Source of the DNA: an uncultured Lachnospiraceae bacterium
Lineage (GTDB): Bacteria; Bacillota; Clostridia; Lachnospirales; Lachnospiraceae
Assembly (NCBI GenBank): GCA_947382625.1
Contig: CANDAG010000008.1
Span: forward strand, 1-64,000
Direction: 5' to 3'
DNA: 64,000 nucleotides
The notes below the pieces were generated by a model that worked only from the letters and a program-made list of their open reading frames with translations, did not search any database and was not told the origin of the DNA. Below are positions 1 to 64,000 of this stretch, one piece after another (the first letter of the stretch is position 1; every line of letters starts with the position of its first letter). The translations under genes and the position numbers were made by a program.

Positions 1-2
1 GC

Positions 3-33
3 GAACTGCCGCGCCGTTGGCGCGGATCAGTTC
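3..33. terminator. strong GC-rich hairpin at the window edge
   Basis: GAACTG and CCGCGCC on the left arm pair with GGCGCGG and CAGTTC on the right arm around a GTT loop, giving 13 base pairs with a 2-base bulge. Only a weak T tract follows. It probably ends a transcript entering from before the window, but the upstream gene is not visible. Positions 34-117 show nothing else except a direct repeat of attatcttaa near 91-111. Confidence 0.45.
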
Positions 34-117
34 CGCTCTTTATCCGTAATATGCACGCAGGTGTCAACGGAGCAGAAAAACAATTCTATGCATTATCTTA
101 AATTATCTTAAATACCC

Positions 118-160
118 TCGACAAAAACATAAAAATATATTATAATTAGAATAATTCTAA
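118..160 (+). promoter_or_regulatory. perR-type promoter with overlapping Per/Fur box
   Basis: The -35 is TCGACA (118-123), then a 17-base spacer, then a perfect -10 TATAAT (141-146). TTAGAATAATTCTAA (146-160) is a perfect 7-1-7 inverted repeat of the kind bound by PerR and Fur proteins, and it overlaps the end of the -10. A protein bound here would block RNA polymerase, so autorepression by the first gene is likely and would also cover rubrerythrin downstream. Confidence 0.8.
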
Positions 161-178
161 AATCAAGGCGGTGGGAGA

Positions 179-544
179 GTGACCAGGTATGCAAAACAGA
201 TATTGGATTTGATCAATCAGTCTGACAGACACATGACAGCCGAACAGATTTTTTTAGAACTGAAAAAAAGCGAACCCAAAGTCGTTCAGGCAACAGTTTA
301 TAATAATCTGAATACGCTGTGGGAGAATGGAATGATAAGAAAATTGTCGGTGACAGGTTCTCCCGACCGTTATGACAAGGTTTACAGGCATGATCACCTT
401 ATCTGTAAAAAATGCGGTACCTTATCCGACATAGCCTTTCATGATATAACCGGGGATCTGGAAAAGCAGCTTGGGGAGGGGATCATATCCTACGATTTGA
501 ATATTTTTTATTTGTGTCCGAAATGCAGAGGAAAAAGTGAGTAA
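179..544 (+). CDS. perR: Fur-family regulator, PerR-like
   Basis: A 121-residue metal-dependent repressor with an N-terminal winged helix (about residues 1-75) and a C-terminal metal and dimer domain. It shows the family signature [11 protein letters not shown] and a second CPKC pair, which together make the usual Cys4 structural zinc site. The GTG start is chosen because AAGGCGG lies 7 bases upstream. It is followed directly by rubrerythrin, a peroxide-scavenging enzyme, and its promoter carries a Per box, so a PerR-like peroxide sensor is more likely than an iron-sensing Fur. The length is slightly short for the family (usually 135-150) but both domains appear complete. Confidence 0.82.
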
Positions 545-638
545 GGATGTGTCTGATCATACCAATATTGTACATGCAGGTAAGCAGCCTGACTCATTAA
601 TCAATACATCAATCAATACTATCAAGGAGGAGAGCAAC

Positions 639-1181
639 ATGAAAACAACAAAGTATGCGGGAACACAAACAGAGAAAAATCTGGAGGCGGCATTCGCAGG
701 AGAATCACAGGCCAGAAATAAGTATACATATTTCGCCTCTGTAGCAAAGAAGGAAGGATATGAGCAGATCGCAGGTCTGTTTTTAAAAACTGCAGACAAT
801 GAAAAAGAGCATGCAAAGATGTGGTTTAAGGAACTGAATGGGATCGGCGGAACCAAAGAAAATCTTGTAGCCGCAGCGGATGGTGAGAATTACGAGTGGA
901 CTGACATGTATGAAAATTTTGCCAGAACAGCTGAGGAGGAAGGTTTCCCGGAGCTTGCTGCAAAATTCAGGCTTGTAGGCGAGATCGAAAAGCATCATGA
1001 AGAGCGGTACCGTGCGTTGCTGAAGAATGTGGAGACAGCGGCAGTGTTTGAAAAAAGCGAAGTGAAGGTATGGGAATGCCGTAACTGTGGTCATATCATT
1101 GTAGGTACAAAAGCCCCTGAAGTTTGTCCTACCTGCAATCATCCGCAGAGTTATTTTGAGATACACGAAGAGAATTATTAA
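639..1181 (+). CDS. rbr: rubrerythrin
   Basis: A 180-residue non-haem di-iron peroxidase that reduces hydrogen peroxide in anaerobes. The N-terminal ferritin-like four-helix domain has glutamate ligands in [14 protein letters not shown] and the ExxH motifs NEKEHAKM and [11 protein letters not shown]. The C-terminal rubredoxin domain has CRNCG and CPTC iron-binding pairs. The open frame runs back to 537 inside the regulator gene, but AAGGAGG sits just before the ATG at 639 and the family normally starts with a sequence like [15 protein letters not shown], so 639 is the start. It lies 94 bases after the regulator, probably in the same Per-box-controlled transcript, and ends in a terminator. Confidence 0.93.
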
Positions 1182-1231
1182 TTTACTCAGGTTAAGTTAC
1201 CAGGGGGAATACTAAGTCAGATATATTCTTT

Positions 1232-1270
1232 AAAGAAAGGGATACTTCCAGGGAGCATCCCTTTCTTTTC
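1232..1270. terminator. bidirectional terminator between rbr and the convergent oxidoreductase
   Basis: AAAGAAAGGGAT (1232-1243) pairs perfectly with ATCCCTTTCTTT (1257-1268). T-rich sequence follows on the plus strand and A-rich sequence precedes it, so it can stop both rbr and the leftward gene that ends at 1275. Confidence 0.8.
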
Positions 1271-1274
1271 TTTA

Positions 1275-2411
1275 TCAAAAGCGTGGCACGGTGATCCATT
1301 CGCCGTTGCGCAAAGCCGATTCATGGGCGCAGATTCCGGCGGCAGTAATATTAGCCGCGAGCACCTCATCGATCCATGGCTTACGATCATCCATGATACT
1401 TCTGACAAATTCATTGACCAGGTGTGCATGAGAACCGTGATGACCGGCTCCGGCTCCTTTCGACAGGGAGAGCTGGGGATTTGTCGCGTCGTAATCGCTT
1501 CCAACGGTATAGGGCCAGAGCTCTTTGGGAAGATCAGCATAGTAGTTTGGCATCTCAACAATGCGGCATTCCGTTTTTTTGCCGCGCTTACCCGGATCAT
1601 TATCGGAAAGCTCGGTTACATAAGGCATATCGTGGTCTGCGAACCCCCATTCAAAGGACTTTTTACTTCCATAAACAAATAACCCTTCCTGGTATACACG
1701 TGCAGTCTCAAAAAGAGAACGGGTCGCTTCACCTGCCAGACCGTTATCAAATTGGAAATGTGCGCTTTCGATCGGGTAAGGATTTCCGTAACGGGACATA
1801 TGTTCCCGGCTCATGGTTCCTGAACCGAGACAGGAGACGCGCCCGATACGGCTTTGAGAAAGCGCAGTCATAGGGGCTATGGAATGGGTTCCGTACCAAA
1901 AAGGAGGCAATCCGTTCCAATAATCCGGCCAGTTTTCCATATCCTGATAATGAGAACCCCGCATAAACTGGATCCTGCCCAATTCGCCGCTTTCGATAAG
2001 ATGCTTTATATAATGGAAGTGATAAGTATAGAGGGTAGTTTCCATCATCATATAGTTTTTTCCGGATTTTCTTACGGCTTCTGTAATCCGGCGGATATCG
2101 GCGAGAGAGGTTGCCATGGGCACAGTGCAGGCACAATGCTTCCCGGCCTCTAATACCCGGACAGTCTGATCGGCGTGGTCGGGAATGCAGGTGACTAAAT
2201 GAACGGCATCTACCGTATCATCCTTTAAAACCTCATCCAAAGAAGAATAGGTTTTTGAAATCCCGTATGCCTGAGCTGTTTTTTGGGTCACATTTGGATC
2301 CAGATCGGTGATACCTGCTTCTGCAACATCAGGATGATCCCGCCAGATCGGTACAAAGGCGCCGCCGAATCCCAAACCTGCGATCACAACGTTTAGTTTC
2401 TTTTTCTTCAT
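1275..2411 (-). CDS. Gfo/Idh/MocA-family oxidoreductase
   Basis: A 378-residue NAD(P)-dependent oxidoreductase. The N-terminal Rossmann fold carries AGLGFGGAF (a GxGxxG motif) at about residue 11, followed by the family segments VDAVHLVTCIPDH and a variant of the EKP-type loop (CTVPMATSL); the C-terminal half is the usual alpha/beta substrate domain. Members oxidise sugars, inositols or glycosides, and the substrate cannot be read from sequence. The ordinary EKP lysine is replaced by VPM, which is unusual and may change activity. It is divergent from an AraC regulator, and SD-like AAAGGA precedes the ATG. The 3' end shares a bidirectional terminator with rbr. Confidence 0.85.
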   Translation of the reverse strand: MKKKKLNVVIAGLGFGGAFVPIWRDHPDVAEAGITDLDPNVTQKTAQAYGISKTYSSLDEVLKDDTVDAVHLVTCIPDHADQTVRVLEAGKHCACTVPMATSLADIRRITEAVRKSGKNYMMMETTLYTYHFHYIKHLIESGELGRIQFMRGSHYQDMENWPDYWNGLPPFWYGTHSIAPMTALSQSRIGRVSCLGSGTMSREHMSRYGNPYPIESAHFQFDNGLAGEATRSLFETARVYQEGLFVYGSKKSFEWGFADHDMPYVTELSDNDPGKRGKKTECRIVEMPNYYADLPKELWPYTVGSDYDATNPQLSLSKGAGAGHHGSHAHLVNEFVRSIMDDRKPWIDEVLAANITAAGICAHESALRNGEWITVPRF

Positions 2412-2444
2412 TTTAGGTTTCCTTTCTGATAAAATAATTTCATT

Positions 2445-2482
2445 GACATAAGGATACTTTGCGAAGCGTGTTATATGTTGTT
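2445..2482 (+). repeat. hairpin repeat family A, copy A1
   Basis: First of five copies of a 38-base element with the layout GACA-taag-stem-loop(gcgaagcgtg)-stem-gtTGTC. Outer arms here are GACA and TGTT. The inner stem is imperfect in this copy. It lies in the divergent region between the Gfo/Idh gene and the AraC regulator. Copies A2-A5 are listed separately. Confidence 0.6.
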
Positions 2483-2583
2483 TATCTTAAAACGGTTTCC
2501 CTGAAAGCACCATTGATGTGACGGAAAAGAGCATGTAAAAAACGGCAAAAAGTCCAATATGAATTTAGAGAAGGAGAAATACC

Positions 2584-3420
2584 ATGTCGTATATCCTATG
2601 CGCAGACGATACTGCACGGAAGATCAGTGCAGCTTACTTTAACAATTATATCCACGGCTTTGTTCATCCGGACCGTGTAATGAAGGAGCACGATCTGATC
2701 TATATGTGTGATGGTGAATGGGAAATCTATCTGGAGGAGACACCGATCCTGTTGAAAAAGGATTTTGTTTTGATCCTGCCGGCAGGAGTTCATCATTATG
2801 GTCTGCAAAAATGTTTGGACGGTACCAGAACGATGTTTATTCATGTATCAGCGGAGAAGGATGATTTCAGGAGAGAAAAATTTGAAGAATCGTCAGACAC
2901 AGGGAAGATCCCCCTTGGCCTCCTGACAGACTGCGCCCATGCACAAAACGTGAAGAGGCTTTTTGAAAATATTATCGAGGAGTTTTCTTCCGTAAATGTT
3001 TACAGAGATAATCGTATGACAGCCCTTTATCATTTGTTGCTTACAGAATTATACAGTGCCCGCTGTGCCGGGAAGGGAGAGGTGCAGGAGGAGCTTGTCA
3101 AAGAAATGCTGCGTGTGATCCGGGAGGAGCCGGGCCGGTTTCACACGGTGAAGGAATTAGCGGAACTGTTTTTTGTGAGTCCCAGAACAGCGGCCGGGCA
3201 TTTTAAAGAGGCAACGGGAGTTTCAGTCCACAAATTTGAGATGAATATGAAATTGGATTCGGCCGCTGCCTTTATAAGGGATTATCCTCATATAAAGCTC
3301 CGTGAATTGGCCAGGAATTTCGGGTTTTATGATGAATTTCATTTTAGCAAGGCTTTTTCCCAAAGGTTTTCGATATCTCCTGCAGCTTATCGGAATCATG
3401 ATGGAAGAAATGATTTGTGA
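2584..3420 (+). CDS. AraC-family transcriptional regulator
   Basis: A 278-residue cytoplasmic regulator with an N-terminal cupin-like sensor (about residues 20-110, including LILPAGVHHYGLQ) and a C-terminal double helix-turn-helix (about 180-275, with LAELFFVSPRTAAGHFK and FYDEFHFSKAFSQRFSISP). AAGGAG precedes the ATG. It is divergent from the Gfo/Idh gene and upstream of the M60 peptidase gene; control of either neighbour by a sugar effector is plausible but not shown. Confidence 0.9.
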   Translation: MSYILCADDTARKISAAYFNNYIHGFVHPDRVMKEHDLIYMCDGEWEIYLEETPILLKKDFVLILPAGVHHYGLQKCLDGTRTMFIHVSAEKDDFRREKFEESSDTGKIPLGLLTDCAHAQNVKRLFENIIEEFSSVNVYRDNRMTALYHLLLTELYSARCAGKGEVQEELVKEMLRVIREEPGRFHTVKELAELFFVSPRTAAGHFKEATGVSVHKFEMNMKLDSAAAFIRDYPHIKLRELARNFGFYDEFHFSKAFSQRFSISPAAYRNHDGRNDL

Positions 3421-3527
3421 GTTGGGGCCGAAACACCACTTCTTGTATGTCATCTGAAAAATTTTCTTTATCTTGTGGTGTACAAAAGGCTGCCGCCCAA
3501 AACCCTCAAAAACCGCCAAAATCCGGC

Positions 3528-3556
3528 TTGAAAAAAGAAAATGGAAATGATATACT
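3528..3556 (+). promoter_or_regulatory. promoter for the M60 peptidase gene
   Basis: TTGAAA (3528-3533), a 17-base spacer and TATACT (3551-3556) match a sigma-A promoter. It lies 85 bases before the peptidase start, which has its own AAGGAG site. The bases just upstream (3490-3525) hold repeated CAAAA/CCGCC words of unknown role. Confidence 0.6.
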
Positions 3557-3641
3557 ATCGTCACTTAAACTAAATATCAAACATTCCGCAGAAAAGCAAT
3601 CGTCCGGTATGGTTGAAGAGTTACGGAAAAGGAGATAAATT

Positions 3642-6600
3642 ATGAAACGAGTGACGGCCTGGTTTTTGACATTGAGTTTGATCTTATTATGTGTTCGCCC
3701 TGTGCAGGCGAAGGTGATAGATACAGATGTATTGCCTTCGCCTGAGAAAACTCTGGAAAATGAAGGGATAACAGAAGATGCAGACACGGGAGAAAGCAAT
3801 CCCGGTGTCGGCGCGGAAGAGGGGAGTCCCAGCTCCGGTGCAGGAGTAAGCAATTCCGGTTCCGATACAGAGGGCCCAAGTCCCAGTTCTGCTATGGAAG
3901 AAGGAAGCCCCAGCCCCGGTACAGAAGAAGGGAGTCCCGGCCCCAGTGCAGGGGTAAGCAGTTCAGGCTCCGGCACAGAGGGTCAAAGCCCCAGTCCTGA
4001 TATAGAGGTAGGCATCCCCGGCACCAGCCCGGAGGAGGTGAGCCCAAGTCCGGATGCAGATGCCAAAGAGGAAGAAAAGGAAGGGGCTGCGGTTCCTTCC
4101 GCAGTGCCTTTCTCAGGGAAAAGTGTCTGGAATGACCAGAATGCACCGTCCGGCGCCCCGGGGGCTGTTGAGGTGATCTTGATGAATGCGATCCCGGCAG
4201 ATGGAATACAGCTCAGCGTCTGCCTGGAAAAGGACGGAAGCCTTATAGGGGAAACAAAGTCGGTATCTCTCGGAAAAAATTCATTGAAGCATCCCGTGAC
4301 CTTTGAGGGACTGAGTGCAGGCACTTACAGTCTTAAGATTGCTGCGCCCGGATTTATTGAATATCAACAGGATATTGAGGTAAACGGAAACATCCAGACG
4401 GCAGAGGTCCACACAGGCTTTGTCAATCTGGCGGCGTTATCCAAAGAAGGCCGGGAGTTTTCTTATGTCAGAGGAAAAGCCCATCCGGGAGTGATCCTGA
4501 TCGGGGATGTGAACCGGGATGGGATTCTTGACGATCAGGACAAGGATGCGATCATGAGCGCTATGAGCAAGGGGAAAGACGGCGTTCTTACAGGTGATCC
4601 GGATCAGAACCCTACAGATCTGGACAGGGATGGCAAGACGGATCTTGTGGATCTGCAGTATTATGTGAACAGCCGTGCGAAGCTGAACGCCGGAGTGGAT
4701 ATGACAGCTTCTTTAAGCAGTGTTGTTGTGCCTGAGGCGGTAAAGGTCAACTTAAGCACAGAGACAGAGGTGGCAGAAGGAAGCAGCCTTGAGGATATTT
4801 TAAAAGAAAACGGAAAAACAGTTTCTCTGCAGAATAGGGACGGACTGGAGATTTCCGATGTCAATCCCGTAGAATTCGGTTTCAACCTCCAGAGCAAAGA
4901 GCAGGAGGAGCAGGGCCAATGTGTTTCCATGGATCAGGTGGTGATCTCTATGGGGGACTCCTCCATCCAAAGCGCTGTGATAAGCTATGAAACTGTAGAT
5001 GGAGGGTCGGAAACGATCTATATTGTAGACGGTAAGCAGGCTTATGATGCGGTCGCTCAGGCAATTTCCACCCGGAGCGGGGAACAGGGAGACGGTGAAG
5101 GACAGCCAGAAGCGGCGGGTCTTATGCAGAGCAGGAATCAAAATGGCCGTAATGATCAGCTTGTGATAGATTTAGGCTCTCAGACAGCCATTAAGAGGAT
5201 AGAGTTCAGGATCACGGATACCAAAAACAAAACCCTTGCCCAGATCAGCAAGGTGGAATTTTTAAATGGTATGGAAAATCGGATCCCTGAGCCGGAGATG
5301 GATAAGCCCTCCGGTCTTTCGGCAGAGCCGGGGGATAAGTCCTTTACCCTGAAATGGGATAAAGCGGTGAATGTTACAGGCTATGAGGTGGCGATCACCT
5401 ACGGCGGGGAGACGGAGGTAGTCCGCGCGGCTTCCGAAAGCCTGGAGGTTAAGTCTTTTGGCGGAAACAAGCTGGTCAATAAAGAGACCTATGAGGTGTG
5501 TGTCCAGTCTGTAAACGGTACATGGGCCAGCGGCTACAGTGAGAAGATCACAGTTACTCCGGATGTTTCCAAGGTGCCTGATGCGCCGGATAATCTGAAG
5601 GCTGTGGGTGGTTATTGTGTGGTCCGCATGAGCTGGAAAAATATGAAGGATACGGATACCTATAATGTTTATTACAGGGAGGCAGGAGCAGAGTCTTTCA
5701 CCAAGGTAGAGGGACTGACCCAAAACAAGTATGAGGTCACAGGTCTGAAGGAGAAGACGAAATATGAGGTATATGTGACAGGGGTGAACAGCCTGGGAGA
5801 GGGAGGACGTTCTATTATCTCAGAGGCAGTGACCACCACCCTTACCCCTGCCAAGATGCCGGAGTATAAGCTGATCAACGAGTCGAAGGGTAAGGGTAAG
5901 GTGAGCGCTCATATTCTGGATGTGACCCATGTGAGAGGCTCTATGGTGTCGAGCCCTCTGGATGGTCAGTCATCGGGGGGTGGCAGGAAAAGTGCACTGG
6001 GAACGGTGGATAAGGATTTTGCTTCCAGCTACCAGATCCTGGACTGGGATGACGGCGCCGCCTATGTGTCGCCGGATAAAGGGCTTTTGTTTACCTTAGA
6101 TGATTATTATGAAATGAGCTATATCACCTTTGCTGAGACGGAGGATATTGCTTCTTATGGAAAGGTATCGGTTTATTATTATGATAAGGAGCATCCAAAC
6201 GGTACTTATTCCGAGAACCCGGTGGTGTTGCAGCGGTCGGATGCAAACGGAAGGAAGTTTTACCTGATCAAGCTCTCAGAGCCCGTTACAGCCAACAAGG
6301 TGCGGCTGGGATTTGCGCGGGGCTACAATCTGCGGAACATTGTGATCGCAGAGGTAAATTTTTATCATTATGACAGCCTGGAGGACGATATCCTTGCCTT
6401 ATACGAAAACGACCTGCAGACTTCCCTGAAAGAGGGCGTGACGGAAGAAACCATTAATGAATTACAGAAGCGGCTGGATACGGTGGATGAGAAGAGCGGT
6501 GAGTATCATCCGGAGCGTGGAGTGCTGCAGAGAGAGCTGGATAATGCAAGGGGACTTTTGGCCCATGGCTTTAACGATGTGATCACAATTAAGCCTCAGA

Positions 6601-9329
6601 TCACGGCGCGGAAGGATGGACATCTGGGCTTTGGCGGCCTGAATGCATGGCAGCCTCTGGGAGTCACAGCCTATGAAGGAGAGCAGATCGTGGTTTATGT
6701 GGGGCATGATCAGCTGAAGACAGGCTCCAATTCTGCCCTGAAGCTGATCGCTACCCAGTATCATGCAGAGGCAGGTGCTTTTGCCTCCGAGGTTGCTTCC
6801 TTAAAGGTGGGACGCAATGAGATCACCATACCCTCCATCCAGAGTCTGGCCTGTGAGGGAGGCGGCGCCCTTTATATCCAATATACCGGAGACAACAGTA
6901 ATGACCAATATGCAGTGAGGGTGAACGGCGGAGCAAGGGAGCCGGTGCTTGATCTTTACGGTATCACGGATGAGTCGGAGCGGGCGGCGCTGGTGACGGC
7001 TTATGTAAAGGAGTTGGAGGAGCATGTGGCTTCCCAGGAGGCGCTCCATAAAGAGAAGCATGAGACAGCCGGTGAAAATAATAAGGTTAACCGGGCCTAC
7101 GATAAGCAGAACTGTATTTTGGGCGCTACAGAGATCGTATTGGATCAGATGATGCTGTCCGTTTCAGGGGAGCAGATTCTGGCAGGGCTTGGAAAAGGTT
7201 CTCTGGAGGAAAAGGCGGAAAAGCTGGATCAGTCTCTTTGTGCAATGGATGAAATGCTGGGGTTATTTTATCACCATAAGGGGCTTAGTCAGGATGCTTC
7301 AGCCCCGGCCACAGACAGGATGCCCGCCCAGCATTTAAATATCCGCTATATGAGAATGTTTGCGGGAGCGTTTATGTATGCTTCCGGAAATCACATAGGT
7401 ATTGAGTGGGGATCTGTGCCCGGATTGTCTGCAGCAGTTCCCGTGAAGGCAGACAATGGCAGATACGTCAGCGGAAATTACTTTGGCTGGGGAATCGCCC
7501 ATGAGATCGGACATAACATTAATCAGGGAAGCTATGCCATAGCGGAGGTGACCAACAATTACTTTTCCGTGCTGGCTCAGGCAAAGGAAAGGAACGATTC
7601 CGTACGGTTTAAGTATGAGGATGTTTACCGGAAGGTAACCTCCGGAACCACAGGAAAGCCATCCAATGTATTCACCCACCTTGCCATGTACTGGCAGCTG
7701 CACCTTGCCTACGACAGAGGCTATAATTATAAGATTTATGATAGCTATCAGGAGCAGCATGACAATCTGTTCTACGCCAGGGTGGATTCCTACAGCAGGA
7801 ACACGGCAATGGCTCCCGGAAGCCTTAAGCTGGGCAGCAACAGTGACCAGAATATCATGCGTCTTTCCTGTGCGGCGGCCGAGAAGGACCTGACAGAATT
7901 TTTCCTGCGCTGGGGGCTCATACCTGATGAGGAGACGATCCGGTATGCCAGCCAGTTCCCCGGGGAAGAGCGGGCCTTGTATTACTTAACGGATGAAGCC
8001 AGGGCTTATGAGATTGAAAACAAAGGAGTGGCAGGAACCATTAAGGGCAGGGATGTAGTCAGCCCGGGAAGCAGCGTGGAGGTCAGCAGGAATATACCCA
8101 ATGAAGTAAATCTTTCGATCCGGTGCGCAGGCGGAGTGGATCAGGATGTGATCCTGGGGTATGAGATCGCCAGATACTGCTATGAGGACGGAGTACCCGT
8201 CCGTCAGGTGATCGGCTTTACCACAGAGGAGACCTGGCAGGATCATGTGGCAGTCGTAAATAACCGGGTGATGACCTATGAAGTGATAGCCGTGGACAAA
8301 TTCGGTTACCGTTCCAACCCGGAGGTGATCGGGGAGGTCAAGATCTCTCACGATGGCAGCCATGACAAGTCTCTGTGGACAGTGACCACCAATATGTCCT
8401 CGGAGGAAGACCGGGCAGAGGAAGCCGAAGAAAATGATCCCTGTGCGCCGGAGAAGATTTCTGCCATCAGCAGGATCATCGACAATGATTATAAAAATAC
8501 TTATACGGGCACAGCCGGGAGCGGTGATGCAACAGTGCTTCTGCAGTTAAATCAGGTGCTTCCCGTATGCGGTCTGAAGGTTACCACAGATTCAGGCACC
8601 CCGATCGGAAGCTATGAGATCCAGGTGAGTGTAGATGGCAGCACCTGGACTACCGTGAAGGCAGGAAGCCTTGAGGGCAAAGGAAAGAGTCAGACTGTTT
8701 ATTTTGAAAATGCAGAGAAAGATCCCTGGGTATGTACCTATGACGCCGCTTACGTGAGGCTGAAGGCAACAGGGCAGAGCAGGGTAAGTATTTCAGAGAT
8801 CGACCTGTTGGGACCTTCAGGAGACGATGTGTCCTTTGGAGCAGAGGAGGAGAGCATCAAGGGCGCTGTGGGAATCCTTCAGGAGGATTATGTCTATGAG
8901 AAAAAAGAGGGAGCGGAGAAGTTTATTCCTAAGGGCTCTTTGATCTTCACCGGAAGCTATAAGGGAAATCCGGCCTACAATGTGGTGGCGCTCTATGATG
9001 AAACCGGCTCTGTGGTAGGAGGACTGGATGAAAACGGCGCACTTAAGGCGGAGCAGATCATTCTGGCAAATGTTCCGGAAAACGGACTCTTAGGCGAAGT
9101 GAGCAGAGGAACCTGGATCTACTGGATCGCACCCTCATCAGAGGGAGGTCTTCCGGAGATCAGCGGAAAGGTACGGGCACAGCTGTACCGCGTGGATAAC
9201 GCCATGACCAATGAAGGTCAGCGGCTTGTAAGCGATACCCTGCCTCTGGAGATGCCCAAATTGGAGGATATGGACAGGATCACCCTCAAAAATGAGACAG
9301 ATACAGCAGAAGATGTGCGGAAACAGTGA
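3642..9329 (+). CDS. secreted M60-family metallopeptidase with dockerin, FN3 and discoidin-like domains
   Basis: A 1,895-residue surface protein. Order of parts: signal peptide (1-24, ending PVQAKV); Ser/Pro/Gly/Glu-rich linker (about 45-150); a domain ending near 275; a dockerin-like double calcium loop (about 288-347, GDVNRDGILDDQD and DLDRDGKTDLVD); two FN3 domains (about 548-735); a discoidin-like region (about 760-910); the M60 peptidase (about 980-1440) with HEIGH at 1287-1291 and the third zinc ligand Glu1302 in AEVTNN; then an FN3-like and an F5/8C-like domain. M60 enzymes cut mucin-type O-glycosylated proteins. The gene overlaps a cohesin-like gene downstream, so surface display through dockerin-cohesin contact is inferred. 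Confidence 0.88.
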   Translation: MKRVTAWFLTLSLILLCVRPVQAKVIDTDVLPSPEKTLENEGITEDADTGESNPGVGAEEGSPSSGAGVSNSGSDTEGPSPSSAMEEGSPSPGTEEGSPGPSAGVSSSGSGTEGQSPSPDIEVGIPGTSPEEVSPSPDADAKEEEKEGAAVPSAVPFSGKSVWNDQNAPSGAPGAVEVILMNAIPADGIQLSVCLEKDGSLIGETKSVSLGKNSLKHPVTFEGLSAGTYSLKIAAPGFIEYQQDIEVNGNIQTAEVHTGFVNLAALSKEGREFSYVRGKAHPGVILIGDVNRDGILDDQDKDAIMSAMSKGKDGVLTGDPDQNPTDLDRDGKTDLVDLQYYVNSRAKLNAGVDMTASLSSVVVPEAVKVNLSTETEVAEGSSLEDILKENGKTVSLQNRDGLEISDVNPVEFGFNLQSKEQEEQGQCVSMDQVVISMGDSSIQSAVISYETVDGGSETIYIVDGKQAYDAVAQAISTRSGEQGDGEGQPEAAGLMQSRNQNGRNDQLVIDLGSQTAIKRIEFRITDTKNKTLAQISKVEFLNGMENRIPEPEMDKPSGLSAEPGDKSFTLKWDKAVNVTGYEVAITYGGETEVVRAASESLEVKSFGGNKLVNKETYEVCVQSVNGTWASGYSEKITVTPDVSKVPDAPDNLKAVGGYCVVRMSWKNMKDTDTYNVYYREAGAESFTKVEGLTQNKYEVTGLKEKTKYEVYVTGVNSLGEGGRSIISEAVTTTLTPAKMPEYKLINESKGKGKVSAHILDVTHVRGSMVSSPLDGQSSGGGRKSALGTVDKDFASSYQILDWDDGAAYVSPDKGLLFTLDDYYEMSYITFAETEDIASYGKVSVYYYDKEHPNGTYSENPVVLQRSDANGRKFYLIKLSEPVTANKVRLGFARGYNLRNIVIAEVNFYHYDSLEDDILALYENDLQTSLKEGVTEETINELQKRLDTVDEKSGEYHPERGVLQRELDNARGLLAHGFNDVITIKPQITARKDGHLGFGGLNAWQPLGVTAYEGEQIVVYVGHDQLKTGSNSALKLIATQYHAEAGAFASEVASLKVGRNEITIPSIQSLACEGGGALYIQYTGDNSNDQYAVRVNGGAREPVLDLYGITDESERAALVTAYVKELEEHVASQEALHKEKHETAGENNKVNRAYDKQNCILGATEIVLDQMMLSVSGEQILAGLGKGSLEEKAEKLDQSLCAMDEMLGLFYHHKGLSQDASAPATDRMPAQHLNIRYMRMFAGAFMYASGNHIGIEWGSVPGLSAAVPVKADNGRYVSGNYFGWGIAHEIGHNINQGSYAIAEVTNNYFSVLAQAKERNDSVRFKYEDVYRKVTSGTTGKPSNVFTHLAMYWQLHLAYDRGYNYKIYDSYQEQHDNLFYARVDSYSRNTAMAPGSLKLGSNSDQNIMRLSCAAAEKDLTEFFLRWGLIPDEETIRYASQFPGEERALYYLTDEARAYEIENKGVAGTIKGRDVVSPGSSVEVSRNIPNEVNLSIRCAGGVDQDVILGYEIARYCYEDGVPVRQVIGFTTEETWQDHVAVVNNRVMTYEVIAVDKFGYRSNPEVIGEVKISHDGSHDKSLWTVTTNMSSEEDRAEEAEENDPCAPEKISAISRIIDNDYKNTYTGTAGSGDATVLLQLNQVLPVCGLKVTTDSGTPIGSYEIQVSVDGSTWTTVKAGSLEGKGKSQTVYFENAEKDPWVCTYDAAYVRLKATGQSRVSISEIDLLGPSGDDVSFGAEEESIKGAVGILQEDYVYEKKEGAEKFIPKGSLIFTGSYKGNPAYNVVALYDETGSVVGGLDENGALKAEQIILANVPENGLLGEVSRGTWIYWIAPSSEGGLPEISGKVRAQLYRVDNAMTNEGQRLVSDTLPLEMPKLEDMDRITLKNETDTAEDVRKQ

Positions 9330-10776
9330 CAAAAAGAAAACTTTCAAGAAAACTTTTAAGAAAACTTTTTCGCAGATGGGAGCAAAGGTGAAGAGGATCA
9401 GGAACGGACTATATTTGATAACGGCCATACTGGCGCTTTTTCTTCCGGCACAGGCATTTGCCGCCGGGCAGGATGGGGTATCTTTTGAGCAGGATGGAGA
9501 CCTGGTGGCCGTAGCCCTGGAAATGGGAAATGCACAGCAGGAAAAAATATCGGCGGTTGCGGTTTCCCTGCAGATCGATGAAGGAAGCCGGGATAAGGTG
9601 AAGGCGGAATTTGATTTTGCCGGAGAATTAGGCGGAGCGGTAAAGGGATTTTTGTATGATGAAAGCACGGGAGTCCTGGATGTCTACGCCGCTTCTGACC
9701 AGAGCCTGTTTGCCGAGGATATCCTGAATCTGGGATATGTGCGGGTGACTCTCAAGGATTCCGGCGATGTTCTGCCGGTAGAGATCAGCTATCTGGGGGC
9801 GTCCTTCCAAACCGCCAATGAGGTTTACGGGGAAAAGCGGCCCATGGTGAATCGTACCCCGGAGCCTGTGAAAATGCAGGTGGGGGAAGGCACCCCGGGT
9901 ACCGGAGAGAATCCTCCGGATAATAGCGGAGGAGATACCGGCCAGGAGGGAGTGCCCGGCGGCGGAAACGGCACAGACGGCGTCCCGGGCGGCAGTGGAA
10001 ATGGCGCTCCGGGAAGTAATAGTTCCGGCAGCAGCTCCGGCAACGCCAACATAGACCAGGGATTGAATGATGAGAAGACTCAGTTTAAGAATGACCCTTC
10101 CAGTGCACAGCCGATTACCTCCTCTGTGATCAACAAAAACCAGACCCATACGGAGCTGACAAATATGAGTCAGCCGGCGGTTTTGACAGGCGGCAGCAGA
10201 CCGGGTGGAAGCAGCAGCCCTAAGCTGTCCCGGCCGGAAAATAAGGTATCCGTGGTTTCTCCTGCCAATGGTCCGTCAAGTATTCATATAGCCAAAGGCG
10301 ATCAGCACAGCTCCGGCAGAGGATCCGGAACGGAAAGCGGGGAAGGCCGGACGGATTTTGGGCAGGAATCTTCGGGAACAGGTTTTTCTGATGGAACGGG
10401 GGAAGAAATATCCGGCGGAGAGGGTGCTGGAGGAGATGAGATCCTTCTGGATCAAAAAGAAGGAGGAGCCATAAAAGAAAGCCTTACAAAGAGAAACCTC
10501 ATCCTGAGGATTGCCGGGATCATTGCCGGTTTCTCGGGTGTGGCAGGACTTGGAGCCTTTGGGCTGGTGAAGATAAAGGGTGCATTTGCCCCCGCAAAAA
10601 AGAGAAGGTCTCCCGGGAAAAGGTCTCCCAAAAAGAAGTCTGCCGGAGGAAGGCCTGGCGAGAAGAGGCCGGTCGGAAGAAAGCCTGTCCGAAAGAAGAC
10701 GGTCGGGAAAAAGACGGCGGCGCAGAGACGGAGGAAGCCGGTGCGGACAGGGAAAGCGATGAGTAAGGGACGATAA
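9292..10776 (+). CDS. membrane-anchored cohesin-like protein with a basic C-terminal tail
   Basis: A 494-residue protein. After a Lys-rich start it has a signal peptide (core GLYLITAILALFLPAQAFAA), a cohesin-like beta-sandwich (about 60-195, with VAVALEMGN, ISAVAVSLQI and LGYVRVTLKDSG), a Gly/Ser-rich linker (about 200-390), one membrane helix (about 402-427) and a roughly 60-residue tail packed with Lys and Arg. No LPxTG sorting motif is visible, so it is probably a single-pass membrane anchor. The start is uncertain: ATGs at 9292, 9313 and 9376 all lack a good SD, and the first two overlap the peptidase gene, which suggests translational coupling. The cohesin call is by pattern and neighbour, not by search. 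Confidence 0.66.
   Translation: MRQIQQKMCGNSDKKKTFKKTFKKTFSQMGAKVKRIRNGLYLITAILALFLPAQAFAAGQDGVSFEQDGDLVAVALEMGNAQQEKISAVAVSLQIDEGSRDKVKAEFDFAGELGGAVKGFLYDESTGVLDVYAASDQSLFAEDILNLGYVRVTLKDSGDVLPVEISYLGASFQTANEVYGEKRPMVNRTPEPVKMQVGEGTPGTGENPPDNSGGDTGQEGVPGGGNGTDGVPGGSGNGAPGSNSSGSSSGNANIDQGLNDEKTQFKNDPSSAQPITSSVINKNQTHTELTNMSQPAVLTGGSRPGGSSSPKLSRPENKVSVVSPANGPSSIHIAKGDQHSSGRGSGTESGEGRTDFGQESSGTGFSDGTGEEISGGEGAGGDEILLDQKEGGAIKESLTKRNLILRIAGIIAGFSGVAGLGAFGLVKIKGAFAPAKKRRSPGKRSPKKKSAGGRPGEKRPVGRKPVRKKTVGKKTAAQRRRKPVRTGKAMSKGR
9337..9370 (+). repeat. 12-base tandem repeat at the start of the cohesin-like gene
   Basis: The unit aaaactttyaag occurs nearly three times (9337-9348, 9349-9360, 9361-9370) and encodes KKTF repeats. 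A and T runs make it a possible slippage site. It starts just after the stop codon of the peptidase gene. Confidence 0.6.
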
Positions 10777-10823
10777 ACTTGTTTGTACGCATTATGTGTG
10801 GTAATGTTAATTTATTATGAAAG

Positions 10824-10889
10824 TCCCGGGGCGGCGGCTGTGCGCTGGATGTGCTTGCACAGCCCGGCGTACAGGAGTTTACCCCGGGA
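10824..10889 (+). ncRNA. nested hairpin element of unknown function
   Basis: TCCCGGGG (10824-10831) pairs with CCCCGGGA (10882-10889), enclosing GGCTGTGC paired perfectly with GCACAGCC. There is no T run, so it is not an ordinary terminator. It sits between the cohesin-like gene and a small open frame and could be a structured leader or the scar of a lost element. Confidence 0.35.
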
Positions 10890-10911
10890 GGTAAAAAGCG
10901 GCGAGGCAGTA

Positions 10912-11070
10912 ATGAGGCTTCGTGAAAGCCGTCAGCTGATCCGGGATACGGTTCAGATGAATGAGGCGGCAGTGGCTGCTCAGATTGAAAGAGTTCATGC
11001 AGAAATGACGGATCCTTTGCATTATAATAATGAACAGTCTTTGCATGATAGCTCATTGGATGAAAAATAA
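10912..11070 (+). CDS. small open frame of unknown function
   Basis: A 52-residue frame starting MRLRESRQLI with a GAGG site 5-6 bases upstream of its ATG; an open frame in the same phase extends back to 10783. The predicted product is helical and charged and I do not recognise it. It may be a small protein or the tail of a broken gene, since the neighbouring DNA holds another gene fragment on the opposite strand whose 3' end overlaps it. Confidence 0.25.
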   Translation: MRLRESRQLIRDTVQMNEAAVAAQIERVHAEMTDPLHYNNEQSLHDSSLDEK

Positions 11071-11193
11071 GGACTCGCCATGGATCAGGGCAAGGTTGCT
11101 GAAGACGATCAGCAGGATCCCAAGAACCATGGCGATACGATTTATTTTTCGGTTCCAGATTTTTTTCAGTTCATATTTGATCAATTCTTTCAT
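11053..11193 (-). pseudogene. 5' remnant of an ABC-2-type transporter permease gene
   Basis: The minus strand encodes a 46-residue peptide starting MKELIKYELKKIWNRKINRI, followed by one hydrophobic helix (MVLGILLIVFSNLALIHG) and an early stop. Its N-terminus resembles the first segment of ABC-2 permeases, which should continue for several hundred residues with more membrane helices. Nothing further in frame is visible downstream, so this is a truncated relic. Confidence 0.6.
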
Positions 11194-11411
11194 GATAGTT
11201 TTCTTTCTCGTTCTTTTTGGCAGTTACGTGAACTGTTCCATATAAAATGTTTCCAGATCCGTTCCACCTTCAGCCAGGGCGTATATGCCAAAATCTCCTT
11301 TCACAAGGTATAACGGTTTCAACGAGAGGAAGGTGCGGAAAATCTTTATTTTTATTATATAAAAGATTCCTGAGGAAAATAAGGAGCAAGTATGATATGA
11401 TGAAAGAAGCG

Positions 11412-11442
11412 GTAACGGTGAAGCCAAAGGCTGAATTGTTAC
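11412..11442 (-). repeat. hairpin repeat family B, copy B1
   Basis: On the minus strand this reads GTAACAATTCAGCC, a short loop, then GGCTTCACCGTTAC: a hairpin with AGCC/GGCT and GTAAC/GTTAC arms. Related copies are at 17822, 30871, 38511 and 41404. It lies about 50 bases before the GH42 gene. The rest of 11198-11489 shows no gene. Confidence 0.6.
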
Positions 11443-11489
11443 AGGAAGTGACTGTCGGGAGGGCCTGACGGTGCAGAAAGGAACAGAAA

Positions 11490-13505
11490 ATGAAGGATGG
11501 CTATTTAATGTATGGAGGCGATTACAATCCGGAGCAGTGGCTTTCTATGCCAAAGGCTTTGGAGACAGATCTTGCGCGCTTTGAGGAGGCCGGGATCAAT
11601 ACGGTATCGCTGGGGATTTTTGCCTGGGCAAAATTGGAGCCCAGGGAGGGGGAATTTTGTTTTGACTGGATGGAAAATATCATAAACAGGCTTTATGAGA
11701 GAGGGATTTCGGTGATCCTGGCAACACCCTCCGGAGCCCGTCCCCACTGGATGGCAGATAAATACCCGGAGGTTCTCAGGGTCAATGAAATGCGGCAGAA
11801 GGCTCTTTTTGGAGCCAGGCATAATCATTGTATGACCTCGCCTCTTTACCGGGAAAAGGTGGGCCAGATCAATTATCTGCTGGCAGAGCGTTTTGGCAAT
11901 CATCCCGGGGTAAAGATGTGGCATATTTCCAATGAATATGGAGGAGAGTGTCATTGCGAGTTATGTCAGCAGGCATTCAGAGAATGGCTGAAGAAAAAGT
12001 ACCAAACCATAGACGCCTTAAACGATGCCTGGTGTACTGCTTTCTGGAGTCATACCTACGATGATTTTGAACAGGTGGAAAGTCCCTCACCCCTGGGTGA
12101 GACCAGTATTATGGGACTTATTCTGGACTGGCACCGGTTTGTCTCTGACCAGACCATTGATTTTATGGAGAAGGAGATCGATGCGCTCAGAAAGGCAGGA
12201 GCCGGTCAGCCGGTTACTGCAAATCTCATGTACCATTTCGGTGGCATCGATTATTTCCGACTGGCACAAAAAATCGATGTGGCTTCCTGGGACAGTTATC
12301 CTACCTGGCATAAGAAGCCGGAATGGGAGACTGCAAGGGATACGGCCTTCTGGCATGATGTGATCCGCAGCCTTAAGAGAAAGCCCTTCCTGATGCTGGA
12401 GTCCTGTCCCGGAGCAACCAACTGGCAGGGCGTGAGTAAGCTGAAAAAGCCGGGGATGGTGGCGGCCGCCTCCCTGCAGAGTATTGCCCACGGCGCCGAT
12501 GGGGCCTTATATTTTCAGATGCGCAAGAGCAGAGGCGGGGAAGAAAAGTTCCACGGTGCAGTGATAGACCACTATGACGGAAACGACACCAGAACCTTCC
12601 GGGATGTGGCAGAAACCGGGGAAATGCTTGCCCGTTTAGGGGAGGTGTCGGGAACCGAAACCTGTGCCCGGGCAGCGGTTCTGTATGACTGGGAGAACCG
12701 CTGGGCCTTAGAGGGGTCTAAGGGACCCAGAAACGATGGGCTCTATTATGAAGAATGTGTGGAAAAATCCTACCGGGCTCTTCGGAGGCTGGGGGTGAAT
12801 GTGGATGTGATAGACCAGACCTTTGATCTTTCGGATTACCGTTTTGTGGCGGCTCCCATGGAGTATCTTTTCCGTCCGGGCTTTGAGAAAAAGGTAAGGG
12901 ATTATGTGGAAAAGGGCGGCATTTTTGTGATGACCTACTGGTCCGGGGTGGTGGACGAGAATGACTGCTGTTTCCTGGGCGGCACGCCTTACGGGCTGAT
13001 GGATGTGTTAGGACTCCGCAGCGAGGAGATCGATGCTCTTTACGACTGGGAGGAAAATACTGTCTGTCAGACCGAAGAAGGGCTTGCCGGAATGAAGGAA
13101 AGCTATACCTGCAAATATTTATGCCAGCTTGTAAAGCCTGACGGGGCCCAGACATTGATGGTCTACGGCAAGGATTTTTACGCGGGGTTGCCTGCTCTTT
13201 TGAAAAACGATTTTGGTAAGGGTCACGCCTATTATGTATGCGCGGATATGGAGCAGGGGTTCTATGATGACCTTTATCGGATATTAGCCGGGGAAGCCGG
13301 GCTTAGAAGTCCCTGGCCGGAGGAAATCCCGGAGGGCGTGGAGCTTACTGTCAGAAGCAGCCGGGAAGCGGATTATGTGTTTCTCCAGAATTTCGGCAGG
13401 GAAACGGTGGAACTGAAGCTGCCGGAAGGGGAGGTCCTTATGGGCAGCCGGGACGGCAGGATGGAGCATCTCGAAGCCATCGTGCTGAAGCTGGAGAGAG
13501 GATGA
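11490..13505 (+). CDS. beta-galactosidase, GH42
   Basis: A 671-residue cytoplasmic enzyme that removes terminal beta-galactose from oligosaccharides. The N-terminal TIM barrel contains the acid/base Glu149 (WHISNEYGG) and the nucleophile Glu304 (MLESCPGATNW). The HCELC cysteines next to the active site fit the GH42 zinc cluster. Residues of about 390-600 form the trimerisation domain and the rest a small beta domain; the length is normal for GH42. AGAAAGGAAC precedes the ATG. No signal peptide is seen, so it acts on imported sugar. The GH2 beta-galactosidase follows 136 bases later but with its own promoter. Confidence 0.93.
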   Translation: MKDGYLMYGGDYNPEQWLSMPKALETDLARFEEAGINTVSLGIFAWAKLEPREGEFCFDWMENIINRLYERGISVILATPSGARPHWMADKYPEVLRVNEMRQKALFGARHNHCMTSPLYREKVGQINYLLAERFGNHPGVKMWHISNEYGGECHCELCQQAFREWLKKKYQTIDALNDAWCTAFWSHTYDDFEQVESPSPLGETSIMGLILDWHRFVSDQTIDFMEKEIDALRKAGAGQPVTANLMYHFGGIDYFRLAQKIDVASWDSYPTWHKKPEWETARDTAFWHDVIRSLKRKPFLMLESCPGATNWQGVSKLKKPGMVAAASLQSIAHGADGALYFQMRKSRGGEEKFHGAVIDHYDGNDTRTFRDVAETGEMLARLGEVSGTETCARAAVLYDWENRWALEGSKGPRNDGLYYEECVEKSYRALRRLGVNVDVIDQTFDLSDYRFVAAPMEYLFRPGFEKKVRDYVEKGGIFVMTYWSGVVDENDCCFLGGTPYGLMDVLGLRSEEIDALYDWEENTVCQTEEGLAGMKESYTCKYLCQLVKPDGAQTLMVYGKDFYAGLPALLKNDFGKGHAYYVCADMEQGFYDDLYRILAGEAGLRSPWPEEIPEGVELTVRSSREADYVFLQNFGRETVELKLPEGEVLMGSRDGRMEHLEAIVLKLERG

Positions 13506-13516
13506 AATTTTTTATT

Positions 13517-13554
13517 AACATAAGGATAACCTGCAGAGCGTGTTATCCGTTGTG
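13517..13554 (+). repeat. hairpin repeat family A, copy A2
   Basis: Outer arms AACA and TGTG (three pairs), then taag, inner stem GATAAC/GTTATC (perfect), loop ctgcagagcgt. Here the inner stem is A/T-rich, in contrast to the G/C-rich stem of copy A5 at the same place. Confidence 0.7.
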
Positions 13555-13583
13555 TAAATTCCGGTTTTGTGCAATAAAAAACA

Positions 13584-13613
13584 TGGCAATCGGGAGAGCA
13601 CATCCTTTATAAT
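13584..13613 (+). promoter_or_regulatory. promoter for the GH2 beta-galactosidase
   Basis: TGGCAA (13584-13589), an 18-base spacer and a perfect TATAAT (13608-13613), followed by TAGGAGG before the ATG at 13642. Confidence 0.5.
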
Positions 13614-13641
13614 AAAAATAACACAGTAGGAGGTAAGAAAT

Positions 13642-16600
13642 ATGATCATTCCAAAGTATTACGAGGATTTAAATGTGCTGCATATGAATACCATGCCCAA
13701 CAGGGCTTACTATATTCCTGCAGCAGCAAGGCTTGCAGATCCGGCAGAATGCCGGGAGGAGTCGGAGCGTTTTGTACTTTTGTCAGGGGATTGGAAATTC
13801 CGGTATTTTGACAGCATTTATGATGTGAAGGAGGAGTTTTTCCAGGAAGGATACGATACTGCCGGTTTTGATGAGGTGACAGTGCCGGAGGTATGGCAGA
13901 ATTACGGCTATGACCGTCATCAGTATACCAACACCCGTTATCCTTTTCCCATGGATCCCCCGTATGTGCCCTGCGAAAATCCTTGCGGGGAGTATGTGCG
14001 TACCTTCACTTATCACAGGGAAGAGGGTGCACCCAGGGCGTACCTGAATTTTGAGGGAGTGGATTCCTGCTTTTATGTATGGATGAACGGCAGCTTTGTG
14101 GGATACAGCCAGGTTTCTCATTCCACCAGTGAGTTTGACGTAACGGACACTCTTAAGGAAGGGGAAAACACCCTCTGCGTACTGGTTTTGAAATGGTGTG
14201 ACGGAAGCTATTTGGAGGATCAGGACAAGTTCAGGATGAGCGGGATCTTCCGGGATGTCTATCTTCTGAAACGGCCGGAACAGGGCATTTTTGACTATTT
14301 TGTAAAGGCGCAGCCCACAGAAGATTTTAAGGGTGGAAACGTGGAGATTACCTTCCGGTATCTGGACAGGCCTGTGCCTGTAAGGGCAAGTCTTTTTGAT
14401 AAGGAAGATAAGCTGATCGCTCAGGCGGATGGGGCGGAGAATACAGTCTCCCTTCACGTGGAGGAGGCAAGGCTCTGGAATGCGGAGGATCCTTATCTGT
14501 ATACCCTGGTTCTTGAGACGGAAGATGAGGTGATCACGGATCAGGTGGGTATCCGGGAGATCCATACAAAGGACGGCGTACTGTATATCAATGGAGTGAA
14601 TGTGAAATTCCGTGGTACCAACCGTCATGATTCAGACCCGGTGACCGGCTTTGCCATCAGCCCGGCTCAGCTGAAGAAGGATCTGAAGGTAATGAAGGAG
14701 CATAATATCAATGCCATCCGTACTAGCCATTATCCTAACGCTCCCTGGGCTTATCAGCTTTATGACCGCCTGGGCTTTTATGTTATCGATGAAGCGGACA
14801 ATGAGAGTCATGGAACGGAAGAAGTCTACATGAAGGACAGAGAATGGGAAGCCAGAGCAAGGATGTGGGGCATCGCCATAGCGGACAATCCGGAGTTTAC
14901 CGAGGCCACAGTGGACAGGACCAGGCGTTGCGTGGAACGGGATAAGAACCGGCCAAGCGTGGTGATCTGGTCTATGGGAAATGAATGTGCTTATGGATGT
15001 ACCTTTGAGGCGGCGCTTAAGTGGACCAAGGAATTTGATCCTACCCGTCTGACCCATTATGAAGCGGTCCGTTATGTACCCAGAGATGACTGTGATCTCA
15101 GCAATGTGGACCTGCACAGCCGGATGTACCCTGCCCTTACGGAGATCCACAGATATTTTGAGGAGGATGGTTCGCTTCCTTATGTGATGTGTGAATATTG
15201 CCACGCCATGGGAAACGGCCCCGGCGATCTGGAGGATTACTTTGCCCTGATCCAGCAGTATGACGGGATCTGCGGCGGATTTATCTGGGAGTGGTGTGAT
15301 CACGCCATTGAAACCGGAAGAACGATTACAGGAAAGAAAATGTATGCTTACGGCGGCGACCACCAGGAATTCCCCCATGACGGCAATTTCTGTATGGATG
15401 GTCTGGTATATCCTGACCGCAGGCCTCACACCGGTCTGATGGAATTTAAAAATGTCCATCGCCCTGTCAGAGTGGTTTCCCTGAATCAGACAGGCTCCGA
15501 TCAGGGGATTAAGGAGCTGGTGCTCCACAACTATATGGATTTTGTAAATCTGAAGGATTACCTGACCATCGGATACGAGGTGATCTGTGATGGCATTCCG
15601 GTAGAAAAAGGTGCGGTTACCGATCCTGAGCTTTTGGATATCCCCGCCCATGGAGAAAAGGCGGTTCCTTTTGCCTTCCATATTCCTGAAAGCGGGAAGT
15701 GCTTCCTTAAGGTTTCCTATTATCTGAAGGAGGCAAATGAGATTCTTCCTGCAGGCTTTTTGCTTGGATTTGAGGAGACAGAGCTTTTCAATGCAAGAAA
15801 TGAAAATCAGAAGGTAAAGGAGCTTTTCGAAAAGGAACATGGTCTGGCGGAATTCGAGATCAGAGAGGATGATCGAAGCATTACCGTTTCCACCCGGGAG
15901 TTCAGCTATACCTATGATAAATTAACAGGCGTGTTCCGGGAAATGGTTTATCAGAACCAGTCTCTCCTTGAGCGTCCTATGGAATATAATATCTGGCGTG
16001 CGCCTACTGATAATGACAGAGTGATCAAGTCAGAATGGAGGGCAGCCGGGTATGACCGCATTGTCACCAGGGCTTATGAGACCCATTTGAGTGCAAAGCC
16101 GGATAAGGTAAAGATTAGCACCACCCTTTCAATCTCCGCCATTTACCTTCAGAGGATATTGAACATCAACGCCTGCTGGACGATCTGGCCGGACGGCACT
16201 GTGGATGTATCACTTCATGGGGAGAAGGATCCGGTATTCCCGTTCCTGCCAAGGTTTGGCCTCCGGATGTTTATGCCAAAGGAAATGGATCGGGTAAACT
16301 ACTGCGGAATCGGGCCTGTGGAAAGCTATATCGATAAGAGGTGGGCCGGATACCACGGAGTGTTTGATACGGATGTGAAGGCAATGCACGAGGATTATAT
16401 CCGTCCTCAGGAAAACGGCAGCCACCATGACTGTGATTACGTAACGGTGGGAAGCGGCAAAGCGGCCCTGACCATAGCCAGCAGGAATACCTTTGCCTTT
16501 AACGCCTCTGTTTATACTCAGGAGGAGCTTACCGCAAAGGCTCATAATTATGAGCTGGAAGAGTCACCCTATACGGTGCTGTGTGTAGATTACCGCCAGA

Positions 16601-16704
16601 GCGGGATCGGTTCCGGAAGCTGCGGCCCTCAGCTTCTTGAGAAGTATCGGTTAAACGGAGAAAAGATAGATTTTGAATTCAGGATGAGACCTGAGAATAA
16701 ATAA
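13642..16704 (+). CDS. lacZ: beta-galactosidase, GH2 (LacZ type)
   Basis: A 1,020-residue cytoplasmic beta-galactosidase of full LacZ length. Domains in order: sugar-binding jelly roll (about 40-220), immunoglobulin-like domain (to about 310), TIM barrel with acid/base Glu448 (WSMGNECAYG) and nucleophile Glu518 (VMCEYCHAMGNGPG), a further Ig-like domain and the large C-terminal beta-sandwich (small chain of LacZ). The LacZ signature EYCHAMGN, where a Cys replaces the common Ala, supports the call. It follows the GH42 gene and ends in a strong terminator. Two unrelated beta-galactosidases side by side suggest different linkages or chain lengths as substrates. Confidence 0.94.
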   Translation: MIIPKYYEDLNVLHMNTMPNRAYYIPAAARLADPAECREESERFVLLSGDWKFRYFDSIYDVKEEFFQEGYDTAGFDEVTVPEVWQNYGYDRHQYTNTRYPFPMDPPYVPCENPCGEYVRTFTYHREEGAPRAYLNFEGVDSCFYVWMNGSFVGYSQVSHSTSEFDVTDTLKEGENTLCVLVLKWCDGSYLEDQDKFRMSGIFRDVYLLKRPEQGIFDYFVKAQPTEDFKGGNVEITFRYLDRPVPVRASLFDKEDKLIAQADGAENTVSLHVEEARLWNAEDPYLYTLVLETEDEVITDQVGIREIHTKDGVLYINGVNVKFRGTNRHDSDPVTGFAISPAQLKKDLKVMKEHNINAIRTSHYPNAPWAYQLYDRLGFYVIDEADNESHGTEEVYMKDREWEARARMWGIAIADNPEFTEATVDRTRRCVERDKNRPSVVIWSMGNECAYGCTFEAALKWTKEFDPTRLTHYEAVRYVPRDDCDLSNVDLHSRMYPALTEIHRYFEEDGSLPYVMCEYCHAMGNGPGDLEDYFALIQQYDGICGGFIWEWCDHAIETGRTITGKKMYAYGGDHQEFPHDGNFCMDGLVYPDRRPHTGLMEFKNVHRPVRVVSLNQTGSDQGIKELVLHNYMDFVNLKDYLTIGYEVICDGIPVEKGAVTDPELLDIPAHGEKAVPFAFHIPESGKCFLKVSYYLKEANEILPAGFLLGFEETELFNARNENQKVKELFEKEHGLAEFEIREDDRSITVSTREFSYTYDKLTGVFREMVYQNQSLLERPMEYNIWRAPTDNDRVIKSEWRAAGYDRIVTRAYETHLSAKPDKVKISTTLSISAIYLQRILNINACWTIWPDGTVDVSLHGEKDPVFPFLPRFGLRMFMPKEMDRVNYCGIGPVESYIDKRWAGYHGVFDTDVKAMHEDYIRPQENGSHHDCDYVTVGSGKAALTIASRNTFAFNASVYTQEELTAKAHNYELEESPYTVLCVDYRQSGIGSGSCGPQLLEKYRLNGEKIDFEFRMRPENK

Positions 16705-16752
16705 ACAATGGGCTGCGCGTGCATGAAATTGCATACAGGTTAAAAAAGACTT

Positions 16753-16790
16753 CGGCGGAGAAAATCATTTTCTCCGCCGGGTTCATTTTA
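16753..16790 (+). terminator. terminator after lacZ
   Basis: CGGCGGAGAAAA and TTTTCTCCGCCG form a 12-bp stem around TCA (16753-16779), followed by gttcatttt. It can also serve the leftward Ltp-repeat gene that ends at 16798. Confidence 0.8.
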
Positions 16791-16797
16791 AGGGGGG

Positions 16798-17610
16798 TTA
16801 TTTCAGATTTTTGATGGCGTAGCTGGCTTCCTCCGGCGAGAATTTATCGCCGTGCTCGGAGATCAGCTGGTTATAGATCGCCGATTTGGTCATATTGGTG
16901 GATTGCCGGTACTCCTTTGCCTTGTACAGAGCGTTTGCCATCCAGTCTGCTTCCAGATGCTCCATGGCGTATTGTGCCTGTGCCTCCGTAAATTTTTCAC
17001 CGTTTTCGGAGATGAGCTGGTCGTAGATCGCGGTCCGGGACATATGCATGGTATCGCTGTATACAGTGGCTTTTTGCAGAGCGTTGGCGTTCCAGTCGGC
17101 ATTTACATGGGTTACGGCGTAGCTTGCCGCCTCCGGAGAGACATTCTCTCCATATTCGGAAATAAGTTGATCATAAATGGCCTGCTTTGACATATGCATG
17201 AGATCGCAATAATTATCTGCTCTGTTTAATGCAGACTGGTATTCGGCCGGGATTTCTTCTTTTACAGGCGTCTCTGTGGGCGTTTGGGCAGAGGGAGATT
17301 CTTGGCTATGGGGAGACTCTATATCGCTGCCCGTGGGCGCTGCTCTTACAGGGGAGGGTATCTCACTGTTAGCTGCAGGAGTGGGAGAGGCCGCCCTCCG
17401 ATCAGTGGTCTCCGGATCAGCTGTTTCCGGAGCGGCTGCCTCATCTGCCAGGGAGGGCTCTGCCTCTGTTTTTTCCGGGGAAGCATTCTGTTGGTTCGGG
17501 GAAAAATTTCCGTGGAAGAGAGGGTACAGCAGGATAAAGCAGACCAGAGCCGCCGTGCATACGCCTATGGCTGCCAGAAAGCAGGTAAGTATTTTGAATA
17601 TCCGCCGCAT
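16798..17610 (-). CDS. membrane-anchored protein with three Ltp repeats
   Basis: A 270-residue surface protein: an N-terminal hydrophobic anchor (MRRIFKILTCFLAAIGVCTAAL and on), a Pro/Ser/Thr/Glu-rich stalk, then three repeats of about 47 residues (about 130-270) with the pattern ALxxAxxYxxxxxMSxxAIYxQLISExG followed by a region ending AxYAxxxLxADWxxNAL. This is the host-cell-surface lipoprotein (Ltp) repeat known from the superinfection-exclusion lipoprotein of phage TP-J34, and it also occurs in many Firmicute secreted proteins of unknown role. The start at 17610 is preferred over 17628 because GGGAGG lies 10 bases upstream of it. No lipobox is evident. Phage exclusion is a possibility, not a conclusion. 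Confidence 0.75.
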   Translation of the reverse strand: MRRIFKILTCFLAAIGVCTAALVCFILLYPLFHGNFSPNQQNASPEKTEAEPSLADEAAAPETADPETTDRRAASPTPAANSEIPSPVRAAPTGSDIESPHSQESPSAQTPTETPVKEEIPAEYQSALNRADNYCDLMHMSKQAIYDQLISEYGENVSPEAASYAVTHVNADWNANALQKATVYSDTMHMSRTAIYDQLISENGEKFTEAQAQYAMEHLEADWMANALYKAKEYRQSTNMTKSAIYNQLISEHGDKFSPEEASYAIKNLK

Positions 17611-17780
17611 AAAGCCTATTCCTCCCATCTGATAATTATCATCCTATATTTATATCATAAGTCACGGATCCTGCAAAGCCTTTTCTCCCATGGATTTAGT
17701 GACAGGCAGGAATACCAATGGGCAAAGGAAGCTGTTTAACGGACTTCGTGAAACAACCCGGGAAGTGATACACGCCTGCC

Positions 17781-17809
17781 TTGAAAAACAATCCCCCTTT
17801 TAGTATAAT
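17781..17809 (+). promoter_or_regulatory. promoter of the metNIQ operon
   Basis: TTGAAA (17781-17786), a 17-base spacer and a perfect TATAAT (17804-17809). No SAM riboswitch or T-box is seen in the leader; instead it contains repeat copy B2. Confidence 0.75.
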
Positions 17810-17821
17810 GAAGCAGGTAAC

Positions 17822-17863
17822 GTAACTATTCAGCCAGGGCTTTGCACTTGCTGCAAAGTCCGT
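17822..17863 (+). repeat. hairpin repeat family B, copy B2 (long variant)
   Basis: GTAACTATTCAGCC is followed by TTTGCA-cttgc-TGCAAA, a short perfect hairpin. The same composite occurs inverted at 30871-30911 (copy B3). It lies in the untranslated leader of metN. Confidence 0.6.
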
Positions 17864-17904
17864 GAGAATACATAATACACAGGTGTAGCCAAGAGGGAAT
17901 CTGA

Positions 17905-18681
17905 ATGGACGAAAATTTTATTGAAGTAAAACAGCTTTACAAAACATTTCATACCAAAAAGCAGGATATTGAGGTCTTAAAGGGGATCGACCTTTCTGTG
18001 GGGAAAGGGGACATTTACGGAATTGTTGGCTTCAGCGGAGCCGGAAAGTCCACTCTGGTCCGGTGCATCAACCGCTTAGAGGAGCCGGACAGTGGAAGTG
18101 TCAGGATCGGAGACCAGGAGATCACTGCCCTTGGAAAAGCCGAACTGAACAGGCAGAGAAGAAAGATTGGCATGATCTTTCAGCAGTTTAATCTGTTTGA
18201 TTCTATGACGGTGTCCCAGAATATTGCTTATCCCCTTAAGATGGCCGGCTCATCCTCCAAGGAGGTGGGCGAGAGAGTAGAGGAGATGCTGAATCTGGTA
18301 GGCCTTTCCGAAAAAAGAGACGCCTATCCGGGAGAGTTATCCGGCGGACAGAAGCAGAGGGTGGGAATTGCCCGGGCCCTGGCCAATCATCCGGATGTAC
18401 TTTTGTCCGATGAGGCTACAAGCGCGCTGGATCCTCAGACAACCCTTTCCGTACTGGATCTGCTCAAGGAGATCAACCAGAAGCTGGGATTGACTATCAT
18501 TTTGATCACCCATGAGCTGGAAGTGATCAAATACACCTGCCACAGAATGGCGGTGATGGAAAACGGCAAGCTGCTGGAGCAGGGGCTGGTGAAGGATATT
18601 TTCCAGCATCCCCAGTGTGAGACCGCCAGGAACTTTATCGGTGTTTACAACAAATTCAGAAGCGATTACTGGCAGGAGTAA
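17905..18681 (+). CDS. metN: methionine ABC importer ATPase MetN
   Basis: A 258-residue ATPase that powers uptake of methionine. Walker A GFSGAGKST (42-50), signature LSGGQKQR, Walker B VLLSDEATSALDP and a switch histidine in LITHELEV are all present. It is shorter than MetN proteins with a C-terminal ACT-like regulatory domain (about 340 residues), so feedback inhibition by methionine through that domain is probably absent. It is the first gene of metN-metI-metQ, 15 bases before metI. Other NlpA-type substrates cannot be excluded. Confidence 0.88.
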   Translation: MDENFIEVKQLYKTFHTKKQDIEVLKGIDLSVGKGDIYGIVGFSGAGKSTLVRCINRLEEPDSGSVRIGDQEITALGKAELNRQRRKIGMIFQQFNLFDSMTVSQNIAYPLKMAGSSSKEVGERVEEMLNLVGLSEKRDAYPGELSGGQKQRVGIARALANHPDVLLSDEATSALDPQTTLSVLDLLKEINQKLGLTIILITHELEVIKYTCHRMAVMENGKLLEQGLVKDIFQHPQCETARNFIGVYNKFRSDYWQE

Positions 18682-18696
18682 GGGCGGGAGGTAAAA

Positions 18697-19407
18697 ATGA
18701 GCTTATATAAATATTCTTTTTGGGAAGTGCTGAAGAATGCTTTTACTGCGGAGGTCTGGGAGCGGGTACTGCCTGCCATCAGCGAGACCATGTATATGGT
18801 GGCAGTATCTTCCGTGTTTGTCCTTGTATTCGGGGTGGTCCTGGGACTGGTGCTGGTGATGACCAGTAAGGAGGGGCTTGTGCCCTGTAAGACTGTACAT
18901 ACAATTTTGAGCGCTGTGATCAACTGCTTCCGTTCACTGCCCCAGGTGATCATCATCATTGTCATGCTGCCGGTGGCAAGGGCGCTGGTGGGCAAATCCT
19001 ATGGCTCTAATGCCTGTATCATATCTCTGGTGGCCAGCTGTGTGCCCCTTTTTGCAAGGCTTGTGGAAAGCAGTCTGTTAGAGCTTGATAAAGGAAAGAT
19101 CGAGGCAGCCAAGGCTATGGGCAGCGGCAATATGCGGATCCTGTTTACGATCATGGTGCCGGAGACCATGCCTTCCCTGGTCAGGGCTTTCACCAATGCG
19201 GTAGTGATCATTATTTCCATGACAGCCCTTGCCGGAAGCTTCGGGGCAGGGGGGATCGGATATATTGCAGTTACCTATGGGTACACAAGATTCGAGCATG
19301 ACCTTTTGTTTGCCACTATCATTGTGCTGATCGTGATCGTTCAGGTAGTGCAGATCCTGGGAGATACGATTTCGAAGATCATTTTGAAGAGAAGACACCT
19401 GATCTGA
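18697..19407 (+). CDS. metI: methionine ABC importer permease MetI
   Basis: A 236-residue inner-membrane permease with about five membrane helices and the EAA-type loop (LDKGKIEAAKAMGSGNMRIL) that contacts MetN. GGGAGGT precedes the ATG. The stop codon overlaps the first base pairs of repeat copy A3, and two tandem hairpins separate it from metQ. Confidence 0.9.
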   Translation: MSLYKYSFWEVLKNAFTAEVWERVLPAISETMYMVAVSSVFVLVFGVVLGLVLVMTSKEGLVPCKTVHTILSAVINCFRSLPQVIIIIVMLPVARALVGKSYGSNACIISLVASCVPLFARLVESSLLELDKGKIEAAKAMGSGNMRILFTIMVPETMPSLVRAFTNAVVIIISMTALAGSFGAGGIGYIAVTYGYTRFEHDLLFATIIVLIVIVQVVQILGDTISKIILKRRHLI

Positions 19408-19443
19408 CATAAGGATGTCTGGCGAAGCCTGGTATCCGTTGGT
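19406..19443 (+). repeat. hairpin repeat family A, copy A3
   Basis: Outer arm GACA; inner stem GGATGTC/GGTATCC pairs at all seven positions with two G-U pairs; loop tggcgaagcct. It overlaps the metI stop codon and is followed at once by A4. Confidence 0.7.
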
Positions 19444-19481
19444 GGCATAAGGACAGTTCGTGAAGCGTGCTGTCAGTTGTC
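19444..19481 (+). repeat. hairpin repeat family A, copy A4
   Basis: Outer arms GGCA/TGTC (with one G-U), inner stem GACAG/CTGTC (perfect), loop ttcgtgaagcgtg. It is a tandem neighbour of A3 with a different stem sequence but the same folding. Confidence 0.75.
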
Positions 19482-19655
19482 TATAATAGACAAACAATTC
19501 CGCCTGTATTTGGGCAATATGTATATTTTTGTAATGGATTTGGGCTGCAAATTTCATTTTGTGAAGATACCTCTTTGGAATTGATTGTGCTAAAATGAGG
19601 GACAAAGGCAGAAGGCCTTTTGACATAAAGCATAATTTCAAAGGAGGAGAAAATT

Positions 19656-20615
19656 ATGAAAAAGAAACTGGCCCTTATTATGGCAGCTGCACTTACAGCG
19701 TCTGCTCTTCTGGCAGGCTGCGGGAACAGCGGCGACACACAGGAGGCAGCTAATACGGAAGAATCTGCAGAAGATACCGCAGATGCTGCCGATGCAGAGA
19801 CTCAGGAGGACGCAGATGCAGAGACCGATGGAGATGCTGCAGAGGATGCCCAGGAGGCAGAGGGAGCTGAGGATGAAACAGCTTCAGGAGAAAAAGTAGT
19901 CCTTAAATGTGTATGCGATCTGACCCCTCACAGTGAGATCCTGGATGCGGCTAAGGATGCCCTTGCAGCAGAGGGGATCGAGCTGGATATCGTTTCCACT
20001 ACATGGGATGCAACCTGGAATGATATGCTGATCGATGGAGAAATTGATTTCGCTTACTTCATGCATGTACCGGCTATGGAAAGCATCGAAGAGGAAATGG
20101 GTGCTGACCTGTACAGCATGGGCGGCGTTCACGTTGAGCCTTATGCATGCTTTTCAGACAAATATGCAAGCAAGGATGAGCTTCCGGAAAATGCGGTAAT
20201 CGCCATCCCCAATGATTCTTCCAACGAGTACAGGGCTCTTAAGGTACTTGAAAGCGAAGGCTTTGTGAAGTTAAATCCGGAGATGACAGCCATCGATGCT
20301 TCCGTAAATGAAATCGAGGAATATCTGATCCCGATCGAGATCGTTGAGATGGATCAGGCCAATATCATCCCTTCCGCCGCAGATTTTGACGCTTACTTTG
20401 TCAACGTAAACAGAGCGCTGGAGGCTGACATTGATACTACCTCTTATCTGATGAGAGAGGGCGAGGATTCCGAATACGCCAACATCATCACGGTAACAGA
20501 GGCAAACAAGGATAACGAATCCATCAAGACGCTGGTATCAGTTCTTCAGTCTGATGATGTAAAGAACTTCATCACTGAGCATTACAACGGAGCAGTTATT
20601 CCTGCCAAGAACTGA
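19656..20615 (+). CDS. metQ: methionine-binding lipoprotein MetQ (NlpA family)
   Basis: A 319-residue lipoprotein that delivers methionine to MetNI. The signal peptide ends in a lipobox LLAGC with lipidated Cys22. A very acidic Ala/Glu/Asp linker (about 25-80) leads to the NlpA ligand-binding domain, which begins near KVVLKCVCDLTPHSEIL and includes DFAYFMHVPAM. AAAGGAGGAG precedes the ATG. It is placed 248 bases after metI, with the A3-A4 hairpins between, and ends in a terminator. The acidic linker is longer than is usual for MetQ. Confidence 0.9.
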   Translation: MKKKLALIMAAALTASALLAGCGNSGDTQEAANTEESAEDTADAADAETQEDADAETDGDAAEDAQEAEGAEDETASGEKVVLKCVCDLTPHSEILDAAKDALAAEGIELDIVSTTWDATWNDMLIDGEIDFAYFMHVPAMESIEEEMGADLYSMGGVHVEPYACFSDKYASKDELPENAVIAIPNDSSNEYRALKVLESEGFVKLNPEMTAIDASVNEIEEYLIPIEIVEMDQANIIPSAADFDAYFVNVNRALEADIDTTSYLMREGEDSEYANIITVTEANKDNESIKTLVSVLQSDDVKNFITEHYNGAVIPAKN

Positions 20616-20661
20616 TCAGTAAGATACTAAAATATTTTTCACACATTGTGTGTCTCCTAAA

Positions 20662-20694
20662 GACCTCTTCCGAAGCGTTCGGAGGAGGTTTTTT
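20662..20694 (+). terminator. terminator after metQ
   Basis: ACCTCTTCCGAA and TTCGGAGGAGGT form a stem (20662-20689) with one mismatch, followed by TTTTTT. Confidence 0.85.
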
Positions 20695-20695
20695 G

Positions 20696-20733
20696 ATCAA
20701 TAAGCCGACTCGCGGAGCGTGGCGGCGTTTGAT
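20696..20733 (+). repeat. hairpin repeat family A, copy A5
   Basis: Outer arms ATCA/TGAT (perfect), inner stem GCCGAC/GGCGGC (five of six pairs), loop tcgcggagcgt. Both stems differ from the other copies yet still pair. It lies between the metQ terminator and the AraC regulator. Confidence 0.7.
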
Positions 20734-20820
20734 AGGAAAGCACTTTTCGTCAAGAAAAAATCTCCTATGAGTTGTATCCTGGTAACAGTAGCTTATAGTT
20801 TTCGCACAAGGAGGAAACCA

Positions 20821-22386
20821 ATGGACAGTCAAAAGCCGATATTCCGATCACTGGCTGTGATTGAAGAAAAAATCCAGGAAAAGCTTACGGTGGAAAGCCT
20901 GGCAGAAAAAATGCACTTTTCCAGATATCATTATCAGCGTCTTTTCAGAGAGGCAGTGGGGGAGAGTGTCATGCGGTATGTGAACCGGCGCAGGATCACA
21001 CTCTCTGCCAGTGAGATAGCAGGGTCAGAGTCATCTATTCTTGAGATTGCATTAAAGTATGGGTATGATTCTCACGAAGGCTTTACCAGGAGCTTTAAGG
21101 CCTGTATGGGTGTGACCCCGGCGGAGTACCGGAAATACCATTATTCCATCAAGGTTCCCGAAACAGAAAAGGAGAGATGTGCTATGTTGTATTCAAAAAC
21201 CACCAATGAGATCATCCGGGAGCTGAACAGTCTGATCGTTCAGATCAGGGAGACGGCAGAGTTTACCTGCAAAATGAAGGAGAAGGAGCAGGAGGCAGCA
21301 GTATTTTACGGGCAGTTTTTGAAGCTGCTTGCTGAGAGGACACAGAGATTATCCGGGGAATTGTCCGAAATTCTGGGGACGATCACAGATATTGCCCGGT
21401 GCCCTGATCAGATTTCCGCTCGTTTTATGCTTATAAAAGCCATTGAGGATGTTGCCTTCTGGTCCAATATGATGTCATTTCAGGCAAGACTCACCATCGC
21501 AAGGGCAAAGCCGGAGCATGGGAGTATATTTGAGCCCTTGTGTGAAAAATATGAGGCGTTGGCCGGGGATGCCCGGATGAAAGCCGGGAAGATCGCAGGC
21601 TTTTTCAATGAACTGTCTGCCCTGATCTTTCAGGATATGCGGGAAAGCGCGGAAGAAAAGCTGCGAAATGCCATCCAAAAGGGAGAAAACGCCGGGCGGA
21701 GGCTTTTGGAGAATCCAGATTTACCCTACGCCTATATCGGAGATGAGATTCTGGCAATTGTCAGGGAAATTTCTTCCATTCCTCTCGAGAAGGTGACGGT
21801 TAACTTTCTGGAGGACTGTGTGTTCCGGTTAGACATTATCGCGTTTGCTGCCGATGTGGATGTGCTGCGGGAGCCTTCTCACCGGCCGCTTTTTGAAGAT
21901 ATTTCAGAATTCCAGGCGGAATTGAAAGAGGTATTTTCCTTTTTTGAGAGCCTGTCAGAGGATATTTTTGGAAAGGGAGAAGCGGAGCAGGAGAGCCATA
22001 CCCTGGAGCGAACCGCAGAGAAGGGCTTCAGCGATCTGGCTTTTCAGGGAATGATTTTGCTGTTTTATCTGAAAGGGGAAGTCCGAAAGCTGGGAACATA
22101 TCTGAATGAGAGCCAAAGAACCGCATTCGCCGGTATTTGCGGCAGGATGGAGGAGGCGCTTCGGTTGGCGCAGGTGGCAAAAGGGCAGGAGGATGCTGAA
22201 AAGATCGCAGAGATTCTCGGGCAAGTATATGAAGCAGGCATCCATGAGTCTGAGGCCCTTGGGGATTTCGGGGCACCGGTGGGACTGATCGCGGAGGAGA
22301 TCAGGCGGATGGAAAAGGCTTTGGTTACGATTCGTGGTGGGCATGAGAGTGGTATAAGTAACCTTGTGAATGAAGTAAATGTGTAG
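20821..22386 (+). CDS. AraC-family regulator with long helical C-terminal domain
   Basis: A 521-residue protein. The DNA-binding AraC domain is at the N-terminus (about 5-105, with HFSRYHYQRLFREAVGES and YDSHEGFTRSFKACMGVTP), unlike most of the family, and about 400 further residues are almost entirely helical and charged with no recognised fold. The open frame begins at 20719, but AAGGAGG sits 7 bases before the ATG at 20821. The long domain may sense a ligand or partner. No target gene is obvious, although metQ lies upstream and the defence island downstream. Confidence 0.85.
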   Translation: MDSQKPIFRSLAVIEEKIQEKLTVESLAEKMHFSRYHYQRLFREAVGESVMRYVNRRRITLSASEIAGSESSILEIALKYGYDSHEGFTRSFKACMGVTPAEYRKYHYSIKVPETEKERCAMLYSKTTNEIIRELNSLIVQIRETAEFTCKMKEKEQEAAVFYGQFLKLLAERTQRLSGELSEILGTITDIARCPDQISARFMLIKAIEDVAFWSNMMSFQARLTIARAKPEHGSIFEPLCEKYEALAGDARMKAGKIAGFFNELSALIFQDMRESAEEKLRNAIQKGENAGRRLLENPDLPYAYIGDEILAIVREISSIPLEKVTVNFLEDCVFRLDIIAFAADVDVLREPSHRPLFEDISEFQAELKEVFSFFESLSEDIFGKGEAEQESHTLERTAEKGFSDLAFQGMILLFYLKGEVRKLGTYLNESQRTAFAGICGRMEEALRLAQVAKGQEDAEKIAEILGQVYEAGIHESEALGDFGAPVGLIAEEIRRMEKALVTIRGGHESGISNLVNEVNV

Positions 22387-22450
22387 TAAGATAAAAATTG
22401 CCAAACCTATGTGAGCTTGTGTAAAAAGCAGCGCAGAAATGAGGAAAATT

Positions 22451-22878
22451 ATGAAACTGGTCACATTTCAATCTCTGGAGGCATTAAAAGATTTAGTAAA
22501 CAAAGGATATTTAGAATGCAAGGAAGAATATATTGATTTAAAAAAATCAGGAACAGCTTATTCTTGGATATCAGAGAAAATGAGCAGTATCATAAAAAAT
22601 GATACTGGTGCAAAAATCAGTTTGACAGATGCAGAACAGATGATGAATACCTGGAAATATGTCAGAAAATACGAGAGAGCTTTGATAAGTGTATCACTAC
22701 GGACAGTGATGTTTTACAGGGTTGTGTGTGGAAGATAAATCTGGATGAAGTAGAACAAATAGAGTTTCTAAGCGATGATGCCTATGTATATGGTTCATTG
22801 AATTATATACGAAATAATGGTAATAGGATTAACTGGAGAGAAGATTTCTATAAAAGGTTGAAAGAGGAAGCTGAATAA
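22451..22878 (+). pseudogene. frameshifted DUF3841 gene
   Basis: The first frame (22451-22738) starts MKLVTFQSLEALKDLVNKG, typical of DUF3841 proteins, and runs past NTWKYVRKYERAL into unrelated sequence. The other half of the family (CVWKINLDEVEQIEF and on to a stop at 22876) continues in another frame from about 22670. So a frameshift, and probably some internal loss because the family is longer (about 190), has broken the gene. It marks the left edge of a visibly AT-rich segment. DUF3841 has no firm function. Confidence 0.62.
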
Positions 22879-23058
22879 CCATGTAGGTCAGGATTGTATT
22901 TGAAAATGATAAGATTTTTGAGCATAATGTTAAACAAATGGCTGAAAAAATATTGTGAAGATAGGAAGATTACCCCGGGAGGTTTTGTGAACGATAAATG
23001 CGACAAGAAAAATGAATGATAAAAACGGAACAAAAAGTATTAAAAACGAGATTGAATA

Positions 23059-23087
23059 TTGAATTGTGAATAAGGGAATGATATAAT
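23059..23087 (+). promoter_or_regulatory. promoter of the ATPase-TOPRIM module
   Basis: TTGAAT (23059-23064), a 17-base spacer and a perfect TATAAT (23082-23087), 47 bases before the ATPase start. Confidence 0.65.
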
Positions 23088-23134
23088 AGCAACATAAACA
23101 GAAATATGAATTATATAGAGGCATGGAGGCTGTT

Positions 23135-24538
23135 ATGGGCGCACGTTTTGTCAGGATAGAAAATATAACTATAGAGAATTTTAAAAATGTAAAGTACGGT
23201 ACTCTTGATCTTGCAAATCGCAAAAAAAATTATCGTACCAGTATTGTGGGGTTATATGGACAAAATGGTTCAGGGAAAACTGCGTTAGTTGATGCATTAC
23301 AAGTGCTCAAATTTGCATTATGTGGAAAGGCTATTCCGGAAAAATATGCGGATTATATTCATGTTGACGAAGACCATGCTACTTTAAAATTTCAATTTAA
23401 AATGCAAAGGAATGAAGTCAGTTATGACATTTGGTATCAATTTTCATTAAAGAAAATGATAGATGATACACATTCTAATGACGAAAACGTAAATACTGAT
23501 CTGAGATATAAAACACAAATATATGATGAAGTATTAAGCTTCGCATATACTTCAAAGGATGAAAAAGTCCGTAAGGGGGCACTTGTTGATACAAGAACTT
23601 CAGAAGTGTTTGTGCCAAAGTCGAAATTTAATGAACTTTTAGGGGAAGCAACAAATGATATTACAGAATTGCTTGTAACAAAACGTCTTGTTCAGACACA
23701 GGGAAGAACATTCGTTTTTTCACGAGAAATGATAAATGCCTTTAGAAAAAACTGTAAGAATGAAAAATATATGGCATTCATTGAAGGATTATATACATTT
23801 GGAAACAGAGAACTTTTTGTTATTGATACGGAAAATTCGGGATTGATTAGCATGAATGCCTTGCCGTTGGCATTTAAGTATAAAGAAAACAATTCGGAAG
23901 CTGTTGGAAATTTAATGCTGCCCCTGAATGTACCAGCTCCAATTCCGGAGGATGCAATGGAACTGGTGAAAAAAATTATTTCTAATATGAACATTGTTTT
24001 AGAAGAAATCATTCCGGGTCTAACAATTAATATTGTTGATTTGGGACCGATGGTTTCGAAGGATGGTAAGGTTGGAAGACTTATTCAATTGATGTCTTTA
24101 AAAAATAGCAAAGCTATTCCTTTTCAATATGAGTCAGAAGGAATTAAAAAAATTGTTTCAATTTTGCAGTTGTTAATTGTAGTATATAACAATCCATCTA
24201 TTACAGTTGCTATTGATGAAATGGATGCCGGAATTTTTGAATATTTATTAGGCGAACTTCTCAATATTATATCCGAAAAAGGAAAAGGGCAGTTGATTTT
24301 TACATCTCATAATCTTAGACCGCTGGAAACGATTGATAAGGGATTTATTGCTTTTACAACAACAAATCCGGATAATCGTTATATTCGTATGACAAATGTG
24401 AAAGGAAACAATAATCTCCGGGATTTCTATTATCGAGATATTGTTTTAGGTGAACAGAATGAGCCGGTTTATAATCCAACCAATAATTATGAGATAGCCT
24501 TAGCGTTCAGAGAGGCGGGTGAAGCATTTGGCTCGTAA
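23135..24538 (+). CDS. AAA/ABC-type ATPase of a two-gene defence-like module
   Basis: A 467-residue ATPase. It has Walker A GQNGSGKT (42-49) near the N-terminus, a long middle insert, Walker B with Asp361-Glu362 (VAIDEMD), and a switch His392 (FTSHNLRPLE), an SMC/OLD-like arrangement. The ATG at 23135 is preferred to the one at 23123 because the GGAGG lies between them. The stop overlaps the next gene, which encodes a TOPRIM-like protein. ATPase plus TOPRIM pairs include anti-phage systems such as PARIS (AriA/AriB), OLD-type systems and AbiL; the best fit by eye is AbiL-like, but no search was possible. Codon use is much more AT-rich than in neighbours, which suggests transfer. Confidence 0.75.
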   Translation: MGARFVRIENITIENFKNVKYGTLDLANRKKNYRTSIVGLYGQNGSGKTALVDALQVLKFALCGKAIPEKYADYIHVDEDHATLKFQFKMQRNEVSYDIWYQFSLKKMIDDTHSNDENVNTDLRYKTQIYDEVLSFAYTSKDEKVRKGALVDTRTSEVFVPKSKFNELLGEATNDITELLVTKRLVQTQGRTFVFSREMINAFRKNCKNEKYMAFIEGLYTFGNRELFVIDTENSGLISMNALPLAFKYKENNSEAVGNLMLPLNVPAPIPEDAMELVKKIISNMNIVLEEIIPGLTINIVDLGPMVSKDGKVGRLIQLMSLKNSKAIPFQYESEGIKKIVSILQLLIVVYNNPSITVAIDEMDAGIFEYLLGELLNIISEKGKGQLIFTSHNLRPLETIDKGFIAFTTTNPDNRYIRMTNVKGNNNLRDFYYRDIVLGEQNEPVYNPTNNYEIALAFREAGEAFGS

Positions 24539-25253
24539 GAAAATTGTACTTTTCATTGTAGAAGGTTCTTCAGATGATGCTGCTCTGGGTGTTATGTTGA
24601 ATCAAGTATATGATAAAGATTCGGTGTATGTTCATATCATGCACGGTGATATTACTACCAGAACAGGAGTAACTTCACAAAATATTATTTCCAAAATAGG
24701 AAATGAGGTGCGTGGTTTTGCAAAATCGCATCATTATACAGCAAAAGACTTTAAACAAATCATTCATATTGTTGATACAGATGGTGCGTATATTCCTGAG
24801 GACCAAATATTGGAAGAACAGGATTGTAATGGGATTTGGTATGAATCTGGTGGAATTCACACATTGAATCGGCAGGCAATTATCAGTCGTAATCAGCAGA
24901 AGCAGGGAAATTTGTATCGTCTCACGAGCACAGGACAAATCTGGAAGATTCCTTATAAAGTGTATTATATGTCCTGTAATTTAGATCATGTATTACATAA
25001 TAAGAGGAACAGCACAGATGAGAACAAGGAAGATGATGCATATGTGTTTGCTATAAGATATAGAAAAAATCTGGAAGGATTTGTCAAGTTTATCTGTGAA
25101 TCGGATTTTTCTGTTGAGGGCGAATATAAAGAAACATGGGCATATATTCAGGATGGTATGAATTCGATAGAGAGGCATACAAATCTTGGGATTTGCATTG
25201 CGGAAGAATTTCAAAACAGACCTGATCAAGCATACAATGCTCAAACCGATTAG
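24528..25253 (+). CDS. TOPRIM-like partner protein of the ATPase
   Basis: A 241-residue protein with TOPRIM hallmarks: Glu12 in FIVEGSSDD and Asp83-x-Asp85 in HIVDTDGAY, the metal-binding set of nucleases of this fold. A GTG at 24519 is possible, but TTG at 24528 is better because AGGCGG lies about 9 bases upstream and it gives a start LARKKIVLFIVEG. The gene overlaps the ATPase end by 11 bases, so the two are translationally coupled and likely act together, with the ATPase as sensor and this protein as effector. The RNA or DNA target is unknown. Confidence 0.68.
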   Translation: MARKKIVLFIVEGSSDDAALGVMLNQVYDKDSVYVHIMHGDITTRTGVTSQNIISKIGNEVRGFAKSHHYTAKDFKQIIHIVDTDGAYIPEDQILEEQDCNGIWYESGGIHTLNRQAIISRNQQKQGNLYRLTSTGQIWKIPYKVYYMSCNLDHVLHNKRNSTDENKEDDAYVFAIRYRKNLEGFVKFICESDFSVEGEYKETWAYIQDGMNSIERHTNLGICIAEEFQNRPDQAYNAQTD

Positions 25254-25362
25254 GCTTTCGGCGAAGTGTCAGGATAAGAAGGAATCTGATTATAAGTACA
25301 GTGTTGCAGAAAAAGTTTTTATTGACCAGTTTATCGAGGAAAGACAATCGGCTATGGCTTAA
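25237..25362 (+). CDS. small open frame at the right edge of the AT-rich island
   Basis: A 41-residue frame (MLKPIRLSAKCQDKKESDYK and on, ending ERQSAMA) that overlaps the end of the TOPRIM gene. It has no clear SD and I do not recognise it. It could be a third small component or the tail of a gene lost when the island inserted. Confidence 0.25.
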   Translation: MLKPIRLSAKCQDKKESDYKYSVAEKVFIDQFIEERQSAMA

Positions 25363-25398
25363 TTACTAACCGGAAATAAAGTAAGGAGGATTTCATCT

Positions 25399-27111
25399 AT
25401 GCTGCGAATGTTTGCAACCCATCGGATCAGAAAGCAGACGGAGCTCTCTTCCGGTCTCTGGGACTTTGTCACCAGTCCGGAGAATGGCGGGACGCCCGTT
25501 AAGAGGAAAATGGCGGTGCCGGGATGCTGGCAGAACGTGCCGGAAACTCGTACCTATCGGGGGAAGGCGTGGTATGAGAAGCGTTTTTGTGCCGGCGGGA
25601 ATCTGCGTCTGGAATTTAAGGGAGTCAGCCACACGGCGGAGGTTTATCTGGACGGGGAGAAGATTGCTTCCCACTACAATGCCTATACCCCTTTTGCGGC
25701 AGTGGTCAGAAATGTGCCGGAGGGGGAGCACGGGCTTAGAGTTCTGGTGGACAATTCCTTTGGCCCGGAGTCTGCGCTGCATGTAGAAAATGATTATCAG
25801 TCCTACGGCGGGATCACCAGGGCGGTGGCGCTGGAGGAGCTGGGAAGGGCGTACCTCGCATGGCTGCATGTGACACCCGAAAAAAGAGAAGAGGGCTGGT
25901 GCGCGCGTCTGGAGGCGGAGGTCTGTAATCTGACAGAAGCCTCTTTTGAGGGAAAACTCTGCTTTGTCATAAAGGAAGCAGGAGAGGCAAAGGCAGGAAA
26001 TGTAGGAAATACAGGAGATACAGGAAGGGTAGTCTGTCCGATCACCCTTGCAAAGAACGGGACGAAAAGGATCCAGGCCGAAATTCTCTGCCCTGATGTA
26101 GAGGAATGGAATCCGGATACTCCGATCCTTTATACTGCAGAGGCAGTGCTTACGGACGAAAGGGGCGAAGCGGAGGATGACCTGATCGACAGATTTGGCT
26201 TCCGGGAGGTAAAGGTAGAGGGCAGGGATATTTTGATGAATGGAAGGAAGCTTACGATCAAGGGCTTCTGCCGCCATGAGGATCATCCCCATTTCGGTTG
26301 CGCCCTGCCTTTTTCAGCCATGTGGCAGGACTTAATGACTATGCGGGATCTGGGGGCTAATTCCGTGCGGACCTCTCATTATCCCAATGATGAAATTTTC
26401 CTGGATCTGTGTGATGAGACGGGAATGCTGGTCTGGGAAGAAAACCACGCCAGAGGGCTGTCTGAGGAGGCTATGCGCAATCCTAATTTTGAACGGCAGT
26501 GCGAGGACTGCATCAGGGAGATGATAGGAGCCCATTATAATCATCCCAGCATTTATATCTGGGGCATTTTAAATGAATGTGCCAGCCACACGGAGTATGG
26601 CAGGAGCTGCTATGAGGCGCAGCTTTCCCTGATCCGCAGTCTGGATCAGACCCGTCCCCGTTCCTTTGCAAGCTGTCAGTTTAAGACGGATCTTTGTCTT
26701 GGGCTGGTGGATGTGGTATCCTACAATATTTACCCGCTGTGGTATCATGACACTCCGGTGGAGGAGTTCCTATCTTCCCTGTATGACTGGATACAGGAGA
26801 ACACGGAAGGGGCAGGCAAGCCTTTCCTGATCACAGAGGTAGGTGCAGGGGCGGTTTATGGTTACCGCACGCCGGAAAAGGTGAAATGGTCGGAGGAATA
26901 CCAGGCAGAGGCCATCGAAAAGCAGTTAAACGCTATTCTTTCCCATGAGGGGACAAGCGGCGTTTATATCTGGCAGTATTGTGATTGCCGGGTGTGCGAC
27001 AGCTGGTTCAGTACCCGTCCCCGGACCATGAACAATAAGGGGATCGTGGATGAGTACCGCAGACCGAAGCTCTCTTATGAGGTGATAAAGGAGATCTATA
27101 GCAGGAGGTGA
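25399..27111 (+). CDS. GH2 glycosidase, beta-glucuronidase-like
   Basis: A 570-residue cytoplasmic GH2 enzyme with the compact three-domain plan (sugar-binding domain, Ig-like domain, TIM barrel) of beta-glucuronidases rather than LacZ. Catalytic residues are Glu393 (GILNECAS) and Glu480 (LITEVGAG). Asn545-Asn-Lys547 near the C-terminus fits the NxK motif that recognises the glucuronate carboxylate in gut bacterial beta-glucuronidases, but related motifs occur in other GH2 enzymes, so substrate is not settled. AAGGAGG precedes the ATG, and a TetR regulator gene follows with overlapping signals, as seen for glucuronide operons. Confidence 0.8.
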   Translation: MLRMFATHRIRKQTELSSGLWDFVTSPENGGTPVKRKMAVPGCWQNVPETRTYRGKAWYEKRFCAGGNLRLEFKGVSHTAEVYLDGEKIASHYNAYTPFAAVVRNVPEGEHGLRVLVDNSFGPESALHVENDYQSYGGITRAVALEELGRAYLAWLHVTPEKREEGWCARLEAEVCNLTEASFEGKLCFVIKEAGEAKAGNVGNTGDTGRVVCPITLAKNGTKRIQAEILCPDVEEWNPDTPILYTAEAVLTDERGEAEDDLIDRFGFREVKVEGRDILMNGRKLTIKGFCRHEDHPHFGCALPFSAMWQDLMTMRDLGANSVRTSHYPNDEIFLDLCDETGMLVWEENHARGLSEEAMRNPNFERQCEDCIREMIGAHYNHPSIYIWGILNECASHTEYGRSCYEAQLSLIRSLDQTRPRSFASCQFKTDLCLGLVDVVSYNIYPLWYHDTPVEEFLSSLYDWIQENTEGAGKPFLITEVGAGAVYGYRTPEKVKWSEEYQAEAIEKQLNAILSHEGTSGVYIWQYCDCRVCDSWFSTRPRTMNNKGIVDEYRRPKLSYEVIKEIYSRR

Positions 27112-27116
27112 CAGAC

Positions 27117-27692
27117 TTGCCGGGATTTACCAAGCAGGCGATCAAGCGTTCCTTTATGAAGCTTTTGAATGAGCGGCCGGTCAGTCAGATCACCGTCAAG
27201 GATATTGTGGAGGACTGCGGTATCAACCGCAATTCCTTCTATTACCATTATCAGGATCTGCCCTCTATGGTGGAGGAGATCATCATAGAGGAGACAAACG
27301 AGATCATCCGCCGGCATCCGACGGTGGATTCCTTAGAGGAAGGACTGGACGTTGCAGTTTCCTTTGCCCTCAAAAACAAGCGTGCTGCTCTTCATCTTTA
27401 TCATTCCTCCAACAGGGACCTGTTTGAGCAGCATCTGCGGCGGATCTGTCAGTATGTGGTGGACACCTATATCAGCACAGCCTTTGCGGACGCCCCCATA
27501 GGGGCAGAGGATAAGCGGGTCATTATCCAATATTATAAATGGTGCTGTTTTGGAGCCATCATGGATTTTTTGAGCGGCGGTATGAAGGATGATATCCAGG
27601 CCGTGTTTTATCGGATGGGACAGCTGAAAAAGGGAATGCTGGAGGAAATGATACGCAGAAGCATTGCGGAAAATGAACAAAAAAATAAATAG
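27117..27692 (+). CDS. TetR-family regulator
   Basis: A 191-residue repressor with an N-terminal helix-turn-helix (ITVKDIVEDCGINRNSFYYHY, about 25-45) and a helical ligand domain. A GTG at 27108 overlaps the GH2 stop codon, but AGGAGG occupies 27103-27108 and is 8 bases before TTG 27117, so TTG is the likely start. Being coupled to the GH2 gene, it probably controls that enzyme in response to its sugar or aglycone, by analogy with GusR. A strong terminator follows. Confidence 0.82.
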   Translation: MPGFTKQAIKRSFMKLLNERPVSQITVKDIVEDCGINRNSFYYHYQDLPSMVEEIIIEETNEIIRRHPTVDSLEEGLDVAVSFALKNKRAALHLYHSSNRDLFEQHLRRICQYVVDTYISTAFADAPIGAEDKRVIIQYYKWCCFGAIMDFLSGGMKDDIQAVFYRMGQLKKGMLEEMIRRSIAENEQKNK

Positions 27693-27736
27693 CGGCCTTT
27701 GTTAGGCAAAAACGCTGATGTGTCTGGTTTTGTGAC

Positions 27737-27777
27737 AAAACCCGGGAAGTGTCTGTAGGATACTTCCCGGGTTTTTG
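27737..27777 (+). terminator. terminator after the TetR gene
   Basis: CCCGGGAAGT (27741-27750) pairs perfectly with ACTTCCCGGG (27762-27771), with AAAA before and TTTTTG after. Confidence 0.88.
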
Positions 27778-27816
27778 TTATGGTAGCTTTAACAAGAACA
27801 GAAGGAGGTGTTTCTT

Positions 27817-28404
27817 ATGCGTTCCATAAAACTGATGAAGGCTGCAAAAATCGGCTATATCATCATGTCGCTGATCTATAGCTCATGCGGGATCCTGCTG
27901 TTGGTTGTACCGGGGATTATGGCGCCCATAATCGCGGAGATGTTCGGCATCCTGCTGATCCTTTTCGGGGTGGTCAAGCTGATCGGCTACTTCTCAAAGG
28001 ATCTGTTCCGTCTGGCCTTTCAGTATGATCTGGCATGTGGATTGTTTCTGATCGTATTGGGGGTAGTTACGCTCCTGCGGACAGACCATTTTATAGCATT
28101 TATCAGTGTGGTGTTGGGGATTTATGTGCTGGCAGACGGATTTTTAAAAATACAGACAGCCATCGATGCCAGGGTTTTTGGGATCAGGCAATGGTGGATG
28201 ATCCTGGCAACAGCGATCCTGGCAGGAGTGGCCGGAATCTTTTTGATCCTCCGCCCTCAGGATGGCGCCGAGCTTTTGGCCATGCTGTTTGGATTTTGCC
28301 TTCTGGCAGAAGGGCTTTTGAGTCTTACCACTGTGCTGGCGGCAGTTAAGATCATTAAGCACCAGTGGCCGGATCGGATAGACAGGGTGGAAATTTATCG
28401 GTAG
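27817..28404 (+). CDS. DUF308 (HdeD-like) membrane protein
   Basis: A 195-residue integral membrane protein with about six helices arranged as repeated pairs (for example IMSLIYSSCGILLLVVPGI and GILLILFGVVKLIGYF), the DUF308 pattern. Role in bacteria is unclear; HdeD in E. coli is linked to acid stress. AGGAGG lies 8 bases before the ATG at 27817. It precedes a radical SAM gene and an LPG-synthase-like membrane gene and may share a role at the envelope. Confidence 0.8.
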   Translation: MRSIKLMKAAKIGYIIMSLIYSSCGILLLVVPGIMAPIIAEMFGILLILFGVVKLIGYFSKDLFRLAFQYDLACGLFLIVLGVVTLLRTDHFIAFISVVLGIYVLADGFLKIQTAIDARVFGIRQWWMILATAILAGVAGIFLILRPQDGAELLAMLFGFCLLAEGLLSLTTVLAAVKIIKHQWPDRIDRVEIYR

Positions 28405-28482
28405 GTTACGATTTTTATATGAGGAGTACAGATAATACAAAGATGCAAAGGAACAGATTTTAAAAGAAAGGAAGGACACAGG

Positions 28483-29892
28483 ATGAGAGAGATGACACAC
28501 AAGGCAGGGCGGGCGGCATTTGGAAAGGCGATCGATATAGCGCTCAGAAACGCGGATAAAGAGTGGGAGCCGGAGGTGAGCAGGCTCATGGATCTGATGC
28601 AGAGCTACATGAGCGGCGAGAAGCTGGATGTTGACTATGATAAGGCAAGGGAAATGATCTGTAATAAGGAAGGGACTTTGAATCAGTATATCCGCAGGAT
28701 CCTTGCGGAGGTAGACCCTCATGTGCTGAAAACCACGGCGCTTAATCTTGGATTTGAAGCCTTTTTCCATGGGACCAAAACCATCCGTAAGATGCGGGAG
28801 ATTCATCATTGCAACGTGCCCTGGCTGATACTGATGGATCCCACCAGCGCCTGCAACCTGCACTGCACGGGATGCTGGGCGGCGGAATACGGCAATCGGT
28901 TGAATCTGACCTTTGAGGAGATGGATGATCTGATCTGTCAGGGAAAAGAGCTGGGAATCTATTTCTATATGTTTACCGGCGGAGAGCCGCTGGTACGGAA
29001 GGCGGATATCATCAGGCTCTGCGAGACTCATAATGACTGCGCATTTCTGGCCTACACCAACGGGACGCTGGTGGATGAGAGCTTTTGCCGGGAAATGAAG
29101 CGGGTGGGGAACCTGTATCTGGCCATCAGCTTAGAGGGCTCTCCGGAGGTCAATGACCTTCGCAGGGGCGAGGGTGTGTACGGAAAGGTGATGCATGCCA
29201 TGGAGCTTTTGAAGAAAAACGGACTCATTTTTGGTACCTCAATCTGCTATACCTCTAAGAACCTGGAGACGGTTACCAGTGAGGAGTTTGTTGATCTGAT
29301 GATAGAAAAGGGATGCCGTTACGCGCTGTATTTCCATTACATGCCAGTGGGGAACGAGGCGGCGGTGGAGCTTCTGCCTACCGTGGAGCAGCGTATTTAC
29401 ATGAAAGAGCGGGTGCGGGATATCCGGAATATGACCACCGGGAAAGGGCTTTTTACCATGGATTTCCAGAATGACGGAGAATTTGTGGGAGGCTGTATTG
29501 CCGGGGGAAGAAATTATTTCCATATCAACGCCAATGGTGATGCGGAACCGTGTGTTTTTATCCATTATTCCGGAGCCAATATCAGGACCCATACCCTGCT
29601 GGAAATCTTAAAGCAGCCATTGTTCATGGCCTATCATGACAACCAGCCTTTTAACAAGAACCATCTGCGCCCCTGTCCGATGCTGGAAAATCCTGAGATT
29701 CTGGAGCGGATCGTAAAGGAAACAGGAGCAAGGTCCACAGATCTGCAGTCCCCTGAGAGTGTGGAGCATTTGTGCGGGAAATGTCATGAATATGCAAAGA
29801 GCTGGGGAGAAGCGGCGGATCAGATCTGGCAGCAGGAGCCTCACAGGAAGAGCAGCTATGAAAATTATAAATCGGAGAAAAACAGTTTTTAA
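28483..29892 (+). CDS. radical SAM enzyme
   Basis: A 469-residue radical SAM protein. The iron-sulfur motif CNLHCTGC places cysteines at 124, 128 and 131, followed by the GGEP motif (FTGGEPLV). An N-terminal helical domain of about 110 residues precedes the barrel, and the C-terminal part has extra cysteines (CVFIHY, CPMLENPE, CGKCHEYA) that suggest an auxiliary cluster as in SPASM-type enzymes. The reaction is unknown. Its 3' end overlaps the next gene, a flippase or synthase-type membrane protein, by 35 bases, so lipid or envelope modification is a reasonable guess. Confidence 0.82.
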   Translation: MREMTHKAGRAAFGKAIDIALRNADKEWEPEVSRLMDLMQSYMSGEKLDVDYDKAREMICNKEGTLNQYIRRILAEVDPHVLKTTALNLGFEAFFHGTKTIRKMREIHHCNVPWLILMDPTSACNLHCTGCWAAEYGNRLNLTFEEMDDLICQGKELGIYFYMFTGGEPLVRKADIIRLCETHNDCAFLAYTNGTLVDESFCREMKRVGNLYLAISLEGSPEVNDLRRGEGVYGKVMHAMELLKKNGLIFGTSICYTSKNLETVTSEEFVDLMIEKGCRYALYFHYMPVGNEAAVELLPTVEQRIYMKERVRDIRNMTTGKGLFTMDFQNDGEFVGGCIAGGRNYFHINANGDAEPCVFIHYSGANIRTHTLLEILKQPLFMAYHDNQPFNKNHLRPCPMLENPEILERIVKETGARSTDLQSPESVEHLCGKCHEYAKSWGEAADQIWQQEPHRKSSYENYKSEKNSF

Positions 29893-30871
29893 AGGCTTAT
29901 TGTTGTTACTGCTGATAGCTTCTCTGCTCTTTTACAGAGACGCCATGCTGGAAATATGGGCGGGCGTGAAGCAGGTCACGGCAGAAGAGCTGGGGATCAG
30001 CCTCATGTTGGCTACTTTTGCTTATACGCTGGAGGGGCTTGCCATATTCAGCATGATGGGAGCAGTTATAAAAGATGCAAAGGCCGGAGAAGGCATTTTT
30101 ATCGCTTATGTGTGCGAATTTTATCGTCTCACCACCCTGGGGAATGGCTCCGGGGTGGCAGAGATCCATTATCTTCATAAAAGCAGTACAAAGAGAGAGG
30201 ATATAGAATTAGGCAGTGCAACGGTTCTTACCATGATCCAGTATATGATGAAGCGGATCGCGGTCATGGCTCTTGGACTTACGGGGTTTCTGGTTTTATA
30301 TCAATCGGATCATACCAGGGGGCTCTGCCGTCAATATCTCTTTTTTGTGACAGGAGGATGTCTGATCACAGCCATTATTATCGCAGTTTTTCTTCTGCTG
30401 TCTTTATCTGAAAAGGTGGCTGAAGGGGCAGGGGGCGTGTTGGATTGGCTGATCTGTAAAGTCCCCTCCCGGGAAAGTAATTTCCGGAAATGGAAGGAGC
30501 AGATCAATCTTTTAAATCAGTCCGGGAAAAGTGTGCTCGGGCAGAAAAAGCAAATGGTAAAGGTGGTGCTGATCCAGACAGGAAAGTTGCTCCTTTTTTA
30601 CGCTATTCCCACATACCTTTTGTACGGAAAGACAACTCTTAACATAAGCGGATGTCTGTTTCTCATGGGACTGGCCTATATGCTCTCCGGCGTGATACCT
30701 GCCCCCTCAGGAGCCGGTTCCCTGGAATTTGTGTTCCTTCTATTTTTTACAGCTTTTACAGACGCAAAAACCGCGGCACCAGTGATATTGCTTTTTCGTT
30801 TTGCCACATGGATCTTTCCGGCTGCTGTGGGAGGATTGCTTTTGTGTGTGCATCGCATCCGTTCAACCTAG
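29858..30871 (+). CDS. LPG-synthase-TM family (UPF0104) membrane protein
   Basis: A 337-residue protein with about eight membrane helices, matching the membrane half of MprF and the UPF0104 family (segments TLGNGSGVAEIHYL and GVIPAPSGAGSLEFVF are characteristic). The aminoacyl-transferase domain of full MprF is absent, so lysinylation of lipid is not expected; flippase-like function is possible. The ATG at 29858 lies in the radical SAM gene and has AGGAAG upstream. Repeat copy B3 begins at the stop codon. Confidence 0.82.
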   Translation: MKIINRRKTVFKGLLLLLLIASLLFYRDAMLEIWAGVKQVTAEELGISLMLATFAYTLEGLAIFSMMGAVIKDAKAGEGIFIAYVCEFYRLTTLGNGSGVAEIHYLHKSSTKREDIELGSATVLTMIQYMMKRIAVMALGLTGFLVLYQSDHTRGLCRQYLFFVTGGCLITAIIIAVFLLLSLSEKVAEGAGGVLDWLICKVPSRESNFRKWKEQINLLNQSGKSVLGQKKQMVKVVLIQTGKLLLFYAIPTYLLYGKTTLNISGCLFLMGLAYMLSGVIPAPSGAGSLEFVFLLFFTAFTDAKTAAPVILLFRFATWIFPAAVGGLLLCVHRIRST

Positions 30872-30911
30872 GATTTTGCACTTGCTGCAAAGATCTGGGC
30901 TGAATCGTTAC
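30871..30911 (-). repeat. hairpin repeat family B, copy B3 (long variant, inverted)
   Basis: On the minus strand this reads GTAACGATTCAGCC then TTTGCAgcaagTGCAAA, the same composite as copy B2. It follows the LPG-synthase-like gene. Confidence 0.6.
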
Positions 30912-30939
30912 TGAGCAGAGATTTTACCTGCATAAATGC

Positions 30940-30968
30940 TTGACGTGAGGTCGGCGTGTCGATATAAT
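30940..30968 (+). promoter_or_regulatory. near-consensus promoter upstream of the broken deacetylase
   Basis: TTGACG (30940-30945), a 17-base spacer and TATAAT (30963-30968). It is intact although the gene it serves is truncated. Confidence 0.7.
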
Positions 30969-31042
30969 GGCGGCAAACAGATTAGCATATGTCCAAACTT
31001 TCCCGTCATAAACTGTAGCAATATTGATAAACAGGTGTGTTT

Positions 31043-31345
31043 ATGAACAAATACATAAAAAAAGCAGGACAGATGTTCAGGATCTTTCCGCCAAGGCAGG
31101 AGGGACAGAGCGGAGAAGAGTACGCCAGGCAGAAATTGATCACGGGAGTCAGGTACGGCGTGTTCCTGTTGGCCGCCTTCGCCCTGCTCAGGGGCGTGCT
31201 TGTGACGGCAGGCGCAGGCATTACAGTGAGCAACAGCGTGGATGGACGGGAGCTGCCCATCTACTGTGTGGATACGCCGGAGAAAAAAATAGCGCTGAGC
31301 TTTGACGCGGCGTGGGGGAATGCATTGTTGATGGAACACAGGTAA
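31043..31345 (+). pseudogene. 5' remnant of a polysaccharide deacetylase gene (PdaB type)
   Basis: The first 100 residues hold a cytoplasmic N-terminus, one membrane helix (VRYGVFLLAAFALLRGVL) and the entry to a NodB deacetylase domain, LPIYCVDTPEKKIALSFDAAWGN, shown here in two overlapping parts: LPIYCVDTPEKK and IALSFDAAWGN. The frame then ends in ALLMEHR, and the catalytic rest of the domain (about 150 residues) is missing. The break near 31320 abuts the AraC-ABC transporter region, so a deletion or insertion joined the two. Confidence 0.75.
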
Positions 31346-31377
31346 TGGAACTGCAAAAGAAAGAAATGGTAGATTAA

Positions 31378-32205
31378 ATGAGAGATGAAGCGGGAATTGC
31401 AATAGGCAAAGGAGAGAGTATCGCTATAGCGCAGGTTCAAATGGCCAATGATAATATGACAAGATCCCATTATCATACCTTTTTCGAATTTTATTATCTG
31501 GAGGCAGGGGATCGCTATCATGTGGTGGAGGATACCGTTTATCAGCTCCATCCGGGAGATTATATTTTGTTTCCTCCCTATGTGATGCATCGTTCTTACA
31601 GTGTTGACGATACGTTTTTCAGAAGGACCGTTGTTTATTTTACCAAGGCAATGATCCCGGATTCCGGTATATTTTCGCTGCTGTCAAAGCGTGCATGGCT
31701 GTACCGGCAGGATCAGGGAGAGGAGATCCTTAAGCTTTTGCATGAAGCAATGAAAGAACAGGAGAGGGCAGATCCGTATTCCTCTAAATATATTTACTTT
31801 TTACTCAACCAGATTTTGATCAAGCTGACCAGAAATGCGGTGGAGCCGGAGGAATCTGAGGGAGAGAACAGAATCACAAACGTGATCCGGTATCTTCACG
31901 AAAATTATGCGGAAAAGATTACGTTAGAGGAGCTTTCGGCCCGCTTTTTTGTCAGTCAGTATTTTTTGTGCCATGAATTTAAAAGATATACAAACTGTAC
32001 CATTATCCAATATGTGAATAGTCTGAGGATCAGCCATGCCCAGAGGCTGCTTGAGGAAACGGATCAAAGTATTACGGAGATCAGTATGCAGACAGGCTTT
32101 TTGAACGTCACTCATTTTAATCGCGTGTTCCGTTCCGTGACCGGAAGATCTCCGTCACAGAGCAGAAAGACGCTGCGCAGTGAGGAGAGAGTTTCGCTTA
32201 AATAG
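31378..32205 (+). CDS. AraC-family regulator of the adjoining sugar importer
   Basis: A 275-residue regulator with an N-terminal cupin (about 25-105, with SHYHTFFEFYYLEAG and HPGDYILFPPYVMH) and a C-terminal double helix-turn-helix (about 170-265). It lies directly before the ABC sugar importer genes in the same direction, which is the usual place for an activator of that operon. It ends in a strong terminator, so the importer has its own promoter. Confidence 0.88.
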   Translation: MRDEAGIAIGKGESIAIAQVQMANDNMTRSHYHTFFEFYYLEAGDRYHVVEDTVYQLHPGDYILFPPYVMHRSYSVDDTFFRRTVVYFTKAMIPDSGIFSLLSKRAWLYRQDQGEEILKLLHEAMKEQERADPYSSKYIYFLLNQILIKLTRNAVEPEESEGENRITNVIRYLHENYAEKITLEELSARFFVSQYFLCHEFKRYTNCTIIQYVNSLRISHAQRLLEETDQSITEISMQTGFLNVTHFNRVFRSVTGRSPSQSRKTLRSEERVSLK

Positions 32206-32232
32206 TTTTCGGTAAATTACATAGCAGAGTGA

Positions 32233-32258
32233 AACGCCGGCCCAGCCGGCGTTTTTTT
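32233..32258 (+). terminator. terminator after the AraC gene
   Basis: AACGCCGGC and GCCGGCGTT pair around CCA (32233-32253), followed by a run of T. Confidence 0.9.
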
Positions 32259-32331
32259 GGTGCAGAAATACAAATAAAAATAGAAGAAGGAATTCCGTGA
32301 GAGCAATATATGTAAAGTATACCACATTTTT

Positions 32332-32361
32332 TGACACGATTCGTCTAGTTTTGCTTTATAA
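32332..32361 (+). promoter_or_regulatory. promoter of the first sugar ABC operon
   Basis: Perfect TTGACA (32332-32337) with TTTATA or TTATAA 18-19 bases downstream. The spacer is long, which fits an activator-dependent promoter. Confidence 0.5.
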
Positions 32362-32433
32362 CAATTTGTACAATAGAAAAAGCTTTTCGAAAGGTATTTT
32401 TGGGAAAAATAAAGAAAGGAGCAGGCTATTGGG

Positions 32434-33354
32434 GTGAAAAAAGCAAAAAGAAGGAACCTTGCAGCCACTATATGGCGGTATAAATGGCTGTATTTAATGT
32501 TGCTTCCTGTGATCGCATACTTTGTAATTTTTAAGTATGTGCCAATGTACGGGGTCATTATATCCTTCCAGGATTACAACATATTCAAGGGGGTAATGGG
32601 GAGCAGGTTTGTAGGGCTTGATGTATTTAAGAAGGTGTTTTCCAATTCCAATTTCTGGATGTCCATTAAGAACACACTGGTCTTAAATCTGCTGACGCTT
32701 TGCGTTAATTTCCCGCTTACAATAGCGATTTCGCTGATGCTGAATGAGATCCGCCACATGAAGTTTAAGAAGGTTACCCAGTCAGTTCTGTACCTTCCTC
32801 ACTTTATCTCCTGGGTAGTTGTGGCAGGAATCGCCACCAATCTGTTTACCCAGAACGGAGGGACGGTCAATAATATCCTGGAAGCAGTGGGAGTAGGATC
32901 AAAGCCGTTCATGAGCGAACCAAAGTGGTGGATGTGCATGTATGTCATCTGCAACGTGTGGAAGGAAGTGGGATGGGGGACCATCATATATCTTGCCGCA
33001 TTGACAGGAGTGGATGAGAGTCTGTATGAAGCAGCTTATCTGGATGGAGCCACAAGGTTTAAGAGGATCATTTATGTTACGCTCCCGATGATCCGTTCCA
33101 CAATTATCACAATGTTGCTTCTGAACATTTCCAAAATGATGAGCATAGGGCTTGATGCACCGCTGCTTTTAGGAAATGATGCGGTAATGAAGGTGTCGGA
33201 GGTTATTTCCAGCTACGTTTACCGGTTGGGTATTGTGAGAGCCGATTATGCACAGTCTACGGCAATCGGATTGTTTCAGTCGGTGGTTAACATATTTATT
33301 CTGATCCTGTTTGACAGATTTGCCAAATGGATCGGTGAAGAAGGGATCATTTAG
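32434..33354 (+). CDS. sugar ABC importer permease, LplB type
   Basis: A 306-residue permease with six membrane helices and the EAA loop YEAAYLDGATRFKRI. The opening RRNLAATIWRYKWLYLMLLP and the segment KYVPMYGVIISFQDYN are typical of the LplB/YtcP branch of multiple-sugar transporters. The GTG start has AAAGGAGCAG upstream at a somewhat long distance. No ATPase gene is present nearby; such importers commonly share an MsmX-type ATPase encoded elsewhere. Confidence 0.9.
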   Translation: MKKAKRRNLAATIWRYKWLYLMLLPVIAYFVIFKYVPMYGVIISFQDYNIFKGVMGSRFVGLDVFKKVFSNSNFWMSIKNTLVLNLLTLCVNFPLTIAISLMLNEIRHMKFKKVTQSVLYLPHFISWVVVAGIATNLFTQNGGTVNNILEAVGVGSKPFMSEPKWWMCMYVICNVWKEVGWGTIIYLAALTGVDESLYEAAYLDGATRFKRIIYVTLPMIRSTIITMLLLNISKMMSIGLDAPLLLGNDAVMKVSEVISSYVYRLGIVRADYAQSTAIGLFQSVVNIFILILFDRFAKWIGEEGII

Positions 33355-33365
33355 GGGGTGGAGCC

Positions 33366-34247
33366 ATGAAGAAAAAGAATAACAGACAGCGTTTTACCAT
33401 CTTTGACGCTCTTATGTACGGATTTGTAGCACTGCTCGCGGTGGCCTGCCTGTACCCCTTTTTAAATGTGATGGCATACTCATTCAGCGGGGCAAATGCT
33501 GTTCTGGGCAATGATGTTACCTTTTATCCCAAGGATTTTACCCTGGCGGCTTACCAGAATATTTTTGCAAGGCCTTCCATATGGAATGCCATGCGTACAA
33601 CCGTGATCATTACCATAGCGGGAACGGGTCTGAGCCTGGTGCTTACCATAGCGGCGTCTTATGCCCTTTCCTATGAAAATCTTCCCGGAAGAAAAGTGTT
33701 CTCAGGACTGATCCTGTTTACCATGTATTTTTCGGGAGGTATCATACCCACCTTCCTGGTGGTCAGAAATCTGGGAATGTATGACACCCTGGCATCACTG
33801 ATCGTACCGAATTCCATCAGCGTTTTTAACTTTGTGATCATGAGGACCTTTTTCAGGGAAATTCCCAGAGAGCTGTACGAGGCGGCCCAGATCGACGGGG
33901 CAACAGAAATGCAGGTACTGTTCAGGATCGTACTCCAGCTTTCCTTGCCGATCATTGCGACGATCGGATTGTTTTATGCGGTGGGCTACTGGAACGGCTA
34001 TTTCGAGGCATTACTCTACATATCTGATGGAGATAAGTATACGCTGCAGCTGCGGCTTCGGTCACTGCTGTTTTCAAGTGAATTGAAAACGGATACCTCC
34101 AATCCGGAGGGGATTGGAACCCAGGTAATGACCCAGTCTTTGAAAATGGCGGCAATCGCAGTATCAACCATACCGATCATACTGGTATATCCCTGGCTTC
34201 AGAAATACTTTGTAAAGGGAATGACCCTGGGATCGGTGAAGGGTTGA
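33366..34247 (+). CDS. sugar ABC importer permease, YtcP type
   Basis: A 293-residue second permease with six helices and EAA loop YEAAQIDGATEMQVLFRI, ending in the usual QKYFVKGMTLGSVKG. GGGGTGGAG precedes the ATG. It is 11 bases after the first permease and forms the heterodimeric channel with it. Confidence 0.92.
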   Translation: MKKKNNRQRFTIFDALMYGFVALLAVACLYPFLNVMAYSFSGANAVLGNDVTFYPKDFTLAAYQNIFARPSIWNAMRTTVIITIAGTGLSLVLTIAASYALSYENLPGRKVFSGLILFTMYFSGGIIPTFLVVRNLGMYDTLASLIVPNSISVFNFVIMRTFFREIPRELYEAAQIDGATEMQVLFRIVLQLSLPIIATIGLFYAVGYWNGYFEALLYISDGDKYTLQLRLRSLLFSSELKTDTSNPEGIGTQVMTQSLKMAAIAVSTIPIILVYPWLQKYFVKGMTLGSVKG

Positions 34248-34322
34248 CGGAAATTCAATTATAACACATGGGATGGATAGCAGGAACATGAAACGAGCAA
34301 CAGAAAAACAGGAGGAAAAGGA

Positions 34323-36044
34323 ATGAAAAAACGTTTATTAGCAGTAGTCCTGGCAGCTACAATGGTAATGGGAATTACCGCGTGCGGCGGCAGTCAGGGC
34401 GGTGAAAGCAAAAGCGCAGGCGGTTCTGAGACAGAGACGTCATCCAACGAAGGGCAGGAGGCCTCAGAGGAGGCAGACGCTTCGGAGGAAGCAGGCGCTT
34501 CGGAAGGCGGCAGCAAGTACCAGACCACTTACGGGAGCAAGCAGTTTGACGGAGTGACCATTCAGGTGGAGTTGTTTGACCGCTCCAATGCACCGGAGGG
34601 ATGCACCATCACAGATAACCGTTGGGTGGATTACGCCAAGGAAGCAATGGCAGAGGTAGGGATCAATCTGGAATTTGTGGCGGTACCCCGTTCGGATGAG
34701 GTGGAGAAAATGCAGACCATGATGGCATCCGGGACGGCGCCTACGCTTACCTTTACCTATACTCATAACTATGCAAGGGATTATTATGAATCAGAGGGTA
34801 TATGGGATCTTTCAGAGTTCATAGACGGGGAAGATCAGGCGGTGAACCTTAAAAACTATCTGAGAGAGAAATGCCTGAATACGGGCAGAATGCCGGACGG
34901 GGCTTTGTTCGGGATCGTGGCAAGGAGAGCTACGGTGGCTTCCCACAATTTATTTATCCGTACAGACTGGCTGGAGGAGCTGGGACTTGACATTCCTACC
35001 AATGTAGAAGAACTGACAGAGGCCATCAGGCTTATGGCAAAGGAAAACCCGGACGGCAGAACAGATATCATCGGAATCTGGCCTTTGGGTCTGGAGAGCG
35101 GTGCCACCATTCATCCTTATGTGGGAAATATCGCCCTGTCATTTATGAAAAATGTAAATGATGAAAGGCAGTGTACCATCCAGAGCGGCTTTGAATATTA
35201 TGCGGACGAAGGCTACAGGGATTATATTCAGTGGCTGAACCAGATGTACAATGAAAAGCTGATCAACCAGGAGTACTTTGCACAGACAGGCGAGCAGAGC
35301 CAGTCCTATATTGTAAACGGACAGATTGCATGCTTTGAGCAGAATGTAGGATACAATGTGGATATTTTAAGAGGATCCCTGCTTCAGGCATTGAAGGTAA
35401 ACGATCCTTCTGCTGAAATTGAAGCGATCTCCCCTATGTATTCTTCGGTATATCCTGATACCCAGTATACAGATGTTTACGGAGAAGGCGGCATGATCAT
35501 TTTCTGCCCGAAGACCGCCACTGCGGAGGAGGTAGAGGCTGCCATGACTTATCTTGACTGGATCGCAACAGAAGAGGGCGGTTTTGTCTTCTATCACGGT
35601 TTTGAAGGGGAGCACTTTGAGTATAATGAAAACGGCGTTCCGATAGCGAAGGATGCAGAGTATAATGCAACCGATAAGGATTGGATCCGTGCTGATCTGT
35701 TCTTAGTAGGAAATCAGGGATATTTCCAGACAGTAGAGGATTTCAATGCCAGTGTGGCGGCAGATAATCCGGATTATGAGCAATATGTATTGGACGATTA
35801 CACCAAGTCCACAGAGGGACAGAATTACGGCGGTTTTCAGCAGATGGATGCTCCCGAAAGCCAGAAGGAGATACAGACAGATCTGGATCTGCTCAGATCA
35901 GAATATATGGTAAAATGTATTACCTGTGAGAGCGGTTCTTTTGATGCCTTATATGATGAGTTCATTGAAAAGCTGGAAGCAGCAGGGATCAAGCAGGTAA
36001 TGGAGGACCGTGCCGCAGCCTATGATGCGCTTACCGGAAACTGA
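34323..36044 (+). CDS. sugar-binding lipoprotein, LplA type
   Basis: A 573-residue extracellular solute-binding lipoprotein. Signal peptide with lipobox GITAC (Cys21), then a Ser/Glu/Gly/Ala-rich linker (about 25-65) and a large family-1 type binding domain. The length exceeds simple sugar-binding proteins (about 430) and is typical of LplA-like proteins for oligosaccharides. AGGAGG precedes the ATG. The ligand is not known. It completes the importer and is followed by a hairpin and two Gfo/Idh/MocA genes. Confidence 0.9.
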   Translation: MKKRLLAVVLAATMVMGITACGGSQGGESKSAGGSETETSSNEGQEASEEADASEEAGASEGGSKYQTTYGSKQFDGVTIQVELFDRSNAPEGCTITDNRWVDYAKEAMAEVGINLEFVAVPRSDEVEKMQTMMASGTAPTLTFTYTHNYARDYYESEGIWDLSEFIDGEDQAVNLKNYLREKCLNTGRMPDGALFGIVARRATVASHNLFIRTDWLEELGLDIPTNVEELTEAIRLMAKENPDGRTDIIGIWPLGLESGATIHPYVGNIALSFMKNVNDERQCTIQSGFEYYADEGYRDYIQWLNQMYNEKLINQEYFAQTGEQSQSYIVNGQIACFEQNVGYNVDILRGSLLQALKVNDPSAEIEAISPMYSSVYPDTQYTDVYGEGGMIIFCPKTATAEEVEAAMTYLDWIATEEGGFVFYHGFEGEHFEYNENGVPIAKDAEYNATDKDWIRADLFLVGNQGYFQTVEDFNASVAADNPDYEQYVLDDYTKSTEGQNYGGFQQMDAPESQKEIQTDLDLLRSEYMVKCITCESGSFDALYDEFIEKLEAAGIKQVMEDRAAAYDALTGN

Positions 36045-36099
36045 TAAATTTTAAAAAGACCTTGAAAAATTTGAGCTAACATTCCATAATTTGTATCAA

Positions 36100-36124
36100 A
36101 GAGGATCAGTTATTCTGATCCTCT
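36100..36124 (+). terminator. hairpin between the binding protein and the oxidoreductases
   Basis: AGAGGATCAG and CTGATCCTCT pair perfectly around TTATT. The T tract is poor, so it may be a partial terminator or a transcript-end stabiliser that lets the importer genes be expressed more than the enzymes. Confidence 0.6.
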
Positions 36125-36213
36125 TATAGCAGGTGACAAACAAATTTGTCATTTACTGTAAAAGTCAAAAAACCGTTTAACGGTGCTGCACCATGCAGGA
36201 AAGCGAGGAGAGT

Positions 36214-37296
36214 ATGGAACAAAAAAAAGACGGAATGAATTATGCACCAAAGGGCAGGCCCATGCCGGTGGTAGAGCCGGGAGAATTTTGCATTGCGGCC
36301 ATTGCATTGGATCACGGCCATATTTACGGTATGTGCAACGGACTGACAGAGGCCGGCGCTAAGGTAAAGTGGGTCTATGACCCGGATCCTGAGAAGGTGA
36401 AGAGTTTCCTGGAAACCTATCCGGAGGCAAAAGTGGCGGAAGGAGAAGAGGAAATCTTAAATGACCCTGAGGTGAAGCTGGTTTGCGGGGCGGCAGTTAC
36501 CAGTAAACGGTGTGAGTTAGGACTTCGGGTGATGGCGGCAGGGAAGGATTATTTCACGGACAAGGCGCCTCTTACCACGTTGGAGCAGCTGCAGGCGGCA
36601 AAAGAGATGGCAGAGCGCACCGGAAGGAAATACATGGTGTATTACAGCGAACGTATCCATGTGGAGGCCGCTGTGTTTGCAGAGCAGCTGATCAGGGAGG
36701 GGGCCATTGGCACGCCGATCCATGTGGACGGATTCGGTCCCCACAGGATCGGGGATCCTAAGGGCAGGCCGGACTGGTTTTTTGAAAAGGACAAATACGG
36801 CGGGATCCTGTGCGACATCGGGAGTCATCAGATTGAGCAGTTTTTGTTTTATTGCGGGGTAAAGGATGCAAAGGTGCAGTACAGCCAGGTGGGGAATTAC
36901 AACCATCCGGATTACCCGGAGCTGGAGGATTTCGGAGACGCCGTTCTTGTAGGGGATAACGGGGCCACCCAGCACTTCAGGGTGGACTGGTTCACACCGG
37001 ACGGACTTCCCACATGGGGAGACGGAAGAACCTTTATCCTCGGGACAAAAGGGTATATCGAGCTTCGCAAATACATCAACATCGGCACGGGAAAGGAAGG
37101 CGGCGATCATGTCTTTCTGGTAAACCAGGAGGGGGAACAGCATTTTGAGGTTTCCGGAAAGGTAGGTTTCCCTTATTTTGGACAGCTGATCCTGGATTGC
37201 ATCAATCGAACTGAAAACGCCATGACCCAGGAGCATGCATTTAAGGCGGCTGAGCTTTGCGTCAGGGCCGAGCTTGCAGCGGTTAAGGTCAAATAG
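36214..37296 (+). CDS. Gfo/Idh/MocA-family oxidoreductase
   Basis: A 360-residue NAD(P)-dependent enzyme. Its Rossmann part is atypical at the start (IAAIALDHGHIYGMCNGL replaces a clear GxGxxG), followed by VKLVCGAAVTSKRCELG and a DKAPLTT segment in the place of the EKP loop. The substrate domain has the common H-x-x-E pattern DIGSHQIEQFL. The start is ambiguous: ATGs lie at 36193 and 36214, and AGGAG stands 3 bases before the second. It follows a sugar importer and is paired with another family member, a pattern seen for pathways that oxidise sugars or glycosides. Confidence 0.82.
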   Translation: MEQKKDGMNYAPKGRPMPVVEPGEFCIAAIALDHGHIYGMCNGLTEAGAKVKWVYDPDPEKVKSFLETYPEAKVAEGEEEILNDPEVKLVCGAAVTSKRCELGLRVMAAGKDYFTDKAPLTTLEQLQAAKEMAERTGRKYMVYYSERIHVEAAVFAEQLIREGAIGTPIHVDGFGPHRIGDPKGRPDWFFEKDKYGGILCDIGSHQIEQFLFYCGVKDAKVQYSQVGNYNHPDYPELEDFGDAVLVGDNGATQHFRVDWFTPDGLPTWGDGRTFILGTKGYIELRKYINIGTGKEGGDHVFLVNQEGEQHFEVSGKVGFPYFGQLILDCINRTENAMTQEHAFKAAELCVRAELAAVKVK

Positions 37297-37329
37297 AGGA
37301 TGCAGACAAAAGGATGGAGGATATCATCT

Positions 37330-38493
37330 ATGATAAATGTAGCGATAGTCGGGACCGGAGGGATTTCCAATATGCATATCGGGGGATTGCTCACATTCCC
37401 GGAAAGATGTAAGATCGTAGCGCTCTGTGATATTTATCCCGAAAAGGCAAGGGCCATAAAAGAAAAATATCACCTGGAGGATGCGGAGGTGTTTGATGAT
37501 CACAAAGCGATGCTGGCCTCCGGTATAAAGATAGACCTTGTGCATGTCTGTACGCCGCCCTATGTGCACTGCGAAATTGCAGTCAACAGCATGAACGCCG
37601 GATGCAACGTTGTGGTAGAAAAGCCCATGGCCACCTGTCTGGCGGAATGCGATCAGATGCTGGAGGCGGAGAGACGAAATGGAGTGACAATGGCCTGTAT
37701 CGCCCAGAACCGGTTCAGAGATTCCATTTACAGGCTGAAGAAAACCCTTGACAGCAATCTGGCAGGTAAGCTTTGTCTGGCAAATGTGGAGTCAGCCTGG
37801 TGGAGAGGGCATTGCTACTATGATCTCTGGTGGAGAGGAACCTGGGAAAAGGAGGGCGGCGGACCTACCCTGAACCATGCGGTGCATCATATCGACATGC
37901 TCAATTGGCTGGAAGGGAGACTGCCGGATTCCGTAATGGCCATGCTCACCAATGTGATGCATGATAATGCGGAGGTGGAGGATCTTTCCCTTGCCTGCCT
38001 GCACTATGAGGATGGAAGCCTGGCCCAGATCACCAGCTCTGTAGTGCATCATGGGGAGCAGCAGGGGATCACCCTGCAGTGTGCAGACGCAAGGATTTCA
38101 GCGCCCTGGGATGTAAAGGCGGAGGTCAGCCAGGCAAACGGATTTCCCAAACCCGAGGGGAATGGGGAATTGCTGCAGAAGCTGCAGGATTTCTGGGAAA
38201 AGATACCGCCTCTTGCCTATGAAGGACATACCGGAGAGATTGATAATGTGCTGACCGCCCTGGAAAAAGGGGAACGTCCTCTGATCACCGGTCAGGACGG
38301 AAGGAAGACGGTGGAGGTGATCACTGCCATCTATAAGTCAGGCTTTAGCGGACAGACGGTGAAGCTTCCTATCGGCAACGAGGATGAATATTATACATTT
38401 GATGGGATTTTGAAAAACGCCATACATTTTTATGAGAAAAGCGCTGCGGTAGAAAATTTCGCAGAAGAAAGAATCACGGTAGGGAATTATTGA
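37330..38493 (+). CDS. Gfo/Idh/MocA-family oxidoreductase
   Basis: A 387-residue enzyme with the standard fold: VAIVGTGGISNMH (GxGxxxxxH) at the N-terminus, VHVCTPPYVH, the catalytic-lysine loop VVEKPMATCL, and the second-domain motif NHAVHHIDML. The frame opens at 37300, but GGAGG lies 9 bases before the ATG at 37330. It is 33 bases after its sister gene. The pair may carry out successive oxidation and reduction of an imported sugar or glycoside. Confidence 0.9.
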   Translation: MINVAIVGTGGISNMHIGGLLTFPERCKIVALCDIYPEKARAIKEKYHLEDAEVFDDHKAMLASGIKIDLVHVCTPPYVHCEIAVNSMNAGCNVVVEKPMATCLAECDQMLEAERRNGVTMACIAQNRFRDSIYRLKKTLDSNLAGKLCLANVESAWWRGHCYYDLWWRGTWEKEGGGPTLNHAVHHIDMLNWLEGRLPDSVMAMLTNVMHDNAEVEDLSLACLHYEDGSLAQITSSVVHHGEQQGITLQCADARISAPWDVKAEVSQANGFPKPEGNGELLQKLQDFWEKIPPLAYEGHTGEIDNVLTALEKGERPLITGQDGRKTVEVITAIYKSGFSGQTVKLPIGNEDEYYTFDGILKNAIHFYEKSAAVENFAEERITVGNY

Positions 38494-38510
38494 TTTTTGG
38501 CCGGGAGCCG

Positions 38511-38544
38511 GTAACTATGAAGCGAAAGCTGAATAGATGCTGAC
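38511..38544 (-). repeat. hairpin repeat family B, copy B4
   Basis: On the minus strand a loop-closing pair TTCAGC/GCTTCA is flanked by GTTAC on one side and GTCAGC on the other. It lies just before the first hipB operator repeat, 18 bases after the oxidoreductase stop. Confidence 0.5.
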
Positions 38545-38548
38545 TTCC

Positions 38549-38603
38549 GGCTAAAATATTATTTAGAAATTGATATTTATAATGTTTTGGGCTAAAATAT
38601 TAT
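38549..38603 (+). promoter_or_regulatory. paired 14-base direct repeats upstream of hipB
   Basis: GGCTAAAATATTAT occurs at 38549-38562 and again at 38590-38603, start to start 41 bases (about four helical turns). The second copy ends two bases before the hipB ATG and contains a TAAAAT that could be a -10. These are likely autoregulatory sites for HipB. The short or absent leader means translation initiation may be near leaderless. Confidence 0.6.
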
Positions 38604-38605
38604 CC

Positions 38606-38893
38606 ATGAATACAACATTTTCTTTCTTATCGAAAACACCGGGAGAAATACAGAAATTGGTTGCGGAGCGCATTCGTATCCTGCGCAGACGGCGTAAGAT
38701 ATCACAGAAAAAAATGAGCGAGTTATCGGGAGTAAGCCTGGGTTCTGTGAAAAGATTTGAGCAAAGCGGTGAGATTTCTTTTCTTTCGTTAATCAAGATT
38801 GCAACGGCGTTGGGATTAAACGGGGAGCTGGAACATTTGTTTGAAGATGTTCCGCCGCTATCGATTGAGGAGATCATCCATGGACAGGATTAA
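38606..38893 (+). CDS. hipB: HipB-like antitoxin (XRE family)
   Basis: A 95-residue DNA-binding antitoxin. Helix-turn-helix at about 35-65 (ISQKKMSELSGVSLGSVKRF). It should bind and inhibit the HipA-like kinase and repress the operon. The frame opens at 38570, but ATG 38606 fits the family start better. The 3' end overlaps hipA by 14 bases. Confidence 0.82.
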   Translation: MNTTFSFLSKTPGEIQKLVAERIRILRRRRKISQKKMSELSGVSLGSVKRFEQSGEISFLSLIKIATALGLNGELEHLFEDVPPLSIEEIIHGQD

Positions 38894-40028
38894 GCAGCTT
38901 GGCGTGTTCTTTCACGAGAGAAAAGTCGGGACCCTGGCGTTGTATCAGCAGCGTTTTGGGGCTTTTGAATATGAGAAAGACTGGATAGAAAATGGATTTA
39001 CGATCAGCCCTTTTTCACTGCCTCTGGAAAAGAAAGTTTTCCTTCCGAAGATGGATCCGTTTGAGGGCTTGTTTGGTGTGTTTGCAGACAGCCTTCCTGA
39101 CGGATGGGGACGTTTGCTTGTGGATCGTCTGCTGTTAAAGAATCATATCAATCCTGCAACGGTGGGAAATTTGAACCGGCTGGCGATTGTAGGGGATTCG
39201 GGAATGGGTGCGCTTTCTTACAGACCGGAATTTCCATTAGAGGCGGAGGAGTTCTCATCGGTGATGGAACTGGATCGAATTGCAAAAGAATGTGAGAATA
39301 TGCTGGAAACAGATGATTCCGCTCATTTGGATCAGCTCTTTCAGATGGGTGGTTCTTCCGGCGGTGCGAGACCTAAAATACTGACGGAGACGAGGGGGGA
39401 GGAGTGGATGATCAAATTTCCGTCCCGGGAGGATAAAAAGGAAATTGGAAAACAAGAATACGACTATTCTTTGTGTGCGAAGGAATGTGGCGTTGAAATG
39501 GAGGAGACGGAACTTTTCAGATCCCGAATCTGTAGCGGATATTTCGGAACAAAACGGTTTGACCGGCAAAGAGACAGCGAGGGAAAGAAGAGGAAGGTTC
39601 ACATGCTTTCCGCCAGTGCTGTTTTGGAGACCTCTCACAGGATCCCAAATCTGGATTACCATCTTCTGATGAAATTAACATTGGAGATTACAAAGGATTT
39701 CGCGGAAGTGATGAAACTGTACCGTTTGATGTGCTTTAATGTGTTCGCGCATAACAGGGACGATCACTCCAAGAATTTTTCTTATTTGTATGATGAGGTG
39801 AAGAGTGGATACAAGCTGTCTCCTGCATACGATCTTACCTACAGCAATTCGCTTAATGGGGAACATGCCACAACGATCAACGGCAATGGATTGAATCCGG
39901 GGATGGATGATATACTGGCGGTGGCAGACGGAATCGGGATCAGGAAACCGCAGGCAAAAAAAGTTGCCTGTGAAATCAGAGACTGTGTCTATGATATGCT
40001 GGCAGAGTACTTGAAATTGCCTATGTAA
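38880..40028 (+). CDS. hipA: HipA-like toxin kinase
   Basis: A 382-residue serine/threonine kinase toxin. It has the N-terminal HipA domain, the ATP-binding loop GGSSGGARPK, and a catalytic segment HNRDDHSKNFSY with Asn292 and Asp294 in the expected places, followed by LSPAYDLTYS (the DFG-like metal site). HipA of E. coli phosphorylates GltX and causes dormancy; target here is unknown. The ATG at 38880 overlaps hipB, which keeps antitoxin and toxin coupled. Confidence 0.88.
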   Translation: MDRIKQLGVFFHERKVGTLALYQQRFGAFEYEKDWIENGFTISPFSLPLEKKVFLPKMDPFEGLFGVFADSLPDGWGRLLVDRLLLKNHINPATVGNLNRLAIVGDSGMGALSYRPEFPLEAEEFSSVMELDRIAKECENMLETDDSAHLDQLFQMGGSSGGARPKILTETRGEEWMIKFPSREDKKEIGKQEYDYSLCAKECGVEMEETELFRSRICSGYFGTKRFDRQRDSEGKKRKVHMLSASAVLETSHRIPNLDYHLLMKLTLEITKDFAEVMKLYRLMCFNVFAHNRDDHSKNFSYLYDEVKSGYKLSPAYDLTYSNSLNGEHATTINGNGLNPGMDDILAVADGIGIRKPQAKKVACEIRDCVYDMLAEYLKLPM

Positions 40029-40093
40029 AAAATACAGAAAAATCAGTATAATAAAAAAGGAAGCGTTAAATCTATTTCAGGAGGAGATCACAT

Positions 40094-40894
40094 ATGGCAT
40101 TATTTAACATTCACTTTCGCAGTACCTCTTTAGTCAGGAGTACCCAGGCCCTGCTGCTTTTACCAAACGATATTCCGGCTGAAGAGGCGGCGGTTAATGA
40201 GAACTATCAGCGGGAAATGAAAACGCTGGTGCTGTTACATGGTTATACGGGAAGCTGCCATGACTGGCTGACAGGCAGCAGGATACAGGAATTTTCTAAT
40301 CGTTATAATCTTGCGGTGGCGATGCCTACCGGAGAGAACAGTTTTTATCTGGATCAGAAGGGAACCGGACGTGCTTACGGGACATTTGTGGGAGAAGAGC
40401 TGATCGCATATCTGCAGAAGACCTTCCATATCGCAATGCGTAAGGAGGATACCTTTATTGGAGGATTATCCATGGGAGGCTTTGGGGCATTACATACAGG
40501 ACTACTTTATCCGCAGCATTATTCCAGGATTTTTGCACTGTCCTCTGCGCTGATCGTGCATGAAGTGATGGGGATGAAAGAAGGCGCAGGCAACGGGGTT
40601 GCGGATTATGATTATTACAGGGCAGTATTTGGGGAGCCTTCCTGCCTGGAGAACAGTGAAAATAACCCGGAATTTCTGGTGAAGCAACGGAAAGAGCGGG
40701 GGGAACAGATCCAGCCTGTTTTCATGGCCTGCGGGACGGAGGACTTTTTGCTCCAGAACAACAGGCAGTTTCGTGATTTTCTGATAACAGAGGGCGTGGA
40801 GCTGGTGTATCAGGAGAGCGCGGGCGTTCATGACTGGGACTTCTGGAATCAGTATCTGGAACCGGCGATACGGTGGCTTTTGGGGATTGAGTGA
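40094..40894 (+). CDS. esterase of the EstA/esterase-D family
   Basis: A 266-residue alpha/beta hydrolase. Nucleophile Ser126 in GGLSMGGFGAL, acid Asp in ACGTEDFLL and base His in AGVHDWDFW complete the triad; LVLLHGYTGSCHDW supplies the oxyanion region. No signal peptide is seen, so it likely removes acetyl or other acyl groups from imported oligosaccharides. AGGAGG precedes the ATG. Confidence 0.87.
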   Translation: MALFNIHFRSTSLVRSTQALLLLPNDIPAEEAAVNENYQREMKTLVLLHGYTGSCHDWLTGSRIQEFSNRYNLAVAMPTGENSFYLDQKGTGRAYGTFVGEELIAYLQKTFHIAMRKEDTFIGGLSMGGFGALHTGLLYPQHYSRIFALSSALIVHEVMGMKEGAGNGVADYDYYRAVFGEPSCLENSENNPEFLVKQRKERGEQIQPVFMACGTEDFLLQNNRQFRDFLITEGVELVYQESAGVHDWDFWNQYLEPAIRWLLGIE

Positions 40895-41293
40895 ACTATA
40901 AATAGCTTTTTTGCTTATCCAGGTCTAAATATTGCTTGCTATATGATGCAAAGATTTTGGGGATTGATGAATTTTATAACGTGCAATATTTTCCCAATTT
41001 GATGGAAATCCCATATGCTCTAATAATTGGTGATGCTCTATGTGTGTTATCCCGGCGGATGCTTTGGTTATGAGCCGGGATAAATTTTTTTGAAGGAACA
41101 AAAGTCTTTACTGGGAATCAGATAGCGAAAAGCAATAACAACAGCAAAGAGATCGTTTTTTCCGTATTGATATTGAAAAGTTGAAAAAGTCTTTTGATGC
41201 GCCATGGTTTTCTCCTTGATTTGGGAAAGATATGTATTCGATGGATGAGGTGTATATTAAACGCTGGCAACACATTGCCTGAGCCGACCTATG
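40895..41293. other. intergenic region, possible gene remnant
   Basis: No intact gene is seen. A stop-free stretch of about 50 codons on the plus strand (about 40905-41070) reads YDAKILGIDEFYNVQYFPNL and on. It has no start codon or SD and may be a decayed coding tail or chance. It runs into the terminator at 41047. Bases 41100-41290 show nothing recognisable. Confidence 0.3.
41047..41091 (+). terminator. strong terminator downstream of the esterase
   Basis: TTATCCCGGC (41047-41056) pairs perfectly with GCCGGGATAA (41074-41083), followed by ATTTTTTT. Confidence 0.85.
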
Positions 41294-41326
41294 GAATGAA
41301 AAAGGGAGAGACCCGCAGGTTCTCCC
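41294..41326 (-). terminator. terminator for the leftward LacI gene
   Basis: On the minus strand GGGAGA and TCTCCC (41321-41326 with 41304-41309) form a hairpin, followed by TTTTTCATT. It lies about 160 bases beyond the LacI stop. Confidence 0.65.
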
Positions 41327-41403
41327 CCGGTTACGGGCTTCGCAAGTTTCCGCAACACAATCACTGTGACTAATATAGCAGACTGGACATAAAAAGTCAA
41401 TAA

Positions 41404-41432
41404 TAACAGTTCAGCCTTCGGCTTCACTGTCA
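41404..41432 (+). repeat. hairpin repeat family B, copy B5
   Basis: TAACAGTTCAGCC-ttc-GGCTTCACTGTCA: the short form, as in copy B1. Read on the minus strand it gives the peptide AVTVKPKAELL, also encoded by B1, which shows how this repeat creates false small genes. Confidence 0.65.
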
Positions 41433-41487
41433 CTGCCATATTCGTTTCAATAGTATTGTATGCAGTCACTTTGACAGATATACAAAA

Positions 41488-42492
41488 TCATTCCAGCGTA
41501 GTCCCGCCCCCACGGTATTGCACGGGCAGCAGAGTCAGGGAAGGGGTGAGGGAGGAATTGCCGGATAAAAGGATTTCCACGCATTTCTCCGCAAGTGCAT
41601 CCACGGGCTGACAGATTGAGGAGATAAAAAGCCCGTCATCCGCATTCCCGAAGATATTGATACCGTCAAATCCTATGATCTGTACATCTTCCGGAACCCG
41701 AAATCCTTCCTGGCGGAGCAGCTTTTGAAAGATATACCCATAGTAATCTGTATGGGCGAATACTCCGTCAAAGCTCAGGGTTCCGTCCTTGTTTTTGTGT
41801 TTTTCGATGAAGTCTTTCATGACAGCGATATTGTTTTTGCTGTTTTCCACATCGATAAAATCCGGCTCCAGGTGATGTTTGGCGCAGGCGTACAGATAAC
41901 CGTCCTTTCTTTTGTCTGCTTCTCCGGGCAAAAAAGAGTAGAAACGAATATAGACAGGGTGTCGGCATCCGAATTCCAGGAGCTTTTCTACGGCAAGGCA
42001 GGCGCCGGCAAAATTATCCGAAGCAACCCGGGGCAGATCCCGGTTTTCGAAATAGCGGTCGAATACAACCAGAGGAATATCCTGGGAGATATAATTTCCG
42101 ATGTCAGAGTAGGTGAGCGCAATAATGCCATCTACTTTATTGTTGATAGCCATGTTAAGGTATTCGATTTCTTTTTGGGCGATACCGCCGGCACAGCATA
42201 AAAGAAGCTTTTTCCCTCTTTTGTAAAGAGCGTACTCTACCTGGTTGGTAAAAGAGGAGAAAAAAGGATTGTTGGTGTTGGGGATGATCAGAGCGACCAG
42301 ATTGCTTTTTTGAGCCCGTAATCCCTGCGCGTAGGTGTTAACTTCGTAATTCAGTGATTTTATTGCTGCTTCAATCTTCCGTCTCTTTTCCTCTGAGACG
42401 GGCAATCCGTTGATCATTTTTGAAACGGTCCCTAAAGCCACACCGGCTTCCTTTGCAACGTCTTTCATGGTAGCTGTCTTTTTGGATGCCAT
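41488..42492 (-). CDS. LacI-family repressor
   Basis: A 334-residue sugar-responsive repressor: helix-turn-helix at about 7-27 (MKDVAKEAGVALGTVSKMI), hinge region, and periplasmic-binding-protein-like effector domain (about 60-330). It is divergent from an ABC importer and GH32 operon and the shared region contains two TGAAACGTT-type operators, so it most likely represses that operon and itself. Confidence 0.92.
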   Translation of the reverse strand: MASKKTATMKDVAKEAGVALGTVSKMINGLPVSEEKRRKIEAAIKSLNYEVNTYAQGLRAQKSNLVALIIPNTNNPFFSSFTNQVEYALYKRGKKLLLCCAGGIAQKEIEYLNMAINNKVDGIIALTYSDIGNYISQDIPLVVFDRYFENRDLPRVASDNFAGACLAVEKLLEFGCRHPVYIRFYSFLPGEADKRKDGYLYACAKHHLEPDFIDVENSKNNIAVMKDFIEKHKNKDGTLSFDGVFAHTDYYGYIFQKLLRQEGFRVPEDVQIIGFDGINIFGNADDGLFISSICQPVDALAEKCVEILLSGNSSLTPSLTLLPVQYRGGGTTLE

Positions 42493-42605
42493 AGTAAATC
42501 AAAATCCCTCCGTTTGAAATGTCTGCTCTTATTTTAATAAGGAATACAAAGAATGTCCATTTGTTTGTTCCTGATTTTGAAGTTTTTATCCTTATTTCAC
42601 ACGTA

Positions 42606-42621
42606 GAATGAAACGTTATTT
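42606..42621. promoter_or_regulatory. second, imperfect LacI-type operator
   Basis: AATGAAACGTTATTTT shares its left half and centre with the perfect operator at 42747, 141 bases away. Paired sites could allow looping across the divergent promoters. Confidence 0.5.
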
Positions 42622-42706
42622 TATAAAGTTTTAATATTTAATACACAAATATTACATAATAAATTAAAAAAAATAAAATTTAATGGACATTTTTATTAAA
42701 AAGGTA

Positions 42707-42762
42707 TTGACCAAGATAGAGAAAAAGAGTATTATCTTTTGTAATAAATGAAACGTTTCATT
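42707..42762 (+). promoter_or_regulatory. promoter and perfect LacI operator of the GH32 operon
   Basis: TTGACC (42707-42712), a 17-base spacer and TATTAT (42730-42735). The perfect palindrome AATGAAACGTTTCATT (42747-42762) lies just after the expected transcription start, so a bound repressor would block elongation or initiation. CcpA could also use such a site. Confidence 0.75.
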
Positions 42763-42784
42763 CAAAAAACAAAGGAGGTTACAC

Positions 42785-43738
42785 ATGAAAAAGGGTAAAC
42801 AGGGCAATACAAATGCGGCAGTACCCAAAGAGAGCCTCTGGAAACAGGTGGTAAAGCATTGGGAATTTTATGTGCTTCTGCTTCCGGGTATTCTGGTCAC
42901 GATCATTTACAAGTATATCCCGATTTATGGAATACAGATTGCATTCCGGGACTACAATGCTGTGGATGGTTTCTTTGGGAGTGCATGGGTAGGGCTCAAA
43001 TGGTTTCAGCGTTTCTTTGGCAACTATAATAGCGTCCGTATGATCAGGAATACGATCCTGCTCAGTCTTTACAGTATTTTGTGGACATTTCCCATTCCGA
43101 TCATTCTGGCGCTTCTGATCAATCAGATAAGGCAGAAGAGATTCCAGAGAGTATCCCAAACGATCCTGTACGCACCGCACTTTATCTCCGTCATGATCCT
43201 GTGTGGTATGCTGCGTATTTTTCTTTCTCCTTATGGAGGCTTGATCAATATCCTGGGAGAAGCTTTAGGATTTATCAGGGAGCCGGTGAACCTGATCGAT
43301 TCCGCCTCTGCTTTCCGGACAATTTATATTGCGTCCAGTATCTGGCAGGATGCGGGATGGGGAACCATTATTTACATATCGACGCTTTCCAGTGTGGATG
43401 CCTCTCTTCATGAGGCGGCAAAGGTGGATGGAGCCAATGCGATACAGCGGATCATGCACATTGATATACCGGAGTTGATCCCTGTGATCGTGATCCAGCT
43501 GATCATGTCCTTTGGTAACCTGATGAACGTAGGATTTGAAAAGGCATATCTTCTGCAGACCAGCTTAAATAAGGAAACTTCCGAGATCATTGCAACCTAT
43601 GTTTATGAGCAGGGTATGCTGAAGGCCATGTACAGCTTTTCAACGGCGGTCAGTCTGTTTAATACGGTAGTGAATATCATTCTGCTTGTTGCAGTGAACA
43701 AAATCTGCAGTAAGCTTTCTGATGTGAGCTTTGTATAG
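42785..43738 (+). CDS. sugar ABC importer permease, LplB type
   Basis: A 317-residue permease, six helices, EAA loop HEAAKVDGANAIQRIMHI and the N-terminal signature KYIPIYGIQIAFRDYNAVDG. AAAGGAGG precedes the ATG. First gene of the LacI-controlled operon. As with the other importer, no ATPase gene is adjacent. Confidence 0.92.
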   Translation: MKKGKQGNTNAAVPKESLWKQVVKHWEFYVLLLPGILVTIIYKYIPIYGIQIAFRDYNAVDGFFGSAWVGLKWFQRFFGNYNSVRMIRNTILLSLYSILWTFPIPIILALLINQIRQKRFQRVSQTILYAPHFISVMILCGMLRIFLSPYGGLINILGEALGFIREPVNLIDSASAFRTIYIASSIWQDAGWGTIIYISTLSSVDASLHEAAKVDGANAIQRIMHIDIPELIPVIVIQLIMSFGNLMNVGFEKAYLLQTSLNKETSEIIATYVYEQGMLKAMYSFSTAVSLFNTVVNIILLVAVNKICSKLSDVSFV

Positions 43739-43753
43739 AGGGAGGAGAGGAAA

Positions 43754-44653
43754 ATGAACAGAAAAAAGGAAAACGGTCTGTCCTCTGAAAAAGTGTTTAA
43801 TTTCTGCAATTGTGCGTTTCTTCTGGTTCTGGTGGTCATCGTTGCCTATCCTCTTTATTATGTGTTGATCGCCTCCATATCAGATCCTTATGAAGTATAT
43901 GCAGGCAAAACATTCATCCTTCCTTCCAAGGTAACCTTTGAAGGCTATGCCAGAGTATTCAGGGAAGAATCTATAGCAAGAGGATATCTCAACAGTATTT
44001 ATTATACAGTGCTCGGAACACTGGTTTCTGTGGCGCTCATTATTACCACGGCATATTCTGTGTCCAAGAAGACACTGCCCTTTAAGAAGACTATTATGGT
44101 ATTTTATGTCATTACCATGTATTTTGGCGGCGGTTTGATCCCTACCTATCTGGTGGTTTCCCGGACAGGGCTTTTAAACAGTGTCTGGTCACTGATCCTT
44201 CCCGGCGGCGTAGCCGTTTACAACGTAATTGTAGCCAGAACTTATTTTGAGAACAGTATACCGGAGGAGCTTTATGAGGCGGCTGCTATCGATGGCAGCA
44301 GTAATCTGGGAACCTTCTTTAAGATAGCCCTTCCACTGGCGAAGCCGATCCTTGCAGTTATGGTCATCTTTACTATGGTAGCTTACTGGAATGACTGGTT
44401 TACCGCACTTATCTATATGGGTGAAAAAAGCAAGTATCCTTTACAGCTTGCTCTGCGGCAGATCCTGATCCAAAGTCAGGCTACAGCGACGATGATGGGA
44501 AATATGGACGGCGGTTACGCGGAAGCAAATAAGATAACAGAGCTGATCAAGTTTGCATCGATCGTGGTAGGTGCGGTCCCCATGCTGATCGCTTACCCCT
44601 TTGTGCAGAGATATTTTGAGAAAGGATTCATGGCCGGTGCGGTAAAGGGCTGA
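43754..44653 (+). CDS. sugar ABC importer permease, YtcP type
   Basis: A 299-residue second permease with six helices and EAA loop YEAAAIDGSSNLGTFFKI, ending QRYFEKGFMAGAVKG. GGGAGGAGAGG precedes the ATG. It lies 15 bases after its partner. Confidence 0.92.
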   Translation: MNRKKENGLSSEKVFNFCNCAFLLVLVVIVAYPLYYVLIASISDPYEVYAGKTFILPSKVTFEGYARVFREESIARGYLNSIYYTVLGTLVSVALIITTAYSVSKKTLPFKKTIMVFYVITMYFGGGLIPTYLVVSRTGLLNSVWSLILPGGVAVYNVIVARTYFENSIPEELYEAAAIDGSSNLGTFFKIALPLAKPILAVMVIFTMVAYWNDWFTALIYMGEKSKYPLQLALRQILIQSQATATMMGNMDGGYAEANKITELIKFASIVVGAVPMLIAYPFVQRYFEKGFMAGAVKG

Positions 44654-44691
44654 TGGATAGAATGAAGATAAAAAAAGAAACGGAGGTTCTT

Positions 44692-46332
44692 ATGAAAAAG
44701 ATTTTTAGGAAGTTAACGGCAGCAGGGCTTATGGCAGTTATGGCATTTACTGTGACAGCCTGCGGAGGCAGCGGCAGTACAGGGGGAGAGGCGCAGATCG
44801 ATACCTCACAGACCAATTTCAAGATTTTTGCAGGCATCAGCGCCCTGTCCCCGGACAACAGTGAGAAGCCTTTGGTAAAGCAGCTTAACGAAGCCATGGG
44901 CGTTACCATCGAGTGGAACTGTGTATCAGGAGATACCTTGACAGAAAAGAAAAACCTGGTATTAAATGCAGGCTCCGATCTTCCGGATGCTCTGATGGGA
45001 GCACAGCTTACAGACAGCGAGCTGATCACCGGTGGTGCAAGCGGACTTTTGATCCCCTTAGAGGATTACATCAACGAGGAGACTATGCCAAATCTCAGTA
45101 AGGTGATAGAGAAGCGCCCGAACCTTCTGGCAAGCTGCACCATGCCTGACGGGCATATTTACGGGCTTCCAGGAATTTCTGAAATGGGATTTAAGCATAC
45201 CGACGGTAATACCTATTATATCGGTGCGATTCCTCAGTTTACAGCGATCAACACCAAATGGCTGGAAGCGGTAAACATGGAAATGCCCACCACAGTAGAT
45301 GAACTCCACGATGTTCTGGTTGCCTTTAAAGAAAACGATGTAAACGGAAACGGGGACGCAACGGATGAAATTCCCATGTCCTTCATTTTCCCGGAAAGCA
45401 ACGGCGCATGGTGTGCCGGTATGGGGACGTTCTTTGCTCCTTTTGGATGCACGGATTATACCATGGATCATAAGGCGATCAAGGATGGCAAGGTATATTA
45501 TCAGGCTGCTTCCGATGCCTACAAAAATGCAATTGCTTACTATCATAACTGGTTTGAGGAAGGGCTGATCGATATTGAGATCTTCTCTCAGGATTCCAGC
45601 CAGTATATTGCAAAGGGCAACGGAGACGATCCGAGGCTTGGCGTGTTTGTATGGTGGGAGATTCCGGAAGTGGTAGGTGCAGAGCGTGCGGCAGATTATG
45701 CATACCTTCCCATTCTGGATGGACCGGACGGGACACATCATGTAAACTTAAATGAAATGGGAACTACCGGACACGATGGTTTCTCTGTTACAAAAGATTG
45801 CAAGAACCCGGAGCTTCTTTTAAAGTGGGTTGATCAGAGATATGATCCTATCATCAGTATGCAGTGTATTTACGGTCCTATCGGTACTTACTGGACAGAA
45901 GAGCCGGATGAAAATGGCTGTTATTCCTTAAGGGAGCTGAAGGAAGGTGAGACTGCCGGTGAGATCAAGTCCAAAAACGAGTGGATCGGCCCTTCAGAGC
46001 AGCTGGCAGAGGATTACGGTACTTACTATTATATGGAAGACCGCGCACAGGAAAGACTGGACGATACACAGAATTTCTGGTTCCAGTATGTAGACAGCAC
46101 AGAATATTATCCGTCAGTTGTCTATACCGAGGAGGAGATAGAGACCATCAATGATAAACTCAGCGATATCAAGTCCATGACCGAGGAGAGAGTTTCTCAT
46201 TGGCTCAGAGATGGCGGTATCGAAAATGAGTGGGATCAGTATCTTTCAGACCTTGACAGTATGGGGCTCCAGGATGTGATCGGAGCATGGCAGGCAGCCT
46301 ATGACCGTTATGCTGCAGCCCTGGAGGATTAA
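44692..46332 (+). CDS. sugar-binding lipoprotein, LplA type
   Basis: A 546-residue solute-binding lipoprotein with lipobox TVTAC (Cys24). The frame opens at 44653, but GGAGG lies 7 bases before the ATG at 44692, which also gives a proper signal peptide. The segment VNGNGDATDEIPMSF resembles a calcium-binding loop found in many LplA-like proteins. It supplies ligand, probably a fructose-containing or related oligosaccharide given the GH32 genes that follow. Confidence 0.9.
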   Translation: MKKIFRKLTAAGLMAVMAFTVTACGGSGSTGGEAQIDTSQTNFKIFAGISALSPDNSEKPLVKQLNEAMGVTIEWNCVSGDTLTEKKNLVLNAGSDLPDALMGAQLTDSELITGGASGLLIPLEDYINEETMPNLSKVIEKRPNLLASCTMPDGHIYGLPGISEMGFKHTDGNTYYIGAIPQFTAINTKWLEAVNMEMPTTVDELHDVLVAFKENDVNGNGDATDEIPMSFIFPESNGAWCAGMGTFFAPFGCTDYTMDHKAIKDGKVYYQAASDAYKNAIAYYHNWFEEGLIDIEIFSQDSSQYIAKGNGDDPRLGVFVWWEIPEVVGAERAADYAYLPILDGPDGTHHVNLNEMGTTGHDGFSVTKDCKNPELLLKWVDQRYDPIISMQCIYGPIGTYWTEEPDENGCYSLRELKEGETAGEIKSKNEWIGPSEQLAEDYGTYYYMEDRAQERLDDTQNFWFQYVDSTEYYPSVVYTEEEIETINDKLSDIKSMTEERVSHWLRDGGIENEWDQYLSDLDSMGLQDVIGAWQAAYDRYAAALED

Positions 46333-46447
46333 AGACGTTACTTTTTACAGGGGAATTTGGGATAGAGCTTATATGATTTTAGCGAAAGGGGCAGACGCAG
46401 GATATCTGTCCCTTTCGCAATAAAAAGAAAAAGGGGATAAACAGAAT

Positions 46448-48592
46448 ATGGTTCAGATCACATTTGAAAAGGATAAGAGTAATAAGGTCGCCTGTAGCAG
46501 TACAGACAAAAGAATTGATTTTGTACTGAATCGGGAAGAGTTTCCACATAGGGAGTACCGTTTTTTCAAAAATGCTTTGTTGTTTGACGGCTACTCAGTT
46601 TGGTTTGAGGAAAAAGGAGATTTTTTCAGAGAGCAGGAGGATTTTACCATAAGCTTTTTTGCAGCCCCTATTGGCTATGCCGGTGGAGGAGACGGATTGG
46701 TGTCTCTTTATGATGGGGCAAAAAAGGAAGGATTTTACATACAGGTGAAAAAGCAGGGAAAGGTTCAGGTGGGATTTGGAAATGGACGGGAAGCTTTTGC
46801 CTTTACCTCCATCAGAGGAAATCTTGTAAAGGGCGTCTTCAATAGGATCACAGTAGTTTTCAGGCAGAAAGAAGGATGGTGTGATCTTTATATAAACGGC
46901 GTTTTATCTAACAGAAAACAGTTCCCAAGACATATGCGGATAAAGTGGCCTGAGGGGATAGTAAGTCTTGGCAAGTACAGGGATATTGCCGCCCCGGAGA
47001 TTGTAAATATGGTAGAGGGATGTTTTTATGGCTTTATGAAGGAGATCTGTTTGTATGAAAGCGCTTTGTCTGATGAGGAAGTCAGGAAGCTGGATCTTGA
47101 CCATCCGTTGGAAGAGGTAACTGAAAGTATGTTGCCGGATCGGAAAGTATATGCGGGAGATGTTCAGCGTCCGGCTTACCATTTGATCGCGCCGGGAAAA
47201 TGGATGAATGAGCCTCATGCCCCCTTTTATTTTAAGGGATATTATCACATTTTTTATCAGGCAAATCCCCATGCGCCTACCTGGAATCATATTCAGTGGG
47301 GACATATGGTCAGTGAGGATATGGTATACTGGAAAGATATGCCTCCCGCGCTGGAGCCGGAGGATGCAGATTTAGATCCGGATGGATGCTGGTCGGGCAG
47401 CGCTCTGGTGGATAAGGAGGGAGTGCCCCGGATTTTTTACACGGCAGGGAATGACAACCGTTTCCCTAATCAGTTTGTTGCCATGGCAGCAGCGGATATG
47501 GGGAAAGGAGACAGGCTTCCGGAATGGAATAAGCACAGGCTGCCCATTGCAGAACAGTCGGAAGGCTGGATGGGAGAGTTCAGGGATCCTTTTGTGTGGC
47601 TGGAGGGAGATACGTACTTTATGCTGGTGGGAACCGGAGATAAGGACAATGGAGGCGGAAACGCTGTGCTGTATTCCGGCACCGACATATATCACCTGCA
47701 GTCTCATGGATTTATTCTGGATTACGATTATGAAAAAAACCAGGAGCTTGGCCATGTGTGGGAGCTTCCGGTACTCCTTCCCTTGCGGGATGAGAACGGC
47801 GCGGCAGCCTGTCATATCCTGCTGGTGTGTGCCTGCCAGATTGAGGGGGCGGAAGTAGTGGAAAATTATGGATTTCTGGGAAGCTGGGATCCGGAGAAGA
47901 AAAAATTCCGGAAATTTCATGAGAAGGCGCTCCTGATCGATCTGGGAAACGGCACATTTACAGGGCCAAGCGGGTTTGTGACGCCGGATGGAAGGAGTGC
48001 TGTGTTTACCATTGCCCAGGGAAAACGAGGAGGAAAGGAAACCTTTTATTCCGGTTGGGCACATAATGGCGGCCTGCCTGTAGAGCTGTTTTTGTGTAAA
48101 GAGGAGCTGCATATCAAGCCTGTAAGGGAGATTTATCAGCTGAAGAAAAGAAGACTTCTTCATCTTGAAAATATCGATACGGAGGAGGCGAACAGGCAGC
48201 TTGAGGGGATCAGCGGAAACCGATTTTGGATGAAGATCTGTGCGGATGCAGAAGCCCTTGCATTGGAGACGTTGGATGGCAAAGCCGGCGGCAGGATCAG
48301 AAGGAAGATTTATTATGATAAAAATAGCCGTCGTTTTGGGGCTTTGGACGAAAATGATAAAGAAATCGGGAAATATCGTGGTATTATAGATACAGTTACT
48401 ATCGGAGAAGAACCTGTATGTATGGAATATTTTTTGGATCATTCCATGATAGAGGTTTATCTGAATGAGAAGAAGTCCATCACCCTGCGGAACTATATAG
48501 AAGGAAAGGAGCGGAAATTAAGGATTTCCGGAAATATACAGAAAATCAGGCTTCTGGAATTGTGGGAGATGGGCTCTGCCTATGAGGATTGA
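46448..48592 (+). CDS. GH32-family protein with N-terminal lectin-like domain and Glu at the nucleophile site
   Basis: A 714-residue protein. Residues of about 40-215 form a LamG/concanavalin-like sandwich, and about 240-700 the five-bladed GH32 propeller plus C-terminal sandwich. Family motifs are altered: WMNEPHA (252-258) replaces WMNDPNG, so the usual nucleophile Asp is Glu255, while Arg379-Asp380-Pro381 and the acid/base Glu439 (HVWELPVL) are kept. No signal peptide. It may act on a different linkage or by an altered mechanism, or bind rather than cleave. It belongs to the LacI-controlled operon. Confidence 0.82.
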   Translation: MVQITFEKDKSNKVACSSTDKRIDFVLNREEFPHREYRFFKNALLFDGYSVWFEEKGDFFREQEDFTISFFAAPIGYAGGGDGLVSLYDGAKKEGFYIQVKKQGKVQVGFGNGREAFAFTSIRGNLVKGVFNRITVVFRQKEGWCDLYINGVLSNRKQFPRHMRIKWPEGIVSLGKYRDIAAPEIVNMVEGCFYGFMKEICLYESALSDEEVRKLDLDHPLEEVTESMLPDRKVYAGDVQRPAYHLIAPGKWMNEPHAPFYFKGYYHIFYQANPHAPTWNHIQWGHMVSEDMVYWKDMPPALEPEDADLDPDGCWSGSALVDKEGVPRIFYTAGNDNRFPNQFVAMAAADMGKGDRLPEWNKHRLPIAEQSEGWMGEFRDPFVWLEGDTYFMLVGTGDKDNGGGNAVLYSGTDIYHLQSHGFILDYDYEKNQELGHVWELPVLLPLRDENGAAACHILLVCACQIEGAEVVENYGFLGSWDPEKKKFRKFHEKALLIDLGNGTFTGPSGFVTPDGRSAVFTIAQGKRGGKETFYSGWAHNGGLPVELFLCKEELHIKPVREIYQLKKRRLLHLENIDTEEANRQLEGISGNRFWMKICADAEALALETLDGKAGGRIRRKIYYDKNSRRFGALDENDKEIGKYRGIIDTVTIGEEPVCMEYFLDHSMIEVYLNEKKSITLRNYIEGKERKLRISGNIQKIRLLELWEMGSAYED

Positions 48593-48609
48593 AAGTGCAG
48601 GGAGAAGAA

Positions 48610-50034
48610 ATGAGAGAACAGATTTTTTATCAGGCGCAGGGCGCCAGGACAGGGGACGTGATCCCAAAGTATATTGACGGGAAATATCAGCTTTTTTATC
48701 TGAAGGGTTGGAAGGATCCGGGGGATCCCGGGGCGGTACGGGGCTGGCATAGAATGGAGAGTACCGATCTGCTTCATATGAGTGAGGAGACTCCGATCCA
48801 TGTGGAAGGCGGAACGGGAGATCTTATCTACCGGGAAGGGCATTGGCATCTCTTTGCCTGTATTTTTCCTGATGGGAAGCAGCTTATTACCCATTATATC
48901 AGCAGGGACGGAAGCCTTGACAGTTGGGAATATATAGAGGAAGATACTTTCGGTCCGGACGGCGTGATCTATGATTATTCGGACTGGCGTGATCCCAGGG
49001 TTGTGTATCGGGAGGAGCTGGGGGAATTCTGGATGTTTTTGGCAGCAAGAGCAAAGGACAGACATAGCCAGACAGGCTGTGTGGGATTATGCGTGTCAAA
49101 GGATTTAAGGAAATGGGAATACCGGCAGCCGGTTTACTATCCGGAGCGCTTTAACGGCGCCTGCGAATGTCCGGATGTTTTCCGCATGGGAGACTGGTAT
49201 TATCTGATTTTCTCCAGCTATACCAATCTTTTTGGGAATTACTATGTGAAATGCCGGGCAGGGGAGGATCAGTGGCAGATCCCTTTCAATCACAGAATGG
49301 ACAGCAGGGCCTTTTATGCGGCGAAGACAGCAGGAAACGGGGAGGAGCGTTATCTGTTTGGGTGGAATCCCACCAAGGAGGAAAATCTCTTTGGATTCTG
49401 GCCCGATCGATTGGAGGCAAGGGACTACAGAACCTGGGACTGGGGCGGCAGCATGGTCATCCACCAGCTGAGGCAGGGACCGGACGGGGATCTTATGCTG
49501 GCAATGCCGGAGGCGAAAAAAGAAGTATTTCAGGACACAGTGGAGAATAGAATCCTTTTCCACACAGATGGATGGGAGATAAGAGGCGATAAATTCCGTG
49601 CCACAAGAAGCGCCTGCCAGCAGATGCTTCTGATGCAGGCACTTCCGGAGAGATGTTATCTGAAGACAGAGATCCGGATAGAGGATGCAAGACAGGCAGG
49701 GGTTATCCTGCAGGTGGACGAGACCATGAAAGAGGGATACTATCTGTATCTGGAGCCGGAGCGGAAGCGGCTGGTTTTTCGTTCCTGGCTGCGGATGTCT
49801 GAGGATGGAGGAAAGACCTTTCCTTATGATGTGGAGCTGGAAACTCCGGTCAGAGAGGTGGAAAACGGGATGTATTGTCTGGAAGTTCTGCTGGAGGGAA
49901 GCGCGGCAACGGCTTATGTAAACGGTGAAGCGGCGCTGAGCTTTCGGATGTATGACTATACAGGGAGAAAATTGGGGTTGTTTGCTTTGGGAAAGGCGGA
50001 GTTTGAGGGAGTAGAGATGAGAATGAAGCGGTAA
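48610..50034 (+). CDS. GH32-like glycosidase with intact triad
   Basis: A 474-residue cytoplasmic protein with a five-bladed propeller and C-terminal sandwich. Candidate catalytic residues are Asp16 (TGDVIP), Asp128 (DWRDPRV) and Glu186 (CECPDVF), the GH32 set with a shortened first motif. A TTG start at 48589 is possible, but AGGGAGAAG lies just before ATG 48610. It ends the operon, directly after the Glu-variant GH32 gene, so the two may act in sequence on one imported oligosaccharide. GH43 or GH68-like alternatives are less likely. Confidence 0.78.
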   Translation: MREQIFYQAQGARTGDVIPKYIDGKYQLFYLKGWKDPGDPGAVRGWHRMESTDLLHMSEETPIHVEGGTGDLIYREGHWHLFACIFPDGKQLITHYISRDGSLDSWEYIEEDTFGPDGVIYDYSDWRDPRVVYREELGEFWMFLAARAKDRHSQTGCVGLCVSKDLRKWEYRQPVYYPERFNGACECPDVFRMGDWYYLIFSSYTNLFGNYYVKCRAGEDQWQIPFNHRMDSRAFYAAKTAGNGEERYLFGWNPTKEENLFGFWPDRLEARDYRTWDWGGSMVIHQLRQGPDGDLMLAMPEAKKEVFQDTVENRILFHTDGWEIRGDKFRATRSACQQMLLMQALPERCYLKTEIRIEDARQAGVILQVDETMKEGYYLYLEPERKRLVFRSWLRMSEDGGKTFPYDVELETPVREVENGMYCLEVLLEGSAATAYVNGEAALSFRMYDYTGRKLGLFALGKAEFEGVEMRMKR

Positions 50035-50044
50035 CAGAGGATAA

Positions 50045-50120
50045 CACATTTTTCCAATGTTTAACACAGAGATTTCGCACATTTTTCTGACAAATATACC
50101 GACTGTTTCACACATTTTTC
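50045..50120 (+). promoter_or_regulatory. three direct repeats with exact 33-base period
   Basis: CACATTTTTC begins at 50045, 50078 and 50111. The period equals about three helical turns, so all copies face one side of the DNA. They lie upstream of a TATGAT at 50217 and the GH29 gene. Such phased sites usually bind an activator; the protein is unknown. The rest of 50121-50329 shows no gene. Confidence 0.6.
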
Positions 50121-50329
50121 TATCCGGGTGAATGGTCAAAGGACATCCTGTCCTGTAAAAAAGCTCTGCCAAAAAAAACTGCAAAAACACGACATCTTTT
50201 TGCAGAACATGGCAGGTATGATACTTAAATTATTCTCCGGAGCGTTTATAATGAATAATATCAAAGTCAGTGTTCAGACCAGGACTGACGCATGCTGCAA
50301 TGTTCTGATCAAATGGAAGGAGGGTAACA

Positions 50330-51802
50330 ATGTATCAATTGGAAAAGTATCTGCAGACCATAGACGAGGTGATAGAGAGAGGACCCTATAAGGCAACCTG
50401 GGAATCCCTGTCGGCTTACGAGCCGCCCAAGTGGTATCGGGACGCCAAGTTCGGGATTTTTATCCACTGGGGCGTTTACAGTGTGCCTGCTTTCGGGAGC
50501 GAGTGGTATTCCCGGAATATGTATATCCAGGGTTCTCCGGAGTATGAGCATCACATTAAAACATACGGAAAACATACGGAATTTGGTTACAAAGACTTTA
50601 TTCCCATGTTCAAAGCGGAAAGGTTTAACGCAGAGGAATGGGCGGAGCTGTTTAAAAAGGCCGGCGCAAACTATGTAGTGCCGGTGGCGGAGCACCATGA
50701 CGGCTTCCAGATGTACCGGAGCGAGATTTCCCACTGGAACGCCTATGAGATGGGACCGGAGCGGGATGTGCTCGGGGAACTGAAGGAGAGCTGTGAATCG
50801 CAGGGCATGGAGGTGGGCGCTTCTTCCCATCGGGTGGAGCACTGGTTCTTTATGGGGCACGGAAAAGAGTTTGACAGTGATATCAAGGATCCTATGGAGC
50901 GGGGAGATTTCTATTGGCCTGCCATGCCGGAGCCGAACCATCAGGATCTGTTCAGCAAGCCGGAGCCCTCGGAGGAGTATTTACAGGACTGGCTGGTGCG
51001 CACCTGTGAGATCGTTGACAGATACCGCCCTAAGGTTCTTTACTTTGACTGGTGGATCCAGCACAGCGCCTGCCGTCCTTATCTGAAAAAGCTGGCGGCT
51101 TACTACTATAACAGAGCGGCAGAGTGGGGAACGGATGCGGTGATCAATTATAAGCATGATGCCTTCCAGTTCGGAGCCGCTGTACCGGATGTGGAGCGGG
51201 GACAGTTTGCCGATGTAAAGCCTTATTTCTGGCAGACAGATACCGCTATTGCATTGAATTCTTGGTGTTATACGGAGAACAACCAGTTCCGCCCGGCAGT
51301 GGATATTATCTGCGATCTGGTGGATATTGTCAGCAAGAACGGCTGCCTTTTGCTGAATGTAGGCCCTAAGGCGGACGGTACCATCTCCGATGAGGACAGG
51401 GCGGTACTGCTTGCCATCGGAGAATGGCTTAAGGTAAACGGAGAGGCAATCTACGGCACGAAGGTTTGGAGAAAATATGGAGAAGGGCCTACCAAGATCG
51501 TAGAAGGCCAGTTCTCGGACGGGATTAAGAAGAATTTTACCTCCCGGGATTTCCGTTTCACCACAAAAGGGGGATACCTCTACGCGACAGCGTTAAAGTG
51601 CAGTGAGGACGGGGAATACTGCATCGAATCCTTAGGGGAACAGGATGCCTCTAAGCAGGCGAATTTCCACGGGATCATTACAGGCGTTGAGGTCCTTGGG
51701 GACAGCGAAAAGCCCCGGTGGAGCAGGGATGAGGAAGGACTGCATATCCGGACAGGATTTCGGAGTGCCGGTCCTGTAGTATTTAAGCTTAAGGTAGAGT
51801 AG
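50330..51802 (+). CDS. alpha-L-fucosidase, GH29
   Basis: A 490-residue fucosidase that removes alpha-linked fucose, as found on mucin and milk glycans. The TIM barrel has FGIFIHWGVYSVPAF, the substrate histidines in EHHDGF, and the nucleophile Asp240 in LYFDWWI; NVGPKADG closes the catalytic domain. A C-terminal beta-sandwich follows. No signal peptide, so it acts in the cytoplasm. GGAGGG precedes the ATG. Transcribed alone. Confidence 0.93.
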   Translation: MYQLEKYLQTIDEVIERGPYKATWESLSAYEPPKWYRDAKFGIFIHWGVYSVPAFGSEWYSRNMYIQGSPEYEHHIKTYGKHTEFGYKDFIPMFKAERFNAEEWAELFKKAGANYVVPVAEHHDGFQMYRSEISHWNAYEMGPERDVLGELKESCESQGMEVGASSHRVEHWFFMGHGKEFDSDIKDPMERGDFYWPAMPEPNHQDLFSKPEPSEEYLQDWLVRTCEIVDRYRPKVLYFDWWIQHSACRPYLKKLAAYYYNRAAEWGTDAVINYKHDAFQFGAAVPDVERGQFADVKPYFWQTDTAIALNSWCYTENNQFRPAVDIICDLVDIVSKNGCLLLNVGPKADGTISDEDRAVLLAIGEWLKVNGEAIYGTKVWRKYGEGPTKIVEGQFSDGIKKNFTSRDFRFTTKGGYLYATALKCSEDGEYCIESLGEQDASKQANFHGIITGVEVLGDSEKPRWSRDEEGLHIRTGFRSAGPVVFKLKVE

Positions 51803-52090
51803 AGCCGGGAGGCAGCGGACAGGAGGAAAGCAAATGCTTATTGCAAATAGCCCCAAAAGCAGCGAGATCACAATATGTTTGAACGTCGCCAACGGCTTCA
51901 CCTACTTTCTGCAAGACCTCAAACTTCAAAGCGGCAAGCTCCGCTATGGCGGCTCGCACTTCCCCGGAGAGGGCGGGGATTGTTCCAACTCTGCGGCGGC
52001 ATTTCCCTCTCTAATACCTACAAAACCGCAAAAGGCAAAATGGACGGAGATTTTCAGAAATTTTTCATTTTCTACGCCACATAAAAGAGA

Positions 52091-52117
52091 AAACTGCCAA
52101 ACAGAGCGGCAGTTTTT
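52091..52117 (+). terminator. terminator hairpin
   Basis: AAACTGCC pairs with GGCAGTTT around acagagc, followed by further T. Confidence 0.75.
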
Positions 52118-52224
52118 CCCTCTATAACCTACTACGGGAAAAAATGAAAATTTGGCAATGTTTTGCAAAACTTTTTGAAATTTTTTAGTACGGCGGGCAT
52201 AAAATTTTCTTTACCTTTGGACGC

Positions 52225-52265
52225 ACAAAAACAGGAACCCTTTTCTTGATTTCCTGTTTTTGTGT
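52225..52265. terminator. bidirectional terminator-like hairpin
   Basis: CACAAAAACAGGAA pairs perfectly over 14 bases with TTCCTGTTTTTGTG. It lies at the 3' end of the response-regulator fragment on the minus strand and may once have ended that gene. Confidence 0.75.
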
Positions 52266-52294
52266 TGCCGTTAACGACGGCGGTTATTTTATTT

Positions 52295-52435
52295 TCATTC
52301 CCCGGAAGCAAACTTATACCCAACTCCTAAAACTGTTTTTGTGTAGGTGGGTTTTTGGCTGTCCGGCTCTATCTTTTTCCGTAAGTTGCATATCACGTTT
52401 GCAACATTTGACTGGCGGCAAGATAGCAAAGTGTG
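52295..52435 (-). pseudogene. 3' remnant of an OmpR-type response regulator
   Basis: The minus strand encodes the end of a winged-helix DNA-binding domain: SNVANVICNLRKKIEP, then PTYTKTVLGVGYKFASGE and a stop. This resembles the C-terminus of VanR-like regulators carried on integrative elements. A stop codon lies in frame at 52436-52438 and no receiver domain is found upstream, so only the last 45 or so codons remain. Confidence 0.72.
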
Positions 52436-52633
52436 CTATATTCCAAACGGGTGAGAGTTATGTCTGTACCGTTTTTCAGTACCCGGTGTTGGTGTAATCT
52501 GATTTCCAATCCTGGAAAAATCAGTGCGGGGGAATGTGAGTATGATTATTTTAGCGACAAATCTCACCTCCCATTATGTGGCTGTTTCATTCTATCCGTA
52601 AAACTAAACTATAATAGGACAGATAAATAATGC

Positions 52634-53041
52634 TTATTTCACACTTGTATACTGCCAAAGCCATTCTATATCGGGAAAAAACAGATGCACAATAAAGCAT
52701 ATGAAACAGATTACTATAAAGGCAAGTCCTATATAACCAATAATTTTACCCCATTTTCCTAAAGTATATTTTACATTTTGAACATCAGAAAAAATGGAAT
52801 TCACTTTCTCATCGGTCAAGTTTTTTTCTCTTACATCTTGAACATCAATATCTTTTACCAATTCATCTAAAGACATACCAAAATAATCACTCAGCATAAC
52901 CAGCCTTTGAAAGTCAGGATAAGACTGACCTGCTTCCCATTTGGAAATAGTCTGTCGTGAAACTTGTAATTCCATTCCTAATTCTTCTTGGGATAATCCT
53001 TGCTTTTTTCTAATGGCTAAAAGTTTTTCATTAAATTTCAT
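52634..53041 (-). CDS. XRE-family regulator with a membrane helix
   Basis: A 135-residue protein. Helix-turn-helix at about 6-60 (LSQEELGMELQVSRQTISKW), a linker, and one membrane helix (about 97-120, IIGYIGLAFIVICFICFIVH). AAGGAGG precedes the ATG. Similar small membrane-tethered XRE proteins are common in Clostridia and their signal is unknown. The region upstream holds a symmetrical site likely used for autoregulation. Confidence 0.82.
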   Translation of the reverse strand: MKFNEKLLAIRKKQGLSQEELGMELQVSRQTISKWEAGQSYPDFQRLVMLSDYFGMSLDELVKDIDVQDVREKNLTDEKVNSIFSDVQNVKYTLGKWGKIIGYIGLAFIVICFICFIVHLFFPDIEWLWQYTSVK

Positions 53042-53091
53042 TTAAAAACCTCCTTAAAGTTGATGGCAACAGTATATTATTTTTCATCATC

Positions 53092-53130
53092 ACCGACAAC
53101 CAACTAATGTTGGCAATTTGTCAATGACAA
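53092..53130. promoter_or_regulatory. operator-like palindromes upstream of the XRE gene
   Basis: TTGTCAATGACAA (53118-53130) is a perfect 6-1-6 inverted repeat. CCAACTAATGTTGG lies next to it (about 53100-53113), and GACAAC words occur at both ends. This cluster is 50-90 bases before the XRE start. Confidence 0.55.
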
Positions 53131-53350
53131 CTAACATATGCTTTATTTCTTGCGTTTTTTATATGTAATCCATTGTAGCATATGAAATAAATTGTTTCCA
53201 TACCAAAGAATTTCTGACGTTTTACTGTGTTATGTTTTGTAAATAGGAATGAGAGGGATTCCGCCGTAATCGGCATTGTGCGTAATGTGTATAACTGGCT
53301 GTCTATCTCTTGTTTTCGGTTGCTTGCTTCTTTACCGTACATGAGCATTT
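53131..53350. other. AT-rich stretch with a doubtful small frame
   Basis: A 75-codon frame on the minus strand (53121-53348, MLMYGKEASNRKQEIDSQLY and on) is the only open reading of note. It has no clear SD and is not recognised. It may belong to the same mobile-element scar. Confidence 0.25.
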
Positions 53351-53487
53351 ACGCCGGAATGGAATCACCGGGAGAGGCCGGAGCCCTCCAGGATGTATGA
53401 GGAATATTGTGAAACAGCCGGCCTGCACCTGCCGGCAGAGCAGATGAATGCTTTTGGCCTTTATCACGCATAGGCGGTCAGTGAAGG
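53351..53487 (+). pseudogene. 3' fragment of an unidentified gene
   Basis: A stop-terminated frame reads TPEWNHRERPEPSRMYEEYC and continues to AEQMNAFGLYHA before a TAG. The composition is GC-rich and coding-like, unlike the AT-rich DNA to the left, and has no start. It looks like the last 40 codons of a lost chromosomal gene. Confidence 0.4.
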
Positions 53488-53576
53488 GCAGCGTCAGGCA
53501 ACGGCTTTGACGATGGCATCCGCATCACCAATATCGGACAGGAGAGTATTCAACCTTACCCGCAGCGGTACTACCG

Positions 53577-53762
53577 GACTGCAGCTTTGTCCTTTATGAG
53601 GATGCCGGAGACGGCTTCGGTTATGAAAAGGGGGAATATTGCCTGACGACGCTGCGCTGGCAGGAGGAGCAGGGACGGCTGGAGACCCGGAGGACGAAGG
53701 AATGGGACGGGATTGGAAGGCGGTATGAGATAAAAGAATATGTGATTTGCCGATTGTACTGA
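53577..53762 (+). pseudogene. 3' remnant of a GH31-type alpha-glycosidase gene
   Basis: The frame reads DCSFVLYEDAGDGFGYEKGE and ends VICRLY with a stop. The pattern FxLYEDxGxxxxYEKG is typical of the C-terminal DUF5110 sandwich of GH31 enzymes. The catalytic barrel is absent. The next gene starts 76 bases later, so it may once have been an operon partner. Confidence 0.62.
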
Positions 53763-53837
53763 TTTTATACTTTTGCCTGCAGACGGGATACCTTATGATA
53801 AAGTCAAAAAGACAGACAGTACGGGAAGGAGATGGCT

Positions 53838-55688
53838 ATGAAGGATTTTCTGACAGGTGTCAATTACTGGGCGTCTCATGCAGGGATCAATATGTGGCGG
53901 GAATGGAACGAAGAGGTGGTGGAGGCAGATCTGAAGCTGCTTGCGGATAACGGGATCAATGTTTTGCGGGTATTTCCCAACTGGAGAGATTTTCAGCCTG
54001 TAAAGCCTCTTTTTGGAGGCGGGCATGGTCTGCAGGAGTATCGAATGGCAGACGACGGGTATCCCGATAATCCTTATTATCTGGACGAGGTGATGCTGGA
54101 ACGCTTTGAGCGCTTTTGCCGGATGGCGGAGAAATATGGATTGAGGCTGATCGTGGGACTGATCACAGGATGGATGAGCGGAAGATTATTTGTTCCCTCC
54201 GCTTTGTACGAAAAGAATATTTATACGGATCCCACGGCCCTGTTTTTTCAGCAGCTTTTTATTAAGGGGTTTGTGGAGCGGATCAAGGGGCAGAAGGCAG
54301 TCTGGGCCTGGGATCTTGGAAATGAATGTAACTGTATGGATCAGGCATATAAGCGGGAGGAGGCGTACAGCTGGACTTCCGTGATCGTAAACGCCGTCAA
54401 AAGCTGTGATCCTGCCAGGCCTGTTATTTCAGGCATGCACTCTCTGGAGCTGGAAGGGGTGTGGAATATCCAGGATCAGGGAGAGCTGACGGACATTCTT
54501 ACCACTCATCCCTATCCGCTCTGGGTGGAGCATTGTCAGCTTACGCCCATCAACAGCTTCAGGACCCTGATGCATGCGGCGGCACAGACACAGTACTATG
54601 CTTCCGTGGGGAAACGGCCCTGTCTGGTGGAGGAAATCGGGAGCATGGGCCCTATGATCTGTGAGGAGGAAACTGCCGCGGATTTTCTGAAGGTGAATTT
54701 ATGGGCCAACTGGGCCAACGGTTCCCCGGGAGTGCTGTGGTGGTGCGCCTTTGACCAGGGACAGCTGTCAGCACCGCCCTATGACTGGAAAATGTGCGAA
54801 AGAGAATTGGGGATGGTGGACGGGAACAGGCAGCCTAAGCCCTCCTTATTGTGTATGAAGGAGTTTAAAAGACAGATGGATTCCCTGCAGCTTGCGCTTC
54901 CTAAGAAACAGATAGATGGGGTCTGTATTTTGAGCCGGGGGCAGGATCACTGGGGGATTGCTTATATGAGTTATATTCTGGCCAGACAGGCCGGGCTCTC
55001 CTTGGATTTTGCCTACTGTGAACAGGACCTGCCGGAGGCCGGAATGTATTTTCTTCCTTCCGTCTGTATGGAGGTTATGAGTAAAAGGAGCTATTTCCGT
55101 TTGAAGCAGAGGGTTTATGACGGCGCCGTGTTATATCTGTCCATGAGAGACGGTTTCTTTACAGAGTTTGAGGAATTGACGGGATTAAAGGTGATCACCG
55201 CTGAAAAATCCTTCCGGCAGGGAATCCTGGAGTGGAAGGGGGAGCGCCTGGCTTACCGGAAACCCTATCATGTCAGGCTGGCCTCAGGCCGGGCGAAGGT
55301 TCTGGCAGAGGACGCCGACGGCGAACCCATGTTCAATGAAGCCTCTTATGGGGCCGGGAAGGTATACTTTTTGAATTTTCCGCTGGAGGAAATGCTGTTA
55401 TCGGAGGAGAATGGTCTGGAAAATCCTTATTATCATTTGTATGAGAGGGCCGCAGAAACCATTCTGGAAAAAGAGAAGCTCAGAAAAACCAATCCCTGTG
55501 TCAGTATGACTCTTCATAAGGGCAAGGATAAGAATTATGCGGTTCTGGTAAATTATTCGGCAGAAGAACAGAATGCGGGGATCCTTTGCCCCGGCTCCGA
55601 AAAGACCATGGACTGTCTTTTCGGAAATCCGGAGCGGATCGAGCCCTTCGGCGCCGCGATCATCACGTATCAGATTGAACCAGTGTAA
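53838..55688 (+). CDS. GH5-like glycoside hydrolase
   Basis: A 616-residue cytoplasmic protein. The N-terminal TIM barrel (about 1-345) has acid/base Glu163 (DLGNECNC) and nucleophile Glu266 (LVEEIGSMG), the arrangement of clan GH-A and closest by eye to mannanase-like GH5 enzymes. Residues of about 360-530 resemble a glutamine-amidotransferase-like trimerisation domain, followed by a small beta domain, as in GH42-type proteins. The ATG at 53838 has GGAAGGAG upstream at better spacing than 53832. Its last 26 bases overlap the convergent GH3 gene. Confidence 0.75.
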   Translation: MKDFLTGVNYWASHAGINMWREWNEEVVEADLKLLADNGINVLRVFPNWRDFQPVKPLFGGGHGLQEYRMADDGYPDNPYYLDEVMLERFERFCRMAEKYGLRLIVGLITGWMSGRLFVPSALYEKNIYTDPTALFFQQLFIKGFVERIKGQKAVWAWDLGNECNCMDQAYKREEAYSWTSVIVNAVKSCDPARPVISGMHSLELEGVWNIQDQGELTDILTTHPYPLWVEHCQLTPINSFRTLMHAAAQTQYYASVGKRPCLVEEIGSMGPMICEEETAADFLKVNLWANWANGSPGVLWWCAFDQGQLSAPPYDWKMCERELGMVDGNRQPKPSLLCMKEFKRQMDSLQLALPKKQIDGVCILSRGQDHWGIAYMSYILARQAGLSLDFAYCEQDLPEAGMYFLPSVCMEVMSKRSYFRLKQRVYDGAVLYLSMRDGFFTEFEELTGLKVITAEKSFRQGILEWKGERLAYRKPYHVRLASGRAKVLAEDADGEPMFNEASYGAGKVYFLNFPLEEMLLSEENGLENPYYHLYERAAETILEKEKLRKTNPCVSMTLHKGKDKNYAVLVNYSAEEQNAGILCPGSEKTMDCLFGNPERIEPFGAAIITYQIEPV

Positions 55689-57885
55689 ATACTCCCTTAC
55701 TGCCGGAGGCAGAGTCAGGACCGATGAATACCTCAAATTGGCCGGGCTCGCTGACATAATTCATATGAATGTCATAAAAGCGCAGCATCTCCTCTGTGAT
55801 CCGGAAGGATACCCTGCGGCTTTCCCCCGGCTTCAGGGATACCTTACAAAAACCCTTCAGCTCACGGACCGGCCGGGTTACACTTGCGGAAACGTCATGA
55901 AGATAAAGCTGGACGGTTTCTGTGCCCGGCCGGGTTCCCGTATTGGTTACCTCCACAGAAGCGCAGATCCCGTCATCAGGATGCAAAACATCCGAATCGA
56001 GGCAGAGCTTTGAATAGGCAAAGTCAGTGTAGGTCAGGCCATACCCGAAAGGATAAAGGGGTTCGTTGGGCGCATCCAGATATTTGGAGTTGTAACGGGT
56101 GGTGCGGTAATCACCTGAAAAGGGTCTGCCGGTACTCATATGGTTATAATAAATGGGAACCTGTCCCACACAGCGGGGGAAGGACATACTGAGCCTGCCG
56201 GAGGGCGATGCGTCCCCGTAAAGGACTCTGGCAAGGGCGTTGCCCCCTTCAACGCCGGGAAGCCAGGCTTCTAAAATGGCCTTTGCCCTTTGCGCAATCT
56301 CGCAGATATCCAGGGGGCGGCCGTTAAACAGGATCACGCCCACATTGGGATTTACCTCGCATATTTTGTGGAATAATTCCAGCTGGCAGGAGGGCAGTGT
56401 GATATGGGTGCGGCTTGCGCCTTCTCCGGAATAGTCCCGGTGCTCTCCCAGCGCAAGGATGACCCTGTCAGCCTTTCGGGCCAGTTGGATGGCGGTATCT
56501 AAGGCGTCCTGAAGGTCAAAATCCTCTTTTGGAGGAACCTTCTGGAAACCGAGAACCTCTGTGCCGGGATTTACGGTGGGACAGCCCTGTGCAAAAAAGG
56601 CGGCGGCCTCCGGATAGCTTCGGGTCACCCCTTCCTTCAGGGTAACACAGTCCTTATCGTCTCCAAAGAAGGACCAGGAGCCGGACAGCAGCAGGTTATC
56701 GGCAAAGGGTCCGATAAAGGCAACGGATTCCTTTTCTCGGTTTAAAGGAAGAAAACCGTCTTCATTTTTAAGGAGAACGAAGGATTTTTCCGCACAGTCT
56801 CGTGCCTGTTGTCTGTGGGCCGTACAGAGCAGCAGCTTGTTTTCGTCTTCTTCACTGCCGTCCTTATAAGGATTTTCAAAAAGTCCCAGTCTGTTTTTCA
56901 GTGTGAGTATGCGCAGCACGGCCTCATCGATCAGCCTTTCATCGATCAGCTTCTGTTTCACCATTCCCTTCAGATTTTTTAAGTAAACAGGACTGGCCAT
57001 GTCAATATCCACGCCGGCGTTCAGGGCAAGAGCGGCGGCTTCCTTCTCGTCTGCCGCAATGCCGTGGGGGATCAGTTCGCTTACCGCGCACCAGTCGGAG
57101 ATCAGCACCCCGTCAAACAGCATTTTATCCCGAAGGATTTCCCGCATGAGATGACGGTTGGCAGTGGAGGGGATCCTGTTCAGGGTATTAAAGGAGGTCA
57201 TGACCAGGGCACAGCCTGCATCGATGGCTTTTTGGTAGGCGGGAAGATAGTCTTCTGTCAGTGTGCGCTCCGATAATTCCACGGTGTTGTAATCCCTGCC
57301 CCCTTCAGGCGCGCCGTATCCGGCAAAATGCTTCAGGCAGGCGGCAAGGGCTCCTTTCTTTGAAAGATCGTTATCCTCCCCCTGATAGCCCCGTACCATG
57401 GCGGCAGCCATCAGGCCGCTTAGATAAGGATCCTCTCCCGCAGATTCCATAACGCGTCCCCAGCGGGCGTCCCGGACCAGATCGGCCATAGGGGAAAAGG
57501 TGACATGGAGGCCTGCTGCCGCAGCCTCGGAGGCGGCGATGGAAGCGCATTTCTCTGCCAGAGCGGGATCGAAGGTACAGCTCTGGGCAAGGGGGATCGG
57601 AAAAACGGTACGGTATCCGTTGATGATATCGGCCATAAACAGCATGGGGATATGGTGAGGGTGTCTTTGGATATGAGCCTTTTGGATATCCCGGAGCTTC
57701 CTTGCACCGATGACGGAAAGACAGCTTCCGCAAACCCGAAGCTCCTCCGGGGTGATCCCCATTTCCACGGCAGGGCCCGTCACCATATCATTGTTAAAAA
57801 AGTAAGAGGGGATCTGAAAGAGTTCCCCTGTTTTTTCATCCAGTGACATATCTGAGAGTAAAGACATTAATTTCTGCTGTTCCAT
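55663..57885 (-). CDS. GH3 beta-glycosidase
   Basis: A 740-residue enzyme with the standard order: TIM barrel (about 1-330) holding KHFAGYG (185-191) and nucleophile Asp264 in VLISDWCAV, alpha/beta sandwich (about 370-580), and a C-terminal FN3-like domain (about 650-730). No signal peptide. The specificity (beta-glucosidase, xylosidase or N-acetylglucosaminidase) is open, though the two-domain form argues against the NagZ type. AGGAGG precedes the ATG. It is the second gene of a leftward pair with the beta-helix protein. Confidence 0.92.
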   Translation of the reverse strand: MEQQKLMSLLSDMSLDEKTGELFQIPSYFFNNDMVTGPAVEMGITPEELRVCGSCLSVIGARKLRDIQKAHIQRHPHHIPMLFMADIINGYRTVFPIPLAQSCTFDPALAEKCASIAASEAAAAGLHVTFSPMADLVRDARWGRVMESAGEDPYLSGLMAAAMVRGYQGEDNDLSKKGALAACLKHFAGYGAPEGGRDYNTVELSERTLTEDYLPAYQKAIDAGCALVMTSFNTLNRIPSTANRHLMREILRDKMLFDGVLISDWCAVSELIPHGIAADEKEAAALALNAGVDIDMASPVYLKNLKGMVKQKLIDERLIDEAVLRILTLKNRLGLFENPYKDGSEEDENKLLLCTAHRQQARDCAEKSFVLLKNEDGFLPLNREKESVAFIGPFADNLLLSGSWSFFGDDKDCVTLKEGVTRSYPEAAAFFAQGCPTVNPGTEVLGFQKVPPKEDFDLQDALDTAIQLARKADRVILALGEHRDYSGEGASRTHITLPSCQLELFHKICEVNPNVGVILFNGRPLDICEIAQRAKAILEAWLPGVEGGNALARVLYGDASPSGRLSMSFPRCVGQVPIYYNHMSTGRPFSGDYRTTRYNSKYLDAPNEPLYPFGYGLTYTDFAYSKLCLDSDVLHPDDGICASVEVTNTGTRPGTETVQLYLHDVSASVTRPVRELKGFCKVSLKPGESRRVSFRITEEMLRFYDIHMNYVSEPGQFEVFIGPDSASGSKGVFTLVQSDT

Positions 57886-57966
57886 GTGTAAACCTCCTGA
57901 TTTCTGAAATTGATATTTGCCTGCCGGTATCGGGCCGGGCCTTAAGAGATACCAGATCCTTAAGAG

Positions 57967-59907
57967 CTACCAGATTCGGATGCGGTTGCAGCCTGCCTTT
58001 AAGCCTTGTAGCGGCCCGGGAAGAGGCCTGTCCCCGCGTTTTTGTCCGAGATAATCGTGATCCCACACAATGGGGCTGCCGTCAGGATTCTCATAGGGAG
58101 CTTCTGTAATTCGCGGCGTTTCCAGGTCGGAGGAGGCGTAAAGAGAGGTTTCCATGGAGAGAAGCTCTTCCGGTATATTCACCTCCAGCCAGAGGGCACC
58201 GTTTTCTTCTGCAGTGATCCTTACTCCGGGATCGGCGGATGAGGAGAAGGATAGCTGTTCCCTTTCATAGCCGGAAGCACCGTTGAAATAGACATTGCCG
58301 TTAATGAAAACAGGCTGCTTTACCTGCATAAACTGATCCAGATCGCCATTGCCCAGAGAGACCACTTTTTCTATGTATTCTTCCAGGGAGGCCGGATGGG
58401 TATTGTAGCCCTCTGTGCCGTAACAGGAATTCCGGACGATTTTGGGCTCGCCGCCGAGAAAAATGTTCTGATAGAGGCGGTCGTCGCCGCTGTAAACGAC
58501 AGCGCATCCGGCAATGGCTGCGGTATGTGGAAAGTGGTAAGGGGTGGAGCGTTCCGGGGCGCCGGTACGCCGCATGATCCCGCAGCAAAGATTGTGAAGG
58601 TAAGCGCCGCCCTGGGCCACATTGTCGAAGCTGAAGGAGGAGCCGAAAATGTTGTTATCCACGATGTAAGGGCCGTGGGTGGCTTCCACCATCAGATCCC
58701 GGTCATTGGCGTAATAGAGGCACTGACTGACCCTTGTACCCTGTGCCTGCCAGTCCAGCCAGGTGCCCAGGCGGCAGTCATGGATACAGTTACAGCGAAG
58801 CTGTACATCAATGGCGGCGTGTAGCTTGATCCCGGCAATCTCAAAGCCGCAGAATTCCCGTTTCATGGCAATATTATAAATATGGTTATGATGGATATGA
58901 CTGAACGCGCATCCCATATGGCCTACAATGCCGTTCTGGCCGCAGTCGTATATGGTATTGTCGCGGACAATATGGGAGCCGATGTTCTCTTTGCTCCAGC
59001 CCATCTGCCCTGCGAGAAAGACGCTTTCCAGCTGATACTGATATCCGGGCTTTCTGTGGGTGAGGGTGCAGAGGTTGTGGCCGGTGGAGGCTTCCTTTCC
59101 CAGGCTGATACCGCTGCATTTGGCGTCGTGGATAATGTTGTTCTCGATGATCCATCCTTTGCTCCAGTTTACCCCCAGCAGACCGGGCTGGTCGGCGGTA
59201 GGCGGCGTCCAGGGACAGGCGGCCTGGGCCATTTCAAAGCCCTTGACGGTGATATAATTGATTCCGGTTTTTTCCGGATAAAAGCAGCATTTGCGGACGT
59301 TGATCTCCACCAGCTCCCGATTGGGATCTGCTCCGTGAAAGTTGGCGTAAATAACGGTATGATCCTTTTCATGGCAGGTATACCATTGATAAACGGAATC
59401 CTCAGGATACAGCAGAGGCTCTCCCTTACCAAGCCAGGGAAGATAAACGCCTTCTCTGCGGATAACCGGATTCTTAATCTCGTCCAGCGAAGCTGCCTCA
59501 TAAAAGGATTTTCCGTTTAAATAGACATCTCCGGGGTGAAGGGCTATGTGCTCAGGAGCCATAAACCAGTCTCCGCCCAGAGCTTCTCTATAGGGATTAT
59601 ATTCGCCGAAGAAGCTGTCGGGAAGTGATACTCTCCACACATTTCCTTCTGTTCGGATCCAGTTTCGGATACGCTCGGAGCCTTTGATGACCACTTTTTC
59701 GCCGGGAGCGGCTTCATAGGTGATGCGTTCTGCATCGCCCAATCCGCCCCGGGCAGGCTTTACCCATTCCCGGTATTCGCCTTCGTGGACAATGACATGG
59801 TCTCCGGGAAGAGCCAGAGAGGCCGCCCTTCCAATTGTCCGGAAGGGAGTCTGACAGGAGCCATCGGCCTGGTCGCTGCCGGTGAGTGCAACATGATATT
59901 CTCTCAA
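57967..59907 (-). CDS. right-handed parallel beta-helix protein, possible GH141-like
   Basis: A 646-residue protein. The start region REYHVALTGSDQADGSCQTP followed by FRTIGRAASLALPGDHV is typical of DUF1565/beta-helix enzymes. The centre (about 250-480) has repeating N-x-I-x-D/N-x turns (IIENNIIHDAKCSGI, IVRDNTIYDCGQNGI). A small C-terminal beta domain follows. The frame is open to 60012, but GGGAGG lies 8 bases before a TTG at 59907, so that is the likely start. No signal peptide is then present. Polysaccharide lyase and GH141 enzymes share this fold; the reaction is unknown. It precedes GH3 by 81 bases in one operon. Confidence 0.78.
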   Translation of the reverse strand: MREYHVALTGSDQADGSCQTPFRTIGRAASLALPGDHVIVHEGEYREWVKPARGGLGDAERITYEAAPGEKVVIKGSERIRNWIRTEGNVWRVSLPDSFFGEYNPYREALGGDWFMAPEHIALHPGDVYLNGKSFYEAASLDEIKNPVIRREGVYLPWLGKGEPLLYPEDSVYQWYTCHEKDHTVIYANFHGADPNRELVEINVRKCCFYPEKTGINYITVKGFEMAQAACPWTPPTADQPGLLGVNWSKGWIIENNIIHDAKCSGISLGKEASTGHNLCTLTHRKPGYQYQLESVFLAGQMGWSKENIGSHIVRDNTIYDCGQNGIVGHMGCAFSHIHHNHIYNIAMKREFCGFEIAGIKLHAAIDVQLRCNCIHDCRLGTWLDWQAQGTRVSQCLYYANDRDLMVEATHGPYIVDNNIFGSSFSFDNVAQGGAYLHNLCCGIMRRTGAPERSTPYHFPHTAAIAGCAVVYSGDDRLYQNIFLGGEPKIVRNSCYGTEGYNTHPASLEEYIEKVVSLGNGDLDQFMQVKQPVFINGNVYFNGASGYEREQLSFSSSADPGVRITAEENGALWLEVNIPEELLSMETSLYASSDLETPRITEAPYENPDGSPIVWDHDYLGQKRGDRPLPGPLQGLKAGCNRIRIW

Positions 59908-60169
59908 AATTCTTTCCTCCCAATAAATCGATGGATTCTTTCCTTGTTTCATTATGAATGGCGGCAGGCGAAGATTTCCAGTCCAAAAAGGACGAAAAGG
60001 CCGGATGTACAAATATTGAAGCCCGGCGCAGGGCGGAATAAGGGTATAAAAATCCGAATGAGGGCCAAGATACGGAATTTGGACTTTCGGAAAAAAACAG
60101 GGAAATGCTATGATGTTCGCAGAAAGAAAAATACTGATAAGGAGAGGTCAGGAAAAAGGAGAGAGGAAA

Positions 60170-62005
60170 ATGTTATTAAGGATAAAATCACAAAACCGGC
60201 AGGAAAATATTTCTTTTCCGGGGGCTGTCTGCGAGCTGCCTGTTTACGACCTGATCGTGGCGGGGCTGGGGACTGCAGGGGTGTATGCGGCGCTGACCGC
60301 GGCAAGATATGGACTGCGTGTACTGGGAATAGAAAAATTAAACTGCTGTGGCGGTACAGGCACTGCCGGAGATGTTCACGGCTACTATTTCGGGACGCCC
60401 GGCGGAATCTATGAGGAGCTGGATGATAAGGTCCGGGAGATGGAGGAGGCCGGATATATGCCGGTGGTAGGGCTGAACCCGGAGGCAAAAAAATTTATCT
60501 GTGAACAGGCGTTGGTTGAAAGCGGCGTGGAAATCCATTATGAAAGCAGGGTCACGGGGGTTTTGATGGAAGAAAATACCATCCGCGGGCTCTGCTGGGT
60601 AGAAAACGGGGAAGAAAAGGCGGCTTTGGCCAAGATCACCCTGGACTGTACGGGAGAATCGGGAATCTGTGAAATGATCGGATGCCGGATGGAGCGGGGA
60701 CGCGCCTTTGACGGGCAGATCCAGCCATATTCTGTTGTGCAGCCTGAAATTATCAATGGCCTGGTTGAGTTCTATCATTATCTGGATTGCGGATATATGG
60801 ATGCACTGGACGCCGGAGAGTATGCGAAGGCCTGCGTGAACGGAGCCTGCCTGCCCCATTATAATCCGGAGGATTATAGCACGCGCAGGATACTGGGAAT
60901 CTCCATGCTGCTGGGATTACGGGAAGGACGCCGGATCATGGGAGAAGAGACGGTGGAACTTTCGGATTATTTTAAGGACCGGGTGACCGACCATCCTGTT
61001 TTTTACGCCTATTCCAATCTGGATAATCACGGAAGGGATCTGGCCTTTGAAAGCGAGGGACTGCAGGACTGGATGGTAGCTGCCAGCCTTTGGGGGATCA
61101 ATATTTCCGTGCCTGTTCCCTTAGGCAGCTGTATCCCCCAGGGATATGAAGGCATTCTGGCAGCAGGCAGGAATATTTCCATCGGACATGATATTGCATC
61201 CTGTGTCAGACAGCGTCGGGACATGCAGAAATGTGGGGAAGCAGTAGGCTGCGCGGCGGCGCTGGCGATCCAAAAGGGGATTTCGGTCAGGGAGGTTCCT
61301 TATGAGGAATTGCGGGAACGCCTTCTGGCCACCGGCTGTCTGAGGGAAACAGACGCTGTGGGGATCTGGGACATAGAGGATGGTAAATGGTACAGGAGCG
61401 CATGGCTGGACAGGGCGGAGGATATTTATCAGGGACTGAAATCTCATAAGCCCGGGATAGCCATCTGGTCTGCCGGAAGAATAGGAGGTTTTGTGGAGCA
61501 ACAGTTGGAGGAATGGCTCTCGGACAGCGACCAAAATGTAGCGCGTAACAGCGCGCTGGCGCTGGGGATCCTGGGAAACAGGAAGGCGCTGCCCATTTTA
61601 AGATGCATGGCAGAGGAAAGGGATCCCTATGTGCCCTGTACCAGCAGAAAGTATAATCAGCCAAGGGGACTTTCTGCCGTATATCTTCTGGGGCGGCTTA
61701 AGGACAGCGAAGCTGTGGGGATACTGGAAAGGATATTGGAGACTCCGGAGGATGATCGCGGACAGGAATACCGGTATGATCAGTTTATACGCACAAAGAA
61801 GGAATACGGATTCCAGTTTTTCACGCATGCGGCAATGGCCCTTTCAAGGATCAGAGCGGCGTATCCGGAGCTGGAAGAGGAGATCACAGGAAAGCTTAAG
61901 GAGGCAATGAAGAGTCCCTTCTTTGAAAGCCTGTTGGGCGATACTGCAGAGGACGCCATCTATATCCGGGTTGCCGCAGGGAATATGAGAAAATTCTTAA
62001 AATAA
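60170..62005 (+). CDS. FAD-dependent oxidoreductase with C-terminal HEAT-like repeats
   Basis: A 611-residue flavoprotein of the FAD_oxidored type. The FAD Rossmann motif is LIVAGLGTAGVYAALTAARY (about 24-43), followed by IEKLNCCGGTGTAGDVHGYY, a typical second motif. The last 120 residues hold HEAT-like helices (VARNSALALGILGNRKALPILR and similar; split here to show VARNSALALGILGN). GAGAGGAAA precedes the ATG at 60170, which is favoured over 60110. It is divergent from the beta-helix operon and followed by a 261-residue partner and a dehydrogenase. The substrate is unknown. Confidence 0.83.
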   Translation: MLLRIKSQNRQENISFPGAVCELPVYDLIVAGLGTAGVYAALTAARYGLRVLGIEKLNCCGGTGTAGDVHGYYFGTPGGIYEELDDKVREMEEAGYMPVVGLNPEAKKFICEQALVESGVEIHYESRVTGVLMEENTIRGLCWVENGEEKAALAKITLDCTGESGICEMIGCRMERGRAFDGQIQPYSVVQPEIINGLVEFYHYLDCGYMDALDAGEYAKACVNGACLPHYNPEDYSTRRILGISMLLGLREGRRIMGEETVELSDYFKDRVTDHPVFYAYSNLDNHGRDLAFESEGLQDWMVAASLWGINISVPVPLGSCIPQGYEGILAAGRNISIGHDIASCVRQRRDMQKCGEAVGCAAALAIQKGISVREVPYEELRERLLATGCLRETDAVGIWDIEDGKWYRSAWLDRAEDIYQGLKSHKPGIAIWSAGRIGGFVEQQLEEWLSDSDQNVARNSALALGILGNRKALPILRCMAEERDPYVPCTSRKYNQPRGLSAVYLLGRLKDSEAVGILERILETPEDDRGQEYRYDQFIRTKKEYGFQFFTHAAMALSRIRAAYPELEEEITGKLKEAMKSPFFESLLGDTAEDAIYIRVAAGNMRKFLK

Positions 62006-62024
62006 AATCTGGAAGGAGACAGTA

Positions 62025-62810
62025 ATGAAACAATATAAGGCAGTCATTTACGGCGCCTCCGTGAAGGGCATCGGTATCGCAATGCAGCTTCCGGAGCAGA
62101 CGCTGGTGGTGGAAAAAACAAGTCTTGCGGCGAGAGAATTTGTAAGCGCGCTGGTGCCGGGGGAGGGAAGCTGGGAGGCTAAAACGGAGCCCGGAAAAGG
62201 ATTGGAAGCGCGCTATCGCCAAAAAGGAATACTGACAGAAGGAAAGCCGATCCAGATCGCGGCGGCCGCCCCCGTAATGTTTGAAACGATCCGGGACGCG
62301 CAGATCCGGGTATTATTCGGGACAGACCTTAAGGTCTGCCGTGCAGACGGAAAAAATATTGTGACCTGCTATAATGACTCCGGAATTTTTCAGGTCTGCG
62401 CAGAGCACATATATGACTGGGAGCAGGAAGCCGCAGAAAAACCGGAGTATGGGAAATATATCAACGCATTACTGTATTGCGACGATCCTTCCCGGATCAT
62501 AGAATGGGAAAACCGCCGGGGAGGGATCCGGGTGCTGGAATATGCACATCCGGATATGAAGCTTTTTTGTTATCCCCTTGACCGGGAGGACGACTGGATC
62601 GCGGCAAGGGAAAAGCTGCACAGCTTCTGGAAAAACCGGCCCGGCCGGCTGGCACCTTGGAAAATAGCGTCGGTTGCCTCCGCCTTTGCCTGGCTGAAGG
62701 AGACAGGAGAAAAAGGAGAGCTGCTGCAGCCACTGTACGGAAATCTGCTGGGGGCTTTCGAGAGCGGCGTAGAGTTGGGAAAACAGTGGAAAGAAGAAGT
62801 TAAAATCTGA
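62025..62810 (+). CDS. unrecognised Rossmann-like partner protein
   Basis: A 261-residue protein 19 bases after the flavoprotein and with GGAGAC before its ATG. The start YKAVIYGASVKGIGIAMQLP and VVEKTSLAA look like an FAD-binding Rossmann half in which the usual GxGxxG is changed to GASVKG. No other cofactor site is evident. It may be a subunit of the flavoprotein or a degenerate paralogue kept as a regulator or scaffold. Confidence 0.5.
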   Translation: MKQYKAVIYGASVKGIGIAMQLPEQTLVVEKTSLAAREFVSALVPGEGSWEAKTEPGKGLEARYRQKGILTEGKPIQIAAAAPVMFETIRDAQIRVLFGTDLKVCRADGKNIVTCYNDSGIFQVCAEHIYDWEQEAAEKPEYGKYINALLYCDDPSRIIEWENRRGGIRVLEYAHPDMKLFCYPLDREDDWIAAREKLHSFWKNRPGRLAPWKIASVASAFAWLKETGEKGELLQPLYGNLLGAFESGVELGKQWKEEVKI

Positions 62811-62837
62811 TAAAATGCTAATAAAATGAGGTAAGAT

Positions 62838-63803
62838 ATGGACAAGATCATAATTCTGGATGGTTATACGGAAAATCCCGGAGATTTAAGCTGGGATGGA
62901 TTTCACAAATATGGAGAGGTCACTGTTTATGACAGAACGAGACCTGAGGAAATTGCAGAAAGGATCGGGGATGCGGGGATCGTCCTGACCAATAAGACGC
63001 CGCTGGATGAGAGCATTATGGCCCGGTGCCCGAAGCTCCGGTATATCGGGGTGCTGGCAACAGGGTTCAATGTGGTGGATGTCAAAGCGGCGGCAGAGAG
63101 GAATATTATCGTTACCAATATTCCGGAGTACGGGACAGATACCGTGGCTCAGTATACGATGGCCTTATTACTGGAGCTCTGCCATCATGTGGGCGCACAT
63201 TCCGACAGTGTCAGAAAGGGAGAATGGGAGAAGAGTCCCGACTTTTGTTACTGGAGGTTCCCGCAGATAGAATTAAGCGGCAAGACAATGGGAATCGTGG
63301 GATACGGAAGGATCGGGAAGAAGGTGGCAAGACTGGCGGAGGCCTTTGGCATGAGGGTGCTGGTTCATTCCGGGCATACGCTAAGCGAAGAAGAGCTGTC
63401 GGAAAATATCCGGCAAAAGCCCTTTAAGGAGCTGCTTGGGGAGTCTGATGTGATTTCTCTGCACTGTCCTCTGACTGCGGAAACCAGGGGACTGATCGAT
63501 CGGGAAATAATTGCACAGATGAAGGATGGCGTTTTGATCCTCAACGATTCCCGGGGACCGCTGATCGTGGAGGAGGACTTAAGGGAAGCTCTGATCAGCG
63601 GGAAGGTGGCGGGAGCGGCAGTGGATGTGCTTTCGGCAGAGCCGCCTGCGGGAAATCCCCTTCAGGACGCCCCCAATATGCTGATCACGCCCCACATTGC
63701 ATGGGCGTCAAAGGAAGCAAGACAGCGGCTGATGCAGACGGCGGAGGAAAACCTCCATGCATTTCTGGAAGGAACACCCATACATGTTGTTTCAAATAAA
63801 TAA
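62838..63803 (+). CDS. D-isomer 2-hydroxyacid dehydrogenase
   Basis: A 321-residue NAD-dependent dehydrogenase. It has the NAD motif GIVGYGRIGKKVA (centre), the second segment LITPHIAWASKEAR with catalytic His, the catalytic Glu in DVLSAEPP, and NDSRGPLI with the catalytic Arg. It is closest in pattern to glycerate or hydroxypyruvate reductases. It is 27 bases after the partner protein, so it probably reduces or oxidises a hydroxyacid made in the same pathway. Confidence 0.9.
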   Translation: MDKIIILDGYTENPGDLSWDGFHKYGEVTVYDRTRPEEIAERIGDAGIVLTNKTPLDESIMARCPKLRYIGVLATGFNVVDVKAAAERNIIVTNIPEYGTDTVAQYTMALLLELCHHVGAHSDSVRKGEWEKSPDFCYWRFPQIELSGKTMGIVGYGRIGKKVARLAEAFGMRVLVHSGHTLSEEELSENIRQKPFKELLGESDVISLHCPLTAETRGLIDREIIAQMKDGVLILNDSRGPLIVEEDLREALISGKVAGAAVDVLSAEPPAGNPLQDAPNMLITPHIAWASKEARQRLMQTAEENLHAFLEGTPIHVVSNK

Positions 63804-63828
63804 ACCGAAAGGATAGGAGAAAACAAAA

Positions 63829-64000
63829 ATGGCAGGATGGACCACACTTGAAAATCTTCTGAAAGGCGAAATGATACAGAGAAGAGAGGAAGGCTGCGAT
63901 GTAGAAGGCTTTGAACAAAGGCTGAAGGAGGCGGAGGGAGACCGCGATACACTTAACAGCCTCTATGATGAGCTCATGGCCTTAGAGCCGGAGGGGGACT
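63829..64000 (+). CDS. start of a gene, possibly ADP-ribosylglycohydrolase family (cut by window end)
   Basis: The first 57 codons are present. The opening AGWTTLENLLKGEMIQRREE and LYDELMALEPEGD resemble N-termini of ADP-ribosylglycohydrolase-family proteins found in Lachnospiraceae carbohydrate clusters, but no catalytic residue is inside the window. AGGAGA precedes the ATG, 25 bases after the dehydrogenase, so it is in the same operon. Confidence 0.45.
   Translation, partial: MAGWTTLENLLKGEMIQRREEGCDVEGFEQRLKEAEGDRDTLNSLYDELMALEPEGD

What the first reader, a model, noticed from the sequence alone, without database searches (positions are those of the whole stretch)
3642..10776. Dockerin-bearing M60 mucinase next to its own cohesin-like membrane anchor
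The 1,895-residue secreted peptidase has a full M60 zinc motif (HEIGH plus Glu1302) and a two-loop dockerin, and the overlapping next gene encodes a signal-peptide protein with a cohesin-like domain and a membrane helix. Known cellulosomes attach plant-wall enzymes through dockerin-cohesin pairs. A dedicated two-gene module for showing a host-glycoprotein protease on the cell surface would be a minimal 'mucinosome'. The domains are read by eye; the pairing is inferred from adjacency.
Basis: partly seen in the sequence, partly recalled or inferred. Interest (0 to 1): 0.78.

Follow-up and report, generated by a model that had tools for sequence, protein, structure and literature searches.

The report
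Mucin protease with dedicated surface anchor
A gut bacterium makes a large enzyme predicted to cut mucus proteins together with a small companion protein that probably holds it on the cell surface; relatives keep the two genes together, although the physical grip between them has not been tested.

Summary
The M60 peptidase is real: Pfam M60 match, HEIGH plus Glu1302. Its N-terminal dockerin is missed by Pfam in this protein but clear in a 73-sequence family profile (CelS dockerin, E 1.2e-6), behind an Ig-like X module as in scaffoldin X-dockerins. Gene 2 has a signal peptide, a beta-rich domain, a membrane helix and a basic tail.

The pairing is far stronger than adjacency in one genome. Of 118 M60 loci, 109 carry the gene-2 family next door or fused; 7 of 9 misses are contig ends. 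Immediate flanking genes are rarely shared. Five loci are fused, with a second dockerin after the cohesin-like domain. In 7 of 12 preselected genomes the peptidase has the only dockerin at E<=0.05 and Pfam finds no cohesin at E<=0.1. Along the peptidase, the dockerin is the segment whose divergence best tracks gene 2.

Best reading: a one-enzyme, one-anchor cohesin-dockerin display unit for a mucin-type protease, with interchangeable anchors. Binding is untested. New variant of a known kind. The 38-nt gene overlap is probably a start-codon artefact.

The parts
3528..3556 (+). promoter-like site (TTGAAA-17-TATACT, TG before second hexamer)
   Evidence: consensus scan only, 10 of 12 matches; 13 sites found in the region against 8.6 expected; not evidence of function
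3642..9329 (+). secreted M60 peptidase, 1895 aa, AGGAG upstream of ATG
4155..4478 (+). X module (PEGA / carboxypeptidase-regulatory-like, Ig-like), aa 172-279
   Evidence: Pfam PEGA E 2.6e-4 at aa 207-252; local HMM; X+Doc profile aligns to scaffoldin chains 4wi0_B and 4u3s_B over positions 46-161/164
4479..4670 (+). two-loop dockerin, aa 280-343
5583..5825 (+). fibronectin type III domain (best of two stretches), aa 648-728
   Evidence: Pfam fn3 E 2.1e-17
7485..7916 (+). M60 catalytic core, aa 1282-1425, with HEIGH at 7500-7514 and Glu1302 at 7545-7547
   Evidence: Pfam PF13402 E 1.1e-12; solved M60 chains, best E 4.8e-22
8469..8786 (+). F5/8 type C (CBM32-like) domain, aa 1610-1715
   Evidence: Pfam E 8.3e-7
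9292..10776 (+). anchor protein, 494 aa as listed; true start possibly codon 29 (9376)
   Evidence: family conserved next to M60
9472..9894 (+). cohesin-like domain, aa 61-201 of the anchor protein
   Evidence: family profile; cohesin resemblance weak
10495..10569 (+). membrane helix, aa 402-426
   Evidence: sequence; C-terminal helix in 71 of 99 non-redundant pairs by the script's rule
10570..10773 (+). 68-residue tail, 29 of them Lys/Arg

Best explanation
The two genes make one surface-display unit. The M60 enzyme is secreted; its N-terminal X-dockerin is bound by the cohesin-like domain of the neighbouring protein, which is held in the envelope by its membrane helix (in relatives by choline-binding-type repeats, Big_2 or fn3 modules, or, in fused forms, linked onward by a second dockerin). 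The enzyme, a predicted O-glycopeptidase with a CBM32-like domain, thus stays on the producing cell and cuts host mucin-type glycoproteins there. Shown here: genes, domains other than the cohesin assignment, conservation of the pair, fusions, near-exclusivity of the X-dockerin, segment-level co-divergence. Inferred: the physical dockerin-cohesin contact, surface location, and mucin as substrate.
For: Pair conservation: gene-2 family next to or fused with M60 in 109 of 118 M60 loci (38 from 37 family genomes plus 80 named loci, partly the same genomes); 7 of the 9 misses are contig ends. All 32 of 397 genomes with the cohesin-like domain are among the 37 of 397 with this M60. Flank control: immediate upstream genes homologous in 38 of 3916 locus pairs, downstream in 8 of 3916, M60 in 4850 of 4851, the cohesin-like domain in 2488 of 4851 by BLASTP at 1e-5. 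Five fusions (L029, L030, L104, L190, L197); a dockerin follows the cohesin-like domain by Pfam in L104 and L190 (E 3.5e-6, 4.1e-7), weakly in L029 and L030 (E 0.0029, 0.33) and by eye in L197. X-Doc profile: in 36 of 37 genomes the best match is in the M60 frame (31 span nearly the whole model, 5 are partial); in G158, whose M60 is cut at a contig end, it is in a 266-aa frame at another contig end; no other match spans more than 81 of 166 positions. In 11 of 12 preselected genomes the M60 dockerin is the only one at E<=0.05 (in the twelfth it scores 0.09), and 7 of the 12 show no Pfam cohesin at E<=0.1. Co-divergence: dockerin windows give the four highest partial correlations with gene 2 along the peptidase (best 0.31), winning 73.6% of 500 delete-half samples; the dockerin against 66 other segments reaches at most 0.135. 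Anchors vary while the first domain stays. Precedent: in 5 of 6 loci fetched around short single-cohesin ORFs, an SP-cohesin-TM protein lies beside or one gene from a dockerin protein (in one of the five, L237, the dockerin has no Pfam match).
Against: No Pfam or PDB cohesin match for the window domain or family profile. Profile-profile similarity to cohesins is weak (main group: hhalign probability 3-7%, P 0.004-0.009); the divergent subgroup gives P 0.066, and with the two most divergent members P 0.11, where three of eight control templates score better; with all members the global score is no better than reversed cohesins (P 0.031 vs 0.026). The best match of the cohesin-like profile among 355 test frames was a stretch outside the cohesin of L214 (E 6e-4). 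Residue-level mutual information did not favour the dockerin (3 of top 25 pairs against 30% expected). By raw correlation the dockerin wins only 44.4% of resamplings (X module 25.2%), and a window at 580-629 reaches partial 0.226. The own genome has another possible partner, a GH31 cohesin. No structure or binding test was possible.
Confidence: 0.72

Rival explanations
1. Gene 2 is a dedicated surface partner of the peptidase, but its first domain is another beta-sandwich, not a cohesin, and grips a different part of the enzyme (for example the X module) or acts as a chaperone or inhibitor.
For: No Pfam/PDB cohesin match; best HMM match in the test set lies outside a cohesin; X-module windows also show raised partial correlation, 0.21-0.23; MI pairs fall mostly in X.
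Against: Dockerin windows beat X windows in the scan and in 73.6% vs 5.8% of resamplings; for the main group and for all members, cohesins score better than all 8 control templates in local hhalign; same layout as short single-Pfam-cohesin anchors.
Confidence: 0.15
2. The dockerin binds a cohesin elsewhere (a scaffoldin, or the GH31 cohesin on contig C23), and gene 2 receives other dockerins.
For: The own genome has a GH31 protein with Pfam dockerin and cohesin; five relatives have 19-39 Pfam dockerins.
Against: 7 of 12 preselected genomes whose only dockerin at E<=0.05 is on M60 show no Pfam cohesin at E<=0.1; strict co-occurrence and fusion with gene 2.
Confidence: 0.08
3. The dockerin-like repeat is only a structural calcium module without a partner and the two genes are merely an operon.
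For: Dockerin-like EF repeats can be structural (general knowledge, no call).
Against: Protein fusions, varied anchors with a constant first domain, and dockerin-centred co-divergence.
Confidence: 0.05

Closest known systems
Clostridium perfringens X82 cohesin and dockerin modules on host-glycan enzymes (NagJ, NagH, NanJ)
   Same: Single cohesins and dockerins on secreted enzymes acting on host glycans; pairwise contacts, no multi-cohesin scaffoldin (PMC12997984, section 21 and passages; the original binding paper is known to me only from recall and from that citation).
   Different: There each cohesin is carried by a glycoside hydrolase; here a non-catalytic membrane protein carries a Pfam-silent domain and serves one peptidase.
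Limousia mucinolysome
   Same: Dockerin-bearing peptidases and glycosidases for mucin, and an anchoring cohesin protein (PMC12997984).
   Different: Several scaffoldins, some with tandem cohesins, and many enzymes; here one enzyme and one anchor, no scaffoldin gene seen.
X-dockerin / anchoring-cohesin pairs of cellulosomes (chains 2b59_B, 4wi0_B, 4u3s_B)
   Same: X module plus dockerin; the profile aligns across both in 4wi0_B and 4u3s_B and over the dockerin part in 2b59_B; the partner is a cell-surface anchoring cohesin (recalled).
   Different: There the X-Doc sits on a scaffoldin; here directly on the enzyme, near its N terminus.
ZmpA/ZmpC and other M60 glycopeptidases
   Same: M60 catalytic domain; solved chains 7jfs, 5kdj, 6xsz (ZmpC), 6xsx (ZmpA) match (that these are from C. 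perfringens is recalled).
   Different: The N-terminal X-dockerin and the paired anchor gene; Nakjang 2012 lists Dockerin type 1 with counts of 2 and 2 among M60 proteins and has no occurrence of 'cohesin' in its main text (PMC3267712, passages).
Short single-cohesin membrane proteins of other Lachnospiraceae (L235-L239)
   Same: Signal peptide, one cohesin, linker, membrane helix; beside or near a dockerin protein.
   Different: Their cohesin is found with Pfam and their dockerin neighbours are not M60 peptidases by Pfam.

Membership tests
Peptidase M60 (PF13402) | Profile match over curated cut-off | tested here: met
   48.5 bits against 25.8
Peptidase M60 (PF13402) | HExxH(8,20)E zinc motif | tested here: met
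   HEIGH 1287-1291 and E1302
Peptidase M60 (PF13402) | Mucin / O-glycoprotein cleavage | not testable with these tools
   needs an enzyme assay
Type I dockerin (PF00404) | Pfam match of the window protein itself | tested here: not met
   none at E<=1
Type I dockerin (PF00404) | Duplicated calcium loop-helix with dockerin-type profile similarity | tested here: met
   11 of 14 A2 members match Dockerin_1, not the window protein; family profile vs CelS dockerin E 1.2e-6
Cohesin (PF00963) | Profile match over cut-off | tested here: not met
   0 of 15 family members at E<=1; best single relative L129, 14 bits, E 0.06, one of 10 chosen after scoring
Cohesin (PF00963) | Nine-strand jelly-roll fold | not testable with these tools
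   structure prediction switched off
Cohesin (PF00963) | Remote profile-profile similarity | tested here: inconclusive
   main group local P 0.005-0.009, better than 8 controls; divergent subgroups not; mixed global results
Cohesin (PF00963) | Calcium-dependent dockerin binding | not testable with these tools
   needs a bench test
Cellulosome-like complex | Scaffoldin with several cohesins recruiting several enzymes | tested here: not met
   own genome: one Pfam cohesin over cut-off (on the GH31 protein), one weak hit at E 0.153, one cohesin-like domain; genome 88% complete

The most novel reading that the evidence does not exclude
A separate, Pfam-silent branch of the cohesin superfamily has evolved as a private 1:1 receptor for one mucin-protease family. 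The pair is seen at 109 loci here, and at least 574 related M60 stretches exist, so it is probably spread through hundreds of gut Lachnospiraceae and Oscillospiraceae-type genomes. The receptor domain is kept while the anchor varies between membrane helix, wall-binding repeats and, in dockerin-rich genomes, a second dockerin.
Probability: 0.6. Interest if true: 0.75.

Novelty: new variant of a known kind. Interest (0 to 1): 0.62.

Why it matters
If true, commensal gut Clostridia display a predicted mucin protease with a two-protein, cellulosome-type clip that Pfam cohesin searches miss. It would place mucin cleavage at the cell surface rather than in the lumen, give a new binding pair for protein engineering, and show how cohesin-dockerin logic works without a scaffoldin. 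The claim is directly testable with two purified domains.

Tried and rejected
A single-sequence search for gene-2 relatives in genome contigs found none; the M60 alignment then worked. Residue-level mutual information between X-Doc and the cohesin-like domain was dominated by the X module and gave no usable interface. The 38-nt overlap as translational coupling was set aside because the start is uncertain. The promoter scan was above and the terminator scan below the shuffled mean by little (13 vs 8.6, 7 vs 9.9). 'Cohesin family member' was not claimed: Pfam and PDB searches negative. The cohesin-like profile's best match in the test set was a stretch of L214 outside its cohesin; by eye it looks like a cadherin-like sandwich domain (recalled; the search meant to check it failed). 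The share of weaker hits inside cohesins (18 of 34 hits with the all-member profile, cohesins 8.4% of residues) is inflated by duplicate loci and non-coding frames and is not used as proof. Mann-Whitney values treat related sequences as independent. The 8 control templates are segments of the M60 alignment (14 rows or fewer), less diverse than the cohesin set.

Rows dropped and selections: redundancy filter 106 to 99 pairs, one anchor truncated; flanks scorable for 89 of 99 loci on each side, chosen by a longest-ORF rule of at least 150 aa, so some may not be genes; A4 used 71 of the 73 domains listed (L136 and L178 left out); A5 used 73 of 73. The 12 genomes were picked from the 37 because one search showed a single X-Doc hit and no Pfam cohesin at 1e-4; they are not a random sample. 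One search missed the own-genome GH31 cohesin that one search found, so absence in multi-genome searches is less sure. The six loci were picked from the eight printed.
Full report
What is there. ORF 3642-9329 encodes a 1895-aa secreted protein: signal peptide, low-complexity linker, X module (aa 172-279), dockerin (280-343), fn3 (two stretches), M60 core (1282-1425) and an F5/8 type C domain (1610-1715). The best solved matches are M60 chains 7jfs and 5kdj (E 4.8e-22, 1e-21) and the ZmpC glycopeptidase 6xsz (E 1e-17). ORF 9292-10776 encodes the anchor protein: signal peptide, cohesin-like domain (61-201), Gly/Ser-rich linker, membrane helix (402-426) and a 68-residue tail with 29 Lys/Arg.

Dockerin. 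Pfam does not see it in the window protein. Dockerin_1 matches 11 of the 14 aligned homologues at E<=0.1, the window protein not among them. A profile of 73 X-Doc segments matches the CelS dockerin at E 1.2e-6 and aligns across X and dockerin with scaffoldin chains 4wi0_B and 4u3s_B. The X-Doc layout is that of cellulosomal surface-anchoring pairs (recalled).

Cohesin-like domain. 0 of 15 family members match Pfam cohesin at E<=1 (one search showed only part of its list), and the 71-row profile hits no PDB chain at E<=10. Against 46 cohesin domains from loci found with PF00963, hhalign gives local P 0.005-0.009 for the main group, better than all eight control templates (P>=0.072 for the 94-member group), and one end-to-end global alignment (P 0.0043, 144 columns). 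The divergent subgroup alone gives P 0.066; with the two most divergent members it is 0.11 and three controls score better (0.081-0.10). With all members the global score is no better than reversed cohesins (0.031 vs 0.026). A cohesin HMM scores the 112 domains above reversed copies (median 1.9 vs 0.4 bits). One relative (L129) gives Pfam cohesin at E 0.06, picked because it scored high. I therefore say cohesin-like and leave membership open.

The pair is a conserved unit. The domain profile hits 32 of 397 family genomes, the M60 region 37 of 397, and all 32 are among the 37. Three of the five others have the gene adjacent by a local HMM; the last two have the most divergent M60 and a secreted downstream protein that looks similar by eye. 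A named-genome scan returned at least 574 related stretches, of which 80 were kept. Across the 118 M60 loci held (38 + 80, partly the same genomes), 109 have the gene next door or fused; 7 of the 9 misses end within 410 bases of the M60 stop; 115 have the dockerin, and the other 3 (L030, L136, L162) are 5'-truncated. Immediate flanking genes are rarely shared: 38 of 3916 locus pairs upstream, 8 of 3916 downstream, against 4850 of 4851 for M60; the fast-evolving cohesin-like domain itself is BLASTP-detectable in 2488 of 4851 pairs and is followed by profile.

Fusions and anchors. In L029, L030, L104, L190 and L197 the cohesin-like domain is fused to the peptidase C terminus and is followed by a dockerin instead of a membrane helix: by Pfam in L104 and L190 (E 3.5e-6, 4.1e-7), weakly in L029 and L030 (E 0.0029, 0.33), by eye in L197. 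Of 99 non-redundant pairs, 71 carry a C-terminal membrane helix by the script's rule, 23 do not (two of these, L100 and L127, have a helix followed by a long basic tail), 4 are fused and 1 is truncated. Tails include choline-binding-type repeats, Big_2, fn3 and FIVAR modules. The first domain is constant; the anchor changes.

Exclusivity. In 36 of 37 genomes the best X-Doc match lies in the M60 frame, 31 nearly full length and 5 partial (G111, G114, G179, G242, G269); in G158 it lies in a 266-aa frame at a contig end, probably the split N terminus of the fused gene. No other match spans more than 81 of 166 positions. In 12 genomes preselected for lacking other hits, the M60 dockerin is the only one at E<=0.05 in 11; in G367 it scores 0.09 and nothing else appears; weaker non-M60 hits exist in G392 (0.059) and G262 (0.095). 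Seven of the 12 show no Pfam cohesin at E<=0.1. There the neighbour is the only visible partner. The own genome is less clean: a GH31 protein carries both a dockerin and a cohesin.

Co-divergence. For 99 pairs I compared distances of the cohesin-like domain with those of 50-column windows along the peptidase, controlling for whole-protein distance. The four highest partial values all fall in windows between 283 and 373, over the dockerin (best 0.31). The dockerin wins 73.6% of 500 delete-half samples, the X module 5.8%, elsewhere 20.6%; by raw correlation it wins 44.4%, X 25.2% (coarser scan). The dockerin against 66 other segments of its own protein reaches at most 0.135 against 0.281 for gene 2. 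This is supportive, not a formal probability. Residue-level mutual information gave no usable interface.

Precedent inside the family. Of six loci fetched around short single-cohesin ORFs, five (L235-L239) have a signal peptide-cohesin-linker-helix protein beside, or one gene from, a dockerin-bearing protein; the dockerin of L237 rests on a local HMM only, and in L235 the partner is itself a small cohesin-dockerin protein; L240 has no dockerin nearby. The layout thus recurs in Lachnospiraceae, and the M60 pair looks like its Pfam-silent, mucinase-carrying version.

Known work. The Limousia mucinolysome paper (PMC12997984; outline, passages, section 21) describes dockerin-bearing mucin enzymes and C. 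perfringens pairwise complexes, found with Pfam cohesin and dockerin models; such a screen would probably miss this domain. Nakjang 2012 (PMC3267712; passages) lists Dockerin type 1 among M60 proteins with counts of 2 and has no 'cohesin' in its main text. I found no description of this two-gene unit in the listings of searches of an open-access library; I opened only these two papers, and subscription papers were not searched.

Verdict. A dedicated anchor for the peptidase: about 0.9. Contact through dockerin and cohesin-like domain: about 0.72. Cohesin fold: about 0.75. Mucin-type substrate: likely from the family, untested here.

Noticed in passing
L033:5580-9668 (own genome contig C23): GH31 enzyme with F5/8C, dockerin and cohesin in tandem at its C terminus; the only Pfam dockerin and cohesin over cut-off found in this genome.
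   Followed up: partly
L022:5946-11294 (G281): Second M60 copy with a degraded motif (HVIGH instead of HEIGH) that still has dockerin and its own anchor gene: a possible pseudoenzyme on display.
   Followed up: no
L235-L239: Single Pfam-type cohesin membrane proteins beside or near dockerin-bearing secreted proteins of unknown function; the 1552-aa neighbour in L237 has no Pfam match at E<=0.001.
   Followed up: partly
G220, G255: 39 and 28 Pfam dockerins at E<=0.01 but no Pfam cohesin at E<=1e-4 in the multi-genome search: possibly other Pfam-silent cohesins.
   Followed up: no
window 2584-3420 and 11490-16704: An AraC-type regulator precedes the pair and GH42 and GH2 beta-galactosidases follow it; immediate flanks are rarely shared among relatives.
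   Followed up: partly
G000:C46:1097-1201: Short weak M60-like match (14.5 bits, below cut-off) in an 88-aa frame.
   Followed up: no
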